Assembly (NCBI GenBank): GCA_902786975.1 | Contig: CADAES010000001.1 | Coordinates: 1-64,000 of the forward strand | Length of the DNA stretch: 64,000 nt | Source of the DNA: an uncultured Ruminococcus sp. | GTDB taxonomy: Bacteria; Bacillota; Clostridia; Oscillospirales; Ruminococcaceae | Direction of reading: 5' to 3' | Part shown: one piece after another, positions 1 through 64,000 of the stretch | Numbering within the stretch: position 1 is the first letter of the stretch | Layout of the letters: each line of letters starts with the position of its first letter | Notes under the pieces: generated by a model | Told to the model about the DNA's origin: nothing | What the model saw: only the letters and a program-made list of their open reading frames with translations | Databases searched by the model: none | Translations under genes and position numbers: made by a program

Positions 1-21
1 AGATCATTTAAAATATAGCTG

Positions 22-76
22 AATAAGAACTGCGGGCTCACCGTTTATGGCGCTCCCGCAGTTCTTATTGTTTTTT
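22..76 (+). terminator. Rho-independent terminator of an upstream gene
   Basis: A perfect 15-base inverted repeat (22-36 with 55-69) encloses an 18-base loop and is followed by a T-rich run at 70-76. The gene it ends lies left of the window. Confidence 0.85.
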
Positions 77-169
77 CAAAAATAACACTTAAATTAAAAC
101 CGCAGTATTCCTCGATGCATCGGGATACCACGATTCTAGTAATTGCCGTATTGACTTTTTCTGCTTTAT

Positions 170-271
170 TTATTTAAAAACATCGTATATGATATATGCA
201 AGTTCTGCGCAGGCAAGAGCGCCTATATATCCTCCTGCGAGCACGCCCGCAGCAAGTCCGATTGCAAACAT
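170..271 (-). CDS. Small hydrophobic peptide, 33 residues
   Basis: The reading frame starts with ATG at 271, preceded by AAAGGAGAAAAACTT, a good ribosome binding site at correct spacing. The predicted peptide is Gly/Ala-rich and hydrophobic (MFAIGLAAGVLAGGYIGALA at its start), ends in YDVFK and could form one membrane helix with short tails. I recognise no family. Bacterial small membrane proteins and toxin-like peptides look like this, but so do chance frames. There is no clear promoter just upstream, and the region beyond it (330-480) looks degenerate. Support rests on the ribosome binding site and composition only. Confidence 0.4.
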   Translation of the reverse strand: MFAIGLAAGVLAGGYIGALACAELAYIIYDVFK

Positions 272-738
272 AAGTTTTTCTCCTTTCTGATGTGGTCTTT
301 TGCTTTTGTTTATGAACATCTCACTTTTATTATTTTACTTACAGTATAGCTTTGATGATCCCTGCTCCGAGGCCTTCGCTTATCCTCCTTAACGCTCTTG
401 ACGAGCAGATACATACCGGCAGCCACGAGACCAGGGACCCTGACTATTTGAGTACGGCAAGATATGGTCCGACGGCTGCATAAAAAGCATCGCTTCAGAC
501 TGAAAGTCTGTGACGGTGCTTTTGCTATTCTGAGGATAACCTTTACTGTTCAAGGTGCGGCAGGACATACTATATGCCTTTGTCTGCAAAGTGCATAAAA
601 CCTATAATGGGGTTTTGTGCAAGTGTACAAATATCATTTTCCGTTGCACAAAAAACGGCTTGTGATTCGTATTAGTGTATAGGGAGACGAGATGTAACTA
701 ATTGTAATGCCGCAGTAATCGTTTTTCGGACGCAGTTG
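272..738. other. Intergenic stretch without a convincing gene
   Basis: No frame here has a good ribosome binding site together with protein-like composition. A 66-codon minus-strand frame (389-589) reads as noise. One minus frame around 300-420 contains a short membrane-like stretch (LVAAGMYLLVKSVKE) without a supported start, and a +1-shifted frame beside it reads as a second fragment, so a decayed small gene is possible. The hairpin at 482-526 lies inside. Confidence 0.45.
482..526. terminator. Two-step hairpin, terminator-like on either strand
   Basis: An outer stem AAAAGCA/TGCTTTT and an inner stem CAGAC/GTCTG (TGAAA loop) form a compact hairpin with T-runs at both ends depending on strand. 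Confidence 0.5.
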
Positions 739-747
739 TGCTATAAT
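739..747 (+). promoter_or_regulatory. Extended -10 promoter element
   Basis: TGCTATAAT gives a perfect -10 with a TGn extension 34 bases before the start of the membrane-anchored protein. No good -35 is seen at 16-18 bases, which is normal for extended -10 promoters. Confidence 0.6.
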
Positions 748-780
748 ATGTAAAACGACGGGCTGCTCGGAGGTGGGGAA

Positions 781-1962
781 ATGGACGAAAAGAAAAAAAG
801 GCTGTTCACTAATTATGGATTGCTCCTCGGTGCGATACTGATAAGCGTTTTTGCTGTCCTTTTTCTGATATTCAGTCTGATGAAGCTTGTCCACGGTAAG
901 CAAAAGCCCGAATACACTGTAACGGCGCATTTGTACGGCAACCTTGATTCGGCGAGGACCTGCACCTATAAAGATGTAATCTATTATTCCGATGCACAGG
1001 GGCTGCACAGCTTTTCGGACGAGAAGATAATAAACGCCGAGCTTGGCGGCTGCCTGCTTAATGTGTATTCTGACAAGCTCTACCTTTACAAGCCCGCAAC
1101 GGGAGAGGTCTATTCCTATGACGGAAAGAATACCGACAGGCTTTTTGCTGTAAACAAACAGCAGGAGCATTTTATCGTATGTGAAGGTATGATAATAACT
1201 CTGGCTGAGGACGACCATTGTTGGATAAATGTATCTTATTTTGATCTTGAAAGCGGAAAAAGCACGGCGCTTTCGGGATCGAAAAGCAGAAAAATGTATT
1301 GGGATAATAAACACGGAGTTGAGTTTACCGAAGTTGGCGATCACATTTATATGACCGATGCAAAAGACCCGACAGGCTTTTTTGAGATACTTGATAAAAA
1401 CAAGAACAGTCCTGCTTTTGTTATCAGCAGAGACGGGTTCTATATTCACAAAACAGACGGAGAGAATGCGTTTTTTGCGACAGCATACAATACTTCCACA
1501 GGAAGAGCCGTAAATAGATACACCTGTGATGCTGAAAACAAGCTCACTCTTGATAAAGTGATATGCGATGAGACTGTTCATGAGTATCCAAGGTATTTTT
1601 TCAGCGACGAAAAATATAGCTATGTGTATATGCAGTATTGCTCAACTCTGCCCAAAATAAAGTTTACCGACAAAACCAATGACGTTTCGGAATGCAGAGT
1701 CATTATCATAGATAAGGAAACTATGAGGAAAGTGTGCAAGGTGGTCGCTCCGAGAAAGATAATAGGAATTAATGACAGCCGTTTTCTTGCTTTTGAAAAG
1801 GGAGAACTGCTCGTTTATGACAGCAAGACCCTCGAAAAGCTCGGCGGGTACAGACCCAAAGGCGTTAAGGAAGGCGGGAAATACATCTTTGAGACCTGCG
1901 GCGGATACGTCTTTGTATTTGACGGCGATTCGGGCGAGTGTACAGACACTGTCAGGCTTTGA
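781..1962 (+). CDS. Membrane-anchored propeller-like protein of unknown function
   Basis: The ATG follows GGAGGTGGGGAA, a strong ribosome binding site. The 393-residue product has a charged N-terminus (MDEKKKR), one membrane helix at about residues 12-38, and a long hydrophilic remainder, so an N-in, C-out anchored protein is expected. The outer part repeats short units of the kind 'Y-x-D/G-x-x-x-Y-x-Y' (for example LYKPATGEVYSYDG and LLVYDSKTLEKLGGY), typical of beta-propeller or DUF5050-like proteins. I do not recognise a specific family, catalytic residues or partner. It has its own promoter and terminator, so it is probably monocistronic. Confidence 0.8.
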   Translation: MDEKKKRLFTNYGLLLGAILISVFAVLFLIFSLMKLVHGKQKPEYTVTAHLYGNLDSARTCTYKDVIYYSDAQGLHSFSDEKIINAELGGCLLNVYSDKLYLYKPATGEVYSYDGKNTDRLFAVNKQQEHFIVCEGMIITLAEDDHCWINVSYFDLESGKSTALSGSKSRKMYWDNKHGVEFTEVGDHIYMTDAKDPTGFFEILDKNKNSPAFVISRDGFYIHKTDGENAFFATAYNTSTGRAVNRYTCDAENKLTLDKVICDETVHEYPRYFFSDEKYSYVYMQYCSTLPKIKFTDKTNDVSECRVIIIDKETMRKVCKVVAPRKIIGINDSRFLAFEKGELLVYDSKTLEKLGGYRPKGVKEGGKYIFETCGGYVFVFDGDSGECTDTVRL

Positions 1963-1988
1963 CAGAAAATACGGTAAAGAGGCTTTTT

Positions 1989-2023
1989 ACAGCTGAAAAA
2001 CAGCTGTGAGAGCTTCTTTTTTT
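1989..2023 (+). terminator. Terminator after the propeller-like gene
   Basis: ACAGCTG/CAGCTGT stem with an A-rich loop at 1989-2007, followed by a T-run at about 2016-2023. Confidence 0.6.
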
Positions 2024-2072
2024 CTGCTTGCGCAGGCTTTCAGACAATATGCTTCTGCGGATTTTTAGTTTA

Positions 2073-2135
2073 CCTATTGACAAGGTAGGAATTAAGTGAT
2101 ATACTATTACCATAAAAGCCTACCACATTGATAGG
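2073..2135 (+). promoter_or_regulatory. Promoter with two CCTA-N9-TAGG operator sites
   Basis: TTGACA (2077-2082) and TATACT (2100-2105) are 17 bases apart. A palindrome CCTA-N9-TAGG covers the -35 (2073-2089) and a second lies downstream of the -10 (2119-2135), centres 46 bases apart. About 30 bases including the whole promoter are near-identical to the promoter of nifS (9397-9457). The geometry suggests repression by a dimeric regulator. The Rrf2 family (CymR/IscR) is the likely class, given sulphur-related targets, but this is inferred. Confidence 0.75.
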
Positions 2136-2182
2136 TTAATGAATCGGAGCAGAATGCTCCGACAAAGTCGGGAGGTCATAGC

Positions 2183-3526
2183 GTGAACCAACTTGACCGT
2201 GCTATATACGATAAATACATTGCTCCTACCGAAAGAAAAAGAGAGCTTTCGATAGGCGTTGAAATTGAGATGCCTGTGGTGAATATGAACTCAGAAAAGT
2301 TCCGTGAGCATTTCGGCTTTTCTGTGCAGGGCAGGGACGACAACGGGAATGTCAACTCCGCAAGCGATGAAAAAACAGGTGACAATCTGTCGTTTGACTG
2401 CTGCTATTCAAATCTTGAGCTTTCAATGGGGATCGGCAGCGGGCTCAACGAGATACACGAGCGTTTCAAAAGCCTGTATACATATCTTCAGAGCGAGTTT
2501 GAAAAGTACGGCTATACCCTTACGGGAATGGGCATCAACCCCAACTATGCCGTCAACTACAACAAGCCCGTGCCCAACGAAAGATACCGAATGCTTTACC
2601 ATTATCTGCACTCGTACAGAAAGTATCAGTTCGAGGTCGACAGACGCTTTCATGAGTTCCCCGAGTTCGGAACGTTCACAAGCGCCTCTCAGGTACAGCT
2701 TGATGTGAACAAAGACGAGCTTATCGACACAATAAACACGTTCGGGCTGCTCGAGCCGTACAAGTCGCTGCTTTTTGCGAACTCCTACCTCAGCGAGTAC
2801 CCCGATTACCTGTGTGCGAGAAATATGCTGTGGGAGCGCTCGATGCAGGGCTTCAACCTGCACAATGTCGGAATGTACTCGCAAAAGCTGGGCAGCATCG
2901 ACGAGCTTATAGAATACATAAAATCACAGTCCATCTACTGCACCATGCGTAACGGAAGATACATAGATTTCGAGCCTGTTTCGGTAAGAGATTACTTTGC
3001 AGCAAAAAGCATAAAGGGCGAGGAGTTTGACGGCGAAAAGTACAGGACAGTCGAATTTGCCCCGCAGGAGAGCGACCTGCAATACCTGCGAACATTCAAG
3101 TTCGAGGACCTGACGTTCCGTGGCACTATCGAGTACCGAAGCTCCTGCTGTCAGCCGATAAAGGATGTCATGACAGTTTCGGCGTTTCACACGGGGCTTG
3201 TCGTGAAGCTGGGCGAGCTGAAGGAGCTGCTTGAAAACGACAGGGTCATCTACGCTCACGGCTACACAGCGATCGAGCTTCAGAATATGCTTTCAAAAAC
3301 AAAGCTGCCCGAGCTCATAGACAAAAGGTCTCTGAGGGGACAGCTGATAAGGATACTTGATATAGCAAGGGCAGGATTGGCTGCCCGTGGGCTGAACGAG
3401 GAGCATTACATCGATGCGCTCTATGAAAGGGCTGAGAAGCTCACCAACCCCGCAAAGCAGATGCTTGAGGGGATAAAAAGCGGCAGACCGCTGTACGATA
3501 TCGTCAGAGAGTACTCTGTCGTCTGA
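2183..3526 (+). CDS. Glutamate-cysteine ligase family 2-like (GCS2) enzyme
   Basis: The start is a GTG at 2183, 7 bases after GGAGG; no ATG fits better. The 447-residue soluble protein has the family's N-terminal acidic motif (IGVEIEMPVV, residues about 24-33), a central FGTFTSASQVQLDV segment and a later TFRGTIEYRSSCCQP segment, all typical of GCS2-type ATP-dependent carboxylate-amine ligases that join glutamate to cysteine or a related amine. The exact substrate cannot be read from sequence; EgtA of ergothioneine synthesis is also of this fold. It is controlled by the twin CCTA-N9-TAGG operator shared with nifS, which supports a thiol role. Its 3' end overlaps the convergent serine hydrolase by 23 bases. 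Confidence 0.75.
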   Translation: MNQLDRAIYDKYIAPTERKRELSIGVEIEMPVVNMNSEKFREHFGFSVQGRDDNGNVNSASDEKTGDNLSFDCCYSNLELSMGIGSGLNEIHERFKSLYTYLQSEFEKYGYTLTGMGINPNYAVNYNKPVPNERYRMLYHYLHSYRKYQFEVDRRFHEFPEFGTFTSASQVQLDVNKDELIDTINTFGLLEPYKSLLFANSYLSEYPDYLCARNMLWERSMQGFNLHNVGMYSQKLGSIDELIEYIKSQSIYCTMRNGRYIDFEPVSVRDYFAAKSIKGEEFDGEKYRTVEFAPQESDLQYLRTFKFEDLTFRGTIEYRSSCCQPIKDVMTVSAFHTGLVVKLGELKELLENDRVIYAHGYTAIELQNMLSKTKLPELIDKRSLRGQLIRILDIARAGLAARGLNEEHYIDALYERAEKLTNPAKQMLEGIKSGRPLYDIVREYSVV

Positions 3527-4358
3527 TAAAGCTGTCAACGGCGGTGAAAAGCTCCTGCGAACGGTCGGGACAGTCGGAGAGATAGGCTGTGACAAGCCCC
3601 TTTGCCGGGTAGACTATACACCGCTGGCCCCACTTTCCGACCATGGAAAAGCAGCCGTCACCGATACGGAAAAAGTAGCCGTAATGATCGCTGCCCGTGA
3701 AAACGTGCGGCGATACCGCAAGCCCGACAGCCTGCTTTGAGATGAGCTGCTTGCCGCCGTACTCACCGTTTTGAAGGTAAAGCTGCCCGAGCAGAGCAAG
3801 GCTGTGAACGTCAGTCTCCATTCCCGTTGCGCCGTAAAAATGTCCCTTCGGGCAGGTCGAGAATTTCGGCGGAGCGATACCCAGCGGATCAAAGACACGC
3901 TTTTGCAGATACTGCGCAAGCGGGATACCTGCGGCGTTTTCGCAGGCGACTCCGACGAGGTATGCGGGAATGTTTGAGTAGTGGAACGATGTGTCGCAAA
4001 GATCTGTGTCAAGAGAAAAAATGTATCTCAGCCAGTCATCGCCCTGCGGTCGGAACGGGAAGTTACCCGCAGTCATCGTGAGGAAGCGCTGAAACGGCAG
4101 CTTGTCAAAGCCGGTCGGGAAAAGCTCTTTGTATTCGCCGTCAATAAGATCCGAAAGGACAGTCTGCGGCGACAAAAGACCGTCATCGCAGCAAAGGGAG
4201 AAAGCCATAGAGGTCACGGATTTTGCAGCCGAGTAGACAGGGTAAGCCCTGTCTTCGTCAAAGCATTCGTGCAGCACGACCCTGCCTTTATATATCATCT
4301 CTATTGCGTGGACACCGAGCCCCGCACCGATAAGCTCATCGCATAACCTGCCAAACAT
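3504..4358 (-). CDS. Serine hydrolase of the beta-lactamase/PBP (class C) family
   Basis: The 284-residue protein shows the class C serine hydrolase signature in order: SAAK (SxxK, nucleophile and base) near residue 44, YSN (YxN) near residue 127, and KWGQ near residue 242 at the usual KTG position. It has no obvious signal peptide, so it is probably cytoplasmic, like many esterase or peptidase members. It is shorter than typical AmpC-like proteins (about 350 or more). Substrate unknown. It lies convergent to the GCS2 gene and divergent from gshA and has its own promoter. Confidence 0.8.
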   Translation of the reverse strand: MFGRLCDELIGAGLGVHAIEMIYKGRVVLHECFDEDRAYPVYSAAKSVTSMAFSLCCDDGLLSPQTVLSDLIDGEYKELFPTGFDKLPFQRFLTMTAGNFPFRPQGDDWLRYIFSLDTDLCDTSFHYSNIPAYLVGVACENAAGIPLAQYLQKRVFDPLGIAPPKFSTCPKGHFYGATGMETDVHSLALLGQLYLQNGEYGGKQLISKQAVGLAVSPHVFTGSDHYGYFFRIGDGCFSMVGKWGQRCIVYPAKGLVTAYLSDCPDRSQELFTAVDSFIRRQSTL

Positions 4359-4381
4359 AATAACACCGCCTTTACGTTTTA

Positions 4382-4410
4382 AATATAAGGCTAAACGAAA
4401 TGAAAGTCAA
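4382..4410 (-). promoter_or_regulatory. Promoter of the serine hydrolase gene
   Basis: On the minus strand TTGACT (4405-4410) and TATATT (4382-4387) are separated by 17 bases, 24 bases before the ATG. Confidence 0.7.
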
Positions 4411-4422
4411 GAGGTAAGTAAA

Positions 4423-5625
4423 ATGAAAAACGAAACATTTTATAAAGGAAGCTTCGGCATCGAGCGTGAAACGCTCAGGGTAGACAGGAACGGACGGCTT
4501 GCACAGACTAAGCACCCGTTCACCGACAAAGCGATAACAAGGGATTTCTGTGAAAATCAGATAGAGCTCGTCACACCCGTTTCGGACAGCATTAAGGGAG
4601 CGCTCTCACAGCTTGAAAGGCTTGACCGCACAGTCAGGGAAACGCTTGCAAAAAACGGCGAGAGCCTGTGGATGTACAGCAATCCGCCATACATAAGCAG
4701 CGAGGACGAGATACCCGTTGCGCAGTTCGAGGGGAACGACAGCGCAAAGACCGAATACCGCAGACTTTTGCAAAAGCGCTACGGAAAGCGCATAATGCTT
4801 CTGTCGGGCGTACATTTCAACTTTTCGTTCTCGGACGAATACCTGCACAGCATCTGCGACAGCGAGGACTTTAAAACATTCAAAAACGATTTTTATCTTC
4901 GCCTTTACAAGCAGGCTTGCGTACACAGCTGGCTTATCGTGCTGCTGACAGCTTCCAGCCCCGTCTACGACAGGTCGTTGGATACCGACGGCGCTTTCGG
5001 CGGCGTAAGGAGCGAGTATTCCTCTCTGCGCTCGTCGTGCAGAGGCTACTGGAACAGCTTTGTGCCTGTGCTTGACTGCTCGGGGCTTGAGCGCTTTACC
5101 TACAGCATACAAAGCTATGTTGACAGCAAAAAGCTGTTCAGCGAGTGTGAGCTGTATCTTCCCGTAAGACTGAAGCCGAAAGGGGAGAACCTGCTTTCCA
5201 ATTTCAAAAAAGGGGTAAGCCATATCGAGCTGCGAATGTTCGACCTCGACCCCAGGCAGAAGCTCGGAGTGAACGAGTCCGACCTTGAATTTGCACATCT
5301 GCTGCTGATGTACCTTTCAAGCCTGCCCGACTTTGACTACACCGAAAAGCTCCAGCGTCAGGCGGTCAGAAATCATCAGTCGGCAGCGCTGTCGAGCCTT
5401 ATCGGCGTAGAGATAGACGGCACTGCGATAATCAAGAAGGCGGAAAGCATAATAGACAGCATGAAGTGGTTTTTTGCAGACGACGAGCAGGCACTGGAGC
5501 TGCTTGAATATGAACGCTGCAAGCTGTACCACCGCCCTTGTATGCAGATAAGGGCAAAGGATATTTATCAAAGCATCAGGGAAGGTGATAACGATGTGCG
5601 ATCGGGATTTCTTTTCACACTGTGA
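4423..5625 (+). CDS. gshA: Glutamate-cysteine ligase, GshA type
   Basis: The ATG follows AAGAGGTAAGTAAA. The 400-residue product has the hallmark N-terminal GIERETLRV motif, the segment ENQIELVTPV, and MLLSGVHFNFSF, as in type 1 (proteobacterial GshA or GshF N-terminal) gamma-glutamylcysteine synthetases, which form gamma-glutamylcysteine from glutamate, cysteine and ATP. It is shorter than E. coli GshA (about 518) and lacks the ATP-grasp half of the bifunctional GshF, so glutathione itself would need a separate synthetase, not seen here. It overlaps the following amidotransferase gene by 32 bases, which implies translational coupling. Confidence 0.88.
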   Translation: MKNETFYKGSFGIERETLRVDRNGRLAQTKHPFTDKAITRDFCENQIELVTPVSDSIKGALSQLERLDRTVRETLAKNGESLWMYSNPPYISSEDEIPVAQFEGNDSAKTEYRRLLQKRYGKRIMLLSGVHFNFSFSDEYLHSICDSEDFKTFKNDFYLRLYKQACVHSWLIVLLTASSPVYDRSLDTDGAFGGVRSEYSSLRSSCRGYWNSFVPVLDCSGLERFTYSIQSYVDSKKLFSECELYLPVRLKPKGENLLSNFKKGVSHIELRMFDLDPRQKLGVNESDLEFAHLLLMYLSSLPDFDYTEKLQRQAVRNHQSAALSSLIGVEIDGTAIIKKAESIIDSMKWFFADDEQALELLEYERCKLYHRPCMQIRAKDIYQSIREGDNDVRSGFLFTL

Positions 5626-6295
5626 GAGCAATCCGCACGGCTGGGGGCTTATGTACAGCGAGGGCTGTGTGAAGGAGAGTCTAAAGGCGAGCAAGAGCAA
5701 AAAGCTTGCAGAGATACTTGATACGATACAGCCCCAGAAAACCGTCCTCGGGCATATCCGCTATGCGACAGTCGGAAGGATATGCACGCTCAACTGTCAC
5801 CCTTTCACCGCACAGGACAACTCGGGCAGACAGTGGACTCTTATCCACAACGGGACTATCTACACAGCGGGGAAGCTGGTACATACATACAAAGACCGTC
5901 TCGGCGACACCGATTCGGAGGCGATGTTTTTGTATCTTATGGAAACGATAAACAGCAGACAGACCGGGTCTCCGCTTTCGGCAAAGCAGAGGTTCTCGAT
6001 CGTTGACAGGTTCGTATGCGAGATGTCCTACCGCAACAAGCTCAATCTGATGATATTTGACGGCGAGCTTTTGTATGTCCATAAAAATATGGAGGACACT
6101 ATGAGATACCGCCGAACAAAAAGCGGGTACATCTTTGCAACACAGCCTCTTGACAGACAGGTGTGGCACGATGTCCCCACCGCACAGCTGTTTGCGTACA
6201 GGGACGGCGAGCTTGCTTTTGAAGGCGAAAAGCACGGCGGGATATTCGTTTCCAATCTCCAGAACATCACGGTCACAGATGCAATGTTCATTTAG
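5594..6295 (+). CDS. Class II glutamine amidotransferase-like protein
   Basis: I place the start at the ATG at 5594 rather than the in-frame GTG at 5585. This puts a cysteine at position 2, where removal of Met exposes the N-terminal nucleophile that this family requires, and GGAAGGTG lies at good spacing. The 233-residue protein keeps the other class II landmarks: GHIRYATVG, LIHNGT and GDTDSEAMF. YafJ and EgtC belong to this family; EgtC removes glutamate from a gamma-glutamyl intermediate made by a GCS2-type ligase. The coupling to gshA suggests action on a gamma-glutamyl compound, but that is inference. A strong terminator follows. Confidence 0.8.
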   Translation: MCDRDFFSHCESNPHGWGLMYSEGCVKESLKASKSKKLAEILDTIQPQKTVLGHIRYATVGRICTLNCHPFTAQDNSGRQWTLIHNGTIYTAGKLVHTYKDRLGDTDSEAMFLYLMETINSRQTGSPLSAKQRFSIVDRFVCEMSYRNKLNLMIFDGELLYVHKNMEDTMRYRRTKSGYIFATQPLDRQVWHDVPTAQLFAYRDGELAFEGEKHGGIFVSNLQNITVTDAMFI

Positions 6296-6326
6296 CGGGA
6301 TAGGCCGCAGGCAAATATTAAAAACT

Positions 6327-6378
6327 AAGGCTCCTGGCATGCCGTATCATCGTTTTGCGGTATGCTAAGAGCCTTTTT
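6327..6378 (+). terminator. Terminator of the gshA-amidotransferase operon
   Basis: AAGGCTC/GAGCCTT outer stem with an inner CATGCCG/TGCGGTATG-like stem, followed by TTTTT. Confidence 0.8.
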
Positions 6379-6528
6379 AAGCGGCGCAATACCGGCTCAT
6401 ATACTCGTTTTTGGAAAGAGCTGACCGCACCTGCGTCAAGCTCCTTCGATCAGCAGGAACAGAGGCAGCACTATTTCAGATTTCTGTTGCTTTGCCGCTC
6501 AATGTCCGTGCGGGATAACAAAACGGAC

Positions 6529-6557
6529 TTGAAAAATACAATTAACTGTGATATAAT
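6529..6557 (+). promoter_or_regulatory. Promoter of the potassium uptake pair
   Basis: TTGAAA (6529-6534) and TATAAT (6552-6557) with 17 bases between; TGA precedes the -10. Confidence 0.8.
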
Positions 6558-6598
6558 TGTGGTGCATCTGAAAAAAGCTGTTTTCTTTGGAGATAAAT

Positions 6599-7942
6599 AT
6601 GATACTGATGAAAAAGAAAGATAAAAAGATACGCTCCCACAATTCCGCCCGTGTGATAAGCTTCGGGTTCATTGTGCTGGTGCTGGCGGGAGCACTTTTG
6701 CTAATGCTGCCGATAGCCTCCCGTGACAGGACGGTCACGCCGTTCAAGGATACGCTTTTTACGGCGATATCGGCTTCCTGTGTTACGGGGCTGGTCGTAC
6801 ACGATACGGCGACGCACTGGTCGCTTTTCGGGCAGTCTGTGATACTTGCGCTGATACAGATAGGCGGTATGGGCGTTATAACGATAGGGCTTCTGATAAC
6901 GAGGCTCTCGGGCAGAAAGATAGGTCTGCGATTCAGGGGAATGATGCAGGATTCGATATCAGCCCCGCAGATAGGCGGAATTCTCCAGCTCACAAAGTTC
7001 ATCGTCAAGATAACGGCTCTGATAGAGCTTGCGGGGGCAGCGCTGCTTTACCCCGTGTTCTGTCGGGAGTTCGGGGCGCTGAAGGGAATATGGTATTCGG
7101 TGTTCCATTCGGTCTCGGCTTTCTGTAACGCAGGCTTTGACCTTATGGGCGTGCGGGAGAAGTTCTCGTCGCTGACGAGCTTGGGCGGTAATATCTATGT
7201 CAACACCGTGATAATGCTTCTGATAATAATCGGCGGCATAGGTTTCCTGACATGGGACGATATCGCAAAGCACAAGCTGCATTTCAAAATGTACCGTTTG
7301 CAGACCAAGATAGTTCTGGTCACAACGGCGCTTCTGATAACTCTCCCCGCTGTGGTCTTCTTTTTCGGGGAATACTCGTCGGAGCCTATGAAAGAGCGTG
7401 TGCTGCATTCGTTTTTCCAGTCGGTCACCGCAAGGACGGCAGGCTTCAACACCGCTGACCTTTCGCATATGAGCGAATCGGGCACGATGCTTATGACGGT
7501 GCTTATGCTTATAGGAGGCTGCCCCGGTTCGACCGCAGGCGGTATGAAGACTTCTACGCTGGCTGTGTTGTTTCTGGCGGCGCTCAGCGTGTTCAGGCGC
7601 AAGAATGACGTCGAGTGCTATAACAGGCGAATATCGGCTGACACGATCCGTACAGCGGGTGCGATACTGTTTATGTATGTGACGCTGTTTTTGTCAACCG
7701 GTCTGCTGATAAGCAGGATAGAGTCACTGCCGCTGACGAGCTGTCTGTTTGAAACAGGCTCTGCGCTGGGAACGGCTGGGCTTACTGTCGGGATAACCAC
7801 CTCGCTCTCGCTTTCGTCACATATTATGCTGATGTTTCTGATGTTTGCGGGACGAGTCGGCGGTCTGACACTGATATATGCAGCTTTTTCGTCAAGCAGC
7901 GAATTGTCCAAGCTGCCGCAGGAAAAGATAACTGTCGGGTAG
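6599..7942 (+). CDS. ktrB: Potassium uptake channel subunit KtrB/TrkH
   Basis: Start chosen at ATG 6599, 6 bases after GGAG; an upstream TTG in the same frame overlaps the binding site and is unlikely. The 447-residue integral membrane protein contains the four pore segments of the SKT superfamily: SASCVTGLVV, SVSAFCNAGFDLMG, SVTARTAGFNTADLS and TGSALGTAGLTVG, each with the conserved filter glycine. Length fits KtrB. It forms the K+ (Na+-coupled) translocating dimer in the plasma membrane and needs the cytoplasmic RCK ring encoded by the next gene. Confidence 0.9.
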   Translation: MILMKKKDKKIRSHNSARVISFGFIVLVLAGALLLMLPIASRDRTVTPFKDTLFTAISASCVTGLVVHDTATHWSLFGQSVILALIQIGGMGVITIGLLITRLSGRKIGLRFRGMMQDSISAPQIGGILQLTKFIVKITALIELAGAALLYPVFCREFGALKGIWYSVFHSVSAFCNAGFDLMGVREKFSSLTSLGGNIYVNTVIMLLIIIGGIGFLTWDDIAKHKLHFKMYRLQTKIVLVTTALLITLPAVVFFFGEYSSEPMKERVLHSFFQSVTARTAGFNTADLSHMSESGTMLMTVLMLIGGCPGSTAGGMKTSTLAVLFLAALSVFRRKNDVECYNRRISADTIRTAGAILFMYVTLFLSTGLLISRIESLPLTSCLFETGSALGTAGLTVGITTSLSLSSHIMLMFLMFAGRVGGLTLIYAAFSSSSELSKLPQEKITVG

Positions 7943-8002
7943 GCGTGGGCTTTTGGCTGACGTGCGTGGGAAAACCAAAAATGAAAATTCGGGAGGATAG
8001 CT

Positions 8003-8641
8003 ATGAAATCGGTTTTGATAATAGGTGCAGGACAGTTCGGGATACATATAGCAAAGCGTATGGCGGAGCTGAGATGCGAGATAATGGTCGTTGACAGCGA
8101 CGAGGGGCGCATCAACAGTGTACTTCCGTATGTGGCGAACGCTCAGATAGGCAACAGCACAAATGCGGATTTTATGCAGTCGCTGGGTATCCCCGATTAC
8201 GACGTTTGCATCGTTACGATAAGCGACAGCTTCCAGAACTCGCTGGAAACAACGGCGCTTCTTAAAGACCTCGGCGCTAAAAAGGTAATTTCCAGAGCGC
8301 AGAACGATGTTCAGGAAAAATTCCTTCTGCGAAACGGCGCAGACGAAACAGTCTACCCCGAAAAGCAGATGGCGGTGCGCCTTGCCACAAAGGAAGCGTT
8401 TGATGATGTGCTTGATGTGCTCCAGCTCGACCGTGACATAAATATCTATGAGGTGCGTGTGCCGAGGGCTTGGAACAACAGAAGCATCGCAGAGCTTGAC
8501 ATAAGAAGAAAGCACAGGCTGAATATCATAGCTATCCGTTCAGCGGACAGGCTGATAATGCCTATGCCCGATATGATTGTCACCGAGGACGATGCTATAC
8601 TTATAATCGGAAACATCAAGGACATACAGAACGTTTTTTGA
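8003..8641 (+). CDS. ktrA: Potassium uptake regulatory subunit KtrA/TrkA
   Basis: The 212-residue cytoplasmic protein has an N-terminal RCK/NAD-binding Rossmann domain (VLIIGAGQFGIHIA with GxGxxG, and the acidic end of beta-2, VVDSDE) and a C-terminal RCK_C domain (about residues 140-212). It gates KtrB in response to nucleotides; RCK_C domains of this family can bind cyclic di-AMP. It starts 60 bases after ktrB with GGGAGGATAGCT as ribosome binding site, so the two are one operon. Confidence 0.92.
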   Translation: MKSVLIIGAGQFGIHIAKRMAELRCEIMVVDSDEGRINSVLPYVANAQIGNSTNADFMQSLGIPDYDVCIVTISDSFQNSLETTALLKDLGAKKVISRAQNDVQEKFLLRNGADETVYPEKQMAVRLATKEAFDDVLDVLQLDRDINIYEVRVPRAWNNRSIAELDIRRKHRLNIIAIRSADRLIMPMPDMIVTEDDAILIIGNIKDIQNVF

Positions 8642-8650
8642 CTTTGGCTG

Positions 8651-8683
8651 AAAAAAGCCCCGCCGTGAACGTGACAGGCGGGG
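8651..8683 (-). terminator. Terminator of luxS
   Basis: CCCCGCC/GGCGGGG stem (8658-8664, 8677-8683) followed on the minus strand by six T at 8651-8656. Confidence 0.7.
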
Positions 8684-8696
8684 TGCGGATAGAAAC

Positions 8697-8733
8697 AAGC
8701 GCCGGTGAGTTGTTATGCTCACAGGCGCTTTTT
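8697..8733 (+). terminator. Terminator of the ktr operon
   Basis: AAGCGCCGGTGAG pairs with CTCACAGGCGCTT (8718-8730), followed by a T-run and GTGTTTTT. Confidence 0.8.
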
Positions 8734-8760
8734 GTGTTTTTGGACTAACGCTGTGCCCGA

Positions 8761-9285
8761 TCAGGAATCGAAGAAGCTTCTGCCGTCCTCGGTCACAAGC
8801 CTTTCGGACCTCGGATACTCAAATATCTTCGGGTCGTCCTTATGCTCGCTGAGGTAGTCGGCAAATCTGCGGGCGTGCCATTTGGCAATAGTGAGATTGT
8901 GCATCAGATAATTTCCGCAGTTTTCAGCCGAAGCTCCGGGCACCTCACTTGTGCTCTCGACCGATCTGAACGCATTTATGATAAGACCGCAGATGTCCTT
9001 TGGCTCGTGCTCGCCCTTTAGTATAAGGTAGAAGCCTGTCAGACAGCCCATAGGTCCCCAGTAGATTATCGAATCCTTCCATTCGGGGTCGTTGCGCAGA
9101 TAGGTTGCGACGATGTGCTCCAGCGAATGCATCGCAGCCGCGTCAACAGCAGGCTCTATGTTCGGGCGGGTGACCCTTATATCATAGGTAGTTACCTTGT
9201 GGTCTGCGAGGGTATCGACCCTGCTTGTGAATATCCCCGGGATTATTTTTGTGTGGTCTACCGAGAAGCTTGGTATCAGTTTCAT
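8761..9285 (-). CDS. luxS: S-ribosylhomocysteine lyase LuxS
   Basis: Start taken at ATG 9285, 8 bases after AAAGGAG; an in-frame TTG upstream overlaps that site. The 174-residue enzyme cleaves S-ribosylhomocysteine to homocysteine and the AI-2 precursor DPD. It shows the zinc ligands HSLEH (usually HTIEH) and ENCGNY, the N-terminal DHTKI..PG segment, and the catalytic cysteine in GPMGCLTGFYL, where most LuxS have GCRTGFY; the Arg-to-Leu change beside the catalytic Cys is notable. It recycles homocysteine and so fits the sulphur theme of its divergent neighbour nifS, though it has no CCTA-N9-TAGG site of its own. Confidence 0.93.
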   Translation of the reverse strand: MKLIPSFSVDHTKIIPGIFTSRVDTLADHKVTTYDIRVTRPNIEPAVDAAAMHSLEHIVATYLRNDPEWKDSIIYWGPMGCLTGFYLILKGEHEPKDICGLIINAFRSVESTSEVPGASAENCGNYLMHNLTIAKWHARRFADYLSEHKDDPKIFEYPRSERLVTEDGRSFFDS

Positions 9286-9332
9286 TTTTACTGCTCCTTT
9301 CAAACGTAAGCGTCGTGTATCACTGCATTATT

Positions 9333-9361
9333 ATTTTAGCATAATGCCTCAGCCCTGTCAA
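9333..9361 (-). promoter_or_regulatory. luxS promoter
   Basis: Minus-strand TTGACA (9356-9361) and TAAAAT (9333-9338), 17-base spacer, 48 bases before the luxS ATG. Confidence 0.8.
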
Positions 9362-9396
9362 TAGAAAGCGCCCGTCGGGGGAGATATTTGCAAAAA

Positions 9397-9457
9397 CCTA
9401 TTGACAAGGTAGGAATTAAGTGATATACTGTATGTATTACCCTACCAAAACGGTAGG
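9397..9457 (+). promoter_or_regulatory. nifS promoter with two CCTA-N9-TAGG operator sites
   Basis: TTGACA (9401-9406) and TATACT (9424-9429), 17-base spacer. Palindromes CCTA-N9-TAGG at 9397-9413 (over the -35) and 9441-9457 (CCTACCAAAACGGTAGG, downstream of the -10), centres 44 bases apart. Near-copy of the promoter at 2073-2135. Confidence 0.8.
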
Positions 9458-9476
9458 AAAGAAAAGAGGAACAGTA

Positions 9477-10664
9477 ATGATATATACCGATAATGCCGCA
9501 ACAACGCCGATTAGCCCGTCTGCGGCACAGACGTTCACAAAGTGTCTGAACGAGGTGTACGGCAATCCGTCGAGCCTGCACAGCATCGGTCAGAAAGCGG
9601 CAGAGGTGCTGTTTGAGGCGAGGCAGACGGTTGCGCAGTGTCTTAACTGTCAGCCGAGGGAGATATATTTTACCTCGGGCGGCAGCGAGGCGGACAACCA
9701 GGCAATACGTTCGGCAGCCCACGCAGGAAAGAAAAAGGGCAAGCTCCACATTATTTCAACATCGGTCGAGCATCACGCAGTCCTGCACACGCTTGACAGG
9801 CTCAAAGACGAGGGCTTTGAGGTACAGCTGCTGGAGGTCGGCGAAACCGGTCTTGTAACGCCGCAGCAGGTCGCAGATGCGATAAGGGAGGACACCTGCC
9901 TTGTCAGCGTAATGTACGCAAACAACGAGATAGGTACGGTAATGCCGATAGCGGAGATTGGCGAGATCTGCCGTGCAAGGGGCGTGACATTCCACACCGA
10001 CGCTGTGCAGGCGGCAGGACATCTTCATATCGACGTTTCAAAGCAGAATATAGATATGCTTTCGCTTTCGGGGCATAAGTTCCACGGACCCAAAGGCGTG
10101 GGAGTGCTTTACGCAAGAAAAGGCGTGGCGCTGGAGAGCCTTATCGACGGCGGTGCGCAGGAGCGTGGAAAGCGTGCGGGAACGGAAAACATCCCTGCAA
10201 TAGCCGCAATGGCACAGGCGCTAAAAGAAGCCTGCAGTGAAATGGACGAGGTCGCACGACAGGAGACTGCTATCCGTGACAGGATTATCCAAGGGCTTTC
10301 GGAGATACCGCACAGTATCCTCAACGGCGACAGGGACAAGCGTTTGCCAAACAATGTGAGCTTCTGCTTTGAGGGCATCGAGGGTGAGAGCCTGCTTCTG
10401 ATGCTGGACGAAAAGGGAATATGCGGTTCGTCCGGCTCAGCCTGCACATCGGGGTCGCTCGATCCGAGCCATGTCCTGCTTGCGATAGGGCGGATACACG
10501 AGATAGCGCACGGCTCGCTGCGTCTGTCGCTGAGCAAGTACAACACTATGGAGGAAGCGGAGTACATAATAAAGACCGTTCCCGGGGTGGTAGAGTATCT
10601 GCGCAGCTTTTCGCCGCTTTGGAAGGACAAGGTCAGCGGTAAAAACCCGTTCATTCTGAAATAA
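9477..10664 (+). CDS. nifS: Cysteine desulfurase, NifS/IscS family
   Basis: Start set at ATG 9477 after AAGAGGAACAGTA; earlier in-frame codons lie in the promoter. The 395-residue PLP enzyme takes sulphur from cysteine for Fe-S cluster assembly. It shows the N-terminal YTDNAATTP, the TSGGSEADN motif, the PLP-binding Lys in SGHKFHGPKG (about K201) and the mobile catalytic Cys in SGSACTSGS (about C323). The length and the SGSACTSG loop fit group I (NifS-like) enzymes. The scaffold gene follows 15 bases later. The double operator suggests repression when cysteine or Fe-S status is sufficient. Confidence 0.93.
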   Translation: MIYTDNAATTPISPSAAQTFTKCLNEVYGNPSSLHSIGQKAAEVLFEARQTVAQCLNCQPREIYFTSGGSEADNQAIRSAAHAGKKKGKLHIISTSVEHHAVLHTLDRLKDEGFEVQLLEVGETGLVTPQQVADAIREDTCLVSVMYANNEIGTVMPIAEIGEICRARGVTFHTDAVQAAGHLHIDVSKQNIDMLSLSGHKFHGPKGVGVLYARKGVALESLIDGGAQERGKRAGTENIPAIAAMAQALKEACSEMDEVARQETAIRDRIIQGLSEIPHSILNGDRDKRLPNNVSFCFEGIEGESLLLMLDEKGICGSSGSACTSGSLDPSHVLLAIGRIHEIAHGSLRLSLSKYNTMEEAEYIIKTVPGVVEYLRSFSPLWKDKVSGKNPFILK

Positions 10665-10679
10665 AAGGAGACTGTAAAA

Positions 10680-11066
10680 ATGGCACTGTATTCTGAAAAA
10701 GTAATGGATCATTTCAAGAACCCGAGAAACCTCGGGAGCATAGAGAATGCCGACGGTATCGGCGAGGTCGGCAACGCCAAGTGCGGCGACATAATGAAGA
10801 TTTATCTTAAAATCGATAACGAGATAATAACCGATGTGAAATTCGAGACATTCGGCTGTGCATCTGCGATAGCGTCAAGCTCTATGGCGACCGAGCTTAT
10901 CAAAGGCAAGCCCGTGAGCGAAGCGCTTGAGCTTACAAACAAGGCGGTCGCCGAGGCTCTCGACGGTCTGCCGCCGCACAAGATGCACTGCTCGGTTCTC
11001 GCCGAGGAAGCTATAAACGATGCGATCAAGGATTACCTGTCCAAAAAGGAAAAAGCAAACAGCTGA
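10680..11066 (+). CDS. nifU: Iron-sulphur cluster scaffold, NifU N-terminal/IscU type
   Basis: The 128-residue protein carries the three scaffold cysteines and the conserved Asp: GNAKCGDIM, FGCASAIASSS and HCSVLAEEA. It starts with MALYSEKVMDHFKNPRN, as in the short NifU/IscU proteins of Clostridia, and lacks the ferredoxin and C-terminal NifU domains of the diazotroph protein. It accepts sulphur from the desulfurase encoded directly upstream and builds [2Fe-2S]/[4Fe-4S] clusters. AAAGGAGACTGTAAAA supplies the ribosome binding site. Confidence 0.93.
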   Translation: MALYSEKVMDHFKNPRNLGSIENADGIGEVGNAKCGDIMKIYLKIDNEIITDVKFETFGCASAIASSSMATELIKGKPVSEALELTNKAVAEALDGLPPHKMHCSVLAEEAINDAIKDYLSKKEKANS

Positions 11067-11074
11067 CACAAAAA

Positions 11075-11111
11075 GACTCCGAAAGCATATGCCGACGGAG
11101 TCCTGTTTTTT
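11075..11111 (+). terminator. Terminator of nifSU
   Basis: GACTCCG (11075-11081) pairs with CGGAGTC (11096-11102), followed by six T. Confidence 0.8.
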
Positions 11112-11161
11112 GCTGTGACGGGGGAGTGCCGATATCGATGTTGATATGCGAAAGCGCCGCC

Positions 11162-11944
11162 TCAGCCGAGGGCGACGTCGAGCGCCATCATAAGCGAAAA
11201 TCCTGTGGAGAACATCAGTACGCCAATATTTGAGTGCTCGCCCTGTGACATTTCGGGGATAAGCTCCTCGACAACGACGTACAGCATCGCACCTGCGGCA
11301 AAGCTCATTAAATACGGCATCGCAGGCAGGAACAGCCCTGCGAAAAACATAGTCAGCGCTGCGCCTATCGGCTCGACCGCACCCGACAGCACACCGTCCG
11401 CAAAAGCCCTTCGTTTGCTCTTTCCGCCCGCATAAAGCGGCATAGAGATAACAGCGCCTTCGGGGAAATTCTGTATAGCGATGCCAAGGGCAAGTGCAAA
11501 CGCACCGCCGGAGGTGACCTGCTCGGAGCCGTTGAGCAGACCTGCGTAAACTATCCCGACAGCCATACCCTCGGGAATGTTATGAAGCGTGACGGCAAGC
11601 ACCATCATAGTCGAGCGCCCCAGCTTTGACGGCAAGCCCTCGGCTTTGTCCGAATCCATGTGCAGATGCGGTATGACGCTGTCCAGCAGGAGCAGGAACA
11701 GTATCCCGCACCAGAAGCCGATAACGGCGGGCACAAAAGCCCACCTGCCCTTGTTGCTTGCCTGCTCCATTGCCGGTATCAGCAGGCTCCAGACAGAAGC
11801 TGCGACCATTACGCCCGAGGCAAACCCCGTCAGCGCCCTTCGGACACTGCTGCCGAGCTGACGCTTCATAAACAGTACGCAGCCCGCACCAAGCGCTGTC
11901 CCGGCAAAGGGAAGCGCAAGACCTGTGAATATCTCGTTTTTCAC
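11162..11944 (-). CDS. ZIP family metal transporter
   Basis: A GTG start at 11944 follows AAAGGAGTGATACC. The 260-residue membrane protein has about eight helices and the ZIP metal-site motifs TLHNIPEGMAVG (helix 4), QNFPEGAVISMP (helix 5) and VVEELIPE. It is like ZupT/GufA-type importers that bring Zn2+, Mn2+ or Fe2+ into the cell; substrate cannot be settled. A histidine-bearing loop (PHLHMDSD) lies between helices 3 and 4. It points away from the neighbouring metal P-type ATPase locus, so import and export are side by side. No convincing promoter was found. Confidence 0.88.
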   Translation of the reverse strand: MKNEIFTGLALPFAGTALGAGCVLFMKRQLGSSVRRALTGFASGVMVAASVWSLLIPAMEQASNKGRWAFVPAVIGFWCGILFLLLLDSVIPHLHMDSDKAEGLPSKLGRSTMMVLAVTLHNIPEGMAVGIVYAGLLNGSEQVTSGGAFALALGIAIQNFPEGAVISMPLYAGGKSKRRAFADGVLSGAVEPIGAALTMFFAGLFLPAMPYLMSFAAGAMLYVVVEELIPEMSQGEHSNIGVLMFSTGFSLMMALDVALG

Positions 11945-12002
11945 GGTATCACTCCTTTGAAAAAGTTAGCGCAAGACAACGCTGATACGCTTAAAAAGGC
12001 TA

Positions 12003-12089
12003 TTGACAAGGCGGAAAAATCGTGCTATATTAAGCATAGCAGCTGAATTTGCTGCGATTTTTAAGGCCAAGAGTTAGCTTAAACTAACT
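12003..12089 (+). promoter_or_regulatory. Promoter and DtxR-type box of the metal ATPase operon
   Basis: TTGACA (12003-12008) and TATATT (12026-12031), 17-base spacer. A palindrome AGTTAG-N6-CTAACT lies at 12072-12089, about 40 bases downstream of the start point, so it would act as a roadblock or serve a second promoter. A short hairpin (GCAGC/GCTGC plus GATTTTT, 12040-12062) lies between. Confidence 0.7.
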
Positions 12090-12140
12090 AATTGCGCTCA
12101 AACACCGCAAAAACAGTATTTTACAGAAAGGATGTTAGCT

Positions 12141-12419
12141 ATGAGTTTAGTGAAGAATGCAGCATTATTTGTCGGAGGCGTTGTTTTCGGCTCGCTCGGA
12201 TTCAAGCTTCTCGGAAGCAAAGAGGCAAGGAACGTCTATGTCCACACCGCAGCGGCAGCTATCAGAGCCAAGGACAGCGTTATGACCGATGTGACCAGAG
12301 TGCGTGAGGGCTGCGGAGATATCGTTGCCGACGCAAAGCAGCTCAACGAACAAAAGCGTGCCGCACAGGCTGAAAAATCCGAGGTCATCGAGGACGAAAG
12401 CGAAGCTGATAAACAATGA
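12141..12419 (+). CDS. Small membrane-anchored partner of the metal ATPase (DUF6110-like)
   Basis: I prefer ATG 12141 to ATG 12132 because only the former has AAAGGA at proper spacing. The 92-residue product has one N-terminal membrane segment (NAALFVGGVVFGSLGFKLLG), a conserved-looking stretch NVYVHTAAAAIRAKDSVM and a charged coiled tail. I believe this is the DUF6110 type found beside such ATPases, from memory only. Its TGA overlaps the ATPase start (ATGA), indicating tight coupling and probably a subunit or chaperone role. Confidence 0.7.
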   Translation: MSLVKNAALFVGGVVFGSLGFKLLGSKEARNVYVHTAAAAIRAKDSVMTDVTRVREGCGDIVADAKQLNEQKRAAQAEKSEVIEDESEADKQ

Positions 12420-14503
12420 GATGCACAGTACTGCACGAATGTAAAGGACGCCTGCGGGTGCATATCATGCGCCCGTATATGAGCCTGCACCAGGCGGATA
12501 TACTTGAATATTACCTGCGTGCAAAGCCGTTCGTCAAGACGGTAAAGGTCTATGACAGAACGGGAGATGCGGTCATCTGCTACAAGGGAGAACGCCAGGC
12601 TGTGATCAGAGCGCTTGCGGTATTCTCCTACGAAGACAAGGCGGCAAAGGCTCTTGTGCCCGAGCACACAGGCAGGGAGCTTGACAGGGAGTTCGAGAAT
12701 AGGTTTATCAACGCTCTGGTGATGCGCTACGCAAGAAAGCTTCTGCTGCCTGCGCCGCTGAGGTTCGCTGTGTCGGTGCTGCACGCACTGAGATACATAA
12801 AAGAGGCGCTTCACAGCCTTGCAAAGGGAAGGCTCGAGGTAAGCGTGCTCGATGCGACGGCGATAACCGTTTCTCTGATAAGGGGCGAGCAAAAGACTGC
12901 CGCATCGGTGATGTTCATGCTCAGCGTCGGCGAGATGCTCGAGGACTGGACACGCAAAAAGTCGGTCGATGAGCTTGCGAGCGTGATGTCGCTCGGCGTT
13001 GACAAGGTCTGGCTGCACGGCGACAACGGCGATGTGCTCGTGCCGATAAATGACGTGTGTGAGGGCGACGAGCTTGTTGTCCGCACAGGCAGCATGATAC
13101 CGCTTGACAGTATCGCCGTGTCGGGCGAGGCCGCGATAAACCAGTCGTCGCTGACGGGCGAGAGCCTGCCTGTACACAAGACGGCGGGCAGCTATGTTTA
13201 TGCGGGAACAGTCGTCGAGGACGGAAGCCTTGTAATAAAGGCTGATAAGGTCTCGGGCAGCGGAAAGTACGATAGGATAGTCAAAATGATAGAGGAGTCC
13301 GAAAAGCTCAAGTCTGCTGCGGAGAGCAAAGCTTCGACGCTTGCGGACAGACTCGTTCCGTACTGCCTCGGCGGCACGGTGCTGACATATCTTCTGACAC
13401 GCAGCGCACTTAAAGCCGTGTCGATACTTATGGTCGATTTCTCGTGTGCGCTGAAGCTGGCAATGCCTATCTCGGTGATAAGCGCTATGAGAGAATGCGG
13501 CGCAAAGGGTATCACCGTCAAGGGAGGCAAGTTCCTCGAGGCTGTCGCACAGGCGGACACTATTGTATTTGACAAGACGGGCACGCTCACACACTCGCAG
13601 CCGAGAGTCGCTCAGACAGTAACATTCGGCGGAAATGACGAGAACGAGATGCTCAGGCTTGCAGCGTGTCTTGAAGAACACTATCCTCACTCTATCGCAA
13701 ACGCAGTTGTCGAGGAAGCAAAGGCGAGAGGACTTGACCACGAGGAAAGACACTCGACTGTCGAGTATGTCGTGGCGCATGGCATTTCAAGCACGGTAGA
13801 CGGGCAAAAGGCTGTTATCGGAAGCTACCACTTTGTGTTCGAGGACGAGGGGTGTACCGTTGCGCAAAAAGAGCAGGAAAGGTTCGACAGTCTGCCCTCG
13901 CAGTATTCGCATCTGTACCTTGCGGTCGGCGGAACGCTTGCGGCTGTGATATGTATCGAGGATCCGCTGCGTGAAGAAGCAAAGCAGGTCGTAAGCGAGC
14001 TGCACGAGCTTGGGATAAACAAGGTAGTGATGATGACAGGTGACAGCGAGCACACCGCACGGTCGGTCGCAGCGGCAGTCGGGGTTGACGATCTTTACTA
14101 TGAGGTGCTGCCCGAGGACAAGGCGAGCTTCATAAAGAACGAGCGCCGAAAGGGCGGAAAGGTGATAATGATAGGCGACGGCGTGAACGATTCGCCTGCG
14201 CTTTCCGAAGCCGACGCAGGTATCGCCATAAGCACGGGAGCGGCTATCGCAAAGGAGATAGCGGATATCACCGTGAGCGCACAGGACCTTTACTGTCTGC
14301 TGAAGCTGAGATGCATCAGCGAGGGTATGATGAAGCGCATCGGCAGAAACTACCGAAGTATCATAGGGTTCAACGCTGCGCTTATGCTTCTCGGTGCAGG
14401 CGGCATCATAACACCGGCTATGTCGGCATTCCTGCACAACTCGTCTACTGTGGCGATAGCGCTTGCAAGCATGCGTGACTATCTTCCCGACAGCGAAGGC
14501 TGA
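12416..14503 (+). CDS. Metal-transporting P1B-type ATPase with altered metal-site motif
   Basis: The 695-residue pump has the phosphorylation motif DKTGTLTHSQP (about D386), SSLTGESLP in the actuator domain, the P1B-specific HP dipeptide in HYPHSIANAV, MMTGDSEHTA and GDGVNDSPALSEADAG. The N-terminal 75 residues resemble a heavy-metal-associated fold but lack CxxC. In the membrane segment before the P-domain the usual CPC is replaced by SCALKLAMP (about residues 343-351), so the metal is unlikely to be Cu+ by the standard rule; Mn, Fe or Zn export is plausible given DtxR-type regulation. It is in one operon with the small upstream gene. Confidence 0.88.
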   Translation: MRCTVLHECKGRLRVHIMRPYMSLHQADILEYYLRAKPFVKTVKVYDRTGDAVICYKGERQAVIRALAVFSYEDKAAKALVPEHTGRELDREFENRFINALVMRYARKLLLPAPLRFAVSVLHALRYIKEALHSLAKGRLEVSVLDATAITVSLIRGEQKTAASVMFMLSVGEMLEDWTRKKSVDELASVMSLGVDKVWLHGDNGDVLVPINDVCEGDELVVRTGSMIPLDSIAVSGEAAINQSSLTGESLPVHKTAGSYVYAGTVVEDGSLVIKADKVSGSGKYDRIVKMIEESEKLKSAAESKASTLADRLVPYCLGGTVLTYLLTRSALKAVSILMVDFSCALKLAMPISVISAMRECGAKGITVKGGKFLEAVAQADTIVFDKTGTLTHSQPRVAQTVTFGGNDENEMLRLAACLEEHYPHSIANAVVEEAKARGLDHEERHSTVEYVVAHGISSTVDGQKAVIGSYHFVFEDEGCTVAQKEQERFDSLPSQYSHLYLAVGGTLAAVICIEDPLREEAKQVVSELHELGINKVVMMTGDSEHTARSVAAAVGVDDLYYEVLPEDKASFIKNERRKGGKVIMIGDGVNDSPALSEADAGIAISTGAAIAKEIADITVSAQDLYCLLKLRCISEGMMKRIGRNYRSIIGFNAALMLLGAGGIITPAMSAFLHNSSTVAIALASMRDYLPDSEG

Positions 14504-14513
14504 TAAAAACAGA

Positions 14514-14541
14514 ATACGAAGCGTGTAGGGACGCTTCGTAT
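14514..14541. terminator. Strong hairpin after the ATPase gene
   Basis: An 11-base perfect stem (ATACGAAGCGT/ACGCTTCGTAT) with a 6-base loop. The T-run is poor on both strands, so it may be a terminator or an mRNA 3'-end stabiliser between the convergent ATPase and regulator operons. Confidence 0.5.
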
Positions 14542-14607
14542 CCTTCAGCTATGGAGAGGTCGTCAAAAAATGAAAACCATGTTGTAAGCTTTTTTGTGAG
14601 CCTTGTA

Positions 14608-15006
14608 TTATTCACAGGGCTCTTGTTTTGTGCCGTTGAAAAGCCGCCTTAGCTTTTCAAAGCTGTCGGTGCAAAGTGCGTGCTCCATACGGCAGGCTTC
14701 GTCGTTGGCGGTCTTGTCGTCAACGCCTGCATCAACGAGTATGTTTTTGAAAAACTTGTTTTTTTCGTAGACGCCCTTAGCCTCGTCCAGTCCCTTTGGG
14801 GTAAGCACCACACGCTTGTTCGGCGTGAGCGTTATCCTGCCGTCGCAAAGCAGATTTCTGACCGCACGGCTGACGCTCGCCTTGGAAAAACCCATAAGAC
14901 GGGCGATATCGGTGACACGGACAGGCTTTGTGTTGTCCTGTGAAAGAATGAATATGGCTTTGAGATAATCGTCCGCCGATTCTTTTGCTCTGTCGTAAAT
15001 ATCCAT
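14608..15006 (-). CDS. DtxR/MntR-family metal-dependent transcriptional regulator
   Basis: The 132-residue protein has a winged-helix N-terminus (VTDIARLMGFSKASVSRAVRNL) and a dimerisation/metal-binding half with the typical C/E and H pattern (EACRMEHALCTDSF). It lacks the SH3-like third domain, like MntR. It would bind Fe2+ or Mn2+ and regulate the surrounding RGTTAG-N6-CTAACT sites, one of which sits in the promoter of its own operon. It is co-transcribed with the upstream HMA gene (17-base gap). Its ribosome binding site is weak (AAAGAAC). Confidence 0.87.
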   Translation of the reverse strand: MDIYDRAKESADDYLKAIFILSQDNTKPVRVTDIARLMGFSKASVSRAVRNLLCDGRITLTPNKRVVLTPKGLDEAKGVYEKNKFFKNILVDAGVDDKTANDEACRMEHALCTDSFEKLRRLFNGTKQEPCE

Positions 15007-15023
15007 AGTTCTTTTGTCGGCAT

Positions 15024-15272
15024 TTATCTGCCGAACAGCCCCTTCTTTACATATTCCTCGGTCTTTATGTCCGTAAGCTCGTAGCCTGTCTGTGAGATGA
15101 CTTCACGAAGTCTGTTTTCGTCGGGCCGTGATTCGGATAGTATCTCGGTGATGCCCTTTTTGTGAGAAGAGCTGACCTTTTTGATATTAAAGCTCCTGCG
15201 CACGGCGTCGTTGACATGTGCCTCGCACATACCGCACGCCATACCGTTAATTGTAAGAGTAGTCTTATACAT
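15024..15272 (-). CDS. HMA-domain metal-binding protein
   Basis: The 82-residue protein is a single heavy-metal-associated domain with GMACGMCEAHVNDAV (metal-binding CxxC at about residues 13-16) and the fold's end LREVISQTGYELTDI, followed by a short basic tail. It resembles CopZ-type chaperones, but the second strand region (SSSHKKGITEIL) is more polar than usual. It probably delivers or buffers a soft metal for the neighbouring ATPase, whose own N-terminal domain lacks CxxC. First gene of the regulator operon. Confidence 0.85.
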   Translation of the reverse strand: MYKTTLTINGMACGMCEAHVNDAVRRSFNIKKVSSSHKKGITEILSESRPDENRLREVISQTGYELTDIKTEEYVKKGLFGR

Positions 15273-15301
15273 TTTTTTCTTTCACCGCTTGTCCGTTAAT
15301 C

Positions 15302-15356
15302 GGTTAGTTATTACTAACTCTGCATATATCATAACCCCTGACGGGCGTTTTGTCAA
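15302..15356 (-). promoter_or_regulatory. Promoter and DtxR-type box of the HMA-regulator operon
   Basis: Minus-strand TTGACA (15351-15356) and TATGAT (15328-15333) with a 17-base spacer; box GGTTAG-N6-CTAACT at 15302-15319 begins just downstream of the -10 and covers the start point, a classical repressor position. Confidence 0.8.
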
Positions 15357-15401
15357 GACAAAACAGCAGTATTTAAGCACGAATTGTAGGTATGCACAAT
15401 A

Positions 15402-15419
15402 GGTTAGCATAAACTAACT
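15402..15419. promoter_or_regulatory. Third DtxR-type box
   Basis: GGTTAG-CATAAA-CTAACT, same consensus as at 12072 and 15302. No clear promoter is attached. It lies 100 bases from the second box, upstream of both the HMA operon and, in the other direction, the protease gene, so it may serve DNA looping or the protease promoter. Confidence 0.6.
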
Positions 15420-15516
15420 ACCGCTTCTGTGCAACTTTACAAACTCTTTGCTTGCCCCTGTCCGTCTAAAAGCTTCGTATGTTCTCGGTTTCGGGCGGAA
15501 AAACCGCTGTTTGTCA

Positions 15517-15545
15517 TTGACTTTTGTGACGAGTTATGTTATAGT
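15517..15545 (+). promoter_or_regulatory. Promoter of the cell-surface protease gene
   Basis: TTGACT (15517-15522) and TATAGT (15540-15545), 17-base spacer. The stretch from 15420 to the start codon otherwise holds no supported gene. Confidence 0.7.
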
Positions 15546-15632
15546 TATATTGTTAACAAACGTTCATTTTTGCATTACGGTTTGTTGAATAATATGGCGA
15601 GTATGCCAGAATAAACATAAAGGAGTGAAACT

Positions 15633-18600
15633 ATGGGCAAAAAAGCATTAGCGCTGCTGATAGCTGTCCTTACCGCAGGACAGGCTTTCGCACTGAACGT
15701 ATCCGCAGACAGCAGCACAGTCCGAAGCGCAGACACGGTCAAAAGCAGTGTTGTCATTACTGATGATAACGACCGTACAAAGAGCGTCAGCGTCACGTTA
15801 GAAGCTGATAAGCTGAACTATCCCGAGGGATTTGGTGATGAGGAGAGCCTTGAGACGGTCAACGACGACGGCGTCAACCCCAGAGCTGCTGCGCTCACCA
15901 AGGGATACAGCATCAATTCAAAGAAGTTCGACCTGCGAAATGTAAACGGAAAAAGCTATACGACCCCCGTGCGTGCACAGGCGCCCTTCGGGACCTGCTG
16001 GAGCTTTGCAACGGTCGCTGCACTTGAATCAAGCATACTCGGTGCGGGACTCAATGGAGCAGATGGAAAGGCAGCAACTCCTCAAACGCTGGATCTGTCG
16101 GAGAAGCAGCTCGCATGGTTTTCAGCAATGCCGCTCAACGATCCGAATAATCCGCAGAACACTGAGGGCCAGTATATCCCCGAATATTTGGACAACCCAA
16201 ACAGCTATTCTACTTTTATGAACAGAGGCGGTAATTCCGCATTCTCCGAATCAGCTCTTATGCAGGGCATTGGACCGAGCCACGAGAGCACCAAAACCGA
16301 GTTTGAATATCACGGCAAAGAGAAAACTATCGTTTCAAGATGGATGGACGGCTCGATGCAAAAATACTCGTACAGCGAGAGCGATAACTGGTCGATCCCG
16401 GAGAAGCTTCGTTTTATCAATGACTACTCGGTAAAGGAATCTCACGACCTTCCGAATACCGGTTCGATCGATAAATACGGCTATTACACCTACAATCCCG
16501 AAGGAACGAAGGCTATCAAGCAGGAGCTGCTCAACCTCAGAGGTGTTCAGATAGCATTTAACGCAGATACTTCTATGCCGGGTCAGGAAAGTGACGGAGA
16601 GTTTATCAGCAAGAACTGGGCACACTATACCTATATACCTTCCGTTACGAACCATGCCGTTACGGTAATAGGCTGGGACGATAATTACCCCAAGGAAAAT
16701 TTCATCAACGGTTCATTCAAGATGTATATGCGCGACCACAAAGAGGTCACTATAAGCAAACAGCCGCCCGCTAACGGTGCATGGCTGGTAAAGAACAGCT
16801 GGGGCAGCGCAGAAAACGAATTCCCAAACAAAGCCGGCGGTTCGTGGGGCATCGAGGAGAACGGCAAGCATACAGGCTATTTCTGGCTTTCGTATTACGA
16901 TAAGTCGCTGGCTGTTTCAAACCCCGTAAGCTATGTTGTTGAGGAAGATGACAAGTCTGTGAACCACATCGACCAGCACGACTACATGCCGGTAGCCAGC
17001 ACAGTATCCGGCAGGTTCGACAAGAAGACAGTAATGGCAAATCGCTTTATGGCGGAGCACGACGAGATGCTCAAGCAGGTCATGTGCTATACCTCCGAGC
17101 CGAATACCGAGGTAACATATGATATCTATCTGCTGGACGGCTTTGCGGACAAGCCGACAGACGGTATCAAGGTCGCAACAAAGAAGATAAAATACGCATA
17201 TAAGGGTTTCCACAAGGAAAAAGTCTCGGATTTCAACAGCCTCTTTGATGTGTGCGGAGACGGCTCAAAGGATATCAGGTTAACAAAGTATCAGGAGTAT
17301 TCGATAGTTGTTACCCAGAAGGCTGCGGACGGCAAGTATCTGGTGAATTTCCAGTGGGCAACCGATTCAAAGAGCGGTATATCTTCGTTCAAGGGCATCA
17401 TAAACAACGAAGAAAGCTATGTTTACCATGATGATTACTGGTATGACTATAAAGGCGACGACGATCTGAGAGATGAAATGCTCAAGCAGCTGCTCGCCGG
17501 TCAGCAGGCTCCGCTTGACGACTTCACATATGATAATTTCCCGATAAAGGGATTTGTTGAGGTGCTGGATACCGATACAGTGCTTGAGATATCAAGCAGC
17601 GGTGTGATCTACTACGGAACAAAGGAGCATAACAGCGCTACACTTCGTCTTATGGTACACTCTTCGGATAAGAATATCCCAAGCTTCGGAGAAAGCGATG
17701 TAAAGTGGGGCATTCTTCCCGTTGAAGGCGAAAAGGATGTTTATCTCACAGGCAAGCGTGTAAGCGGCGACCCCACACGTTACAAGCTTTTGGCTAAAAA
17801 GGCGGACTCCAAGCATTCCAGGGCGTACCTGACTATTAAGGGCATCGGCACGGCATCGCTCGATGTATCAACAAATATCAGAGGCTTTGTCAATATCGAC
17901 TTCCCGTTTGACGGAGTAAAAGATATCAGGGTATTCCCTTATACCGGCAAGGAAATAAGGCCCTGCACAGGCGTTTCCTGTGATGCTATGGTCGAGGAGT
18001 TCATAGAGGGCGAGGACTTTGAATTTACCTATACTGATAACATAAAATGCGGTCTTGCAACAGTCGAAGCCAAGCCTAAGGGCGATAGGGTCGTACCTGA
18101 ATCATATGTAAAGGAAACCTTTGTTATCGTTCCTGCTAAACCGGTCATCACAAGTGCACAGGCGGTCGGCTCAAGACTCGATGTGCAGATAAAGGATCAG
18201 AGCGTGTCCGAACCATCCGGATACAGAGTCAGGTTCCGCATCAAGGGCGAAAAGAAGTGGCAGGAAGCAGTATTCAACGGATCAAAGCCGAGCTTCAGCA
18301 TCTACGGCGTACAGGGCGGCAAGACCTACGAAGTTTCAGTGAGCGGATTTACCATTGCCCCGGATAATCCTTTCTGGTACGGCGACAAGATAAACTACGG
18401 CAAAAGCAGTGATATCAGAACGGTCACAGTCAAGACGACCGGAAACGTTCAGCGCCTGTCAGGCGATAACCGTTTTGCGACCGCAGCCGAGATATCAAAG
18501 GCAAGCTTCAAGTCTGCCGACACAGTCGTTCTCACATACGGCTACAATTATGCGGACGCACTTGCGGGAGTACCTCTTGCACATAAGCTGAATGCGCCTA

Positions 18601-19367
18601 TACTTCTGACAAACAAGGATTCTGTACCAAGCGAGACACTCAAAGAGATAAAGAGGCTCAAAGCTAAGAATGTTATCATTCTCGGCGGAGTGAAAGCTGT
18701 AAGCAAAGATGCTGAAAAGGCTCTGAAGGACAGTAAGCTCAAGGTACAGCGCATCGCAGGCAAAACAAGGTTTGAAACAGCTGCGGCTGTCGCTAAGGAG
18801 CTGAACAAGACACCTGCGGAAGTGTTCTTTGTTTTTGCCCAGAACTACGCCGATGCGCTTAGCGTAAGTACGATCGCAGCGATCAAGGGTGCGCCGGTAA
18901 TATACCTGACAAAGGACGGCGAGCTTGATCCTGACACAGCTGCTTATCTTAAAACTGTAAAGGGCAGCGTGAAGAAAGCTTATGTTGTCGGCGGAAAGAA
19001 CGTTATTTCAAATGGTATGATGACCAAGGCTTACACAGCTCTGGGTCTGAAATCAGCCGAGAGGATCTCGGGCGATGACAGATATGCTACCTGCGTCGCA
19101 GTAAACAAGAAATTCGATAAGCTGCTCACAGGCAATACTGTTTGCGTTGCGACAGGAACAGATTTCCCCGACGCACTTGCAGGCGGAGTTTATTCGGCAC
19201 TTTGCAAAGCGCCTATGCTGCTTGTGAACGGCAAGGCTGCAAAGCCCGAGCTGAGTGATGCTCAGAAGGCTTACCTGAAGGCAAGGAAAGCTTCGTCCGT
19301 CACCGTATTCGGCGGAAAGACAGTCGTTACCGACAGCTGTGTCAAAGCAGTTTCAGATGTTAAGTGA
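15633..19367 (+). CDS. Secreted C1A papain-like protease with three CWB2 cell-wall-binding repeats
   Basis: The 1244-residue protein starts with a signal peptide (about residues 1-25, cleavage near VSADS). A C1A peptidase domain follows, with the oxyanion Gln and catalytic Cys in RAQAPFGTCWSFAT (about C122), the His in TNHAVTVIGWDD (about H341) and the Asn in AWLVKNSWG (about N388). The middle holds beta-rich segments including a fibronectin-like part. From about residue 938 to the end are three CWB2 (PF04122) repeats, each opening like QRLSGDNRFATA and passing through YADAL. The layout is that of C. difficile Cwp84, a surface-layer protease. It is expected to be non-covalently bound to wall polymer and to act on surface proteins. 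Confidence 0.9.
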   Translation: MGKKALALLIAVLTAGQAFALNVSADSSTVRSADTVKSSVVITDDNDRTKSVSVTLEADKLNYPEGFGDEESLETVNDDGVNPRAAALTKGYSINSKKFDLRNVNGKSYTTPVRAQAPFGTCWSFATVAALESSILGAGLNGADGKAATPQTLDLSEKQLAWFSAMPLNDPNNPQNTEGQYIPEYLDNPNSYSTFMNRGGNSAFSESALMQGIGPSHESTKTEFEYHGKEKTIVSRWMDGSMQKYSYSESDNWSIPEKLRFINDYSVKESHDLPNTGSIDKYGYYTYNPEGTKAIKQELLNLRGVQIAFNADTSMPGQESDGEFISKNWAHYTYIPSVTNHAVTVIGWDDNYPKENFINGSFKMYMRDHKEVTISKQPPANGAWLVKNSWGSAENEFPNKAGGSWGIEENGKHTGYFWLSYYDKSLAVSNPVSYVVEEDDKSVNHIDQHDYMPVASTVSGRFDKKTVMANRFMAEHDEMLKQVMCYTSEPNTEVTYDIYLLDGFADKPTDGIKVATKKIKYAYKGFHKEKVSDFNSLFDVCGDGSKDIRLTKYQEYSIVVTQKAADGKYLVNFQWATDSKSGISSFKGIINNEESYVYHDDYWYDYKGDDDLRDEMLKQLLAGQQAPLDDFTYDNFPIKGFVEVLDTDTVLEISSSGVIYYGTKEHNSATLRLMVHSSDKNIPSFGESDVKWGILPVEGEKDVYLTGKRVSGDPTRYKLLAKKADSKHSRAYLTIKGIGTASLDVSTNIRGFVNIDFPFDGVKDIRVFPYTGKEIRPCTGVSCDAMVEEFIEGEDFEFTYTDNIKCGLATVEAKPKGDRVVPESYVKETFVIVPAKPVITSAQAVGSRLDVQIKDQSVSEPSGYRVRFRIKGEKKWQEAVFNGSKPSFSIYGVQGGKTYEVSVSGFTIAPDNPFWYGDKINYGKSSDIRTVTVKTTGNVQRLSGDNRFATAAEISKASFKSADTVVLTYGYNYADALAGVPLAHKLNAPILLTNKDSVPSETLKEIKRLKAKNVIILGGVKAVSKDAEKALKDSKLKVQRIAGKTRFETAAAVAKELNKTPAEVFFVFAQNYADALSVSTIAAIKGAPVIYLTKDGELDPDTAAYLKTVKGSVKKAYVVGGKNVISNGMMTKAYTALGLKSAERISGDDRYATCVAVNKKFDKLLTGNTVCVATGTDFPDALAGGVYSALCKAPMLLVNGKAAKPELSDAQKAYLKARKASSVTVFGGKTVVTDSCVKAVSDVK

Positions 19368-19423
19368 TTTAAAACACTAACGGTGTATATACGCCGATAG
19401 GTTTAAGCAATAGCATTAACAAA

Positions 19424-19463
19424 GCCCGCTCGGGAGATCTGGTGATCCCGGGCGGGTCTTTTT
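19424..19463 (+). terminator. Terminator of the protease gene
   Basis: GCCCGCTCGGG pairs with CCCGGGCGGGT (19447-19457), followed by TTTTT. Confidence 0.75.
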
Positions 19464-19467
19464 GCGA

Positions 19468-19503
19468 AAAAGCGCCCCGGGACTTTGCCCGAAGCGCTTT
19501 TAT
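19468..19503 (-). terminator. Terminator of the MacB-like operon
   Basis: AAAGCGCTTCGGG/CCCGGGGCGCTTT stem with T-run on the minus strand, directly after the ATPase stop. Confidence 0.75.
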
Positions 19504-19510
19504 GCTGTGC

Positions 19511-20185
19511 CTACTGTATTTGTCCGTCAACGATGTTGACCGTTCTTTCCGCCCACTTTGCAACGTTCATATCGTGGGTTATCATAACTATCGTGTTGCC
19601 CATTTCGTGAAGCTTTTTGAACAGCCCGAGTACCTCCGTTCCGCTTTTCTGGTCAAGAGCGCCTGTCGGCTCGTCGGCAAGGAGCAGGGAAGGCTTTGAG
19701 CAAAGTGCCCTTGCTATGGCAACTCGCTGGCGCTGTCCGCCCGAAAGCTCCGAGGGCTTGTGGCTGAGTCTGTCCGAAAGCCCGAGCATCGAGATCACCT
19801 CACGGCACTCTCTCTCGGCAGTCTTTCTGTCGTGACCTCTCATAAGAAGAGGCATTATGATATTCTGCATCACGTTGTAGGTCGGTATCAGATGATAGTT
19901 CTGAAAGATAAAGCCTATCTCGTGATTGCGTATCTTAACAAGCTCCTTTTCCTTGGTGCTGTGGATAGGGATGCTGTTAAGCTCGTACAAGCCGCTGTCT
20001 AAGTTATCCATACAGCCGATGATGTTCATAAGCGTAGATTTGCCCGAGCCCGACGGACCGAGTATCGCAGTGAACTCACCCTTTTTCACGGTAAAGTCGA
20101 TGTTCTTCAGCACACTGAGCCGCTGTGAGCCCATTTTGTAGCTCTTGCAGACATTGTGCATCGAGATTATTTCCTGTGACGGCAT
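19511..20185 (-). CDS. ABC transporter ATPase, MacB/LolD type
   Basis: The 224-residue cytoplasmic ATPase has Walker A GPSGSGKST, Q-loop FIFQNYHLIP, signature LSGGQRQR, Walker B LLLADEP and H-loop ITHD, and the N-terminal pattern of the LolD/MacB group (HNVCKSYKMG..VLKNIDF). It is the last gene of a five-gene operon and pairs with the FtsX permease to power export or mechanotransmission by a tripartite-like pump with HlyD-type adaptors. Substrate unknown; in Firmicutes such systems export peptides or lipids or give self-resistance. Confidence 0.9.
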   Translation of the reverse strand: MPSQEIISMHNVCKSYKMGSQRLSVLKNIDFTVKKGEFTAILGPSGSGKSTLMNIIGCMDNLDSGLYELNSIPIHSTKEKELVKIRNHEIGFIFQNYHLIPTYNVMQNIIMPLLMRGHDRKTAERECREVISMLGLSDRLSHKPSELSGGQRQRVAIARALCSKPSLLLADEPTGALDQKSGTEVLGLFKKLHEMGNTIVMITHDMNVAKWAERTVNIVDGQIQ

Positions 20186-20194
20186 AAGCCCACC

Positions 20195-20902
20195 TCACTT
20201 CTTAATTATCCAGACTTCTTTTACTGTTTCGCTCCCGCTTGAGTCCTTTTCAACGCTGAGCTTGATGATATCGCCCTTTTTCAGAGCGTCAAAGCTGCTT
20301 TTCACACCGCTGCTCGTTGTAACGCTCACGCCGACGGGGATACGGATCTCCTTCTTTTCGCCTGTCAGAGTGTAGTCGCTGTTTTTGCTGCCGCCCTGCT
20401 TTGGCATGCCCTGCGGTCTTGACCTTTTTGAACTGCCGCTGTTGTCGGAGTTGTCCGAGTCGTCCGAGCCTGGCCTTTTGCCTGCAAACTTCTCGGGGTC
20501 GAATCCGTCGGGCAAACTGCCGTCAAAGTCTTCGGGCTTGAAATTGCCTCTTTGTCTTTTGCTGCCGCTGTTGTCGGAGTTGTCCGAGTCGTCGGAGCCG
20601 GGCCTTTTGCCCGCAAACTTCTCGGGGTCGAATCCGTCGGGCAAACTGCCGTCAAAGTCCCCGGGTTTGAAATCGCCTCTTTGTCTTTTGCTGCCGCTGC
20701 TGTCTGAATCGCTTGTATCGTCGTTTTCAGAGTCATCGGACTTTTCGTTATAGTTTACTATCTCAAGGGTTACATCGTTGCCCGAGACAGATTCTATCTG
20801 CCCGTAAATATATTCGTTATTGTCTTTATCAGACTTTTTGCTGCACGAGGTCTGGGCGACTATCATAACGACTGCAAGAGCCGCTGCAATAAGTTTTTTC
20901 AT
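20195..20902 (-). CDS. Lipoprotein with internal tandem repeats
   Basis: Start set at ATG 20902 after GAAAGGAGAACACAAA; the frame is open farther upstream only because it runs through the permease gene's end. The 235-residue product has a lipoprotein signal with VAQTSC as lipobox, then an OB-like segment (EYIYGQIESVSGNDVTLEI), a low-complexity acidic/serine region with two 43-residue repeats containing GSLPDGFDPEKFAGKRPG, and a C-terminal OB-like part ending VKEVWIIKK. It is probably tethered outside the membrane and works with the adaptors, which share the PEGFDP-type motif. Family not recognised. Confidence 0.8.
   Translation of the reverse strand: MKKLIAAALAVVMIVAQTSCSKKSDKDNNEYIYGQIESVSGNDVTLEIVNYNEKSDDSENDDTSDSDSSGSKRQRGDFKPGDFDGSLPDGFDPEKFAGKRPGSDDSDNSDNSGSKRQRGNFKPEDFDGSLPDGFDPEKFAGKRPGSDDSDNSDNSGSSKRSRPQGMPKQGGSKNSDYTLTGEKKEIRIPVGVSVTTSSGVKSSFDALKKGDIIKLSVEKDSSGSETVKEVWIIKK
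20433..20690. repeat. Two tandem 129-base repeats within the lipoprotein gene
   Basis: Units begin at 20433 and 20562, with a partial third starting at 20691. The period is exactly 129 bases (43 codons), so unit number can change without frameshift. The copies differ at only a few positions. Confidence 0.9.
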
Positions 20903-20919
20903 TTTGTGTTCTCCTTTCG

Positions 20920-22329
20920 TCATTCGTTTGAAAGCGCCTCTACGGGAACGAGCCTGGATGCTTTCCACGCAGGGTAGAAGCCGAACAGCGTGCCCGTTGC
21001 AAGTGAAAATCCAAGAGCGAGCACAGCGCCCGTTACCGACATTTCCATTCTTATACTGAATCCCGAGATAACCGGGGCGAGCGCAAAGCTTACCGCAACG
21101 CCGAGGATACCGCCGATGATGCTGATGCAGCAAGCCTCCAGCATAAATTCAAGCAGTATATCCCTCTTTGAACCGCCGATAGCCTTCAGGATGCCTATTT
21201 CCTCCGTTCGCTCCTTTACCGAAACGAACAGCACGTTCATAATGCCTATTCCGCCGATAACGAAAACTATCGAAGCCATTGCGACAAGCATCAGAGTCAG
21301 CGTTCTGTTCGACTCGTTTGCCGCTTTCATTTTGCTGCCGGCGTCGGTCACAGTAAACTCCGCATTGGGGTAGCTTTCTGCGAGCACGTTCTTTACGTCT
21401 TCGGCTACCTTTTCGACGTTGTCGGCGTCTTGTGCAATGACCGTTATCGTCGGGCTGATATCGCTTCCCGTGAGATATTTGATCCCTGTTGCGTAGGGGA
21501 TAAAGATAGCGTCGTCAGCACTTATGCCTGCCTCGACAGAGCCTTGCTGTGCAAGCACTCCGCCGACTGTGTATGGGCGGTCGTCGATGTATACAAGGCT
21601 GTCATAGGCTTGCTCGGGGCTGCCGAATATCTTTTTTGCCGCCGAATACCCAAGTACGCACACCTTTGCTTTGTTATCGTTGTCGCTGTCGGACAGGTAG
21701 TCGCCGAACATCATCGAAAGATTGCTCAGCTGCGCATAATCCGAAAGCGTGCCCGCTACGGTGCAGCTCTCGCTTTCCTCGATGTTGCCGCCGTAGACGT
21801 TCTGCTTTGTGGTATAAGTTATCGTTGCCTCGCTCAGACCCGCTACGGACGATGTGATGTTGTCCATATCGTCTGTCGAAAGAGTTATCTTTTTTGTGTT
21901 CTTTCTGTCGGAGCTGTCACCAAAGGGCATACCCGACATTGCGCCAGAGTTCGGCATACCGCTGCTGCTCCTGCTCGAACGCTCGCCCGAATTGCTGCTG
22001 CGCTTTGAAGACTGTGAGCCTGACTTATCCGAACTCGGCACGAAAGATCCGCTGCCCGACGACATGCTCGGTCTGCCGCTTGAGCTATTGCCTGTTGAAA
22101 AAGGAAAGCCCGCAGACGTATTCTGTGACTGCTCATAGCTTATATCAAGAGCGCCTGCATTCAGATTTCTGAACTGGTCTGCGACATCTGCCTGACCGCC
22201 TTTGCCGATAGCGATAACGCACACAATGGTTGCCGCACCGACGATGATGCCGATAGATGTCAGCAGCACCTTGAATCTATTTTGATAAAGATTTATCCTT
22301 ACAAGGTTGAGTATTTCGGAAAACCTCAT
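20920..22329 (-). CDS. ABC transporter permease, MacB/FtsX family
   Basis: The 469-residue protein has the MacB layout: one N-terminal membrane helix (VLLTSIGIIVGAATIVCVIA), a large extracytoplasmic MacB_PCD domain (about residues 45-340) and three C-terminal helices forming the FtsX domain (from about TLTLMLVAMASIVFVIGG). The segment SVKERTEEIGILKAIGGSKR is the usual coupling region. A Ser/Gly/Met-rich insert near residues 75-140 (for example SGMPNSGAMSGMP) is unusual. The gene lies 1 base from the adaptor gene, so the genes are co-translated. Confidence 0.9.
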   Translation of the reverse strand: MRFSEILNLVRINLYQNRFKVLLTSIGIIVGAATIVCVIAIGKGGQADVADQFRNLNAGALDISYEQSQNTSAGFPFSTGNSSSGRPSMSSGSGSFVPSSDKSGSQSSKRSSNSGERSSRSSSGMPNSGAMSGMPFGDSSDRKNTKKITLSTDDMDNITSSVAGLSEATITYTTKQNVYGGNIEESESCTVAGTLSDYAQLSNLSMMFGDYLSDSDNDNKAKVCVLGYSAAKKIFGSPEQAYDSLVYIDDRPYTVGGVLAQQGSVEAGISADDAIFIPYATGIKYLTGSDISPTITVIAQDADNVEKVAEDVKNVLAESYPNAEFTVTDAGSKMKAANESNRTLTLMLVAMASIVFVIGGIGIMNVLFVSVKERTEEIGILKAIGGSKRDILLEFMLEACCISIIGGILGVAVSFALAPVISGFSIRMEMSVTGAVLALGFSLATGTLFGFYPAWKASRLVPVEALSNE

Positions 22330-22330
22330 A

Positions 22331-23833
22331 TCACGACACCTTACCTTTGATAAGCAGCGTATCTCCCTCGGAAACTCCGTTTATTTCGGCAACGCTGCCG
22401 TTTGAGAAGCCGATATCGACGCTGACCTTTTCCTCGTCGCCGCCGCTGTTTTTCCTCAGAACATAGCTCTTGCCGTCCTCGTTCTCGACTGCTTTGTTGG
22501 AAACGTAAAGAACGTCCTCGACCTTCTTTGAGATGAACGTCACGTTTGCTGTCATTCCCGAAAGTATCCTGTCGGGAGTCTCTGTGATAACGACTGTCAC
22601 GGGGTAGCTGACAGTCGAGGACTTTGTGCTTGTTGCCGCCGAGCCTATCTCGGAAACATAACCGCTGTAGACCTTGTCTGCGTAGGACAGGAAGCTGATA
22701 TCGACCTTGTCGTTGAGGTTCACCACTGAGATATCGTCCTCGGTCACATTGACCGTTACGGTGATGCTCTGCGCATCGGCAAAGCTTGCTATCGCAGTTG
22801 AGGAATTGAGCGTGTCGCCCGACGTGTAGCCGACGCCTGTTACCGTACCGCTGTGCTGTGCAAGGATACTGCCGTCCTTTACGTACTTTTCAAACGTTTC
22901 AAGGTCGGACTTTGCCGTGCTTACAGCCTCCTTTGCCTGTTCCGAAGCCGTGCCCACGCCGTTTACGGAAACGTTGTAGAGATCCTGCGCATTCTTGTAG
23001 TACATACAAGCTTCCTCGTATTTCTGCTTTGCTGCAAGTTCATCAGCCGAACGAGAGCTCTGTGCCGATGAAAGCTGTGATTTGAGCGATTCGAGCTGAC
23101 TTTTCAGCTGAGAGAGCTGCTTGTCGTCGGTGCAGGACTCTATCTGAGAATTAACATCGCTTATCTGGCTTTTCAGACTTGAAATGTTCTGTGCTATCTC
23201 GCTGAGGGTCGAATTATAAACGCTAAGTGCGTTCTTGCCCTCGGCTACTCTCGTGTCGTACTCGTATTTTGCGGAAAGCTTGGTCTTGCTTTCGTCTATC
23301 TGTGCCTGCTTCAGAGCAAGCTCTGCGTCGGTGACCGCCTGCTTCAGAAGCGTGCGTGCGCTGTCGATGCTTTCCTTTGTCAGCGTCATCAGCACATCTC
23401 CTTCCTTGACGGTCTGACCCTCGGTGACGTTTACCTTGTCAACGACAAGCTCCAGCGCCGATGTTTCAGACTTTGAGGAAACGCTTGTCGAGCCTGTGAC
23501 ACCGCTGCTCTTGCTGCTTTTGCTGCCCGAAGATGTATTCATTATTGCGTCGGGAGCTGCCTTGCCCGAGCTTCCCGAGGACGCCGAAGCTGTGCTTTGC
23601 ACCGATGCGGAAATGCTCGTCGAGTTCAGCTCGAGGTCGTATGTCTGTTCAAGCGACTCGACCTTGACAGCTGCGCTTTCGGTAACGCCGGCAACGACAT
23701 TTCCACGCTGTACGGTCACCTCTTTTGATATCACGCTGTTTTCGTCCTTGGACGGCTCCCGCAGAAAGAAATATCCGCAAACGCAGCTGCCCGCTATCAC
23801 AAGTGCGGATATGCCCGCAATCAGTTTTTTCAT
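22331..23833 (-). CDS. HlyD/MacA-type membrane fusion adaptor
   Basis: Start at ATG 23833 after AAGGAAGAGTAAC; the longer open frame overlaps the previous gene. The 500-residue protein has an N-terminal membrane anchor (LIAGISALVIAGSCVCGYFF), a split biotinyl-lipoyl-like domain (VDKVNVTEGQTVKEGDVLM and AQHSGTVTGVGYTSGDTL), a long coiled-coil hairpin (about residues 150-300) and beta-barrel and membrane-proximal domains. It connects the permease to the cell exterior. A Ser-rich insert interrupts the N-terminal part. Overlapping junctions with both neighbours support one operon. Confidence 0.88.
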   Translation of the reverse strand: MKKLIAGISALVIAGSCVCGYFFLREPSKDENSVISKEVTVQRGNVVAGVTESAAVKVESLEQTYDLELNSTSISASVQSTASASSGSSGKAAPDAIMNTSSGSKSSKSSGVTGSTSVSSKSETSALELVVDKVNVTEGQTVKEGDVLMTLTKESIDSARTLLKQAVTDAELALKQAQIDESKTKLSAKYEYDTRVAEGKNALSVYNSTLSEIAQNISSLKSQISDVNSQIESCTDDKQLSQLKSQLESLKSQLSSAQSSRSADELAAKQKYEEACMYYKNAQDLYNVSVNGVGTASEQAKEAVSTAKSDLETFEKYVKDGSILAQHSGTVTGVGYTSGDTLNSSTAIASFADAQSITVTVNVTEDDISVVNLNDKVDISFLSYADKVYSGYVSEIGSAATSTKSSTVSYPVTVVITETPDRILSGMTANVTFISKKVEDVLYVSNKAVENEDGKSYVLRKNSGGDEEKVSVDIGFSNGSVAEINGVSEGDTLLIKGKVS

Positions 23834-23834
23834 G

Positions 23835-25886
23835 TTACTCTTCCTTTCTTGCGCCAAAGTCCGGCATGCTTGAAGGGTCAAAGCCCTCTGGCATATTTCC
23901 GCCGAAATCGGGGCGTGCCTTATCCGGACTTGTGCTGTCCTTTTCCGACTTTTTCTCGCTTGCGTTATCCGAAAGTACGCTTGTGTCCGTACCGCTGTAA
24001 TTGAAATACACGTTCACCGACTGTCCGCTGTAAAGCGAAGAACCCTCGTCGGCGGTTACGGTGACGTTGAATTTAACGTCCGCAAGGCTCTTTGCCTCGC
24101 CTGCGGCTATCGCCGTTATCCTGCCGCTTGTCACGCCCGTTTCGGAGGAATATATAACTGCGCTGTCGCCTATGTTTATCTGCGTGACGTCGTACTGATC
24201 AAGCTCGACTGTCGTTTTGAGACAGCTCGTGTCAACGTAGGTCACAACAGACGAGCTTATATTTACGTTCCTGCCCGCCTGACAGTTCAGCGTATCGACC
24301 GTTGCGTCCCTCTTTGCACGGATATATCCGTCTGCAAGGCTCTTGTCAAATATGCTGACGTTTTCGGCAGCCGTATCGTATGCGGACTGTGCCTTTTCAA
24401 GCTCGCTGTCGAGCGTTTTGCAGGTGAGGTCGTAATTGTATTTTGCGTTTGCCGAATCTGCGGTGTCGGTATCGAGCTTGTTCTTGAGCGTGAGCTTGTC
24501 GGTGTCGTAAGATGCTTTGAGTGATTCGTACTCGCTGCGAAGCTTGGTAAGACTGCTCTTTGCTTTTGAAAGCGATGTTTCCAGCTCGCTTATCTCTCTC
24601 TCAAGAGAGGATATGCCGCTTTGTGCTTCGCTAAGCTCGGAGGATACAGACGAGAGCTGCTCGTTCAGCGTCTTGTAGTCCTTTTGCGCACTGTCAAGAG
24701 TGGTCTTCATATTGTCAAGCTTCTGCTTTTGCGCCGTGTACTCCTTGAACGCCGTGTCGTAAAGGGCAGAGAGGTCGCTCGACTTTGTTTCGCCCGTCGG
24801 GACAGTGTTTTCCTTTTTGCCGTCACCCGACTGTCGGCTGTCCTTTTGAGTTTGCTGACCGTCATTTTGCGACTCTCGGCTGTCCTTTTGAGTCTGCTGA
24901 CTGTCATTTTGCGACTGCTGACCGTCCGTGTTCGACGGCGGGACAGGGAAGCTTTCGTTCACGGGCTGCTGCTTTTGTTCCGTCGGGTCAAACGACGGCT
25001 TCATATTCTTTCTGTCAGACTCGGAGCCTTTCTGCTCCTGCTGCGATGCCCCCGAAACGGTCTGTGCAAGCTCTATCCCCGAAACGTCCTTCCCAAGCGC
25101 CGCACCGAGATACCGCACAACGCTTGCAGCGGAATTGTAAGCCGTTACGGTGCTGTTGTAGCTGCTTGCCGCAGACTCATACTTGTTCTGCGCATCGTCG
25201 AGCTTTTTCTGGGTTTCGTCTTTTTTCTGTGAAAGACTGTCGGCAGCTTTCTGCTTTGTGCTCAGCTCCGACTTTTTCTTTGTTATCTCGCTCGGAGTGC
25301 TGCTGATAGTGCTGTTTGCCTCCTGATAATCCTGATATGCGCTTTTGAGCTTGCTGTCAAGTGAGCTGATGCCCGAGTCGTATTCCTGCTGTGCGGTCTT
25401 TCCCTGCAAAAGCTGCGACTGGTAAAGCGAATAAGCCTTTATCTTGTCCGCCTGACAGGAGGTCTGCTGTTTGATCAGGGCGTTTTTTGCGGTGCTCAGC
25501 TCGGCCTGGAGCGTGCTTTTTGCTTTGGCGACGCTGTCTGCGGTGAGCTGATAGAGCTGTGTCCCGCTTTTTACGGCATCTCCCGCACTGACAAGCACCT
25601 TTTCAACGGTGAGCCGAGCAGAGGTGTCCTTCAGTCCGAGCTCGTCGGTCAGCTGTGAAGCTTCGACTGTGCCGCCCGCACTGATGATACCGTCGTTACT
25701 TTTCTTATTCTGTTTTACCTCGGCTCTGCTCTCGGAGGAGCTGTCCGAGCTGTCGTTCTTAGCGTATGCGTTTGCGCTGAAAGCATATATCCCCGCACTG
25801 CCGCCTATAAGCACGGTAACTGCGCACACAGCGGCTATAAAGCGTCTGCGGCGGTTGTTCTCGCTGTCCTTTTTCAATGCTGTCAC
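23835..25886 (-). CDS. Large HlyD-type adaptor with coiled coils and Q/S/D repeats
   Basis: First gene of the operon. The best start I see is GTG 25886, but AGGA is only about 3 bases away, so the start is uncertain. The 683-residue product has an N-terminal membrane helix (FIAAVCAVTVLIGGSAGIYA), a lipoyl-like half (VEKVLVSAGDAVKSGTQLYQ), two long coiled-coil blocks, and between them a low-complexity insert with repeats of QSQNDxQQTQKDSR. The second half of the adaptor fold follows (YIRAKRDATVDTLNCQAGR) and the tail PDFGGNMPEGFDPSSMPDF. It is about 180 residues longer than its neighbour; two adaptors in one MacB-like operon is unusual. Confidence 0.83.
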   Translation of the reverse strand: MTALKKDSENNRRRRFIAAVCAVTVLIGGSAGIYAFSANAYAKNDSSDSSSESRAEVKQNKKSNDGIISAGGTVEASQLTDELGLKDTSARLTVEKVLVSAGDAVKSGTQLYQLTADSVAKAKSTLQAELSTAKNALIKQQTSCQADKIKAYSLYQSQLLQGKTAQQEYDSGISSLDSKLKSAYQDYQEANSTISSTPSEITKKKSELSTKQKAADSLSQKKDETQKKLDDAQNKYESAASSYNSTVTAYNSAASVVRYLGAALGKDVSGIELAQTVSGASQQEQKGSESDRKNMKPSFDPTEQKQQPVNESFPVPPSNTDGQQSQNDSQQTQKDSRESQNDGQQTQKDSRQSGDGKKENTVPTGETKSSDLSALYDTAFKEYTAQKQKLDNMKTTLDSAQKDYKTLNEQLSSVSSELSEAQSGISSLEREISELETSLSKAKSSLTKLRSEYESLKASYDTDKLTLKNKLDTDTADSANAKYNYDLTCKTLDSELEKAQSAYDTAAENVSIFDKSLADGYIRAKRDATVDTLNCQAGRNVNISSSVVTYVDTSCLKTTVELDQYDVTQINIGDSAVIYSSETGVTSGRITAIAAGEAKSLADVKFNVTVTADEGSSLYSGQSVNVYFNYSGTDTSVLSDNASEKKSEKDSTSPDKARPDFGGNMPEGFDPSSMPDFGARKEE

Positions 25887-26091
25887 TTTCCTTTCTGCTA
25901 TGCAATGATTTGTTCCCGATACTAATACTAATCCGCTTAACTTAAATATACTTAAAGCAAATGTGATGTCACAGTGAAACCCGATGGACTTTTCGGGATT
26001 TTATTTCATTTTCCATTGAAAAATGGTGTAAATCTGTTATAATACTTTTTAATAATGTATAGTCCGATCCCGGGCGGTCGTGTGTGATATG

Positions 26092-26126
26092 AAAAAGCGG
26101 CAGAGGAATTGCTCCTTTGCCGCTTT
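26092..26126 (-). terminator. Terminator of the pilus operon
   Basis: A 14-base stem (AAAGCGGCAAAGGA with TCCTCTGCCGCTTT, one mismatch) and a T-run on the minus strand, right after the large surface protein stop. Confidence 0.85.
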
Positions 26127-26131
26127 ATCTG

Positions 26132-29100
26132 TTATGAGAACTGTTCTTTTCTTCGCCTGTGGTAAATGAACAAGCCTATCGGTACAGCTGCTATGAATAT
26201 CATTACAGCTCCACGTTTAAACGGTGTCATCACGCCCGCAAGAATGTGTCCGTTGAGCGTGTTTGTGACGACAAGCGTAGTCGGGTCTTTGAACTGGAAC
26301 TTCTTGATGTTCCTTTTCTCGGCTTCGCCGTCACCGAGTTGGAAGGTGGTGGTGTATTCCGTTTCCTCCTCCATCACGGTCACCATTACGCCCGCAGGGA
26401 GCACGAACTCTGCCTTTTCGGCGTGCTTCAGCGTAAATTCGCCTCCGTTGTGGCTCAGATTATCCTGCTTTTCTCCGTTCTTTGCCCAGGTTATCTCGCT
26501 GCTGCTGTCAAGTCCGTTGACGGAAATGACAAAGCCGAAATCTCTGTTTTTGTTTCCCGCAGAGCCTTTGACCAGCTTTTCGACTGTGAGCGTGTTGAGC
26601 GCAGCGTTTTCCTTGATGTTTGTGACGCTCAGCGTGTAGATGTAGCTGTCCTCCGTTTCGATAAGCTCACCCTCGCACGAATCGCTTATCAGCGACGGAA
26701 CGCCAAGAGGTGAGATGTGGAACATAATATCGTGTTGGAGTCTTTTGTAATTGAATGGCGCCTGTTTTTCCGTCAGGAAGTAGACAGAGCCTTTTTCACC
26801 GGGGTTAATGACCCTTGAGCTGTTTCCTCCGCAGACATCGACAACTCCGTTCACGGTAACGAGGTCTTCAAAGCCCTCCATAGGATAGGGGTACTTTACA
26901 AAACCGCTTATCGCCGTGTTTGACTGCTTATACAGTTCAAAATGTGCAGAGCCGAGCAGAATACTCGGATCCTCACTGTCCATTTTCATTATCTTGAAAT
27001 TGAACTGCTTGTTGTAGATATCGACATACGCTGTGATGCCGTTGCTTCCGGGCTTGCCGTTAGCCCATTTCAGGTCGGCGGGATCTTTTTTGCCCCAATT
27101 CTCCATATCGTCGTAGAACAGCGATACGGTCTCGTTGGCGTTGACCTTGAACTTTACGTCCTTCTGAAGACCGACATAGCCCTTGGGTGCGCTTGTCTGC
27201 GTCAGCGTGTATGTGTGCGACATATCAAAGTCGTACAGCATTTTTACGATGCCCTTTGAATCTGAGGTGTATGTGCCAACTGTTTTTCCTGTCGTGTCAT
27301 CGACAAGCTTGAATTTTCCGCCCGCAAGAGGAACAGTGCTGTCCCACTTGAACAGCCTTATCGCAATACCGCTTTCACGGGTATTGGTTATGGTGTCTGT
27401 TCTTGTTGAGCCTTCGTTGTTTCCGACGCTGTAAGAAACGATATAATTGAATTCCTTTTGTGCATCTTCTCCCTCGGGTATCGCATTGGATTTTCGTGTT
27501 GCGAAGAGCCTCAGCGAGCCGTCGCTTTCAACAGGCGTTACTGTTCCGTAGTCTGTCACAGTTCCGTCGTAGGCGACATCGGGTGATGTATTGCTTATGG
27601 TGACCTCTTTAACGACGTAGTCGTTAAGATTTATCCTTTCCAAGCCGTTCTTCTTTGGCTTGAGCGAGGTCCAGAAATAGTATGCGGTCGTGCTTGGCGA
27701 CTTTATCTGCTTTACAGAGCCTTCGAGAAGCTCGCCGTCAACATAGACTGCGGTGTAAACAGGTGCGTGCCCGACAGTTATATCGAGGTCGCTCCACACC
27801 TTGCGCACGCTAAGTCCGTAGCCTTTTTTGTTTATGACCTCCATCTGCGGGTTTTCTTCCGCAATGACACGGCCTACGTTCAGCGGACTATCTTTGAAAT
27901 TGTGGTAAGAGGGGATATCCTCCTGTGTGTTGTCATCGTTTATCTTTGAGCCCATTACACGTTCGTAGCCCATAAGACCGTAGCCTGTTTTAACGTCCTC
28001 TGTGACTTTGAACACAGAGCCTACAGGGAGTCCGGGTACACATATGGTATATCCTGATGGAATCCCGGATATCGCACCGAAGCCCGATGACCTGAACACA
28101 ACGTCGCCGTAGTTCCAGCCCGAAACTGCGCCCTTGCTCAGATCGTCAAGCAGCTGATGATTGAACGTGAGGTCTGTTTCAGCAAATTTACCCGTTTCGT
28201 GGTCAAATCTGCAAACCTTTTTATTAGGCGACAGAACGCAGTATTTTGCCATATTTGCAGCTGTCATATTATCAGCACTTTCAGGCTCGATAGATGAGAG
28301 ATAGAGTCTGAAGCTGAATGTAGCGGGGTCGTTGGTTATCTCGTGGTCGTCTTCGTCGAGCAGCTTCTTGGTGATGTACAGGTCCTTTATGACGTTATCG
28401 TTCACCACGTTGTCAAAAGCAATGTTCGGCTTGTTTTCAGATGTGCCTATCTCTGAGGAGTAGCTTCTCAGGTCGCCCTTTATCTCTACTCTTTCTTCCG
28501 GTACTTCATTGCCGTTGATGAGTACTTTTTTGTAAATCGAGCTGTTTACGGCACATTCGACTATCCTGTAATTGATCGTGTTTTCGGGGAAGGATATCTC
28601 GGCTTTCTTGGTCGGGTTGATGAAATAAATGTTTTCATAAGCATCTTTATCCGAGACTCCGGGCGGTCGGTATTTTTTAACGTAAGTTACCGGCTGGTTG
28701 GAGTTCTGATAGGTGACACGGATATGCTCGTCATCGTTGGCAAGCAGGTGCTCCTCTCCGGGTTCACCATTAGGACCGTCGTTGAGCGAGTAGTAGATCT
28801 GGAAAGGATACTCGATAAACTCCTTGTCGATAGCATCCGAGCCCGTGCCGGTAACATTTTTTGATACAACTACGTGACCCGGTGTAACAGAAGCGATGTT
28901 GAAGTGCATATACAGATTTGATGCACCCGCACCCCTTTCCATATAGAACACACGCATCTTGTGCTTGGTGTAATCCTTGAAGATGTACTGTCCGCTTCCG
29001 TTGTCCTCGAATATTTTATCGAGCTCCTCCTCAACGTTTTGAACGCCTCTGTCGGTGAGGTTCTTTTTGAAGATCTCCTTGAGAGTCGTATTCGTACCGT

Positions 29101-31939
29101 TCACGGTGACTATTCCGGTACGGAAGTTTACCTTTCCTTCGAGTGCGGAGTGTATTCCGCCGAGGTCGATAACAAGCTCGCCGTCAACGTAAAGCCAGAA
29201 GTCGTCGTCGCCCTTGAATTCAAAGATGATATCGTGACCCCATGCGTCCAGACCGCTGACAGTCTGAACGAACTCGGCTTCCATTTCCAATCCGAAATAG
29301 TAATTCAGCTGATTTTTGTTGCCTGCGGAATAGAGCTTTTCGTACTTTCTCGGGTCACTCTCCGAAAGCTTACCTATATCATCTTTACCCGGACGTGCAT
29401 CGGAAGAGTATAGATTTAGTGGGTTTTTGTTTGAATAGACTTCCGAGGTTATGTTATTGAAGGGGAAGAACTGACCATGCTGGAGGGTCGTTTTATTCTC
29501 GTCGTTACTCGTTCCGAGCTCACGGTATACTGTGAAATTGCCGTCGTTGGTAGGCACAAGCGTCGCAAAGTTCTGCGTGCTGTCAAATTCAAAATATCCG
29601 CTTGAATTATATACGCTTTCAAGAAACAGGTGGTTTACTTCCTGTGCACCGTTGTACAGCCCGCTCAGGCTGCTGTTTGAATAAGCTGCAATCGGATAAC
29701 CGTTAGAGTCAAGATCTGTGCTGAGCAGACCATTAACGACCGTGGTAGCATCCCATTTTCTGTATCCCAAGTATTGATTCTGCTCTGTACCGCCACTGTC
29801 GCCAAGGGAAATATTACCGCTGAAGTTTTTGATCTTCATCTTGATACCGTGAACATCGTTGTCTACGGTAGGTACGGTGTGGAGATCGTCGCCGAGGTTG
29901 AGATCTTCAAGCCTTGCAAAGTAAAACGGGAAGGAAACCGACTCAGAGCACGGCTCGAGCGCTGAATTATCGCTTTTCGGGCGCAGACCGATATAGGAGT
30001 ATCTTGAATTGTCCCAGGCGATTATCTCGCTGTAAAATTCGCCGTTCTTTCTTCCGGGCAGGTTGATGCCTATCTTATCGTCCGAAAGCACCTGATTGCC
30101 GGTCATCTGCGGAGCGATATATTTTTCTGAATACGGGTTGAACAGCTCATAGTAATAGTTCGGCTGTTTTGTTACCTCGTCGAGGTACTCGGTAAACTCC
30201 CACTCCAGCGAGTTTGTTCCCTTGCCAAGCCAGAGTATCTTTCCGCCCGAAGCGTAGCAGGGGAAAAGCGAGCCGTCGTGGTCGACCGCATAAACGTCGT
30301 ATTTAAGGTCTTTTTCGTTCCATATCCTTATGTAAACGATGACTTTTTCTCCGTCCTTGACATCTGATATGCTGACCCTGTCTGCGGAGAAGGTGATAAG
30401 GTCAGTGTCCGACATGTCAGCCTGGTCGAGCAGGTAAAGCCAGGTACGTTCGTCGGTCTTGTCGGTCGTAACGCCGAAGCTGCCCGGCTCATCTTCTTTT
30501 CCGGAAGGAGAGTGAACGATGTAGTATCCGCCCGAGCTGAGCTGGACACGGTCGTTGCTGTCGCCAGTAACGGTGAATCTGCTTGCGCTGCTTCGGTTTG
30601 CGGTAACGCTCACTCCGCCCTCGCCGACACAAAGGTACTTGACAGACGAGCCTTTCCCGACAGATATAACATAGCTTCCGTCGGTCTCACGGGTGAAAGT
30701 CCACCTGTCTATCTCCCTGCTTTCATCGACATAGAGTATCCTGTTGTTCTCCTGAGCAGTATGCTGGGCAATAAGGATAAGTTTTATCAGCGAGTGGTTC
30801 TTTCCGCCCGACATAAGAGCTTCGCCCGATGTCGCACCGTCCGTGTAGTGGAAAATGCCGTAGGTCTTTCCGTTATACTGGTCGTTTTGAGGCGGGGTAT
30901 AGTTCCAGATGCTGAATCTGGCATTGGGATCATTGTCATTGTTAGAAGCTGCGATTCCATTTCCGTTGTTGCCGCCTTGCTGGTTCCAGCAATATCTGCT
31001 CGGTTTGTTGCCGCTGCCTGCGATAAGGAAGCCCGAGCCTGCAGGACTTGTTTCAACAGAGAATGTGGTAGCGTTTGCTGCATCTGTTTCAAAGCTCAGA
31101 CTGTTGTCGCTTTGCTTTACGTATTGCTTGACGCCTTTTGAGTTCTTGCACCATATCTTGGCTGCTATGGTGTGGCTGGTTTCATTGTAGGAAATGTCCT
31201 CAAAGAAGTATTCTGACGAATTTTTCACGATCTTCTCAGGTTTCAGGGCATTCCTGTCACTGTATGATGTCGGGTCTTTTAATATTCCTTTACGGGATCC
31301 CTTTACTATGTATTCCTCATTTTTTACGAAATGAAAATTGCTCCATGTCGCAATATACACGCCGTTGCCCTTGCTGATATGCGTATAAAGGTCGGCAACA
31401 GTGCTTATTTCGTCGAGCGTGCCCGCTGCCTCGTCTTCCTGCGTTACTATCTCATAAACGCTGAAGCCCGTTGCGTAGAAGCTGATTTTCCCGTTTTTCA
31501 CCGTGATATCCGTGACCTGCTCACGGCTGCCGTCGTCAAGGATATGCCACAGCTGTATATCTTTGGAGTCTTTTCCCGAGATAGACGGGTCGGTTATCTC
31601 TACCTTTATCGGGTGATCCTCTTCGGGCTGAAATTCTGTCTCGTCCTTGCTTATGGTTATATCGTATGCCGCAATTCCGCTGTGCTCGTCTGAAACGTCG
31701 ACTGCTTCGGCTTTTGCGCCCTGAGGCATCATACCGTCGAGTTTAACGGTCTGCCCCGAGCCTTTGCCGTTTGGGTGAAGCTCAAAGCTCTGATGCTGAA
31801 GCTGTGTGCTTTGCTGTTCACAGCTCACTCCCTGCTCCTGTGCGGCGGCGCTGAGGGGAAGGCAGCAGCATATTGACGATATGAGCACTGCAAATGCACA
31901 GGCGGCGTTTGCGATGCGCTTTTTCAGACTACCTTTCAT
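26132..31939 (-). CDS. Giant surface protein of the pilus locus (fibro-slime, pilin-linker and SpaA domains)
   Basis: The 1935-residue protein has a signal peptide (about 1-33), a fibro-slime/PA14-like domain around residue 915 (DDFWLYVDGELVIDLGGIH), several FctA/Spy0128-like linker domains (about 1015-1330 and later), two SpaA/Cna-B-like domains (about 1520-1720), and a C-terminal helix with RRRKEQ tail. No standard LPxTG precedes the helix; the nearest candidate is HILAG. Its start overlaps the minor pilin stop by 11 bases, with GGAGGACAAAAACA as binding site. Position and domains suggest the tip adhesin or ancillary pilin, as Cpa in streptococci. Confidence 0.85.
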   Translation of the reverse strand: MKGSLKKRIANAACAFAVLISSICCCLPLSAAAQEQGVSCEQQSTQLQHQSFELHPNGKGSGQTVKLDGMMPQGAKAEAVDVSDEHSGIAAYDITISKDETEFQPEEDHPIKVEITDPSISGKDSKDIQLWHILDDGSREQVTDITVKNGKISFYATGFSVYEIVTQEDEAAGTLDEISTVADLYTHISKGNGVYIATWSNFHFVKNEEYIVKGSRKGILKDPTSYSDRNALKPEKIVKNSSEYFFEDISYNETSHTIAAKIWCKNSKGVKQYVKQSDNSLSFETDAANATTFSVETSPAGSGFLIAGSGNKPSRYCWNQQGGNNGNGIAASNNDNDPNARFSIWNYTPPQNDQYNGKTYGIFHYTDGATSGEALMSGGKNHSLIKLILIAQHTAQENNRILYVDESREIDRWTFTRETDGSYVISVGKGSSVKYLCVGEGGVSVTANRSSASRFTVTGDSNDRVQLSSGGYYIVHSPSGKEDEPGSFGVTTDKTDERTWLYLLDQADMSDTDLITFSADRVSISDVKDGEKVIVYIRIWNEKDLKYDVYAVDHDGSLFPCYASGGKILWLGKGTNSLEWEFTEYLDEVTKQPNYYYELFNPYSEKYIAPQMTGNQVLSDDKIGINLPGRKNGEFYSEIIAWDNSRYSYIGLRPKSDNSALEPCSESVSFPFYFARLEDLNLGDDLHTVPTVDNDVHGIKMKIKNFSGNISLGDSGGTEQNQYLGYRKWDATTVVNGLLSTDLDSNGYPIAAYSNSSLSGLYNGAQEVNHLFLESVYNSSGYFEFDSTQNFATLVPTNDGNFTVYRELGTSNDENKTTLQHGQFFPFNNITSEVYSNKNPLNLYSSDARPGKDDIGKLSESDPRKYEKLYSAGNKNQLNYYFGLEMEAEFVQTVSGLDAWGHDIIFEFKGDDDFWLYVDGELVIDLGGIHSALEGKVNFRTGIVTVNGTNTTLKEIFKKNLTDRGVQNVEEELDKIFEDNGSGQYIFKDYTKHKMRVFYMERGAGASNLYMHFNIASVTPGHVVVSKNVTGTGSDAIDKEFIEYPFQIYYSLNDGPNGEPGEEHLLANDDEHIRVTYQNSNQPVTYVKKYRPPGVSDKDAYENIYFINPTKKAEISFPENTINYRIVECAVNSSIYKKVLINGNEVPEERVEIKGDLRSYSSEIGTSENKPNIAFDNVVNDNVIKDLYITKKLLDEDDHEITNDPATFSFRLYLSSIEPESADNMTAANMAKYCVLSPNKKVCRFDHETGKFAETDLTFNHQLLDDLSKGAVSGWNYGDVVFRSSGFGAISGIPSGYTICVPGLPVGSVFKVTEDVKTGYGLMGYERVMGSKINDDNTQEDIPSYHNFKDSPLNVGRVIAEENPQMEVINKKGYGLSVRKVWSDLDITVGHAPVYTAVYVDGELLEGSVKQIKSPSTTAYYFWTSLKPKKNGLERINLNDYVVKEVTISNTSPDVAYDGTVTDYGTVTPVESDGSLRLFATRKSNAIPEGEDAQKEFNYIVSYSVGNNEGSTRTDTITNTRESGIAIRLFKWDSTVPLAGGKFKLVDDTTGKTVGTYTSDSKGIVKMLYDFDMSHTYTLTQTSAPKGYVGLQKDVKFKVNANETVSLFYDDMENWGKKDPADLKWANGKPGSNGITAYVDIYNKQFNFKIMKMDSEDPSILLGSAHFELYKQSNTAISGFVKYPYPMEGFEDLVTVNGVVDVCGGNSSRVINPGEKGSVYFLTEKQAPFNYKRLQHDIMFHISPLGVPSLISDSCEGELIETEDSYIYTLSVTNIKENAALNTLTVEKLVKGSAGNKNRDFGFVISVNGLDSSSEITWAKNGEKQDNLSHNGGEFTLKHAEKAEFVLPAGVMVTVMEEETEYTTTFQLGDGEAEKRNIKKFQFKDPTTLVVTNTLNGHILAGVMTPFKRGAVMIFIAAVPIGLFIYHRRRKEQFS

Positions 31940-32639
31940 TGTTTTTGTCCTCCTCGCTGTTGTCCCGCTTTAAAAGGAGTGTAAGTAATATGATAACAAC
32001 CGCTGCGAGCATCGTTAGCCCGACTGCGTGCGATGCGGCGGCGTTTATAAAGCCCGTGATCGGGTTTACGCCTCCGTCCGAGTCGTCAGAACTGCTTGCA
32101 GATGTTGTAGCTTTCTTGGTTGTTTGTTTCTTAGTTGTTTCCGTCTTGGCTGTTGTTTGTTTTGTGATCTTGCTTGTTGAATTTGGGTCGCCGATATTTT
32201 TAAAATGGACGTCGGGCGACTTCAGATCTGTCCCGGAACGCTTTGCGGAGACTGAGTATTTCAGTCCGTCAGCGCCGTCGTTTTCAACAAACACCGTTAT
32301 CTCATAGACCTTGTCGTCATATGTGATGTTCGGGTCATTTCCCGGTATTTCGGAGACCTTGTAGATATAAGTCCCCGGTTCGCTGATGCTGATAGTGAAG
32401 TTTCCCTTGCCGTTTGCGGGTATATCGAGATCATTTGCACTCGGCGCAGGAGAATCGTTTTGTGGTTCAATGCTTATCTTATAGCTTCCGCAAGTCCCTC
32501 CCGAAGTATCAAGACAGCTTACGGGTATTTTCACAGTTGCAGTTTTGTATGCGCTTGCGCTGACTGTGCTTATTGAAAAAACGAAAAGAGAGAGCAGACA
32601 TACTGTCATAGCAAAAGCTGCTTTAACAAATTTTTTCAT
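31929..32639 (-). CDS. FctB-like minor pilin / wall anchor subunit
   Basis: Start at ATG 32639 after GGAGGGCAGGCAT. The 236-residue product has a signal peptide (ends near VSASAYK), one Spy0128/FctA-type isopeptide linker domain (GKGNFTISISEPGTYIYKVSE, about residues 75-150), a Thr/Lys-rich linker and a sorting signal made of NPITGF, a membrane helix and a charged tail. In streptococcal FCT loci the small one-domain pilin with a stalk-like tail anchors the pilus base. NPITG instead of LPxTG fits recognition by a class B sortase. Confidence 0.82.
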   Translation of the reverse strand: MKKFVKAAFAMTVCLLSLFVFSISTVSASAYKTATVKIPVSCLDTSGGTCGSYKISIEPQNDSPAPSANDLDIPANGKGNFTISISEPGTYIYKVSEIPGNDPNITYDDKVYEITVFVENDGADGLKYSVSAKRSGTDLKSPDVHFKNIGDPNSTSKITKQTTAKTETTKKQTTKKATTSASSSDDSDGGVNPITGFINAAASHAVGLTMLAAVVIILLTLLLKRDNSEEDKNNER

Positions 32640-32655
32640 ATGCCTGCCCTCCTTT

Positions 32656-33354
32656 CTATTCAACAATATAGCAAAAAACAACGGTTTTTGTCAGTGTGTT
32701 TGCGTCCGAACAGGTAGCCAGAGCAACGATGCGTTTGTCCTTATCGGCTATCTGCACATCGGCGCTGTTCCTGATGAACGCAGCTATTCTTGCACTGTCC
32801 ATGTCAAACACGGTCTTTTCTGTGCTGCTCACCTTCATTGAGGCGAACACCTCCAGCTTATAGACCTTGTCGGCATTTCTGCCTGTCATAAGTGTACCTG
32901 TTCTGTGGCTTTTCATATACGGCTCGCTCAGAAAGTCGTCCAGCGAGCCGAACATTTTTCCGTAATCCATATGATGCCCGTAGATGACAGAGAAGCGGTC
33001 CGAGAAATCGGGACTGCACCTGCTGTCCAGGAAAATGCTGCCGGAGAGCGAGTAATTTCCGAACGGGTCGGTATTAAGGAAATAGGAATTATCCTTTCCC
33101 TGCATAACAGGGTAGTCTATGTTTGTGTCGTCGATAGTTATCCAGCCGACCTGTTCCTGCGTTATCGGTGAATCCGCAGAAGCGGCGGGGTCGTCCGGGT
33201 CGGGCTTATACCTGAGTATGCTCTTGTCAAGCGTGTGGTCAAAGGTATAGTAGCCGTCATAAGCCTGCCACAAGCCTATGAGAAGAACAACTACAAACAC
33301 GGCGAATATGAACCAGCTGTACAGCTCGTTCATTTTTTTCCAGAATCTAAGCAA
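32656..33354 (-). CDS. Class B sortase of the pilus locus, catalytic Arg not conserved
   Basis: The 232-residue protein has an N-terminal membrane helix (WFIFAVFVVVLLIGLWQAY) and a sortase domain with the catalytic His in YGHHMDYGKMF (about H127) and the Cys in VALATCSDANTL (about C215). In SrtB enzymes the catalytic Arg follows the Cys by about ten residues; here the stretch reads LTKTVVF with no Arg. The N-terminal anchor and FGSLDDFL segment fit class B. It lies between the two pilin genes, the same place as the class B pilus sortase of streptococcal FCT-3 type loci, so it should polymerise the major pilin. Confidence 0.87.
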   Translation of the reverse strand: MLRFWKKMNELYSWFIFAVFVVVLLIGLWQAYDGYYTFDHTLDKSILRYKPDPDDPAASADSPITQEQVGWITIDDTNIDYPVMQGKDNSYFLNTDPFGNYSLSGSIFLDSRCSPDFSDRFSVIYGHHMDYGKMFGSLDDFLSEPYMKSHRTGTLMTGRNADKVYKLEVFASMKVSSTEKTVFDMDSARIAAFIRNSADVQIADKDKRIVALATCSDANTLTKTVVFCYIVE

Positions 33355-33359
33355 TTCTT

Positions 33360-34730
33360 TCAGTCTTCCTCAGACTTTTTCTTTTTGATAATGATAAGGC
33401 TGACTGCTGCACCTGCTGCTGCGACTGCGATAACTACTATCGAAAGGCCAATATTCGAGAAGATACCTGTGGGAACGTCGCCCTTACGTGTATTTGTGAA
33501 TGTAGCTGTGGTGTTGCCCTGGATACCGGTGGTCATATCGGTGATACCGTCTCCGTCTGTGTTAACGGCTGCATCTGCACTATTGCCCGAGCCTTCCTTT
33601 ACAGCTTCCGAAACAGCAATGCTCGGTGTGTAGTCTTCCCCTGCTTCGACAATGGTGTATTTTGCACCTGCGGGCAGACCGACGAGCTTTACTCTCTGAC
33701 CGTGTTTGAGATAGAAGGTAGCTGCGATAGCACCGCTTGCATCAGCATTGAGCTGCTGACCGGGTCTGGTTGTATCGTCGTCCGTAGTGTTGGCGGTCTT
33801 CATAACATCGGCGGCATAGATTGTAGTAGTGCTCTTTTCGGGTGCTGCAAGGAAGGTGGTTCCCTGACCTAAAACGGTTATCTGAGCACCCTTTACGTTG
33901 CTGATGCTTACATCGAACTTGAAGTACTTGTCCTTTGAACCCATGTTGCCGGCAACTGTCTTTGCAAACTCGAGATCATATGTTTCATATGTATTGGTAA
34001 ATCCCGTGGACTTATTTGCCATAGTTGCGGAATCACCTGTGCCCTTTGTAGGGATATCAGCAGCACTGTCATGCAGAACATAGTTGTTGATCTTGAGCTT
34101 GGTGACGTCTCCTGCCGAAGCATCTACAACAACAACATCAAGAACTCTTGTGCTGTTTGTATCGTTCGTTACGCCTGCAGCCTGACTGGTTGCTGCTTCC
34201 TCAGTGATGACATAGCGATAGATTCCCGGCTCGGTAAATTCGACACCCGAGAAATCGATGTCTATCTTCTTCTGAGCGTACTTTTCGTCATTGTTCGGTG
34301 TTGCGGTCACAAACTTTACAGTCTTTCCCTCTTCCTTATGGCTCTCGGCGATGGTCGTTCCGCTGACATCGGTATCAGCAGGCGAGAAGGTAACGGTCGC
34401 TTCGTCATCGGAGCCTACGTTGTCGGTCTTAATGTTGTCGGTGTTGTTTTTGAAAGTGAATTTCGGCGTGCCTATACCTGCGAGTACGGGAAGGGTAGAG
34501 CCGTCTGCTGCTGCAGCGACAGCCTCACCCCGTTCGATAGTGAACGAGAAGCTTGCATTCGGAACGACTGCGTCGCTTTCCATTACCAGATACTTATCAA
34601 ATGTCGTGTGCTTATCTCCTTCGATAGTTGTGTAGACCGAATCTGCGCTTGCGCTGAGGGTGAATGCAGACATCATGGAAACTGCAAGACCCAGCGAAGC
34701 TACTGTTGCCAAAAACCTTTTTGCTTTCAT
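33360..34730 (-). CDS. FctA-like major pilin
   Basis: The 456-residue protein has a Sec signal peptide (cleavage near SASADS), two Spy0128/FctA-type isopeptide domains (first with EPGIYRYVITEEA, about residues 165-180; second with FYLKHGQRVKLVGLPAGAKY, about 355-375), and a C-terminal sorting signal GDVPTGIF, a membrane helix and KKKK tail. The VPTG motif matches the kind used for T-antigen pilins. High Thr/Asp and low Cys content also fit a shaft subunit. Directly upstream of the sortase gene (5-base gap) and preceded by a good AAGGAGGAAAACA binding site. Confidence 0.88.
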   Translation of the reverse strand: MKAKRFLATVASLGLAVSMMSAFTLSASADSVYTTIEGDKHTTFDKYLVMESDAVVPNASFSFTIERGEAVAAAADGSTLPVLAGIGTPKFTFKNNTDNIKTDNVGSDDEATVTFSPADTDVSGTTIAESHKEEGKTVKFVTATPNNDEKYAQKKIDIDFSGVEFTEPGIYRYVITEEAATSQAAGVTNDTNSTRVLDVVVVDASAGDVTKLKINNYVLHDSAADIPTKGTGDSATMANKSTGFTNTYETYDLEFAKTVAGNMGSKDKYFKFDVSISNVKGAQITVLGQGTTFLAAPEKSTTTIYAADVMKTANTTDDDTTRPGQQLNADASGAIAATFYLKHGQRVKLVGLPAGAKYTIVEAGEDYTPSIAVSEAVKEGSGNSADAAVNTDGDGITDMTTGIQGNTTATFTNTRKGDVPTGIFSNIGLSIVVIAVAAAGAAVSLIIIKKKKSEED

Positions 34731-34768
34731 ATTGTTTTCCTCCTTAAATAATAAAAAATGTTGTTTTG

Positions 34769-35419
34769 CTATATTCCACGCATTCTCATCGTGAATACCA
34801 CTGTTCCCTGTATCTCCTCCAGCGGGATACCGCCGAATGTCCTGCTGTCGGAGAGGTCACTTCGGTATTCGTTCAGAACGAACACGCAGTTATCGGGTAC
34901 TTTGTAGGGAAAGCTTACAGCTGACCCTTCTGTCGGTGTGGGGTACACCGTGTTGTCGGGGATACCGTAGTCATTGACGGAGACATAGTCGTTTTTGATA
35001 TTGACTGTTTCGCCGCCGATCGCCATAACACGTCCGAACCTTACTTCGCCGTCGTGCTTGTAAACTATCAGCTTCCCCGTTTCGGGCTTTGCAAGGCGAT
35101 AGGTAACGCACAGGTCGCCGTCCTTTACAGACGGGTACGCTGTGTTAGTGTGACAGACGTTTATGCCTATCACGAATGTCAGCAAGCCCCACAGCACTGC
35201 CGCCGTCACGCCTATCTTGATGAAAAAGGATATCGCATAGTCCTTTGCGGTGCGCTTTTTCTTTTTCTTCTTCGGCTTTTCTTTGTCGGCCTCGGCTGTT
35301 TCGGCTGCCTCGGTTGTCTGTTCGGTTTCGGAGGTCTGAGGAGCAGCCTGCTCGTTGTCCTCCCCGTCAGGCTCCTGTTCGGGAGTGCTTTCGGCTTGTG
35401 TTTCTTCGATTTGCGGCAT
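34769..35419 (-). CDS. SipA-like signal peptidase homologue lacking the catalytic dyad
   Basis: The 216-residue protein has a long acidic cytoplasmic N-tail, a basic KKKKKKR stretch, one membrane helix (about residues 66-86) and a signal peptidase I fold outside. The nucleophile motif SMxPT reads TAYPSVKDGD here, with Thr (about T93) at the Ser position, and the general-base Lys before R-V is Gly (FGRVMAIGGETV, about G129). Streptococcal SipA, an essential pilus chaperone-like protein, also lost both residues (Lys to Gly). First gene of the pilus operon, in the same order as FCT loci. Confidence 0.85.
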   Translation of the reverse strand: MPQIEETQAESTPEQEPDGEDNEQAAPQTSETEQTTEAAETAEADKEKPKKKKKKRTAKDYAISFFIKIGVTAAVLWGLLTFVIGINVCHTNTAYPSVKDGDLCVTYRLAKPETGKLIVYKHDGEVRFGRVMAIGGETVNIKNDYVSVNDYGIPDNTVYPTPTEGSAVSFPYKVPDNCVFVLNEYRSDLSDSRTFGGIPLEEIQGTVVFTMRMRGI

Positions 35420-35506
35420 CTGCTCATCTCCTTGCCCGGACCGTTTTTATCTTGCCCGAAAGAGTCTACCATTTAAAATATATATGATATGGTTAAACCT
35501 TATAAG

Positions 35507-35535
35507 ATTATACCACTTCTTTCAAATTTCTTCAA
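35507..35535 (-). promoter_or_regulatory. Promoter of the pilus operon
   Basis: Minus-strand TTGAAG (35530-35535) and TATAAT (35507-35512), 17-base spacer, about 88 bases before the SipA-like start. Confidence 0.75.
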
Positions 35536-35623
35536 GGGCAAAACACCAAAATATTATACTGAATTACATCGAATTGTTATCGAATTTGCCATTATTTCAG
35601 CCTTTGACGCATAAAAAACGACA

Positions 35624-35653
35624 AAAAACGCCCCCGGACGAATGCTGTCCGGG
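35624..35653 (-). terminator. Terminator after the GGDEF pseudogene
   Basis: CCCGGAC/GTCCGGG stem with GCGTTTTTTG on the minus strand. Confidence 0.8.
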
Positions 35654-35687
35654 AGCATCTGTAAGCATATTCAAGTGTCTTATTGCT

Positions 35688-35925
35688 TTATCTGCGCCGT
35701 CTGTCGTGGCCTTTTTGCCTGTAATAAGCCGACTTATCCTCATACATAAACCTATCGGCAGTCTGGAACAGTCCCTCGGGGGAAAGGTCCTTATATTCGC
35801 TCCGACAGGCTGTGCCCACCGAGAGGAACACGCCCTGAACGAGCTTTCCCTTATGCTGTGCGGCAAATGCCTTCTTCGGTTATATCCGTTGAGAGGACTC
35901 TGAAAAAGTCGCTTATCCTTTTCAT
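35688..35925 (-). pseudogene. Decayed diguanylate cyclase (GGDEF) gene
   Basis: A strong ribosome binding site (AAGGAGGTGTTAT) and ATG 35925 open a 24-codon frame (MKRISDFFRVLSTDITEEG...). A frame shifted by +1 then reads the end of a GGDEF domain: FLSVGTACRSEYKDLSPEG, ADRFMYEDKS and YYRQKGHDRR, up to a stop at 35688. The GGDEF signature and most of the domain are missing, so this is an internally deleted, frameshifted remnant. The kept start signal, -10-like TATAAT upstream (about 35974) and terminator show it was a single-gene unit. Confidence 0.75.
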
Positions 35926-36041
35926 ATAACACCTCCTTAGTGGAAGTCGGGTCAAGTTTGTATATATCTATATCATTATACCACGATCTTTGATAGATTT
36001 CAATAGCTTTCTGCCGTTTCTGCGCAGTTTTTGCTGTGAAA

Positions 36042-36080
36042 GCAAAAAAGCACCCGTATCCTTTTTGCGGATACAGGTGC
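36042..36080 (-). terminator. Terminator of metQNI
   Basis: GCACCTGTATCC/GGATACGGGTGC stem and TTTTTTG on the minus strand, 10 bases after metI. Confidence 0.85.
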
Positions 36081-36089
36081 GGCGCAATA

Positions 36090-36794
36090 TCAAGTCCTTT
36101 TAAGGCGCTTGTCGGTTTTCTTTGCAAGCATCGTCCCAACCGTCTGGAACAGCTGGACAATGATTATCAGCAGTACCACTGCAATTATCATCACAAGATA
36201 CTTGTAGCGGTAGTAGCCGTAGTTTATAGCTATCTTGCCCAGACCTCCTCCGCCGATTATTCCGCTCATCGCAGAATATCCCAGCACGGTGGTTATCGCA
36301 ATGGTCGCATTTGATATCAGCGAGGGCTTGCTTTCGGGGATAAGTACCTTTGTGATTATCTTCAGCGGTGAAGCGCCCATGCTCTGAGCCATTTCGACCG
36401 TTTCGGGGCTGACCTCACGCAGGCTCGATTCAGCAAGTCTTGCGGCAAACGGGAACGCTGCGGCGGTCAGCGGGACTATGCAGGCTGTCGTGCCGATAGC
36501 TGTGCCCGTAAGCGCCCTTGTCAGCGGTATCACAAGTATCATCAGTATCAGAAACGGCACCGAGCGCAGAATGTTTATTATCCAGTTCAGAAGCTTCAGA
36601 AGCGGCGACGGAAGGGGTCTTATCCCGCCTTTTTCACCCGTGACGAGCAGCACTCCCAGCGGCAGTCCGATGACTATCGCAAAGAACGTTGATACCACGG
36701 TCACATACACCGTCTCCCATGCGGCGAGAGGGAACTGTGTCCTGAATATCTCCCACGCCTCCTGAAATTCGGGGGAATCGAAAAACTCACTCAT
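36090..36794 (-). CDS. metI: Methionine ABC transporter permease MetI
   Basis: The 234-residue permease has five to six membrane helices, and between them the coupling motif region SLREVSPETVEMAQSMGASP with its EAA-like loop, and the MetI-type ending with GTMLAKKTDKR. It forms the transmembrane dimer for import of methionine (and possibly related sulphur compounds). It overlaps metN by 8 bases. Confidence 0.93.
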   Translation of the reverse strand: MSEFFDSPEFQEAWEIFRTQFPLAAWETVYVTVVSTFFAIVIGLPLGVLLVTGEKGGIRPLPSPLLKLLNWIINILRSVPFLILMILVIPLTRALTGTAIGTTACIVPLTAAAFPFAARLAESSLREVSPETVEMAQSMGASPLKIITKVLIPESKPSLISNATIAITTVLGYSAMSGIIGGGGLGKIAINYGYYRYKYLVMIIAVVLLIIIVQLFQTVGTMLAKKTDKRLKRT

Positions 36795-37797
36795 TTGCTG
36801 TCACCTCCTGTGCAGTTATGTCTTTGATGCTGTTCATATATCCCACAGCCTCCGTAAGCTCAGCCTTGCTGCGGACGCTGAGTATCATCGAGCCGTAAGC
36901 CTTGTTCCCGATGCTTTTTGTGGAAGCGTAGGCTATGTTTGCTGCGATGCCTTTTTGCTGTGCGAGCATTGCGATAAGCGGGGTCTTGGCCGCTTCTGCG
37001 CCGTTGAAAACGACTCTGAGTATATGTTCGTCCTGTGCGGCGTTTGCGGTAATGTCTGAGATGCCGTCGGGGTAGACGAGCTGTTTTGCCGCCGCTGAAA
37101 CGGGCTGAGAAAAGACCTGTGTGACCTCTCCCTGTTCGGCTACCTCGCCGTCGTCGATTATCGCAACGTGCCTGCATATACGCTCGACAACGTTCATCTG
37201 GTGGGTTATAACCACTACGGTAATACCGAGCTTTCGGTTGATGTCAGATATAAGCTCGAGTATCGAATTTGTAGTCGTCGGGTCAAGCGCACTTGTCGCC
37301 TCGTCGCAAAGAAGAATCTTGGGCTTTGTCGCAAGCGCTCTTGCTATGGCGACTCTCTGCTGCTGTCCGCCCGAGAGCTGTGAGGGATAAGCCTTTGCCT
37401 TGTCTCCGAGTCCGACGAGCTCAAGCAGCTCCTGCGCCCTCTGCCTTGCCTCCGATTTTTTTACGCCTGCGAGCTCCAGCGGAAAACAGACGTTTTTCAG
37501 ACAGTTTTTCTGAAGCAGCAGATTGAAGCCCTGAAAGATCATCGTGACCTGCGAGCGAACGCTGCGAAGCTGCTTTTCCGAAAGCGAGCCGAGGTCTGTG
37601 CCGTCTATTACAACGCTGCCGGAGGAAGGTCTTTCTAGCATATTGATACACCGTACCAGCGTGCTTTTTCCCGCACCGCTGAGGCCTATGACACCGAAGA
37701 TATCCCCGTCGGGAATAGTGAGGCTCACATTTTTGAGAGCCTCGATACTTCCGTCCTTGGTCGTAAATACCTTGGAAATGTTTTTAAGTTCTATCAT
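36787..37797 (-). CDS. metN: Methionine ABC transporter ATPase MetN
   Basis: The 336-residue ATPase has Walker A GLSGAGKST, signature LSGGQQQR, Walker B ILLCDEA and H-loop VITHQ, followed by the C-terminal NIL (ACT-like) domain (about residues 255-336) that binds methionine and shuts transport (trans-inhibition). It starts with IELKNISKVFTTKDG as typical MetN. Ends overlapping metI. Confidence 0.94.
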   Translation of the reverse strand: MIELKNISKVFTTKDGSIEALKNVSLTIPDGDIFGVIGLSGAGKSTLVRCINMLERPSSGSVVIDGTDLGSLSEKQLRSVRSQVTMIFQGFNLLLQKNCLKNVCFPLELAGVKKSEARQRAQELLELVGLGDKAKAYPSQLSGGQQQRVAIARALATKPKILLCDEATSALDPTTTNSILELISDINRKLGITVVVITHQMNVVERICRHVAIIDDGEVAEQGEVTQVFSQPVSAAAKQLVYPDGISDITANAAQDEHILRVVFNGAEAAKTPLIAMLAQQKGIAANIAYASTKSIGNKAYGSMILSVRSKAELTEAVGYMNSIKDITAQEVTANE

Positions 37798-37896
37798 TCA
37801 TATCACCGCTTTGCAATGTGTTTTTTGTAGAAGGGTAGGCTATAAGGCATCACAAAGCTATATTCTGTATGTCTGCCTGTTATTGTTCTGTATTCT

Positions 37897-38787
37897 TTAC
37901 TTTATTGCGTCGAGACTCGACTGCTTTCCGCCGTAAAGTCCCAGAGGCTCAACGTGGATAGAAGCTACCGAAACGATGTGAGTCTTGTTCTGTTCGTTGA
38001 AATCGTCGAGATACGGCTTGTGCTGGAAATAGTTTGCGTCGATCTCTCCGCTTTCAACAACATTGTTCGGCTGAACGTAATCGGTGAACTCGGTGATCTT
38101 GAGGGTGATATCCTTCTTGGCGAGTATATCCTTTACCTTTGCGAGTATCTCTGCGTGAGGCGTAGGTGAAGCGGCAACGGAAATGCTCTTGCCCGAAAGG
38201 GAAGCGTAGTCTATGCTCTCGTCGTAGCCGTCGGTCGGCTGTTCAACTGTTGAGATGACAGAACCGTCGTATTTTTCCTTGATGAAATCGGCGACATCTT
38301 TGCTTTCAAGTGCAGCTTTGAGCGCCTTTACGGTGTCCTTGTTCTCGTTTCCTTCCTTGACTGCGAGAATGTTTCCGTAAGCCGAGGACGAGCCTTCAAT
38401 GGCGAGCGAATCCTTGACCGGGTTGAGCTTTGCGTCGATAGCGTAGTTTGAGTTTATTACAGCGTAGTCAACGTCCTTCAGAACATTTGGGAGCTGTGCG
38501 GCTTCGACCTCCTTGAATTCGATATTGTGCGGGTTGTCCTTGATGTCAAGCGTAGTTGCCGTGATGCCTGCGCCGTCCTTGAGCTTTATGTAGCCCTTGT
38601 CCTGCAAAAGCAGCAAAGCCCTCGCCTCGTTGGTCGTGTCGTTGGGGATAGCGATAGTTATGCTGCTTTTTGTGTCCGAGCCTTTTTCGCCCGAGGCAGA
38701 TGAAGAATCTCCGCATGCGGTGAACGAGAATACACCTGCAAGGATAGCTGTTGAGAGTACGAATGATATTATTTTATTCTTTTTCAT
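37897..38787 (-). CDS. metQ: Methionine-binding lipoprotein MetQ (NlpA family)
   Basis: The 296-residue protein has a lipoprotein signal (FSFTACGDSSS) and the NlpA/MetQ body, including LNPVKDSLAIEG, VKDILAKKDITLKI and the ending NYFQHKPYLDDFNEQNK with HVEPLGLYGGK, which are conserved ligand-site segments. It captures methionine outside the membrane for MetNI. The start follows AAAGAGGTAATCTATC. Upstream lie two short frames and a terminator that probably regulate the operon; about 100 bases separate metQ from metN with no terminator seen. Confidence 0.93.
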   Translation of the reverse strand: MKKNKIISFVLSTAILAGVFSFTACGDSSSASGEKGSDTKSSITIAIPNDTTNEARALLLLQDKGYIKLKDGAGITATTLDIKDNPHNIEFKEVEAAQLPNVLKDVDYAVINSNYAIDAKLNPVKDSLAIEGSSSAYGNILAVKEGNENKDTVKALKAALESKDVADFIKEKYDGSVISTVEQPTDGYDESIDYASLSGKSISVAASPTPHAEILAKVKDILAKKDITLKITEFTDYVQPNNVVESGEIDANYFQHKPYLDDFNEQNKTHIVSVASIHVEPLGLYGGKQSSLDAIK

Positions 38788-38866
38788 GATAGATTACCTC
38801 TTTCTTTCAATTCAAAATTTCAATGTTTCCAATGTTGTCCGGTGAATGTGAGTGTGTGCGGTGAGA

Positions 38867-38923
38867 TCACATTCGCCCGTTGCGGAAATTCTGTCTTAAA
38901 AGAAAAACGAAATAGTAGTTCAT
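38867..38923 (-). CDS. Second micro-ORF between terminator and metQ, 18 codons
   Basis: ATG 38923 follows GGAGGAAAGTAAA, one of the best ribosome binding sites of the window, placed just after the T-run of the leader terminator. It encodes MNYYFVFLLRQNFRNGRM and stops 79 bases before metQ. It is rich in Tyr/Phe, with only the first and last codon for Met. It may be a translated spacer that keeps ribosomes on read-through mRNA, a remnant, or a true small peptide. No conservation evidence available here. Confidence 0.45.
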   Translation of the reverse strand: MNYYFVFLLRQNFRNGRM

Positions 38924-38947
38924 TTTACTTTCCTCCAAAAACAAAAA

Positions 38948-38975
38948 TAACGGGATACCCGACGGTATCCCGTTA
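38948..38975 (-). terminator. Leader terminator (attenuator candidate) upstream of metQNI
   Basis: A perfect 12-base stem (AACGGGATACC paired with GGTATCCCGTT plus a flanking A-T pair) with a 4-base loop, then TATTTTTGTTTTT on the minus strand. It stands between the Met/Cys-rich leader frame and metQ, with no other promoter visible in between, so metQNI transcription must pass through it. Confidence 0.85.
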
Positions 38976-39005
38976 TGAACAAGCTAAGTATGTCAGCCCA
39001 TTGGC

Positions 39006-39119
39006 TCAGCACATATCAAAGCGTCGGGAACGCATCGGAAAAACAGCACAGCAAAGCATGCACATAGTTCTGCACATGCACATAGACATATTCATCATTG
39101 CTGTAAATGTCTTTTTCAT
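39006..39119 (-). CDS. Met/Cys-rich leader peptide, 37 residues
   Basis: ATG 39119 follows AAAGGAACGTCATT. The 37-residue product contains 10 Met and 6 Cys (for example MMNMSMCMCRTMCMLCC at residues 8-24, ending FDMC). That is far beyond chance and matches the substrate of the transporter operon that follows. A strong terminator begins 30 bases after the stop codon. This is the arrangement of a translation-sensing attenuator, with ribosome stalling at Met or Cys codons when these are scarce. A real metal- or redox-active peptide is the alternative. Its promoter carries the CCTA-N9-TAGG-like operator shared with sulphur genes. Confidence 0.7.
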   Translation of the reverse strand: MKKTFTAMMNMSMCMCRTMCMLCCAVFPMRSRRFDMC

Positions 39120-39144
39120 AATGACGTTCCTTTCGTTTGATAGA

Positions 39145-39209
39145 CCCACCAATTCGGTAGGTGTATTTTGTGTTGTTGCTATAATAGCACACATTTTTTC
39201 GTTTGTCAA
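39145..39209 (-). promoter_or_regulatory. Promoter and sulphur-regulon-type operator of the leader-metQNI unit
   Basis: Minus-strand TTGACA (39204-39209) and TATTAT (39181-39186), 17-base spacer. Downstream at 39145-39161 lies CCCACCAATTCGGTAGG (+ strand), differing from the nifS site CCTACCAAAACGGTAGG at only three positions. Only one copy is seen here, in the position of the downstream site at the other two promoters. Confidence 0.75.
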
Positions 39210-39247
39210 CCCTTTTTTCAAAAAAAATTTTTTCACTGCCCTGCGCA

Positions 39248-40027
39248 TCATTCCTGCGGCGGCTGAGCGCTGTCGGTGCAGGAATGCTTTTTCAGCGCTC
39301 TTGCGGTGATAAATGCCGTTACGGGTATGACTATGACACAGCCTGCTGCACTGAACAGTATCCGTATCATCTCCGCAGCGAAATTCTTGGCGTTGACTAT
39401 CTCTCCGAACGAGTAGCCGCACTTGCAGAACCATATCAGCAGAGTCATAAAGTCGCCGAGAAATGCGAACATAAGCGTATTTGCCGTGGTGCACAGGATA
39501 TCCCTGCCGATATTCATTCCCGATGCGAAAAGTTCTTTTACGGAAAGCTCACGGTTGTTGCGGTGTACCTCGTAAAGTGCAGAGGATATAGCTATCGACG
39601 AATCGACCGTTGCGCCGATAAGGCTTATCAGTATCAGCGATACTGCGATATCTGTGAAATCTGTCTTGACATCGTAGGAGAACATATTTATCTCCTCGTA
39701 GGATTCCCAGCCGAAGCCCGCTATCCTTGAAACGTATGTCACCGAGAAGATGAGCACCGACAGTATCACAAGCACCACAGCTATTGATTTCAGGCTCGAT
39801 ACGGTCTTTATGTTCTCGCCGTTCACGAAAAACAGCATCACACAGCTCACCGCAAAGCACCCGACGAGCGAGCATACGATGGCGTTGAGCCCCAGAGCGA
39901 TAAGATAGAATACAACTATCAGCACTCCGAAGTTCATTCCCAGCGAGATAAACAGTTTAAGCCCCCGCTGTACGTCAACATAAAGCATCAACGCAAGCAG
40001 GATAACTGCAAGTATTATTACCGTCAT
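39248..40027 (-). CDS. YibE/F family membrane protein (second of a pair)
   Basis: The 259-residue protein has about seven membrane helices and the family's conserved stretch DFTDIAVSLILISLIGATVDSS followed by a regular helix-loop with MNIGRDILCTTANTLMFAF. It overlaps the preceding YibE/F gene by 4 bases and shares its central motif, so the pair probably forms a heteromeric membrane complex. Function of YibE/F proteins is unknown. No hairpin follows, so transcription may run on toward the metQNI leader promoter. Confidence 0.85.
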   Translation of the reverse strand: MTVIILAVILLALMLYVDVQRGLKLFISLGMNFGVLIVVFYLIALGLNAIVCSLVGCFAVSCVMLFFVNGENIKTVSSLKSIAVVLVILSVLIFSVTYVSRIAGFGWESYEEINMFSYDVKTDFTDIAVSLILISLIGATVDSSIAISSALYEVHRNNRELSVKELFASGMNIGRDILCTTANTLMFAFLGDFMTLLIWFCKCGYSFGEIVNAKNFAAEMIRILFSAAGCVIVIPVTAFITARALKKHSCTDSAQPPQE

Positions 40028-41088
40028 TGTACTGCGCCTCGCTTTCTTTTCTTCATTATCCTGATAGATACGAACGTGCTCACAGGAACGGTCATAACTA
40101 TACCGATGCTTCCCGCAAGGAACCTACACAGCTCGAGTGAAAAGCTGCTTGCTATGTAATTTCTGAGCAGGAAGCCGTTTCGTATCGCAAGCACGAAAAC
40201 AGGCAGCCCCGCACATAGGTATGTGAAAAATACAACGTTGCTCATCGTGCCCATAATGTCCTTGCCTATCTCCTTGGCGGACTTTTTAAGCTCCTGCTCG
40301 GAGATGTCTGCGTTCTTGCTGATAAGCTCGCTTATCGCAGAGGCTATCGTTATCGCAACGTCCATGACCGCACCGACAGAGCCTATCAGCAGTTCGGGAA
40401 GGATAATGTCCTCGGCGGGAACGGTCAGGAAAGAAAGCTCGTTGAAGTTTATGCCCTTGTAGTCTGTCGTCTTGACGACGGCAAGCAAAAGCCCCAGCAT
40501 CACAAACGTCGATATCATTACCGAGATAACTGCCGAGAGCGTCTTTTTGTTCAAGCCGCCCGCTATCGTTAGCGACAGCACCGAGAACACTATCATCTCT
40601 GCCACGCACACGAGCAGCAGGTCCGTACCGTTGATGTACAGATACAGACCGATGTAGAAGACCACCGAGTTCACAGTAACGCTCGCCGCCGACAAAAGCC
40701 CCTTGTACGAGCCGACGATATACAAAAGCACCACGAGTATACATACAACGAGCGCAAGGTAAAAATCACGCTTCAGCTGAAGGTCGCTGCCGTCAACGAA
40801 CACCTTGTCGCCGACTCTGAACCTGTCGGTCACGACCGAGGAAAACGTCTCTTCGTAAAGCACCTGCTTTTGTTCGCCCTTGTGCTCGCCGTTGAGCACC
40901 GTTCCCGTGATCCTGCGGGTGTAGTGCTCCTCCTCAAGACCGAGAGGGCTTCGTGATATATCTTCGTTTTCGGTCGTTATATCGGTTATCTTCATTATCT
41001 GCTGCGAATACAGGGCTTCGTCGTTGTAAACGAATATCAGCGCCGCAGCCGAAAGAAGTATCAGAATTATCAGAACTGTTTTTTTCAT
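40024..41088 (-). CDS. YibE/F family membrane protein (first of a pair)
   Basis: Start set at ATG 41088; two GTG codons just upstream probably belong to the binding site GGGTGGTG. The 354-residue protein has an N-terminal helix, an extracytoplasmic domain of about 90 residues (with RITGTVLNGEHKGEQ and FRVGDKVFVDG) and about seven further helices with the YibE/F motif ELLIGSVGAVMDVAITIASAI. The extra outer domain makes it longer than its partner. It is predicted to sit in the plasma membrane; substrate unknown. Confidence 0.85.
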   Translation of the reverse strand: MKKTVLIILILLSAAALIFVYNDEALYSQQIMKITDITTENEDISRSPLGLEEEHYTRRITGTVLNGEHKGEQKQVLYEETFSSVVTDRFRVGDKVFVDGSDLQLKRDFYLALVVCILVVLLYIVGSYKGLLSAASVTVNSVVFYIGLYLYINGTDLLLVCVAEMIVFSVLSLTIAGGLNKKTLSAVISVMISTFVMLGLLLAVVKTTDYKGINFNELSFLTVPAEDIILPELLIGSVGAVMDVAITIASAISELISKNADISEQELKKSAKEIGKDIMGTMSNVVFFTYLCAGLPVFVLAIRNGFLLRNYIASSFSLELCRFLAGSIGIVMTVPVSTFVSIRIMKKRKRGAVQ

Positions 41089-41163
41089 AAACACCACCCA
41101 AGGCTTTGATATCTTCCTTATTGGATTATACCTTCTTTTTGCTGCGAATGCAATAGCCGACGC

Positions 41164-41205
41164 AAAAAAACTGCACGGCTCACCCTTGCGGGGATGACCG
41201 TGCAG
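41164..41205 (-). terminator. Terminator of the ABC permease operon
   Basis: CTGCACGG/CCGTGCAG stem (41171-41178, 41198-41205) with seven T on the minus strand. Confidence 0.85.
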
Positions 41206-41226
41206 TATGCAAAGCTGTCCTTTGTT

Positions 41227-44200
41227 CTACTCTTTGATCCTGATATCCTGTGCAACAGGAGTTTTTGACATATTCCTCAGCGGCAGCAGATAGGTCACCA
41301 TCATAAGCACCAGCGTTATCACAAACACCGATAAGGTCGCCACGAACGGAATGATTGCCTTTGTTCTGTTCATATCCAGACTGTTAGATATGAATTCAAA
41401 AATGAACGATGCGAAGAACTCCCCGAGCACCGCACTTAAAGCCGCGGAGACTCCCGAGAAGAACAGTACCTCCAGCCGGAGCATTTTGAATATCTGCCTC
41501 AGCGACATTCCGCAGGCTCTGAGCATCGAAAGCTCTCTGCGGCGGTTGACAATCTCTGCCGCCGAGGTCGATACGATGTTTATCAGCGCAACGGAGAAGA
41601 TTATTACTGCCAAAGACAGTCCCGCTATGCGAAGCGCCTTTGTTATACGCTCGCTTGTCTGCTTCTGCGGTGTGAAGTCCTCCAGTACCATTCTGTCCTC
41701 AAAGGCCTTTTCAAGGAACTCCTTTGCTTCGTCCTCCTTGCCGGGGACAACGTTAACGTTGCAGGACAAAAAGTCCAGAGAAGCTGATACGGTGACATTT
41801 TCAGCGTCCTGGGGCAGATTTCCTTCTTCAGTAGGCTTTAGCCATTTGAACATCTTATAGTAATTCTCTAACGGTACAGCGACACTCACACTGTCAATGC
41901 TTGTGAACAGCGTATCGTCCGCATAATAATTGTTGCGGTTGTTTGTTAAGGTATATGTCCCGCAGATATCGAAGCTGTGCTTTTCGGATGAGCCTTTTGA
42001 AGCGTTTACTGTTATCTTGTCTGCGCCGTCCTTTATCGCACTGTATGCGGTTTTTTTCCATTCAAATTTATCTTCGTCCGACTCGTAGACCTGTGAGCAG
42101 ACGAGCACGCCGCCGCTTTTTCTGAGTTCGTCGTAGGAAACGCTGCTTGCGATAGTTTCATCATATATCCTCGGGGTTATTGCGAATACGTGTATAGCGG
42201 GCGCAGCTTTGCTGTCCTTTCGGGCTTTAATGTATTCGTCGGTGAAAATGCCCGTGTCGGCGTCGGTGAAGCTCAGCGCCTTTTGATCAAATACATACAC
42301 GCTTGAAAACAGCTCGGAATTGGATATTATACGGTAGTCATCGGAAAAATTCTGCTCGTCGCTGAACTTTGAGGTTATACTGCAGCCGTAATCGGGATCA
42401 TCGGTGCCAAAGGCATCGTTATCCGAGCCGTTGAAGGTGATTATAAGCGAGGAGATGGTTATTATCAGAGTGCCGCTGACTACCGTTGCGAGCAGCGTGA
42501 TAAAAAACCTCATCTTATTTCTGAAAGCGTTTCTCACCGCAAGCCCGAAGCTGTATCCGAACAGCCTGCGTGTGAGCCAGCTCCTCTTTATCGCCTTTGG
42601 CGGCTTTGAACCGTCTGCGGTTCTTGTCAGTACCGCAGGCATCTTTATCATTCTGATCGCGACCGCATATGCGGACATCAGCACCGAGAACACGGTTACT
42701 GTGAGCACTACTGTCATTAGTACCGTTGATATCTCGAGCTTGAAGAACCTGTCCGTTACGCCGCTTCCGTAAAGCGCATCAAATATCTTCAGGTCGGTTA
42801 TCTTTGAGATGATGAGCTTTCCCGTGACAAATGCAAGCAGTATCGCTATCGGGAGTGCGGCTATAAGATAGATAAGACATTCGCTCATCACCATTACGAA
42901 CATCTGCTTGTTTGAAACGCCGATAGTTTTGAGCGAGCTGTACTGTGACAGCCTGTATGCAGACGAAAGCTCAAAGGCATTGTTGATGATAAGCCTTGCA
43001 AAGAAAACGAACACAAAAAGCACAACGCTCAGCAAAGCGAGTATTATCATCGGGTCGGGCGAGCTGGGGTCGTAAAGACTCCTGCCTTCGTAAAACAGAA
43101 GAGTGTCGTTGAGTACGGCGGTGTCGTGTTCTCCTCTGCCGTCTGCGTAGGTGTCGGGAAGCCCGACCGCCTTTTTTATGTGCTCGACCTCGTCGTCAAC
43201 GTCGAGCCCTTCGCTTATGCGGGTATAGCAGTGAACATCGTCTATCGGGAATATCTGCCTTGCAGCCTCGTCCTTGTCACAGAGGTAAAATGGGCTGCCG
43301 GTGCCGTCGTCCCAGTCGGTACTGCTCAGCCCGACTATGCGGGCGCTGTATTCGGCGACCTCAACAGGCTCTTTCTCTGTTTTGCAGATGGCGGTGGTCT
43401 TTACGATCTTTTCGCTCGACATGTAAACATAGGGGTCCTCATCATAGTAGCCCAAGTTCCACCTTGTCCTGTCGGTGCTTGTGTCGCTGAGCGTGAAAAG
43501 ATAGTCTATTTCCAATTCGGCATTTTCACGTTTTCTGTCCGGCGAAAGGCGGCTGTCCGAGTATATCTGTTCTATCTGCGTTATAAAGTTGTTCACGATA
43601 AGCCCCTCGTCGTCGGGCTTGTCCTTGAAGTTATAAACTCTCTGGTTTGACTGGTCGTTTCCCGAGCCGACCATTCTTTCGGTGTACTCCGAGCACAGCA
43701 CCGTGCCCTTTCTCACCTCGTATCTGAACACGACAGTATCTCCGATATCGAGCTTTCTGTCCTTAGCAAGGTAAGCGTCAAGCGTTATCTCGCCGGGCTT
43801 TTGCGGAAAGCGCCCCTTGCCGAGCGTCTTGCTGCTCAGAAGCGTATCGGCATTACCCGAAACATATACAGCACACCTGTTATCCAGATATGTTTTTGCG
43901 TTGAGCGTGAATGTGGGAACATAAGCCGTACTGCCTTTGGATCTTCCCTTGTACTTTTCCAGATAGCTGCTGATAAAGCCGTAGTCCGAGCTGCAAAAGC
44001 TGCAGCTTTCCGAGACCGCTGCATTACCCGCTATCTTTTCAGCCTTCTGGAGGGTGTCGCAGTGAAAGTCTGCGTGGTAGCTGCCTTTTTCGTACTTTTC
44101 CTTTGAGCGCAGAAAGGACACGGCGGAGCTGAAATAGATGCCCAGCACCGTCATCATATACACAGCCAGCAGCACCGAAAGAAATGACAGCAGAGTTCTT

Positions 44201-44250
44201 TTCCTGTCCTTTTTCATCCACCGCAGAGTGATAAGCAGAAGCTTTGTCAT
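41227..44250 (-). CDS. Large FtsX-family ABC transporter permease
   Basis: The 1007-residue permease has an N-terminal helix (TLLSFLSVLLAVYMMTVLGI), a large outer domain (about 50-420), a middle block of three helices, a second MacB-like outer domain (about 640-880) and three C-terminal helices with the coupling segment IVNRRRELSMLRACGMSLRQ. Two FtsX blocks in one chain are typical of single-permease exporters and of bacitracin/lantibiotic sensor-transporters. It starts inside the ATPase stop region (4-base overlap). With the two-component system upstream it probably senses or expels an envelope-active compound. Confidence 0.87.
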   Translation of the reverse strand: MTKLLLITLRWMKKDRKRTLLSFLSVLLAVYMMTVLGIYFSSAVSFLRSKEKYEKGSYHADFHCDTLQKAEKIAGNAAVSESCSFCSSDYGFISSYLEKYKGRSKGSTAYVPTFTLNAKTYLDNRCAVYVSGNADTLLSSKTLGKGRFPQKPGEITLDAYLAKDRKLDIGDTVVFRYEVRKGTVLCSEYTERMVGSGNDQSNQRVYNFKDKPDDEGLIVNNFITQIEQIYSDSRLSPDRKRENAELEIDYLFTLSDTSTDRTRWNLGYYDEDPYVYMSSEKIVKTTAICKTEKEPVEVAEYSARIVGLSSTDWDDGTGSPFYLCDKDEAARQIFPIDDVHCYTRISEGLDVDDEVEHIKKAVGLPDTYADGRGEHDTAVLNDTLLFYEGRSLYDPSSPDPMIILALLSVVLFVFVFFARLIINNAFELSSAYRLSQYSSLKTIGVSNKQMFVMVMSECLIYLIAALPIAILLAFVTGKLIISKITDLKIFDALYGSGVTDRFFKLEISTVLMTVVLTVTVFSVLMSAYAVAIRMIKMPAVLTRTADGSKPPKAIKRSWLTRRLFGYSFGLAVRNAFRNKMRFFITLLATVVSGTLIITISSLIITFNGSDNDAFGTDDPDYGCSITSKFSDEQNFSDDYRIISNSELFSSVYVFDQKALSFTDADTGIFTDEYIKARKDSKAAPAIHVFAITPRIYDETIASSVSYDELRKSGGVLVCSQVYESDEDKFEWKKTAYSAIKDGADKITVNASKGSSEKHSFDICGTYTLTNNRNNYYADDTLFTSIDSVSVAVPLENYYKMFKWLKPTEEGNLPQDAENVTVSASLDFLSCNVNVVPGKEDEAKEFLEKAFEDRMVLEDFTPQKQTSERITKALRIAGLSLAVIIFSVALINIVSTSAAEIVNRRRELSMLRACGMSLRQIFKMLRLEVLFFSGVSAALSAVLGEFFASFIFEFISNSLDMNRTKAIIPFVATLSVFVITLVLMMVTYLLPLRNMSKTPVAQDIRIKE

Positions 44251-44939
44251 AACCTTATCACCCTTTCCTCGATTATCCTGCCGTCAGACATCTTTATAAC
44301 TCTGTCTGCCTCGGCTGCGATGTTCGCATCGTGGGTGACCATTACGACCGTCGTGCCGTACTTTGCTATAAGCTGTTTGAAGAGGTCCACTATCTCCCTT
44401 GAATTTGCGCTGTCCAGATTTCCCGTCGGCTCGTCTGCAAATATGCAGGGCGGCTGTGCGATCACAGCCCTGCCGATAGCGACTCTCTGCTGCTGTCCGC
44501 CCGACAGCTGTGAAGCGTAGCAGTAGCGCTTGCTGCTCAGCTTGAGAATGTCCAGCAGGTCGTCAAGCTCAGATTTGTCAGCGTTTTTGCCGTCAAGGTT
44601 CAAAGGCAGTGAAAGGTTCTCCTCAACATTGAGCACACTTATAAGGTTGTAGAACTGGAACACGAATCCCGAGTATCTGCGCCTGTATTCCGCAAGCTTG
44701 CTGTCTTTGAGCTTGGTTATCTCTCTGCCGTCAACAGTGATGTCACCTGTGTCGGGCTTGTCAAGACCGCCGAGCAGATTGAGGAGCGTTGATTTTCCGC
44801 TTCCCGATTCTCCGGTTATCGCAACAAATTCACCCTTGTACACTTCAAGGTCGACCCTGTCCACTGCGAGGACCTTGCTGTCGCCTGTTCTGAAGGTCTT
44901 TGAAAGCCCTTTGGCGTTTATCATTATTTCCTTTTCCAT
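44247..44939 (-). CDS. ABC transporter ATPase of the FtsX permease
   Basis: Start at ATG 44939 after CGGAGGTATACT; an upstream in-frame start would lie in the promoter. The 230-residue ATPase has Walker A GESGSGKST, Q-loop FVFQFYNLI, signature LSGGQQQR, Walker B IFADEPTGNLD and H-loop MVTHD, all of the LolD/BceA group. It powers the 1007-residue permease. Confidence 0.92.
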   Translation of the reverse strand: MEKEIMINAKGLSKTFRTGDSKVLAVDRVDLEVYKGEFVAITGESGSGKSTLLNLLGGLDKPDTGDITVDGREITKLKDSKLAEYRRRYSGFVFQFYNLISVLNVEENLSLPLNLDGKNADKSELDDLLDILKLSSKRYCYASQLSGGQQQRVAIGRAVIAQPPCIFADEPTGNLDSANSREIVDLFKQLIAKYGTTVVMVTHDANIAAEADRVIKMSDGRIIEERVIRL

Positions 44940-44966
44940 AGTATACCTCCGTTCCTGTTTGTTCAT

Positions 44967-44999
44967 ATGATAACACGCCAATCTTACAGCAAAGTTACA
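44967..44999 (-). promoter_or_regulatory. Candidate response-regulator-activated promoter of the ABC operon
   Basis: A TATCAT -10 (44967-44972, minus) lacks a good -35; instead two direct copies of TGTAA lie 11 bases apart (44984-44988 and 44995-44999) over the -35 position. OmpR-type regulators often bind direct repeats with one-turn spacing. The regulator encoded at 46210-46806 is the natural candidate. Confidence 0.5.
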
Positions 45000-45010
45000 A
45001 AGCCGTAATT

Positions 45011-46222
45011 TTATCCGAGAAATTCAAGCCGTATCCTTGTGCCCCTGCCAAGCTCCGAGTCGATATACATCTTTCCGCCCATATCCTCGGTGATGTGCTT
45101 GGCTATCGACATGCCGATCCCGACAGCCGAGGGGTCGGTATCGTTCGATTTAGAATAGAATCTTCTGAACAGCTCGGGAATATCGCTGTCTGCGATGCCC
45201 TCGCCGTTGTCCGTTATTGTGATCTCCGTCGAAAGGGGAGTCTGCTTTGCGCTTACTGTGACCTTTCCGCCGTGAGTATGCTCACAGGCGTTCTTAGCAA
45301 GGTTAGACACCGCCTCGCACAGCCACAGCCCGTCGCAGTCAAGCTCGGCATCCTGCGGGATATCCTCCACAAGCTCTGTTCCGTTTTTCGCCGCAAGCTC
45401 ATAAAGCGGAGCACATGCTCTTTGAACGATGTCACTCAGCGAGTGCTTCTTGATGCTGTACTGCACCGTGCCCGCCTGCAGCCTTGCCAGCTTCAGCGAC
45501 TCCGAGCAAAGCTTGCTGATGCGTTCGATGCACACCCTGTCCCGATCAAGATAACTGTTCATTTCCTCCGGGCTCATCGGGTGAGTGCGGTATATCTCGT
45601 TGTTGAGTGTCAGTCCCGCAGCAGGCGTTTTTATCTGGTGTGAAAAGTCCTGCAGATACTGCGCAAGCCGCACCTTCTCGTCGGACATCTGCTTAACCGT
45701 TCGTTCACGCTCTGCGATAAGCCCGTTGACCTGGTCAGCAAGCAGAACGAGCTCCCTGTCTGAAAGCTCGCAAAGCAGCTTCTCACGCTTTTTTGCGGAG
45801 CCTGTCACAGCCTTTGCTTGTTTGAATAGATGCATAAAACAGCATAAGCCTGCCGCCGCACACAGCAGTACCGCAAGCGCAGCTATGACACTTGGCAGCA
45901 CAGGCTTTGAGTAAGCATATTCAAAGCCTCTGCCCGTGCCCGCCTCAAAGCCGTGCTCGCTCAGCACTCTTTCGCCAAGCTCAGCCTCGTCCGTGCCCTT
46001 TTTCGTAAACGCCGCAGCGATAGCCTCGTCCGAAGCGCCCGTGCTCTGCGACAGCCTTCCCGCCGCTGCGAGCATTCTGTCACAGACCTGTATCTGCACC
46101 TGCTTTGCGCTGTGAGCCTGTGCAAGCAGACACAGCCCGAGCGTGACCGCAGAAAGCGCTGCCGCCAATAGAAAAAACAAAAGCGCCGTGCGGTTTTCGA
46201 GCGTCCGTATCAGTCTTCCCAT
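45011..46222 (-). CDS. Sensor histidine kinase
   Basis: Start at ATG 46222, which overlaps the regulator's end by 13 bases; the longer frame is an overlap artefact. The 403-residue kinase has two membrane helices (about 11-33 and 113-135) flanking an outer domain of about 80 residues, then a HisKA domain with QDFSHQIKTPAAGLTL (phospho-acceptor His) and an HATPase domain (NLAKNACEHT, ITDNGEGIADSD, GIGMSIAKHI). Orthodox two-helix sensor, unlike the one-helix intramembrane kinases usually linked to Bce modules. Partner of the next upstream gene. Confidence 0.92.
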   Translation of the reverse strand: MGRLIRTLENRTALLFFLLAAALSAVTLGLCLLAQAHSAKQVQIQVCDRMLAAAGRLSQSTGASDEAIAAAFTKKGTDEAELGERVLSEHGFEAGTGRGFEYAYSKPVLPSVIAALAVLLCAAAGLCCFMHLFKQAKAVTGSAKKREKLLCELSDRELVLLADQVNGLIAERERTVKQMSDEKVRLAQYLQDFSHQIKTPAAGLTLNNEIYRTHPMSPEEMNSYLDRDRVCIERISKLCSESLKLARLQAGTVQYSIKKHSLSDIVQRACAPLYELAAKNGTELVEDIPQDAELDCDGLWLCEAVSNLAKNACEHTHGGKVTVSAKQTPLSTEITITDNGEGIADSDIPELFRRFYSKSNDTDPSAVGIGMSIAKHITEDMGGKMYIDSELGRGTRIRLEFLG

Positions 46223-46806
46223 TTGTAGCCTACCCCCTTGACCGTAACTATCCTGCCCTTGCCCGAAACCTTGCCCCGTATCCTGTTCACGGCTACTGAC
46301 AGAGCGTTGTCGGAAACAAATTCGCCTTTGTTGTCCCACATATGCGCAAGCAGCTGATCCCTTGTCAGAACACGCCCCTTGTTCAGCGTGAAGTAGCTGT
46401 AAAGGCGCTGCTCGGTAGCGGTAAGACCGTCGGGCATATCGTTTGAAAAGCCGCTGCTTCGGCGCAGCAGGGCATTTATCCTTGAAACTATGACCTGTCC
46501 CGAAAACGGCTTGGTCACATAGTCGTCCGCACCGAGGTCAAGCCCCCTTGAAATATCGGAGCTGTCGTCCATACAGGATATTATCATCACAGGCATACTG
46601 CTTTTGCGCCTTATCTCTTTTAGTATATCAAGTCCGCTGCCGTCACGCAGCATAAGGTCCAGCAGGCACAGGTCGCATTCGTCGAAAAGCTGCAGAGCCT
46701 CCGCACAGCCCTGCGCCGCCTCGGTTTCAAAGCCGTTGTCGGCGAGTATGACGCTCAGCGCTGTGCGTATCGTTTCGTCGTCCTCGGTAATAAGTATCTT
46801 AGCCAT
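46210..46806 (-). CDS. OmpR-family response regulator
   Basis: The 198-residue regulator has a receiver domain (ILITEDDETIR, phospho-Asp in CLLDLMLRD, conserved Lys in VTKPFSG) and a compact winged-helix C-terminus (TATEQRLYSYFTLNKGRVLT, ending VKGVGYKWED). It is somewhat short for the family (about 225). Transcribed first, with the kinase and probably separate from the ABC operon downstream that it likely controls. Confidence 0.93.
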   Translation of the reverse strand: MAKILITEDDETIRTALSVILADNGFETEAAQGCAEALQLFDECDLCLLDLMLRDGSGLDILKEIRRKSSMPVMIISCMDDSSDISRGLDLGADDYVTKPFSGQVIVSRINALLRRSSGFSNDMPDGLTATEQRLYSYFTLNKGRVLTRDQLLAHMWDNKGEFVSDNALSVAVNRIRGKVSGKGRIVTVKGVGYKWED

Positions 46807-46901
46807 AGCTGTTTTCTCCTTCCTGTGAGCCTGTAATGATTCTATCGCTGCTTTTCAAAGCTGCAAATGTTCTCTGCTTGTGCGATATGTCCCGATATAA
46901 C

Positions 46902-46950
46902 ACAACCATATATTGTTGTGCTCAAAGCACTGACAACCATATATTGTTGT
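46902..46950. repeat. Two identical 18-base palindromic sites 31 bases apart
   Basis: ACAACCATATATTGTTGT occurs at 46902-46919 and again at 46933-46950. Each has inverted ends (ACAAC/GTTGT). The 31-base period is close to three helix turns, so proteins bound at both would face the same side. The sites lie in the promoter region of the regulator-kinase genes. Likely operators, perhaps for autoregulation. Confidence 0.7.
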
Positions 46951-46976
46951 CGGTATATATTCGGATATTCTCTAAC

Positions 46977-47004
46977 AAAAAAGCCCCGACTGTCGGTCGG
47001 AGCC
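46977..47004 (-). terminator. Terminator of the AAA+ ATPase gene
   Basis: GCTCCGAC/GTCGGGGC stem with a 5-base loop and six T on the minus strand. Confidence 0.85.
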
Positions 47005-47018
47005 TGTTTGCAGATATA

Positions 47019-48968
47019 TCATATCTTTTTATTGAAGCCGACAGATTTCTTCATTTCTATCTTTTCCTTGAATTCCTTTTCCTCGCTTGCGCACACAAAG
47101 TCCTCCTTTGTCAGCACGATATCCGTCCTGCCGACGAGAGTACAGCGCAAAGCGCCCTTTGACCATGTCCTCTCGTAGAGGTTGCGCACGAATCTTGCAT
47201 TTGCAAATTCCTTTGAATCGAGGAAACTGTCCGACAGCGAAAGGAAATACTCCTTTGCCTGAGCCTCGAGCTCGCTGTCGTACTCAAAGTGCTTTCTCAC
47301 CATAAGCATAAATATCTCAAAAAGCTGCTGTTTGGTGTAGTTGGGAAAATCGAGTATGAACGGCATACGGCTGCGCAGACCCTGGTTGACCTTCATCAGC
47401 TGGTCCATATCCTCCTTGTAGCCTGCCATTACCACGAGCATATCGTCTCTGTGGTTCTCCATTTCCGACACGAGCGTTGCAAGCGCCTCACGCCCGAAAT
47501 CAGCGCCGTTTGTCTTGCCCTCGTTGAGCGCATAGGCTTCGTCTATGAACAGAACAGAACCATATGCGTCCCTGCATATCGTGGCTGCCTTCACGGCTGT
47601 CTGTCCCTCGTATTCTGCCACAAGATCCCTGCCCTCGTACTCGAAGAAACCGCCCTTTCTCAGAACGCCCTCCTCACGCAGTATCTGTCCGATTATCCTT
47701 GCGACAGTCGTTTTTCCCGTTCCCGGAGCGCCTGTGAAGCGCATATGTATACACGGGCGGTCAAGCTTGTCGTTTGCGATAGCTATCTTGACCTGTGCAA
47801 CTATCTCTCTGACCTTCTTGGCGATATCCTGCATACCTATAAGCTCTTCAAGAGCCTCGTAGCCGGTCAGCGTCTGTTTTGCGTCCCCGATAAAGCCGCT
47901 GAGGTCGGCAGGAGTTATGTTCTGTTCGTTCGCTTCCTGCCCGCAGCCTTCCTTTTTCGCAGTATCCGAAGCCTTGTAAAGCATCAGCTCGTTTGCGACC
48001 TTTTCTGCGGTCTTGAAGCCGTATGAGCGTCCGTCCATCTTCTCCAGCTGGTATTTTTCACAGGCGATGGTGAGTATCTCCGGCTCTATATCAAAATTTC
48101 TGCTCGTCACCGTGTTCCAGACAGATTCCATAACGGCACAGTCGGGAAGCGGCGGTATCTGCACGACTCTGAGAAGCATCTGGTCAGAGAGTATCCCCGA
48201 TATCTCGTCAAGCGCCTTTCTTTCGAGAAACGGTATCCTGAATACATACACGTTATCGTCCTGGTAAGCGTTGAGGCGGTGTATAAACTCTCTGAGGTCG
48301 TCGTATTTTCTCCCGTCAAGATAATACGAGATATCAAAGCCAAGGACGTTGTAGCAGTGCTTTGGCGTTTCCTCTCTCACCGAGTCGATGATGTCGTCAG
48401 CGCTGCCTTTGCCGTTCTTGCTTTCCTCGCCGCACCTGTATTCACGGTAGTAAATCCTGTCCTTGTACTGGTCCTCGGGGTAGATGTGCATTCTGTGCAG
48501 ATAGTCGCCGAACGAATTTAGAAGCGTTGTGAAGCCGCATCCGCCGTCCACCGCAAACAGATAATTCTGCTGGAGCAGCACGCTGACCGCATCACGCTTT
48601 TTCAGCGCCGCAACTGTCGTGTTCAGCTGCGTAATGAGCCGCAGATAATCGTCCGCACCGTAGTAGTTCTTATAAATAACGGTAGTCAGCTCGGCAGCAT
48701 CGTCCTGTGTATCGTCGGATATAAGGATATCGGAGATGTTCCCGTCCGGAAAGCTCTTTTCCCAGCACTGCCTGAGTATATCCGCACAGTTCTGCCTGTT
48801 TTCAGCCTGTATCCTGTAAAGCCCGAACGTAAAGCGCCTTGTAAGTATCTCGGCGCAGCATTCCTCGGGAAGAGCCGAGCGCAGGTCGTCCCAGAATGTG
48901 CCGAGCTGCTGAAGATGCTGCTGTGCGAAGGTGTTGTCGGTAGATATCCTTGCGATATATGTTCCCAT
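47019..48968 (-). CDS. AAA+ ATPase, CbbX/SpoVK type, with a long unknown N-terminal domain
   Basis: Start at ATG 48968 after AAAGGAGGACACTT. The 649-residue protein has a C-terminal AAA+ module (about residues 390-640) with Walker A GAPGTGKTT, Walker B SVLFIDEAYAL, the pore-loop region FEYEGRDLVAEYEGQT and sensor/arginine-finger segment NQGLRSRMPF, as in CbbX/SpoVK/EccA-like remodelling ATPases. The N-terminal about 330 residues match nothing I know and contain no membrane helix. Single-gene unit with its own promoter, divergent from a response regulator. Target protein unknown. Confidence 0.85.
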   Translation of the reverse strand: MGTYIARISTDNTFAQQHLQQLGTFWDDLRSALPEECCAEILTRRFTFGLYRIQAENRQNCADILRQCWEKSFPDGNISDILISDDTQDDAAELTTVIYKNYYGADDYLRLITQLNTTVAALKKRDAVSVLLQQNYLFAVDGGCGFTTLLNSFGDYLHRMHIYPEDQYKDRIYYREYRCGEESKNGKGSADDIIDSVREETPKHCYNVLGFDISYYLDGRKYDDLREFIHRLNAYQDDNVYVFRIPFLERKALDEISGILSDQMLLRVVQIPPLPDCAVMESVWNTVTSRNFDIEPEILTIACEKYQLEKMDGRSYGFKTAEKVANELMLYKASDTAKKEGCGQEANEQNITPADLSGFIGDAKQTLTGYEALEELIGMQDIAKKVREIVAQVKIAIANDKLDRPCIHMRFTGAPGTGKTTVARIIGQILREEGVLRKGGFFEYEGRDLVAEYEGQTAVKAATICRDAYGSVLFIDEAYALNEGKTNGADFGREALATLVSEMENHRDDMLVVMAGYKEDMDQLMKVNQGLRSRMPFILDFPNYTKQQLFEIFMLMVRKHFEYDSELEAQAKEYFLSLSDSFLDSKEFANARFVRNLYERTWSKGALRCTLVGRTDIVLTKEDFVCASEEKEFKEKIEMKKSVGFNKKI

Positions 48969-49005
48969 AAGTGTCCTCCTTTCGGTAACGGTCCGTTTCA
49001 TTACA

Positions 49006-49034
49006 ATTATATCAAACGTACACCCGATTGTCAA
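49006..49034 (-). promoter_or_regulatory. Promoter of the AAA+ gene
   Basis: Minus-strand TTGACA (49029-49034) and TATAAT (49006-49011), 17-base spacer. Confidence 0.85.
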
Positions 49035-49046
49035 TCAGCACAGCGG

Positions 49047-49075
49047 TTGACTTGTACGGGAAATGATGATAAAAT
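49047..49075 (+). promoter_or_regulatory. Promoter of the response regulator gene
   Basis: TTGACT (49047-49052) and TAAAAT (49070-49075), 17-base spacer; its -35 is only 13 bases from the divergent promoter's -35. Confidence 0.8.
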
Positions 49076-49097
49076 AAAAATCGAAGGGGTGAAGGCT

Positions 49098-49754
49098 ATG
49101 GCTTATATTCTGATAACAGACGACGATATCCATATCGGCAATATGCTCCAGGAGGTGCTGTGTGCTAACGGCTATCGGGTGGGCAGAGCCTATTCGGGAA
49201 CGGAAGCCCTGATGATGCTTTCGGACGAAGCTCCCGACCTTGTACTGCTTGACCTTATGCTCCCGGGGCTGACGGGAGAGGAGCTGCTGCCGAAGATAAA
49301 GGATATCCCCGTTATAGTAGTCAGCGCAAAGGCTGATGTATCGGACAAGGTCAGCCTGCTTATGAACGGTGCGTGCGACTATGTCACCAAGCCGTTTGAT
49401 ACAGGGGAGCTGCTGGCAAGGATAGCCGTCGCACTCAGAAAGCCTAAAGCGGAGCAGACCGATACCCTCAGCGCATGTGGGCTCACGCTGCACTGTGATA
49501 TGCTGACCGTTCGTGCGGCACAGCAGGAGGTCCGCCTCACAAGGACTGAGTGTGCTATACTGAAGCTTCTGATGCTCAGCGAAGGCTCGCCTGTGGGAAG
49601 GACAACGATACTTGACAGGATAAGCGCAGACACCCCCGACTGTACCGAAAGAAGCCTTAAACAGCATATCTCCAATATCCGCAAAAAGCTTCTGTCAGCC
49701 GATGGCAAGGACCATATCGAAGCAGTATACGGCATAGGCTTCAAGCTTAAATGA
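49098..49754 (+). CDS. OmpR-family response regulator
   Basis: Start at ATG 49098; the longer open frame upstream runs through the divergent promoters. The 218-residue protein has a receiver domain (ILITDDDIHIG, phospho-Asp in VLLDLMLPG, VTKPFD) and a winged helix (RTECAILKLLMLSEGSPVGR, ending VYGIGFKLK). It heads a module whose histidine kinase lies at the far end after three ABC genes, an order common for bacitracin/lantibiotic resistance loci. Confidence 0.93.
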   Translation: MAYILITDDDIHIGNMLQEVLCANGYRVGRAYSGTEALMMLSDEAPDLVLLDLMLPGLTGEELLPKIKDIPVIVVSAKADVSDKVSLLMNGACDYVTKPFDTGELLARIAVALRKPKAEQTDTLSACGLTLHCDMLTVRAAQQEVRLTRTECAILKLLMLSEGSPVGRTTILDRISADTPDCTERSLKQHISNIRKKLLSADGKDHIEAVYGIGFKLK

Positions 49755-49786
49755 CCTGCCCGCCGCCTTGACGGTCTTTCAAAAAA

Positions 49787-49846
49787 TCTTGACAAAATCT
49801 TGACCTTTCCTTTGCCGCTTTCTTGACGTTCATATGCTATTATGAT
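49787..49846 (+). promoter_or_regulatory. Candidate regulator-binding repeats and promoter of the second ABC operon
   Basis: TCTTGAC occurs at 49787-49793 and 49798-49804 (11 bases apart) and again at 49821-49827. TATTAT/TATGAT overlap at 49838-49846 as possible -10, without a good -35. This fits a promoter activated by the OmpR-type regulator encoded just upstream. Confidence 0.5.
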
Positions 49847-49869
49847 ATCAGAAAGGACGGGGACGACAT

Positions 49870-50784
49870 ATGGAGTATGTACTTAAAACAAAGGATCTGA
49901 CAAAAATTTACCGCAGGGCAAAGGCTCTGTCGGGCGTAACAATGAGCATTCCGAAAGGCTCGATCTACGGACTCGTAGGAAGAAACGGCGCAGGGAAGAC
50001 GACGCTTATGCGTGTAGTCTGCGGGCTTCAGTCGCCAAGCGGCGGAATGTATGAGCTTTACGGCGTAAAGTACATCGACAGGGGCATATCAAAGGTGCGA
50101 AGCCGTATGGGTGCGGTCATAGAGAAGCCTGCGATATATCCCGATCTCTCTGCTAAGGCAAACCTCAAAGCGCAGTATTCTATGCTCGGACTGCCGTGCG
50201 ACGACAGTATCGACGAGCTGCTGGAGCTTGTGGGGCTTGCCGACACGGGAAAGAAATATGCCGGAAAGTTCTCGCTGGGAATGAAGCAGCGTCTGGGCAT
50301 CGCAGTTGCACTTGCGGGCAGTCCCGATTTTCTTATCCTTGACGAGCCGACCAACGGCCTTGACCCCGAGGGCATCGTCGAGATGAGAGAGCTTATCCTC
50401 AAGCTCAACAGGGGAAACGGCATAACAGTCCTGATATCCAGCCATATCCTTGATGAGCTTTCAAAGCTTGCGACGAATTACGGCTTTATGGACAGAGGAA
50501 AGATAGTTAAGGAAATAAGCGTCGAGGAACTTGAACAGAATGTGCGCAAGTGTATGATAGCCGACGTTTCTAATGTCAGAGTGCTTGCCGCCGTGCTTGA
50601 CGAGATGAATGTCAAATATGAGATGATAAGCGAAAAAAGAGCGAAGATATTTGAAAAGATGTCTGTTACGCTGCTTGCCGAAAAGCTTTCTCAGAAGGGC
50701 TGTGAGCTTATCGGTCTTACCGAGGCGGACGAGAGCCTTGAAAGCTTCTTCATCGACCTCATCGGAGGTGCGAAGAATGGCTGA
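49870..50784 (+). CDS. ABC transporter ATPase, BcrA/lantibiotic-resistance type
   Basis: The 304-residue ATPase has Walker A GRNGAGKTT, signature FSLGMKQRLG, Walker B FLILDEPTNGLDPEG and H-loop LISSHIL, with the C-terminal extension of about 80 residues typical of BcrA/CcmA-like drug-export ATPases. It overlaps the first permease gene by 8 bases. Confidence 0.92.
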   Translation: MEYVLKTKDLTKIYRRAKALSGVTMSIPKGSIYGLVGRNGAGKTTLMRVVCGLQSPSGGMYELYGVKYIDRGISKVRSRMGAVIEKPAIYPDLSAKANLKAQYSMLGLPCDDSIDELLELVGLADTGKKYAGKFSLGMKQRLGIAVALAGSPDFLILDEPTNGLDPEGIVEMRELILKLNRGNGITVLISSHILDELSKLATNYGFMDRGKIVKEISVEELEQNVRKCMIADVSNVRVLAAVLDEMNVKYEMISEKRAKIFEKMSVTLLAEKLSQKGCELIGLTEADESLESFFIDLIGGAKNG

Positions 50785-51724
50785 CCTGTTCAAAGTTACA
50801 TTCAAGCGTGCATTCTTGTCGCTTCCGATGCTTATCGGTACGGGAGTCTGTGCGTTTATGAGCAGTATGACATCAAGGCGCTGCGCTTACGCTAATGCAG
50901 CAGACGGCTTTGGCGAGCAGGACGCTGTCTCTTTTGCGCTTCCCGACAGGAAATTTTTACTTTGTCTGATGCTTGCTGCTGCGGTGCTGCCGGTATTCTT
51001 TACAGGGCGTGAGATGACAAACGGTACGGTAAAGAACAAGCTCATCTGCGGCGTGGGAAGGCTGCGCTTTTATCTGACGCACCTGCTTGTGAATATCATA
51101 ATGGATCTTATCGTGTTCACTGCGGCGACCGTACCGATGTTCATTTTCTGCCCCGGGTATTTCAGAGGTTTCCAGACGGGAATGCTTGTGTGCATATTCG
51201 GCTCGATACTCGTGTGCGTGCTTTATGTTGCGGCGCTGTCAACGCTGCTTGCGGCGATGTTCGACCATACGGCGGTATCGCTGATAATATGTCTGGGAGT
51301 CCTGTTTGCGGGAGTGTTCATAGCTGATAAGGTCTCCTCTGCGCTGACGCCTCCAGAAAACAATTATACCGAGATGACCGGTATGCAGACCGATCCGTCC
51401 GGCAGAAGTGAGGAGGTCGTGCTCGGCGAAAAAGCAGAGCCGAACCCCGACTTTGTCGGCGGTACACCGAGAAAGCTCCTGTGGTCTGTGCATTATATCC
51501 TGCCTGTAAGGCTGCTTGAGGACTGTGAGCTGATGCTGCACCAGCGCACGATGACCGTGCAGCAGTACCGTGAGCAAATGCAGGAGTATAAAGAAAGCCG
51601 GAACGCTCCGTTCCTCTACGAGCGCTACAGGAATATCCGTACTATGCCGATAGCAATAGGCTGTGCATTTATCGTGCTTTGCGTCCTCGGAGTGATACTG
51701 TTCCGTCTGCGGAACATCAAATAG
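50777..51724 (+). CDS. ABC-2 type permease, first copy
   Basis: Start at ATG 50777, inside the ATPase end, after GGAGGTGCGAAGA; the longer open frame is an overlap. The 315-residue protein has about six membrane helices and a conserved segment MTNGTVKNKLICGVGR in the first cytoplasmic loop. A hydrophilic outer loop (about 195-260) separates helices five and six. It is related to the next gene, so the pair probably forms a heterodimeric channel for the ATPase. Likely role in peptide antibiotic export or immunity. Confidence 0.85.
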   Translation: MADLFKVTFKRAFLSLPMLIGTGVCAFMSSMTSRRCAYANAADGFGEQDAVSFALPDRKFLLCLMLAAAVLPVFFTGREMTNGTVKNKLICGVGRLRFYLTHLLVNIIMDLIVFTAATVPMFIFCPGYFRGFQTGMLVCIFGSILVCVLYVAALSTLLAAMFDHTAVSLIICLGVLFAGVFIADKVSSALTPPENNYTEMTGMQTDPSGRSEEVVLGEKAEPNPDFVGGTPRKLLWSVHYILPVRLLEDCELMLHQRTMTVQQYREQMQEYKESRNAPFLYERYRNIRTMPIAIGCAFIVLCVLGVILFRLRNIK

Positions 51725-51735
51725 GGGGTGGGGAT

Positions 51736-52665
51736 ATGTTAAAGCTTATAAAGACTAATCTGAAAATGTTTACCTTTGAGCTGGAGTTCCTTCTTGCTCT
51801 GGCCGCATGCTGCGGCACCTGTTTGTTCCTTGTTTCAAACACCTATGATATCAGCTCCTCAACAAGACAGCTGCTGACAGGCCTGCCGTTCGTTTGTGCG
51901 GCGGTGATATTCAACGTCGGCAGAGATAATCTCAGTGGTGCGGTAAAGAACAAGCTCATCGCAGGCTATACACGCAAACAGGTCTTTCTCTCAAACGTGA
52001 TAACATCGATGATCTGCTCGGTGATACTGTTCATCGTAACGGCGATACCCTGCTTTGCTATGATATACATTGAGATAAACGAGGATCCGCGATTGCATAT
52101 AGGCGTCGGCAGACTGCTGTTCATCGCATTTATACTGATGATGACATATATCCTCGCAGCTGCGCTGTGTGCGGTGCTTGCGACCTGCATCACAAGGATA
52201 ACCGTCGTAATAGCGGCAGTGCTTGCGCTGGTGGCGGTATTGTCGCCTCTGCACTTCGACCTTGAGCACCTCTTGGATAGCCCTAAATACTTTATAACAG
52301 GCGACTACAAGTCTGTTTCGGATGCGCCTGCCGGGAGTGTGCAGCTGATAAAAAACAGCGACTATATCTCACAGCCTCTGAGAGGTATCTTAAGGACTAT
52401 CAGCTACTGCAATCCTGTGACGCAGTATGAGTATATCAGTAAAACTATTGGTATCTTCAGCGATGACGAACTGGTAAGCAGATATGAGAAAAAAACGATC
52501 CTCGGCTTTGACGATACTCCCGCACAGGACTGGGAGCTTGAATGCCAGCCGCTTTATTATGCGTCGTACAGGGACTATTGCTTCTTCCCGCTGTATTCGG
52601 CAGGGTTTGCTGCGGTGATAATCATCGTCGGGCTGCGATTGTACAAAAAGAAAAATATAAACTAA
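51736..52665 (+). CDS. ABC-2 type permease, second copy
   Basis: Start at ATG 51736 after AGGGGGTGGGGAT. The 309-residue protein has about six membrane helices with a loop motif LSGAVKNKLIAGYTRKQ matching that of the previous permease, and a similar outer loop before the last helix. The two genes probably arose by duplication. Ends with a basic YKKKNIN tail. Confidence 0.85.
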   Translation: MLKLIKTNLKMFTFELEFLLALAACCGTCLFLVSNTYDISSSTRQLLTGLPFVCAAVIFNVGRDNLSGAVKNKLIAGYTRKQVFLSNVITSMICSVILFIVTAIPCFAMIYIEINEDPRLHIGVGRLLFIAFILMMTYILAAALCAVLATCITRITVVIAAVLALVAVLSPLHFDLEHLLDSPKYFITGDYKSVSDAPAGSVQLIKNSDYISQPLRGILRTISYCNPVTQYEYISKTIGIFSDDELVSRYEKKTILGFDDTPAQDWELECQPLYYASYRDYCFFPLYSAGFAAVIIIVGLRLYKKKNIN

Positions 52666-52682
52666 AAAGGAGGGCGTCCGTT

Positions 52683-53579
52683 ATGGCTTGGACAGTCTGC
52701 ACCGTGCTTGCAGTTGTCTGCGTGGTGCTTGTTGTCGTATGCACTGTGATGGGGATAAAGATATATCTTTTGCGCAAAAGCTGTGACGAGATGCTCCAAA
52801 AGCTTGATCTGATAATCGCAGATGATACAAATGCCGTAATGCGGATATCGTCGGACGACCGGAAAATGAAGCGTTTTGCTGAACAGCTGAACAAAAAACT
52901 GAAAAAGATAAGAAAGGAACAGCTCAGATACATAAACGGCGACAAGGAGCTGAAAAACGCCATAACCAACATCTCACACGACCTGCGTACACCGCTGACA
53001 GCGATAATGGGGTATCTCGACCTTATGGAAAACGTTGAAAAAAGCGAGAAGCTCCGGCAGTATCTTGCGATAATACGGGGCAGGGCAGAGTCGATGAAGG
53101 ACCTCACCGAGGAGCTTTTCAGATACTCGGTCGTGCTTTGCGCAGATGCGGAAAAAGCTGCGTCTGAAACCGTCGTGAACAAGGTGCTCGAGGACAGTCT
53201 GATGAGCTTTTACGCTGCGCTGTCCGAAAAGGGCATAGCCGTCAGCGTTGATATGACCGAGCAGAAGATAGTGCGCACGCTCAATGCCGATTCGCTTTCG
53301 AGGGTGTTCGCAAATCTTTTCAACAATGCGCTGAAATACAGCGACGGCGACCTGGACATCACGCTGTCCGAGCCGTGCGTTATAACATTTTCAAACCAAG
53401 CCTCACAGCTGACCGTAACGCAGGTAGAAAGGCTCTTTGACAGGTTCTACACCGTGGAAATGGCACGCAGCTCAACAGGCCTGGGGCTTTCGATAGCACG
53501 CACACTCATCGAGCAGATGGGCGGAACTATCTCAGCCGGACTTGAAGATGAGCGCCTCACAATAACTATCCGGTTGTAA
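52683..53579 (+). CDS. Sensor histidine kinase with a single membrane helix
   Basis: Start at ATG 52683 after AAGGAGGGCGTCCGTT. The 298-residue kinase has one N-terminal helix (VCTVLAVVCVVLVVVCTVMG), a HAMP-like coil, a HisKA domain with TNISHDLRTPLTAIMGYL (His acceptor) and an HATPase domain (FANLFNNALKYS, GLGLSIARTLIEQMGG). No outer sensor domain exists, so the stimulus is probably relayed by the ABC transporter, as in Bce/intramembrane-sensing modules. Confidence 0.92.
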   Translation: MAWTVCTVLAVVCVVLVVVCTVMGIKIYLLRKSCDEMLQKLDLIIADDTNAVMRISSDDRKMKRFAEQLNKKLKKIRKEQLRYINGDKELKNAITNISHDLRTPLTAIMGYLDLMENVEKSEKLRQYLAIIRGRAESMKDLTEELFRYSVVLCADAEKAASETVVNKVLEDSLMSFYAALSEKGIAVSVDMTEQKIVRTLNADSLSRVFANLFNNALKYSDGDLDITLSEPCVITFSNQASQLTVTQVERLFDRFYTVEMARSSTGLGLSIARTLIEQMGGTISAGLEDERLTITIRL

Positions 53580-53591
53580 AATGTCCGGCGA

Positions 53592-53622
53592 CCCTTCGGG
53601 AGATATTCCCGAGGGGCTTTTT
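53592..53622 (+). terminator. Terminator of the second ABC/two-component operon
   Basis: CCCTTCGGGA/TCCCGAGGGG stem followed by CTTTTTTG. Confidence 0.8.
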
Positions 53623-53632
53623 TGCGCAAAGA

Positions 53633-53654
53633 AAACCACCCGTTTTGCGGGTGG
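53633..53654 (-). terminator. Terminator of guaA
   Basis: CCACCCG/CGGGTGG stem with a 5-base loop and TTTTC on the minus strand. Confidence 0.7.
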
Positions 53655-53676
53655 CTATGATTGTATTATTGTATTT

Positions 53677-54657
53677 TTATTCCCACTCGATAGTAGCGCT
53701 CGGCTTTGGTGTAAGGTCAAACAGAACTCTGTTTACGTTTTCCACCTCGTGGGTGATACGGTCGGTGATGTGCTGTAAAAGCTCAAACGGAACGTTCTCG
53801 ACTGTTGCGGTCATAGCGTCCTTTGTGTTTACGGCACGGATTATCACAGGGTAAGCAAAGGTGCGCTTGCCGTCCTTAACGCCGACAGATCTGAAATCGG
53901 GAACAGCTGTGAAGTATTGCCATACCTTGCCCTCAAGTCCGTTCTTTGCAAACTCCTCACGCAGGATAGCATCGCTTTCACGCACAGCTTCGAGCCTGTC
54001 ACGGGTTATAGCGCCAAGACATCTTACGCCCAGACCCGGACCCGGGAACGGCTGACGGAATACCATATTGTCGGGGAGTCCGAGCGCCTTGCCGACAACT
54101 CTTACCTCGTCTTTGAAAAGCAGCTTTATAGGCTCTACAAGCTCAAACTTCATATCCTCGGGAAGTCCGCCGACGTTGTGGTGAGCCTTTACGCCGTCGC
54201 TTTCGAGAATGTCCGGATAGATAGTGCCCTGTGCGAGGAACTCGATGCCGTCGAGCTTGCGTGCTTCCTCTTCAAAAACACGGATAAACTCTGCACCGAT
54301 GATCTTTCTCTTTTTCTCCGGCTCTGCAACACCTGCAAGCTTGTCAAGGAATCTGTCAACAGCGTCAACGTAAACGAGGTTAGCTTCCATTTCGTCACGG
54401 AATACCTTAACGACCTGCTCCGGCTCGCCCTTGCGAAGCAGTCCGTGGTTGACGTGAACACACACAAGCTGCTTTCCGACAGCCTTGATGAGAAGTGCAG
54501 CGACCACCGAGCTGTCTACACCGCCCGAAAGTGCCAGAAGCACCTTCTTGTCACCTATCTGCTCCCTTAGCAGCTTTACCTGCTCGTCGATAAAAGCGTT
54601 TGCGAGCGCCTCGGTCGTTATCCTCTCCATATTATCGGGTCTGACATTTGAACTCAT
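53677..54657 (-). CDS. guaA: GMP synthase ATP-pyrophosphatase subunit (stand-alone, no amidotransferase domain)
   Basis: The 326-residue enzyme has the PP-loop [16 protein letters not shown], the GMP synthase segments [27 protein letters not shown], and the C-terminal dimerisation part [15 protein letters not shown] with a final [11 protein letters not shown]. It makes GMP from XMP, ATP and ammonia. The usual N-terminal class I glutamine amidotransferase domain (about 200 residues) is absent: ATG 54657 has a good AGGAGGATATTT site and the frame begins with [13 protein letters not shown]. Split GMP synthases are best known from archaea; a separate glutaminase subunit must be elsewhere, or free ammonia is used. 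Confidence 0.92.
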
Positions 54658-54709
54658 AAATATCCTCCTGTTCCTTTGTCGGCACGATGCCGCATTTTTT
54701 CATAAGTTT

Positions 54710-54739
54710 AGTATACCATAACACGGAGGGTGTTGTCAA
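54710..54739 (-). promoter_or_regulatory. guaA promoter
   Basis: Minus-strand TTGACA (54734-54739) and TATACT (54710-54715), 18-base spacer. No purine-riboswitch-like structure fits in the short leader. Confidence 0.75.
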
Positions 54740-54747
54740 CGCCTGCC

Positions 54748-54776
54748 TTGACACGTTTTTTATAATATGATATAAT
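54748..54776 (+). promoter_or_regulatory. Promoter of the MutS-like gene
   Basis: TTGACA (54748-54753) and TATAAT (54771-54776), 17-base spacer, 8 bases from the divergent guaA -35. Confidence 0.85.
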
Positions 54777-54804
54777 TTAGGGCAAGATACAAAGGGGGGA
54801 TACT

Positions 54805-56526
54805 ATGGCAAATAAACGCATAAGCATACTGTTTCCGAAGTTTGATGAGATACAGTATGTTCCGATGTCCGAGACTGCCTGTCACGACCTCGGGCTTGAT
54901 ACGCTGTGCAAAACGCTGACGAGCGATACGAAGGAACAAAGATACATTATGAGCGTTCTTTCAAACACTACCGACGACCCTTATGTGGCATCGTTCAGAC
55001 AGGAGGTCTTTGCGGATATCCTCGGCATACCGGAGCTGAGAAAGCGTATCACTGAGCTTTTTGACAAGCTGGAGTTTATGAGGAGCTTTGGCGGAATGGC
55101 GAAAAAGACCGACGAGAAGCTCGGTATCTGGTATCTTCTGCACAGGCTCGACGAGCTTGACGATTACATAAAGTGCGTCGAATCTATGAGGGAATGCCTC
55201 AGCGACGATAGGATAAAGTCCGAGGGACTTATATCGTTCAGAAAGCATATCGAGCAGATATATGAGGATTCCTGTTTTGCTCAGATGCGAAAGGATATAG
55301 GCGAGCTGAAAGTCAAGTCCTCCGAGATCAAGAGCATCACGCTCGGAATAAACGTGAACGACAGGTTTGAAGCGGTCGGAATGGGCCTTATATCCGTCAA
55401 TTCCAAGCCTTTCAAAAAATCGGGCATAGTCAGCAATTTTGCCGATGCCATAGCCTCGAAGAATCCGATAAAGGACGATACAGAGTGGAACGGCGATATG
55501 CACTACCACGAGATAGACCACGCCGTCAACGGCAGACCTATGGCGTTCTTCCAGAAAGGAATGGGCTTCCTTGCGATGCGAAGCACACCTTTTGTCGAGT
55601 CGAAGATGAGGGAGACTATAATCAATCTTCCCGACGACGACGGAATGAGCAGTTCGACCTTCTACCTTGAAAAGGTGATGAACAAGATGCTCGATACGCT
55701 TATCAAGCGCCTGCGTGACACGCTTTCAAAGTACGTTGACGTTGCGGTCAGAGATATCACACGCCTTATCCCCGAGTTCGGATACTATATCCGCTTTGCC
55801 GAGTTCGTCGAAAAGCTTACGGCACAGGGCTTCAAGCTCGCACCCGCCAAAGCTGTCAGCGAAGGGGAGACCTCGATGAACGCAAAGGGCTTTTATAATC
55901 TGAAGCTTGCTTTGAGCGTCGAAAACCCCGCCGATATCGTCGTAAATGACCTTGTGTTCGATAAGCAGAATACTGTCTATATCCTCACCGGTGCGAACAG
56001 GGGAGGAAAGACCACCGTTACACAGGCTGTAGGACTTATGTTTGCGCTTGCGCAGGGAGGTATCAGCGTGCCTGCCGCAAGCTTTGAATATGTGCCTGTG
56101 GACTGCATCTATACGCATTTCCCCGCAGACGAGGACAAAACGGTAGACCTGGGCAGGCTCGGCGAGGAGTGTGTCCGTTTCAGACAGATATATTCCGACT
56201 GTACGCAAAAGAGCCTTCTGCTTCTCAATGAAACGTTCTCCACGACTTCGTTCGAGGAGGGCTACTATATCGCAAGGGACTCGGTGCGTGCAATACTGCG
56301 AAAGGGCGTAAGGACTATCTACAATACCCATATGCATAAGCTCGCATTCGACGTGGACGAGATGAACTCACACAGCGAAGGCTTCAGGGCATCGTCGCTG
56401 GTCATGAAGAGCGACGGGGGCAAGCGTTCCTTCAAGGTCGAAACAGCACGCCCCGAGGGAATGTCCTATGCGCACGACATCGCCGAGAAATACGGTGTAA
56501 CTTATGAAATGCTGACCGGCGAATGA
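54805..56526 (+). CDS. MutS-like ATPase with non-canonical Walker B motif
   Basis: The 573-residue protein has a C-terminal MutS domain V-type ATPase: Walker A GANRGGKTT (about residue 396; MutS has GPNMGGKST), a Walker B position LLLLNETFSTTS (about N475; MutS has LLDEIGRGT) and YNTHMHKLAF (MutS has ATHY). The N-terminal 380 residues are helical like the MutS core/clamp, but there is no mismatch-binding domain I. Such short MutS relatives in Firmicutes are of unknown function. The Asp-to-Asn change in Walker B may slow hydrolysis. Single-gene unit. Confidence 0.82.
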   Translation: MANKRISILFPKFDEIQYVPMSETACHDLGLDTLCKTLTSDTKEQRYIMSVLSNTTDDPYVASFRQEVFADILGIPELRKRITELFDKLEFMRSFGGMAKKTDEKLGIWYLLHRLDELDDYIKCVESMRECLSDDRIKSEGLISFRKHIEQIYEDSCFAQMRKDIGELKVKSSEIKSITLGINVNDRFEAVGMGLISVNSKPFKKSGIVSNFADAIASKNPIKDDTEWNGDMHYHEIDHAVNGRPMAFFQKGMGFLAMRSTPFVESKMRETIINLPDDDGMSSSTFYLEKVMNKMLDTLIKRLRDTLSKYVDVAVRDITRLIPEFGYYIRFAEFVEKLTAQGFKLAPAKAVSEGETSMNAKGFYNLKLALSVENPADIVVNDLVFDKQNTVYILTGANRGGKTTVTQAVGLMFALAQGGISVPAASFEYVPVDCIYTHFPADEDKTVDLGRLGEECVRFRQIYSDCTQKSLLLLNETFSTTSFEEGYYIARDSVRAILRKGVRTIYNTHMHKLAFDVDEMNSHSEGFRASSLVMKSDGGKRSFKVETARPEGMSYAHDIAEKYGVTYEMLTGE

Positions 56527-56546
56527 CAGTCCGGGAATAACGAACA

Positions 56547-56583
56547 AAGCCAACACTTGCTTTTGCAGGCGTTGGCTTTTTTG
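56547..56583 (+). terminator. Terminator of the MutS-like gene
   Basis: AAGCCAAC/GTTGGCTT stem (56547-56554, 56571-56578) and a T-run. Confidence 0.8.
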
Positions 56584-56586
56584 ATC

Positions 56587-56634
56587 CACAGACTGTGTAG
56601 GGAACTGCCTGCCGATACGTTTATTGTCCGACAT
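56587..56634 (-). pseudogene. N-terminal remnant of a phage terminase large subunit
   Basis: ATG 56634 follows AAAAGGAGGAGCTGA. The first 16 codons read MSDNKRIGRQFPTQSV, which matches the opening of many siphophage terminase large subunits (IG-x-Q-x-PTQSV). After this the frame runs into the terminator of the MutS-like gene and becomes meaningless, so the gene was cut here by deletion or recombination. The match is short, so the call is moderate. Confidence 0.5.
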
Positions 56635-56662
56635 TCAGCTCCTCCTTTTCCCTTATAGGTAT

Positions 56663-56695
56663 AAAAATAACACCTTGCCCGTAGGCTTGGTGTTG
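56663..56695 (-). terminator. Terminator after the small phage gene
   Basis: AACACC/GGTGTT outer and GCC/GGC inner stems, then TATTTTT on the minus strand. Confidence 0.7.
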
Positions 56696-56729
56696 TTAAC
56701 GAATATTCTTTGCAGTTGACTGCAAAAGG

Positions 56730-56987
56730 CTAAAGCTCGATGCCCTCAAGCTCTGCACGCAGTTCAAGTATGTGCAGATACTCGCCCATTACGTGCTGCT
56801 GATCTCTCAAAAGGTCAGCTCTGACCCTGCACTTGCGCTCTTGCTTTCTTTCCTCAAGCGACTCCGGGCAGTGACACACATCAAGCCTTTCGGCGATCTC
56901 CTTGTAATTGTTGTGATTTTTGAGCTTCTCCCAGCGTTCTTTCAACTGGTGGTACTCCTCAACTAATCTGTTCTTCCAATCGTCCAT
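56730..56987 (-). CDS. Small phage-type protein of unknown function
   Basis: Start at ATG 56987 after AAAGGATTTGATTTT; the longer frame runs back through the preceding terminator. The 85-residue protein (MDDWKNRLVEEYHQLKERWE at its start, ending with a QQHVMGEYLHILELRAELEG-type segment) is highly charged and helical. Similar small proteins sit near terminase genes in Clostridia siphophages, as I recall. No function known. Confidence 0.6.
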   Translation of the reverse strand: MDDWKNRLVEEYHQLKERWEKLKNHNNYKEIAERLDVCHCPESLEERKQERKCRVRADLLRDQQHVMGEYLHILELRAELEGIEL

Positions 56988-57020
56988 AAAATCAAATCCT
57001 TTCTGTTTTTGGGTATGAAA

Positions 57021-57047
57021 AAACCGCCTAACAGCGTTAAGCGGTTT
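57021..57047 (-). terminator. Terminator after the putative immunity gene
   Basis: AAACCGC/GCGGTTT stem with TTTTTTC on the minus strand; its 5' arm overlaps the stop codon. Confidence 0.75.
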
Positions 57048-57297
57048 AGTCATTTTTCTGTTTTCTTTGCATATTTAAGTCCAAAGCAATTAAAATTACA
57101 TTTTCATATGATACATCTTCGCCGTTTTGGATGTAATCAATGACTTTTTGAATGTCCTCATCGGTTTTTAAGTCATTAAGGACACCAAGAATAAACTCTT
57201 GGTCTTTAGATATACTCTCGAGTAGATTTGAAAGCTCTAACGCTTTTTTACTCCGCAAATTTCCATTACGGAAATAACAATAATCAGGATAAGTCAT
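57046..57297 (-). CDS. Small acidic protein, candidate immunity partner of the MuF-type module
   Basis: The 83-residue product (MTYPDYCYFRNGNLRSKKAL at its start) is helical with an acidic middle (DLKTDEDIQKVIDYIQNGED) and no membrane helix. Its ATG overlaps the stop of the upstream MuF-like gene (ATGA). It shares the unusually A/T-rich composition of that gene's C-terminal part, and a terminator follows. Phage MuF-type polymorphic toxins are commonly followed by a short immunity gene; position and composition are the only evidence here. Confidence 0.6.
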   Translation of the reverse strand: MTYPDYCYFRNGNLRSKKALELSNLLESISKDQEFILGVLNDLKTDEDIQKVIDYIQNGEDVSYENVILIALDLNMQRKQKND

Positions 57298-58328
57298 TCA
57301 ATTAAGTCCTTTCCAATGACTCTGTAATTGCCAAAGCCTTTATTTTCAACCGTGTAAATGTAATCTCCAATGTGTTTCTTTATTACCCTCTTTGTAGACT
57401 GTTCTTCCGTAATGTTTGTAGCTATCTCACTCATAACATGAGCATATTCATCTTTTGGAAGAATAATTGTTGCAAAGTCCTCAATACTCTTTGAGAAAAA
57501 TTGCATACCAATATTTATGCGATTACCATTTGATTCAAGTATACCACTTTGGATAGATTTGTCAATGGATATTTCATTAATATGGGACTTGGTGTATGAA
57601 AGATTATACTCGTTTGCGTGCTCCTCCATAAATTTTTCAAGTCGGCCTTTGACATATTCGTCTTTGTCAATGTGTTCGCCTCTCAAAATCTTTTTGTTTG
57701 CGATGTTTTCTGCTTTCATTCGCATTTGCGAATAATCGGCAGCAAACTTTCTACGGTCTATCACGCTTGCATCATTGTTTCGCAGAATATGAATATCACC
57801 TGTTGAAGTGACAGCTCTCATTTCTTTTAAATTGCCCTTAACAAGCCCGGTAACAATATCGTTCTGTGAAAAAGTGTTATCAGTAGGGTGATTATGTGTA
57901 AACACAGCACCATTCATCAGAGCTATATCATCTTCTTTTCCGGTTACATGGTGGTCAGTGCCTGCAAAATCTTTTACAGTACCATCAGGCATTATAAGTA
58001 AGCCTTTTTCAGAATCGTTTGAGTAATTCTGGCTTTCCCATTCATTAAGCTGTCTTGCTACAACTTCTGAACTTGTGTCAACAGAATCCTTTTTATCATT
58101 CGTACCTAATATTTTCGCCTCCAGCTCCTCCGCCTGCTCGTGCGAGAGCTTGGTAACAGGATTCTTTTCAAGAGCCTGACGTTCAAGCTCTTTGGCTTGT
58201 TCGGGCGTGTTCACCGTTGGCTTTGCCGCCTCGGCTGCGTCCTTACGGGCTTGCAATTCTTCGGGCGAGGCTTCCCATGTGCGCTTTGACCAAACGTCCT
58301 GCCGCATCTTTCCACACTCATACGTCAC
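57294..58328 (-). CDS. 5'-truncated MuF-like phage head protein with C-terminal toxin-like module
   Basis: From the first GTG at 58328, 344 codons are open; homology-like sequence continues upstream to about 58352 (DNCTCTVTYEC), where a stop cuts it, so the N-terminal head domain is lost. The start TYECGKMRQDVWSKRTWEAS and EELQARKDAAEAAKPTV is typical of MuF/gpF C-termini. Then a variable module follows with a THNHP-type metal-site-like motif (FTHNHPTDNTFSQND, close to JAMM) and a tail with ILPKDEYAHVMSEIATN and YTVENKGFGNYRVIGK, as I recall from phage MuF tails. GC drops sharply after about 58080, showing a swapped C-terminal module. Confidence 0.65.
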   Translation of the reverse strand: MTYECGKMRQDVWSKRTWEASPEELQARKDAAEAAKPTVNTPEQAKELERQALEKNPVTKLSHEQAEELEAKILGTNDKKDSVDTSSEVVARQLNEWESQNYSNDSEKGLLIMPDGTVKDFAGTDHHVTGKEDDIALMNGAVFTHNHPTDNTFSQNDIVTGLVKGNLKEMRAVTSTGDIHILRNNDASVIDRRKFAADYSQMRMKAENIANKKILRGEHIDKDEYVKGRLEKFMEEHANEYNLSYTKSHINEISIDKSIQSGILESNGNRINIGMQFFSKSIEDFATIILPKDEYAHVMSEIATNITEEQSTKRVIKKHIGDYIYTVENKGFGNYRVIGKDLIE

Positions 58329-58360
58329 CGTGCAGGTGCAGTTATCGTGCCGTACAATTC

Positions 58361-58393
58361 AAAAGCCGCACAAAGCAAAGCTCTGTACGGCTT
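58361..58393 (-). terminator. Terminator of the gene at 58461
   Basis: AAGCCG/CGGCTT with inner ACA/TGT and AGC/GCT pairs, TTTTG after it on the minus strand. Confidence 0.6.
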
Positions 58394-58460
58394 ATATTAT
58401 TCGCTGTTCCAACGTTCGTCGGCTAAGCTCCTTTTGCCTGCGGCATCCGTGCTCCGGATA

Positions 58461-59114
58461 TCAGATAAGAGCGCCCCAGCCCTCCAGAAGCACCTTGTGC
58501 CCGTGAACGTATTTTTTCCTGAAAACTGCGGCGGTGTCCTTCTCCGCTTTGATATTGCAGGGGTATTCCGACTCTATCATGTGAAATTCCGTCTCGCTTA
58601 TCTCTGCGGTGGTGATGTAGTGGTCGCCGCGGTTTGCAAGCCCGTGCCAGGCGTAGTAGACCTTTGTTTTCCCGCTGACCGAATATCCGCACCCGAAGCG
58701 CACATCGCCCGAGGATATCACACGGTCGAACTTTTTTATCTCGGTCTGCGGCTTGCGCTGGTCGTTGAGCTTCATATCGTTGAGCATATCCAGAAAGCCG
58801 AGCGAATCGACGTTTATGCTCTCGAATTTCTCAGCGGCAGCGTAGATGTCGGGGCTTATCTGCAAAAGCTGGAGCTTCTCAAACGGACTGGTGTACTTGT
58901 GATGCTTGTTGCGGTCTGTCACAAAATATCCCAGAAGCGTGTCGCTGCCGTCCTTAATGCCCCTTACCCGCCATATCGTGTTGCTGGTGTTGTGAAAATG
59001 CGAGATCCGTTCAAACTTGGCAAGTATCTGCGTGAACTCTGAGCCATCGCTCGCTTCAAGCTCCTTTATCTTATCGGGATCATCTGCTGTGCTGTAATGC
59101 AGCCGGATAATCAT
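58461..59114 (-). CDS. Conserved-looking protein of unknown function
   Basis: ATG 59114 follows GGAGGAGATAACG. The 217-residue soluble protein contains no membrane helix or signal and has several aromatic-rich strands (HFHNTSNTIWRVRG, VYYAWHGLANRGDHYITTAE). I do not recognise a family or catalytic motif. It has its own terminator and lies 48 bases after the GGDEF gene on the same strand, so the two may be co-transcribed. Confidence 0.7.
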   Translation of the reverse strand: MIIRLHYSTADDPDKIKELEASDGSEFTQILAKFERISHFHNTSNTIWRVRGIKDGSDTLLGYFVTDRNKHHKYTSPFEKLQLLQISPDIYAAAEKFESINVDSLGFLDMLNDMKLNDQRKPQTEIKKFDRVISSGDVRFGCGYSVSGKTKVYYAWHGLANRGDHYITTAEISETEFHMIESEYPCNIKAEKDTAAVFRKKYVHGHKVLLEGWGALI

Positions 59115-59162
59115 CGTTATCTCCTCCTTGCATGTCCTGTCTTTTATCAGGACTGTTTCTTT

Positions 59163-60950
59163 TCAAACTGAGTGCTGCGCCGAGCTACAGCTGTTTTTGA
59201 AAAGCTTTTTGTTTTCGTACATCGCCTTGTCTGCACGTTCAAATACGCTTTCCACGTTTTTGTCTGCCGTGCTGTCAAAGTCAGCTATTCCGAAGGCAAG
59301 CGTTGCAAGCCCCTTTTTCTTGTTGTTCAGAATTATCCTGCTGAATTCTTCTGAAAGCCTTTGCCTGTTTTTAAAGTCCTCTCCCGTAAGCAGTACGACG
59401 AACTCGTCTCCGCCCACACGGAAAACAGGACTGCGCTTGAAAACGGAGCATATTATGTGGCAGGAAGCCTTGATGTACTCATCTCCTGCGTGATGCCCCT
59501 TTGTGTCGTTGACTGCTTTAAGACCGTTGATGTCCAGCACCGCAACGGCAAATCCGGAAACCTTGTTGTTTTCAATGTCTCCTTCGAGCTCCCTGACAGC
59601 CTGAGTGTAAGCGTGCTTGTTCTTGACACGGGTGAGAGCGTCTCTGTTTGCCATATCCATAGCGTTTCCGAGCGCCGCCCTGAACTCCATTTCTCTCTGC
59701 TTAGCCGCATCTATGTTGGAAACAGCCACAATAACATGGTTGTTGTCCTCGATGGGCCTTATCGCAAAAAGCGTTACATACTGCGGTCTGCCGTCGAGCA
59801 TAAGACGGTAGGTTATCGAGGTCGAGCCGGTCTGCGCAAGGTCGGATATGAACTGCTCTCTGTCCATAGCCCTTGCCATGATAGGGTAGTCCTCGGGATA
59901 GATATCCCTTTTCATGTTCCTCTGCGTGTCGCCGAAGAAATCCATTCCCGCAGCTCCGACCTTGAGCTTTGAGTACTTCTTGCTGGAGCTGAACTCCTGA
60001 TAGTAACCTGTGTCAAGATCGACATAATAGATGACTTCATATCTTTTGGCAAGCGCATTGATGATGTGGCTGTATGTCTCGCTCTCCTGCAAAGCCGCCT
60101 GTTCACGCCTCATCTGAGCATCAACATTTAGTACGCCTATAACTATCCTGTGCGAGTCGTTCTTCGGACGAACCACGTTCATGGTGACATACTGGGATCT
60201 TCCGTTGAGCATCTGCCTGTATGTGAAAGAGGCTGTTCCCGTCTGCCTGAGCAGGCTCAGCAGATTGTTCTTGTCTATCGCCTTTATTATCCTGTCGCAG
60301 TCCTCCGGGTCAACTATCGCCCGTATATCCTCTTTGGCAGTAGCGAAGAAATCGTCGCCCTGTGTGCTGACGCCGAGCTTTGCATATTCATCGCTGGAGC
60401 TGTACTGCGTGTAGTGGTTAGTCTGCGTATCGATGTAGTATATTACCTCGTATCTGCTGGCAAGAGCCATGGATATCTCGCCGTATACCCTGCTTTCCGC
60501 AGCAGCTATCATTTCACGGCGCACCTGTTCGTCAACGTTCTTGACACCCAGTATTATGTGCTCGCTGTCATAGCCTGTGCCCCTGATAGCCTTGAGCTGA
60601 TAGTATACTATCCTGTTGTCCAGTATCAGACGGTATCCAAGAGAGAATGACTTTCCGTCATGCAGCTGAGAGAGAAGATTCTCTTTTTTCAGCGTCTGCA
60701 TAAATGTCTCACGGTCTTCCGGGTATACCAGCCTCGGAACATTGTAGGTCATATCCTTATAAAAGTCCGGACCCGATGACAGTATTGTCAGACCGCTTTC
60801 GCTGTCGGCTGCACCGAATTCAGTATAAGCGTCCGTCTTTGCGTTTATATAGTAAATGCTTTCATAGTCGTTTGCCAATGACAGGGCGAGTCTTGAAAAG
60901 GTCACTATCTCATTATCCTGCATATTCAGCTCGCTTCCGTTATTATCCAT
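59163..60950 (-). CDS. Diguanylate cyclase with three tandem PAS-like sensor repeats
   Basis: The 595-residue protein lacks membrane helices. It carries three related repeats of about 140 residues, each beginning with a helix then a strand such as YEVIYYIDTQTNHYTQYSSS, a conserved YPEDR/DPEDC/YPEDY step and an end like HRIVIGVLNVDAQMRRE. The third repeat leads into a GGDEF domain (about 430-590) with intact active site FRVGGDEFVVLL, so cyclic di-GMP synthesis is expected. An RxxD inhibitory site is not obvious. The 5' binding site is AAGGCGGGTGACTTT. Confidence 0.9.
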   Translation of the reverse strand: MDNNGSELNMQDNEIVTFSRLALSLANDYESIYYINAKTDAYTEFGAADSESGLTILSSGPDFYKDMTYNVPRLVYPEDRETFMQTLKKENLLSQLHDGKSFSLGYRLILDNRIVYYQLKAIRGTGYDSEHIILGVKNVDEQVRREMIAAAESRVYGEISMALASRYEVIYYIDTQTNHYTQYSSSDEYAKLGVSTQGDDFFATAKEDIRAIVDPEDCDRIIKAIDKNNLLSLLRQTGTASFTYRQMLNGRSQYVTMNVVRPKNDSHRIVIGVLNVDAQMRREQAALQESETYSHIINALAKRYEVIYYVDLDTGYYQEFSSSKKYSKLKVGAAGMDFFGDTQRNMKRDIYPEDYPIMARAMDREQFISDLAQTGSTSITYRLMLDGRPQYVTLFAIRPIEDNNHVIVAVSNIDAAKQREMEFRAALGNAMDMANRDALTRVKNKHAYTQAVRELEGDIENNKVSGFAVAVLDINGLKAVNDTKGHHAGDEYIKASCHIICSVFKRSPVFRVGGDEFVVLLTGEDFKNRQRLSEEFSRIILNNKKKGLATLAFGIADFDSTADKNVESVFERADKAMYENKKLFKNSCSSAQHSV

Positions 60951-60986
60951 AAAGTCACCCGCCTTACAATATAATTACTCAAAGAC

Positions 60987-61015
60987 ATTATACATTATTT
61001 TTATTGATTTTTCAA
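60987..61015 (-). promoter_or_regulatory. Promoter of the GGDEF gene
   Basis: Minus-strand TTGAAA (61010-61015) and TATAAT (60987-60992), 17-base spacer. Confidence 0.8.
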
Positions 61016-61124
61016 GAGCTTGGAAAGAATTAAGCTCACTTTCGTATGATTGCACTATTGGGGCGGGGTCTATATGTGCAAAATAATTTACTGAAAAACC
61101 GGTAAAGAAACCGTGTCAAAATGA

Positions 61125-61153
61125 TTGACAGGAACGTACAATAGTGGTATAAT
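61125..61153 (+). promoter_or_regulatory. mgtE promoter
   Basis: TTGACA (61125-61130) and TATAAT (61148-61153), 17-base spacer, about 255 bases before the mgtE start, leaving a long leader. Confidence 0.85.
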
Positions 61154-61159
61154 AATAGT

Positions 61160-61345
61160 GTTGCAAATGAAATCTATAAGCGAGGTGATCTGAGTGACCA
61201 ACAGTGATAGTTGCGGGCGATGGCGGCAAGATGTGCATAAGCCTTGGGTAAACGCAAAAGCGGCAGCTGTTGTTCGCTTGGCGTGATACCTTTGTGTTGA
61301 TATGCGTATTTTCCTGTCAAGCCTGAGCTGACGGGATTTTTTTGT
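61160..61345 (+). ncRNA. Structured mgtE leader ending in a terminator; riboswitch candidate
   Basis: AAGCGA (61178-61183) pairs with TCGCTT (61274-61279) and CAACAG (61199-61204) with CTGTTG (61267-61272), closing a domain that holds further local hairpins (TTGC/GCAA, CGCAAAAGCG). A terminator follows: CCTGTCA (61313-61319) with TGACGGG (61329-61335) and seven T. mgtE genes are often under the M-box Mg2+ riboswitch, but the M-box core sequences are not visible here by eye. It could be a divergent M-box or another class. Confidence 0.55.
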
Positions 61346-61407
61346 CTATTATTGCCAATGACCGTTACTCCGAAACAATGCAGCAAAAATAAGAACGGAG
61401 GGATATA

Positions 61408-62901
61408 ATGGCTTTGGAAAACGAGAAGAACGAGAAATTCGATCCGACCGAAGAAAAGGAAAAAGAGAAGGAAAAGGAAAAAGAAAAAGTCAGAGAAGAT
61501 GACGAGCCCAATGAGATGCCCGACTACGAGGGAGATATTATTTCCATAATCAGAAGCGGGATATCTCCGAAGGCAATGAAAAACAGGCTTGAGGATTACC
61601 ACGAGAACGATATAGCCGAGGTTCTACCTGTGCTTACTCAGGAGGAAAGAGTAAAGCTGTGGAGGATACTCGATGCGGAAATGATAGCTGAGATATTCGA
61701 GCATACCGAGGAAGACGATGCCAGTACCTATATGAACGAGATAACCGTCAAAAAGGCAGCGGATATCATTTCTCAGCTTGAAACAGACACAGCAGCCAAT
61801 ATCCTGCGGCTCATGTCCAAGGAAAAAAGAGAGCTGCTCGTTGATATGACCGCACCCGATGTCCAGAAGGAGATCAGGCTGATATCCTCGTTCGATGAGG
61901 ACGAGATAGGAAGCCGTATGACGGCGAACTATATATGCATAAGGGAAAATATAACCGTTCCGCAGGCTATGCAGGAGCTTGTAAAGCAGGCGGCGGACAA
62001 CGACAACATCTCAACGATATTCGTTGTCGACGAAAACGACCTTTTTTACGGTGCGATAGACCTTAAAGAGCTTATCATCGCAAGAAAGGACACAAAGCTT
62101 GACGACCTTATCGTCACCTCGTTCCCGTACGTTTACGGCAACGAGAACGTGCAGGACTGTATCGAGAGACTGAAGGACTATTCGGAGAACTCGATACCTG
62201 TGCTTGACAATTCAAACAGACTTCTGGGCGTTATCACATCGCAGAACATCATCGAAGCCGTTGACGACGAGATGGGCGATGATTACGCAAAGCTTGCAGG
62301 TCTTACCGCAGAGGAAGATCTCAACGAGCCGCTGCCGATGTCTATCAAGAAAAGAATACCGTGGCTGCTGATACTTCTGGGACTTGGAATGCTCGTTTCG
62401 GGCGTCGTTGGAGTTTACGAGAAGGTCATCGCACAGCTCACAATAATAATGGCGTTCCAGTCGCTGATACTGGATATGGCAGGTAACGTCGGAACACAGT
62501 CGCTGGCTGTGACTATCCGAGTGCTTATGGACGAGAACCTGACGGGCAAGCAAAAAGCCAAGCTTGTGGCAAAGGAAATGCGTGTCGGCTTCTGCAACGG
62601 ATTGCTGCTGGGGTCGATGTCGATAGTGTTCGTCGGACTGTATATATGGCTGTTCAAACATCAGACTGTCGGCTTTTCCTACCTCGTTTCGAGCTGTATA
62701 GGCGTGTCGATGCTGGTGGCGATGCTGATCTCCAGCGCCGTGGGAACGCTGATACCTATGTTCTTCAAAAAGATAAACGTAGACCCTGCAGTTGCCTCCG
62801 GTCCGCTGATCACAACGATAAACGACCTTGTCGCTGTTGTGACCTATTACTCACTCAGCTGGGTGCTGCTGATACAGGTGTTCGACCTCGCAAATAAATA
62901 A
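61408..62901 (+). CDS. mgtE: Magnesium transporter MgtE
   Basis: ATG 61408 follows ACGGAGGGATATA. The 497-residue channel has an unusual Glu/Lys-rich N-terminal extension (residues about 14-30), the MgtE N-domain (about 45-175), two CBS domains (about 175-300; SENSIPVLDNSNRLLGVITS) and five C-terminal membrane helices with the pore segments (LDMAGNVGTQSLA and DPAVASGPLITTINDLVA with the key Asp). It imports Mg2+ and is closed by Mg2+ bound to the N and CBS domains. Leader structure suggests an added RNA control. Confidence 0.93.
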   Translation: MALENEKNEKFDPTEEKEKEKEKEKEKVREDDEPNEMPDYEGDIISIIRSGISPKAMKNRLEDYHENDIAEVLPVLTQEERVKLWRILDAEMIAEIFEHTEEDDASTYMNEITVKKAADIISQLETDTAANILRLMSKEKRELLVDMTAPDVQKEIRLISSFDEDEIGSRMTANYICIRENITVPQAMQELVKQAADNDNISTIFVVDENDLFYGAIDLKELIIARKDTKLDDLIVTSFPYVYGNENVQDCIERLKDYSENSIPVLDNSNRLLGVITSQNIIEAVDDEMGDDYAKLAGLTAEEDLNEPLPMSIKKRIPWLLILLGLGMLVSGVVGVYEKVIAQLTIIMAFQSLILDMAGNVGTQSLAVTIRVLMDENLTGKQKAKLVAKEMRVGFCNGLLLGSMSIVFVGLYIWLFKHQTVGFSYLVSSCIGVSMLVAMLISSAVGTLIPMFFKKINVDPAVASGPLITTINDLVAVVTYYSLSWVLLIQVFDLANK

Positions 62902-62906
62902 AAACC

Positions 62907-62943
62907 GACCCTTTCGGAGCTTAGTTTTCCGAAAGGGTCTTTT
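62907..62943. terminator. Bidirectional terminator between mgtE and the convergent gene
   Basis: GACCCTTTCGG (62907-62917) pairs perfectly with CCGAAAGGGTC (62929-62939), with T-runs on both strands (TTTT after it; TTTTTA on the minus side). Confidence 0.85.
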
Positions 62944-62948
62944 GTGTG

Positions 62949-64000
62949 CTATCTGAAATACAGCTTGCCGTGAACACGGAAGCCTTCAACGGCGTCGCCC
63001 TTCTGCGTAGCCAGCAGAGCGTTGTAAAAGCCTTTGCCGTGGTTGTTAGTGAGCAAAAAGTCAAAGCGGTGATTACAGCTGTCGTTCATACCGCTTGCGA
63101 AAACAGGGTCGTTGGGCACCTTTTCCCAGTGCTGCCTTGACTGCAGGAAGCCGAATTTCTCGGCGACCTCGGTGAAGTTTGCGACCTTGTCGGGAGTCCA
63201 CCATTCCTTGTTCATCGAAGGACCCTCGACCTTTTCGTTTGCAAGCGGCTCGAGCTTGTTGCCGATATCGTAAAGGTCAATGTAGTATATCGTATCCCTT
63301 CCGCTTGCCGAAAAGCCCTTCTGCGTGAAGCATCCCAGCTGGAGCTGATCCTTGTACAGATGCGTGAAGACATGCCCGTAGAGCCTGTCGCTGCTGAAAA
63401 AGTGCGGGTCTATCACAGCCTCGCCCCACGGCAGCACCTCGCCCTTTTCGGTGATCTTATAGGCTTCGCAGGAAAGCACCCAGGCATTTGGGCTCTCATC
63501 GTTCTCTCTAAGGTATGTCACCAGCATATATTCCGGGTCATTCTCAAAAGCGTAAACGGGGCACATCGCCGCACCGCCCTTGCATTCGCATTTGCCGAGT
63601 TTAAACATATTGCCGCCGTCTGAAATGTAGGAAAAGCCGACCTCCTGGTTTTCAAGCCTGGGGCAGTCTTTGAGAATGACCTGCTCAAAGTAGCTTGTCA
63701 TTACCTTTTTCCTGTTCGGGCGTATCTTCTCGTATTCGGTCATGAACAGCCCGTCAAGCGCTCCGCTCACATGTGAATAATTCTTCGGGTACATCATATA
63801 TCCGTGAGCGTTGATGCGGCTGCCGTCGTCAAAGGAGGCAGAAAACCCGAACGAACTGCCGTCGAGAACTCTGCTGTCCGACTTGCTGAAACCGTCCCAC
63901 TTTTTGACTTTGTATTCTTCAAGTACCTTTTCAAGCTTCTGCGAAAAATCCTCCCCGACCTCGATAGTCAGAGCGTCATCGTCGCTTACACTGTCCGGAC
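62949..64000 (-). CDS. Unidentified protein, 5' end beyond the window
   Basis: The frame is open from the right edge of the window to the stop at 62949 (at least 350 codons); the internal ATG at 63797 is not the true start because coding-like sequence continues upstream in frame (KKWDGFSKSDSRVLDG, FDDGSRINAHGYMMYP). It is soluble-looking with several Cys/aromatic segments (LGKCECKGGAAMCPVYAFEN; a C-x-C-x(6)-C pattern that could bind metal). I do not recognise the family. Confidence 0.75.
   Translation of the reverse strand, partial: PDSVSDDDALTIEVGEDFSQKLEKVLEEYKVKKWDGFSKSDSRVLDGSSFGFSASFDDGSRINAHGYMMYPKNYSHVSGALDGLFMTEYEKIRPNRKKVMTSYFEQVILKDCPRLENQEVGFSYISDGGNMFKLGKCECKGGAAMCPVYAFENDPEYMLVTYLRENDESPNAWVLSCEAYKITEKGEVLPWGEAVIDPHFFSSDRLYGHVFTHLYKDQLQLGCFTQKGFSASGRDTIYYIDLYDIGNKLEPLANEKVEGPSMNKEWWTPDKVANFTEVAEKFGFLQSRQHWEKVPNDPVFASGMNDSCNHRFDFLLTNNHGKGFYNALLATQKGDAVEGFRVHGKLYFR

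Follow-up and report, generated by a model that had tools for sequence, protein, structure and literature searches.

A likely Met/Cys leader-peptide attenuator in front of metQNI in an uncultured Ruminococcus sp., with relatives across Clostridia

Leader-peptide transcription attenuators of the trp, his, ilv and leu type are known from Proteobacteria, Actinobacteria and some Firmicutes; those of the Firmicutes reportedly include ilv in Staphylococcus and Listeria. The Met genes of Firmicutes are known for their control by S-box and T-box RNA sensors. The S-box and other SAM riboswitches are a known control of these genes, and the T-box reads amino acid supply via tRNA charging. Mycobacterial poly-cysteine frames were, reportedly by Canestrari in 2020, described as leaderless.

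For bacilli, the available portion of one study (PMC2965389) describes his leader peptides that replace T-boxes at hisS. In a survey of actinobacterial leaders (PMC1262725), again as far as its available portion goes, the S-box is mentioned for Met and no RNA structure was seen for actinobacterial Met operons. The same portion describes cys poly-cysteine attenuators, which are short Cys-codon frames before sulphur genes, with the Cys run near the stop and without a conserved terminator.

The window analysed here, meaning the whole 64,000-nt stretch from an uncultured Ruminococcus sp., carries on its minus strand a promoter, a palindrome, a Shine-Dalgarno (SD) match, a Met/Cys-rich leader frame (ORF1), a terminator, a second leader frame (ORF2) and the genes metQ, metN and metI, in that order:

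39209-39181, minus strand: leader promoter, TTGACA, 17 nt, TATTAT, agreeing with the consensus at 11 of 12 positions
39162-39144, minus strand: palindrome ACCTACCGAATTGGTGGGT (ACCTACC-GAATT-GGTGGGT), one mismatch to ACCTACC-5-GGTAGGT
39130-39125, minus strand: SD of ORF1, GGAACG, a Shine-Dalgarno match
39119-39006, minus strand: ORF1, MKKTFTAMMNMSMCMCRTMCMLCCAVFPMRSRRFDMC, Met/Cys-rich leader frame of 37 codons plus stop, with 10 Met and 6 Cys
38976-38947, minus strand: intrinsic terminator of 13 pairs with a 4-base loop, U-rich tract at 38946-38937
38936-38932, minus strand: SD of ORF2, GGAGG, following the U-rich tail of the terminator
38923-38867, minus strand: ORF2, MNYYFVFLLRQNFRNGRM, ending CGA ATG TGA, present in 4/4 genus loci
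38787-37897, minus strand: metQ, substrate-binding lipoprotein, best NCBIfam name MetQ
37797-36787, minus strand: metN, ATPase, best NCBIfam name MetN
36794-36090, minus strand: metI, permease, best NCBIfam name MetI

Every one of the MetQ, MetN and MetI matches is under its curated NCBIfam cut-off, and plasmid records gave no match. An earlier note on this DNA had proposed a frame with its own promoter and ribosome binding site, then a terminator, then metQNI. All of these lie in that order where it had placed them, on the minus strand, and its count of 37 codons with 10 Met and 6 Cys is correct. The terminator it described is also present, with a stem of 13 pairs and not the 12 it gave. ORF2 falls inside the coordinates of that note (38867..39161) and went unmentioned there. 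A separate metQNI promoter past the terminator had been named as a finding that would speak against attenuation. Judged by sequence, the single minus-strand promoter-like match past the terminator in the interval scanned (38600-39400) is at 38815-38786 (9/12); because it runs up to the start codon of metQ, it is an unlikely promoter for that gene. In the literature searched, outside which most subscription papers lie, we found no Met or Met/Cys leader-peptide attenuator, in agreement with the note's remark that none was known to it for Met transporters, no report of an ORF2-type leader frame, and none of five ORF1/ORF2 peptide strings.

Our preferred reading, to which we assign a probability of roughly 0.85, is that the leader frame and terminator form a ribosome-mediated transcription attenuator, predicted to respond to a shortage of charged Met-tRNA or Cys-tRNA by raising metQNI transcription. 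It would be a classical attenuator with a new predicted specificity, Met plus Cys. As in the trp, his, ilv and leu systems, there is a frame rich in codons for the amino acids presumably sensed, an intrinsic terminator, and predicted antiterminator and putative protector pairings. Unlike in those systems, Met and Cys are predicted to be sensed, a Met transporter or metY follows, the SD region of ORF1 itself would be the protector strand, and a second leader frame often comes after the first. ORF1 bears an SD, is predicted to be translatable and lies downstream of the promoter; the intrinsic terminator lies between it and the first gene; and its cluster of codons for the amino acids linked to the operon has a core kept across genera. 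The actinobacterial poly-cysteine attenuators resemble it as short Cys-codon frames before sulphur genes, but here Met and Cys are mainly in the first two thirds of the frame, and both an SD and an intrinsic terminator are present. We rejected an assignment to that class on the position of the cluster, codons 8-24 of 37, and on the presence of the terminator.

The Met+Cys density of ORF1 is by far the highest among 447 short ATG frames in the window, nested starts counted. Read from an inner start, ORF1 has 14 Met+Cys in 30 residues, against 5 in 25 for the runner-up, and the binomial probability of its content is about 6e-11 if 5% Met+Cys is assumed. The leader RNA folds with a z of -4.9, a stability equalled by 0/100 shuffles. 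Three ORF1/ORF2 peptides had no match in NCBIfam.

Among 29 genomes of the genus, six gave a MetQ match at 1e-20, and four of these, the home genome of the window included, were near full length with 83-100% identity. The same four carry ORF1, which was convincing in no other of the 29; the three relatives are Ruminococcus sp. UBA3767, uncultured Clostridiales bacterium RUG060 and Ruminococcus sp. FC2018. A search with the ORF1 peptide likewise gave real matches only in these three, hits with E above 0.002 not being taken as relatives. Promoter, ORF1, terminator and ORF2 are retained in all four loci, a comparable -35/-10 pair being recognisable by eye in the three relatives. The earlier note had held that loss of the frame among close relatives would count against it; ORF1 is present in 4/4 genus genomes with this metQ. 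Ten core Met/Cys positions are identical in all four members, as had been expected, and the pattern is kept despite amino acid drift. The synonymous-only drift that had also been expected was not seen: over codons 1-24, genus pairs differ by 0-2 synonymous and 2-5 amino acid changes. The terminal Met-Cys pair before the ORF1 stop occurs in the home genome alone among the four.

To follow the leader further, MetQ searches were run over 396 family and 394 order genomes, and the upstream regions of the matches listed were read or scanned. Among these matches, ORF1 precedes 20 of the 30 metQ loci with at least 63% identity over a near-full-length match, a cut set after the loci were seen; one of the 20 (L082) is weak. 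These 20 loci, again among the matches listed, represent 15 genus labels and 7 family labels. ORF1 is absent from the other ten (L040, L066, L067, L069, L071, L072, L074, L075, L076 and L080) and was recognised in 0/23 metQ loci of lower similarity among the matches listed; in a 24th such locus, L057, the contig has no sequence upstream. It also stands in front of metY in five loci (L107, L108, L120, L123 and L124), two of which, L123 and L124, belong to other orders of the class, and this brings the ORF1 loci to 25. A profile of 20 peptides was positive in 5/207 order genomes and 4/148 class genomes, home counted in both, which argues that the leader is widespread, not common. One class-profile match, L125 in genome G829, was dropped because there is no leader there.

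Examples of the peptide from other loci begin MKKITAMMMEMCMCGRMCM..., MTGTVVMNMREMCMDSMCM... and MKKLYTITNTMMMEMCMWTCGMCM.... In an alignment of 20 peptides (from 22 loci), the only columns kept at 90% or more are M1 and four of the Met/Cys core. One could suppose that the ORF1 product is a small, Met/Cys-rich protein with a function of its own, such as metal binding, and that the hairpin merely ends its own transcript. The good amino acid conservation of the first 24 codons within the genus speaks for this, but across genera little besides the Met/Cys pattern survives and the length varies from 25 to 44 residues. ORF1 also keeps its place with respect to the terminator and to the metQ or metY gene; in 22/22 loci measured the terminator starts 13-55 nt past the ORF1 stop. 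The terminator finder matched 10/220 shuffled stretches, 1/220 with as good a score.

The end of ORF1 is likewise kept, as RNA. Its consensus, by eye, is about UUUUCCGAUGNGUUCUCC, and its partner is either the SD region of ORF1 or the terminator 5' arm plus loop. SD region and ORF1 end pair as GGAACGU/GCGUUCC at home, GGAGAUC/GAUCUCC in L038, GGAGAACAC/GUGUUCUCC in L070, GGAGAGCA/UGCUCUCC in L073 and GAAAGCGC/GCGCUUUC in L081. The home genus and L081 read this stretch as CCG|ATG, while L065, L107 and others read it as TCC|GAT, and such a difference in reading frame between relatives argues for conservation at the RNA level. A small protein as the conserved product is, on this evidence, highly improbable.

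The attenuator reading requires three segments of the leader RNA, which are as follows at the home locus:

39119..39141, minus strand: segment 1, SD region of ORF1 (GGAACGT core at 39130-39124), putative protector strand, duplex with segment 2
39025..39039, minus strand: segment 2, TCCGATGCGTTCCCG, near the ORF1 end, putative antiterminator 5' strand, pairing with segment 1 or 3
38958..38972, minus strand: segment 3, CGGGATACCGTCGGG, putative antiterminator 3' strand, duplex with segment 2

Segment 3 is composed of the terminator 5' arm, the loop and the first bases of the 3' arm. At home, the 1:2 duplex has an energy of -17.9 kcal/mol (z -4.0 vs shuffles). The 2:3 duplex, UCCGAUGCGUUCCCG with CGGGAUACCGUCGGG, reaches -19.7 kcal/mol over 14 pairs, and at this locus alone it is unexceptional against shuffles (z -0.97, p 0.185). 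The earlier note had seen by eye an alternative pairing of only five bases; these five belong to the 2:3 helix, which has about 14 pairs. The parts, their conservation and their capacity to pair are direct observations.

Folding tests covered 22 of the 25 ORF1 loci, with L120, L123 and L124 in none of them, and the duplex tests used 18 of the 22, from which the near copies L020, L021, L083 and L108 were excluded. For the 1:2 duplex, the mean with a locus's own partner was -18.0 vs -14.4 (sd 0.7) with loci mixed (0/5000 permutations); for the 2:3 duplex it was -20.8 vs -18.4 (sd 0.7; 2/5000). Dinucleotide shuffling of segment 2 over the same 18 loci, as a control for composition, gave combined z values of -9.5 for 1:2 and -5.5 for 2:3, with individual loci often unremarkable, home among them for 2:3. 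The comparison of sequences supports the protector and antiterminator pairings over the locus set, not in each locus. In a count over helix 1:2, made on 9 distinct rows that represent 11 of the 25 loci and were chosen for gap-free alignment, which favours the structure, the helix was 91.4% paired. The expectation of co-varying pairs likewise failed, in that a count by column covers this chosen subset alone. There the covariation score is reached by 0/500 shuffles, and the pairs changed on both sides (3/9) are equalled by 113/500.

The effect of a stalled ribosome was modelled by placing it at each codon and folding the RNA as far as the start of the terminator 3' arm. Over 21 loci, the mean number of antiterminator pairs was 14.3 with the ribosome in the cluster, 3.7 once it stood five or more codons past the cluster and 9.1 with no ribosome placed, and shuffled leaders gave 9.3 in the cluster and 7.1 beyond. 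L085, which has no codons far enough past the cluster, was omitted from these numbers; entered as 0 in the 22-locus set, it changes them to 14.4, 3.6 and 8.9, with 9.3 and 6.8 for the shuffles. At least 10 antiterminator pairs formed inside the cluster in 21/22 loci, vs 9/22 for the shuffled means, and at most 6 remained beyond it in 19/21. The contrast between in-cluster and after-cluster positions is larger than in shuffles (Wilcoxon P about 1e-6, kinship uncorrected), and because the loci are related, such P values are too small. In the model, stalling at the cluster lets an antiterminator form that would exclude the terminator. In 9 of the 11 loci read out, minimum-energy folds of the whole leader with the cluster masked keep the terminator wherever the ribosome stalls; in L065 and L068 some stall positions lose it. 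Since equilibrium folding prefers the terminator, read-through would have to be kinetic, with the antiterminator forming first.

From these data we infer the stalling, the read-through and the amino acids sensed as follows. When ORF1 is completed, or when no ribosome is present, segment 2 would be covered or paired with segment 1, so that the terminator forms and transcription stops. A ribosome stalled at codons 8-24, in the Met/Cys cluster, would hold segments 1 and 2 apart and keep segment 2, which lies a short way in front, unpaired. The free segment 2 could then pair with segment 3 before the terminator 3' arm exists, and polymerase would read through into ORF2 and metQNI. The architecture of Met plus Cys attenuation that the earlier note had suggested is supported by comparison, over 15 genus labels and with the terminator in 22/22 loci measured.

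Only 11 of the 22 loci hold the antiterminator to 6 pairs or fewer when ribosome-free, although the 1:2 protector pairing is itself strong. The 11 that fail to suppress it, together with the 5' palindrome, would fit a terminator under some other control, such as a riboswitch not yet described, a protein that binds the RNA or a tRNA contact of the T-box kind, with ORF1 translation incidental. But in most loci the last codons of the Met/Cys cluster lie roughly at the point from which a ribosome would start to cover segment 2, and Rfam searches of the region 38700-39300 with E up to 10 returned only matches attributable to chance, all in eukaryotic and viral families. At gathering level no Rfam family was reported in the whole window. 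Neither RF00230, with its tRNA-binding antiterminator, nor any SAM riboswitch model matches this leader, so that the absence of an S-box or Met T-box, claimed earlier, holds for the window at gathering level and for the leader even when weak matches (E up to 10) are admitted. We regard such other control as quite unlikely.

T-box leaders do occur at the same place before metQ, in a less similar clade. RF00230 was found in 6/6 metQ loci of genus label g81 (L042-L047), which belong to the 23 less similar loci in which ORF1 was not recognised; L043 scores above gathering, and L042 and L044-L047 score 80-92 bits against a cut-off of 93. If the attenuator reading is true, a trp-type attenuator that reads Met and Cys occupies the operon position where this other clade uses a T-box, and it extends over several families of Clostridia. 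Nature would then offer an example in which one sensing principle has replaced another at a single operon position.

ORF2 is an LxRxNFRxGRM peptide, mostly of 18-24 residues, with a near-invariant CGA-AUG in its frame. Its pattern AAYWWNMGNWWYRRNCGAAYGTG was found in 59/388 order genomes and in none of a reversed control, and it lies upstream of metY or metQ in 34/34 loci read (33 distinct). Thirty of these (L088-L117) have metY downstream in 29 cases and metQ in one (L110, the same place as L070), and the four further loci, which came from the ORF1 search and include one duplicate, have metY. It brings to light what would be a widespread second leader peptide before metY. At home and in many ORF1 loci ORF2 sits between the terminator and metQ; it occurs without ORF1 in L067, L069, L071 and L072. 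Of 48 ORF2 loci, the 44 fitting the pattern have their start codon at a single distance in about 84% of cases, and their Arg codons vary; CGAAYGUG is fixed there because the pattern was built that way. Twenty metQ loci with an ORF2-like frame recognised by eye are free of this bias, and among them CGAAUG is present in 19/20 and CGAAUGUG in 16/20, with L022, L068, L079 and L083 as the exceptions; the ORF2 of L123, before metY, likewise departs from the CGAAUG-type end. The codon after the AUG is a stop, Cys or Trp.

On average, the ORF2 coding region tends to pair with the metY SD, at -12.8 for own partners vs -10.4 (0/2000 permutations, composition uncorrected), with a combined z of -6.6 (31/33 loci, one a duplicate). 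Pairing with the metQ SD is weak (combined z -2.9, 14/16 loci, 6/3000 permutations), and that of the SD of ORF2 itself with downstream sequence is unconvincing (combined z -1.9). ORF2 would likely serve as a second tier, probably a translational one. In a two-tier switch, the ORF1 attenuator would be joined by the nascent peptide of ORF2 (here 18 codons), which would stall at its terminal Met/Cys codons or sense a Met metabolite and so free the metQ or metY SD. We put this forward tentatively, at somewhat less than even odds; if it is true, ORF2 alone would control metY widely and would count as a new class among the leader peptides of bacteria. A hairpin, GAATGTG..CACATTC at 38844-38874 on the minus strand, overlaps the ORF2 end at home; a similar one is visible by eye in G016 (L005), and it is not general elsewhere.

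The palindrome just past the transcription start may be an operator or a 5' hairpin. It is perfect in genome G016 and altered in G008 and G006. Its presence at this promoter and at two more in the window is compatible with a regulator acting on ACCTA/TAGGT as the main, DNA-level control, with the leader as a minor modulator, but this would leave the Met/Cys cluster, the terminator and the alternative pairings unexplained. We consider it very unlikely as the main control, and both layers could act jointly.

Within the window, ACCTA..TAGGT palindromes lie at 2072-2136, 9396-9458 and 39144-39162, with 5 matches vs 1.0 expected. The promoters that bear them belong to a gene with weak similarity to GCS2 (glutamate-cysteine ligase), a class-V aminotransferase (cysteine-desulfurase-like) gene and metQNI. 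The motif is a candidate sulphur-regulon operator, which might be bound by a regulator of the Rrf2 type.
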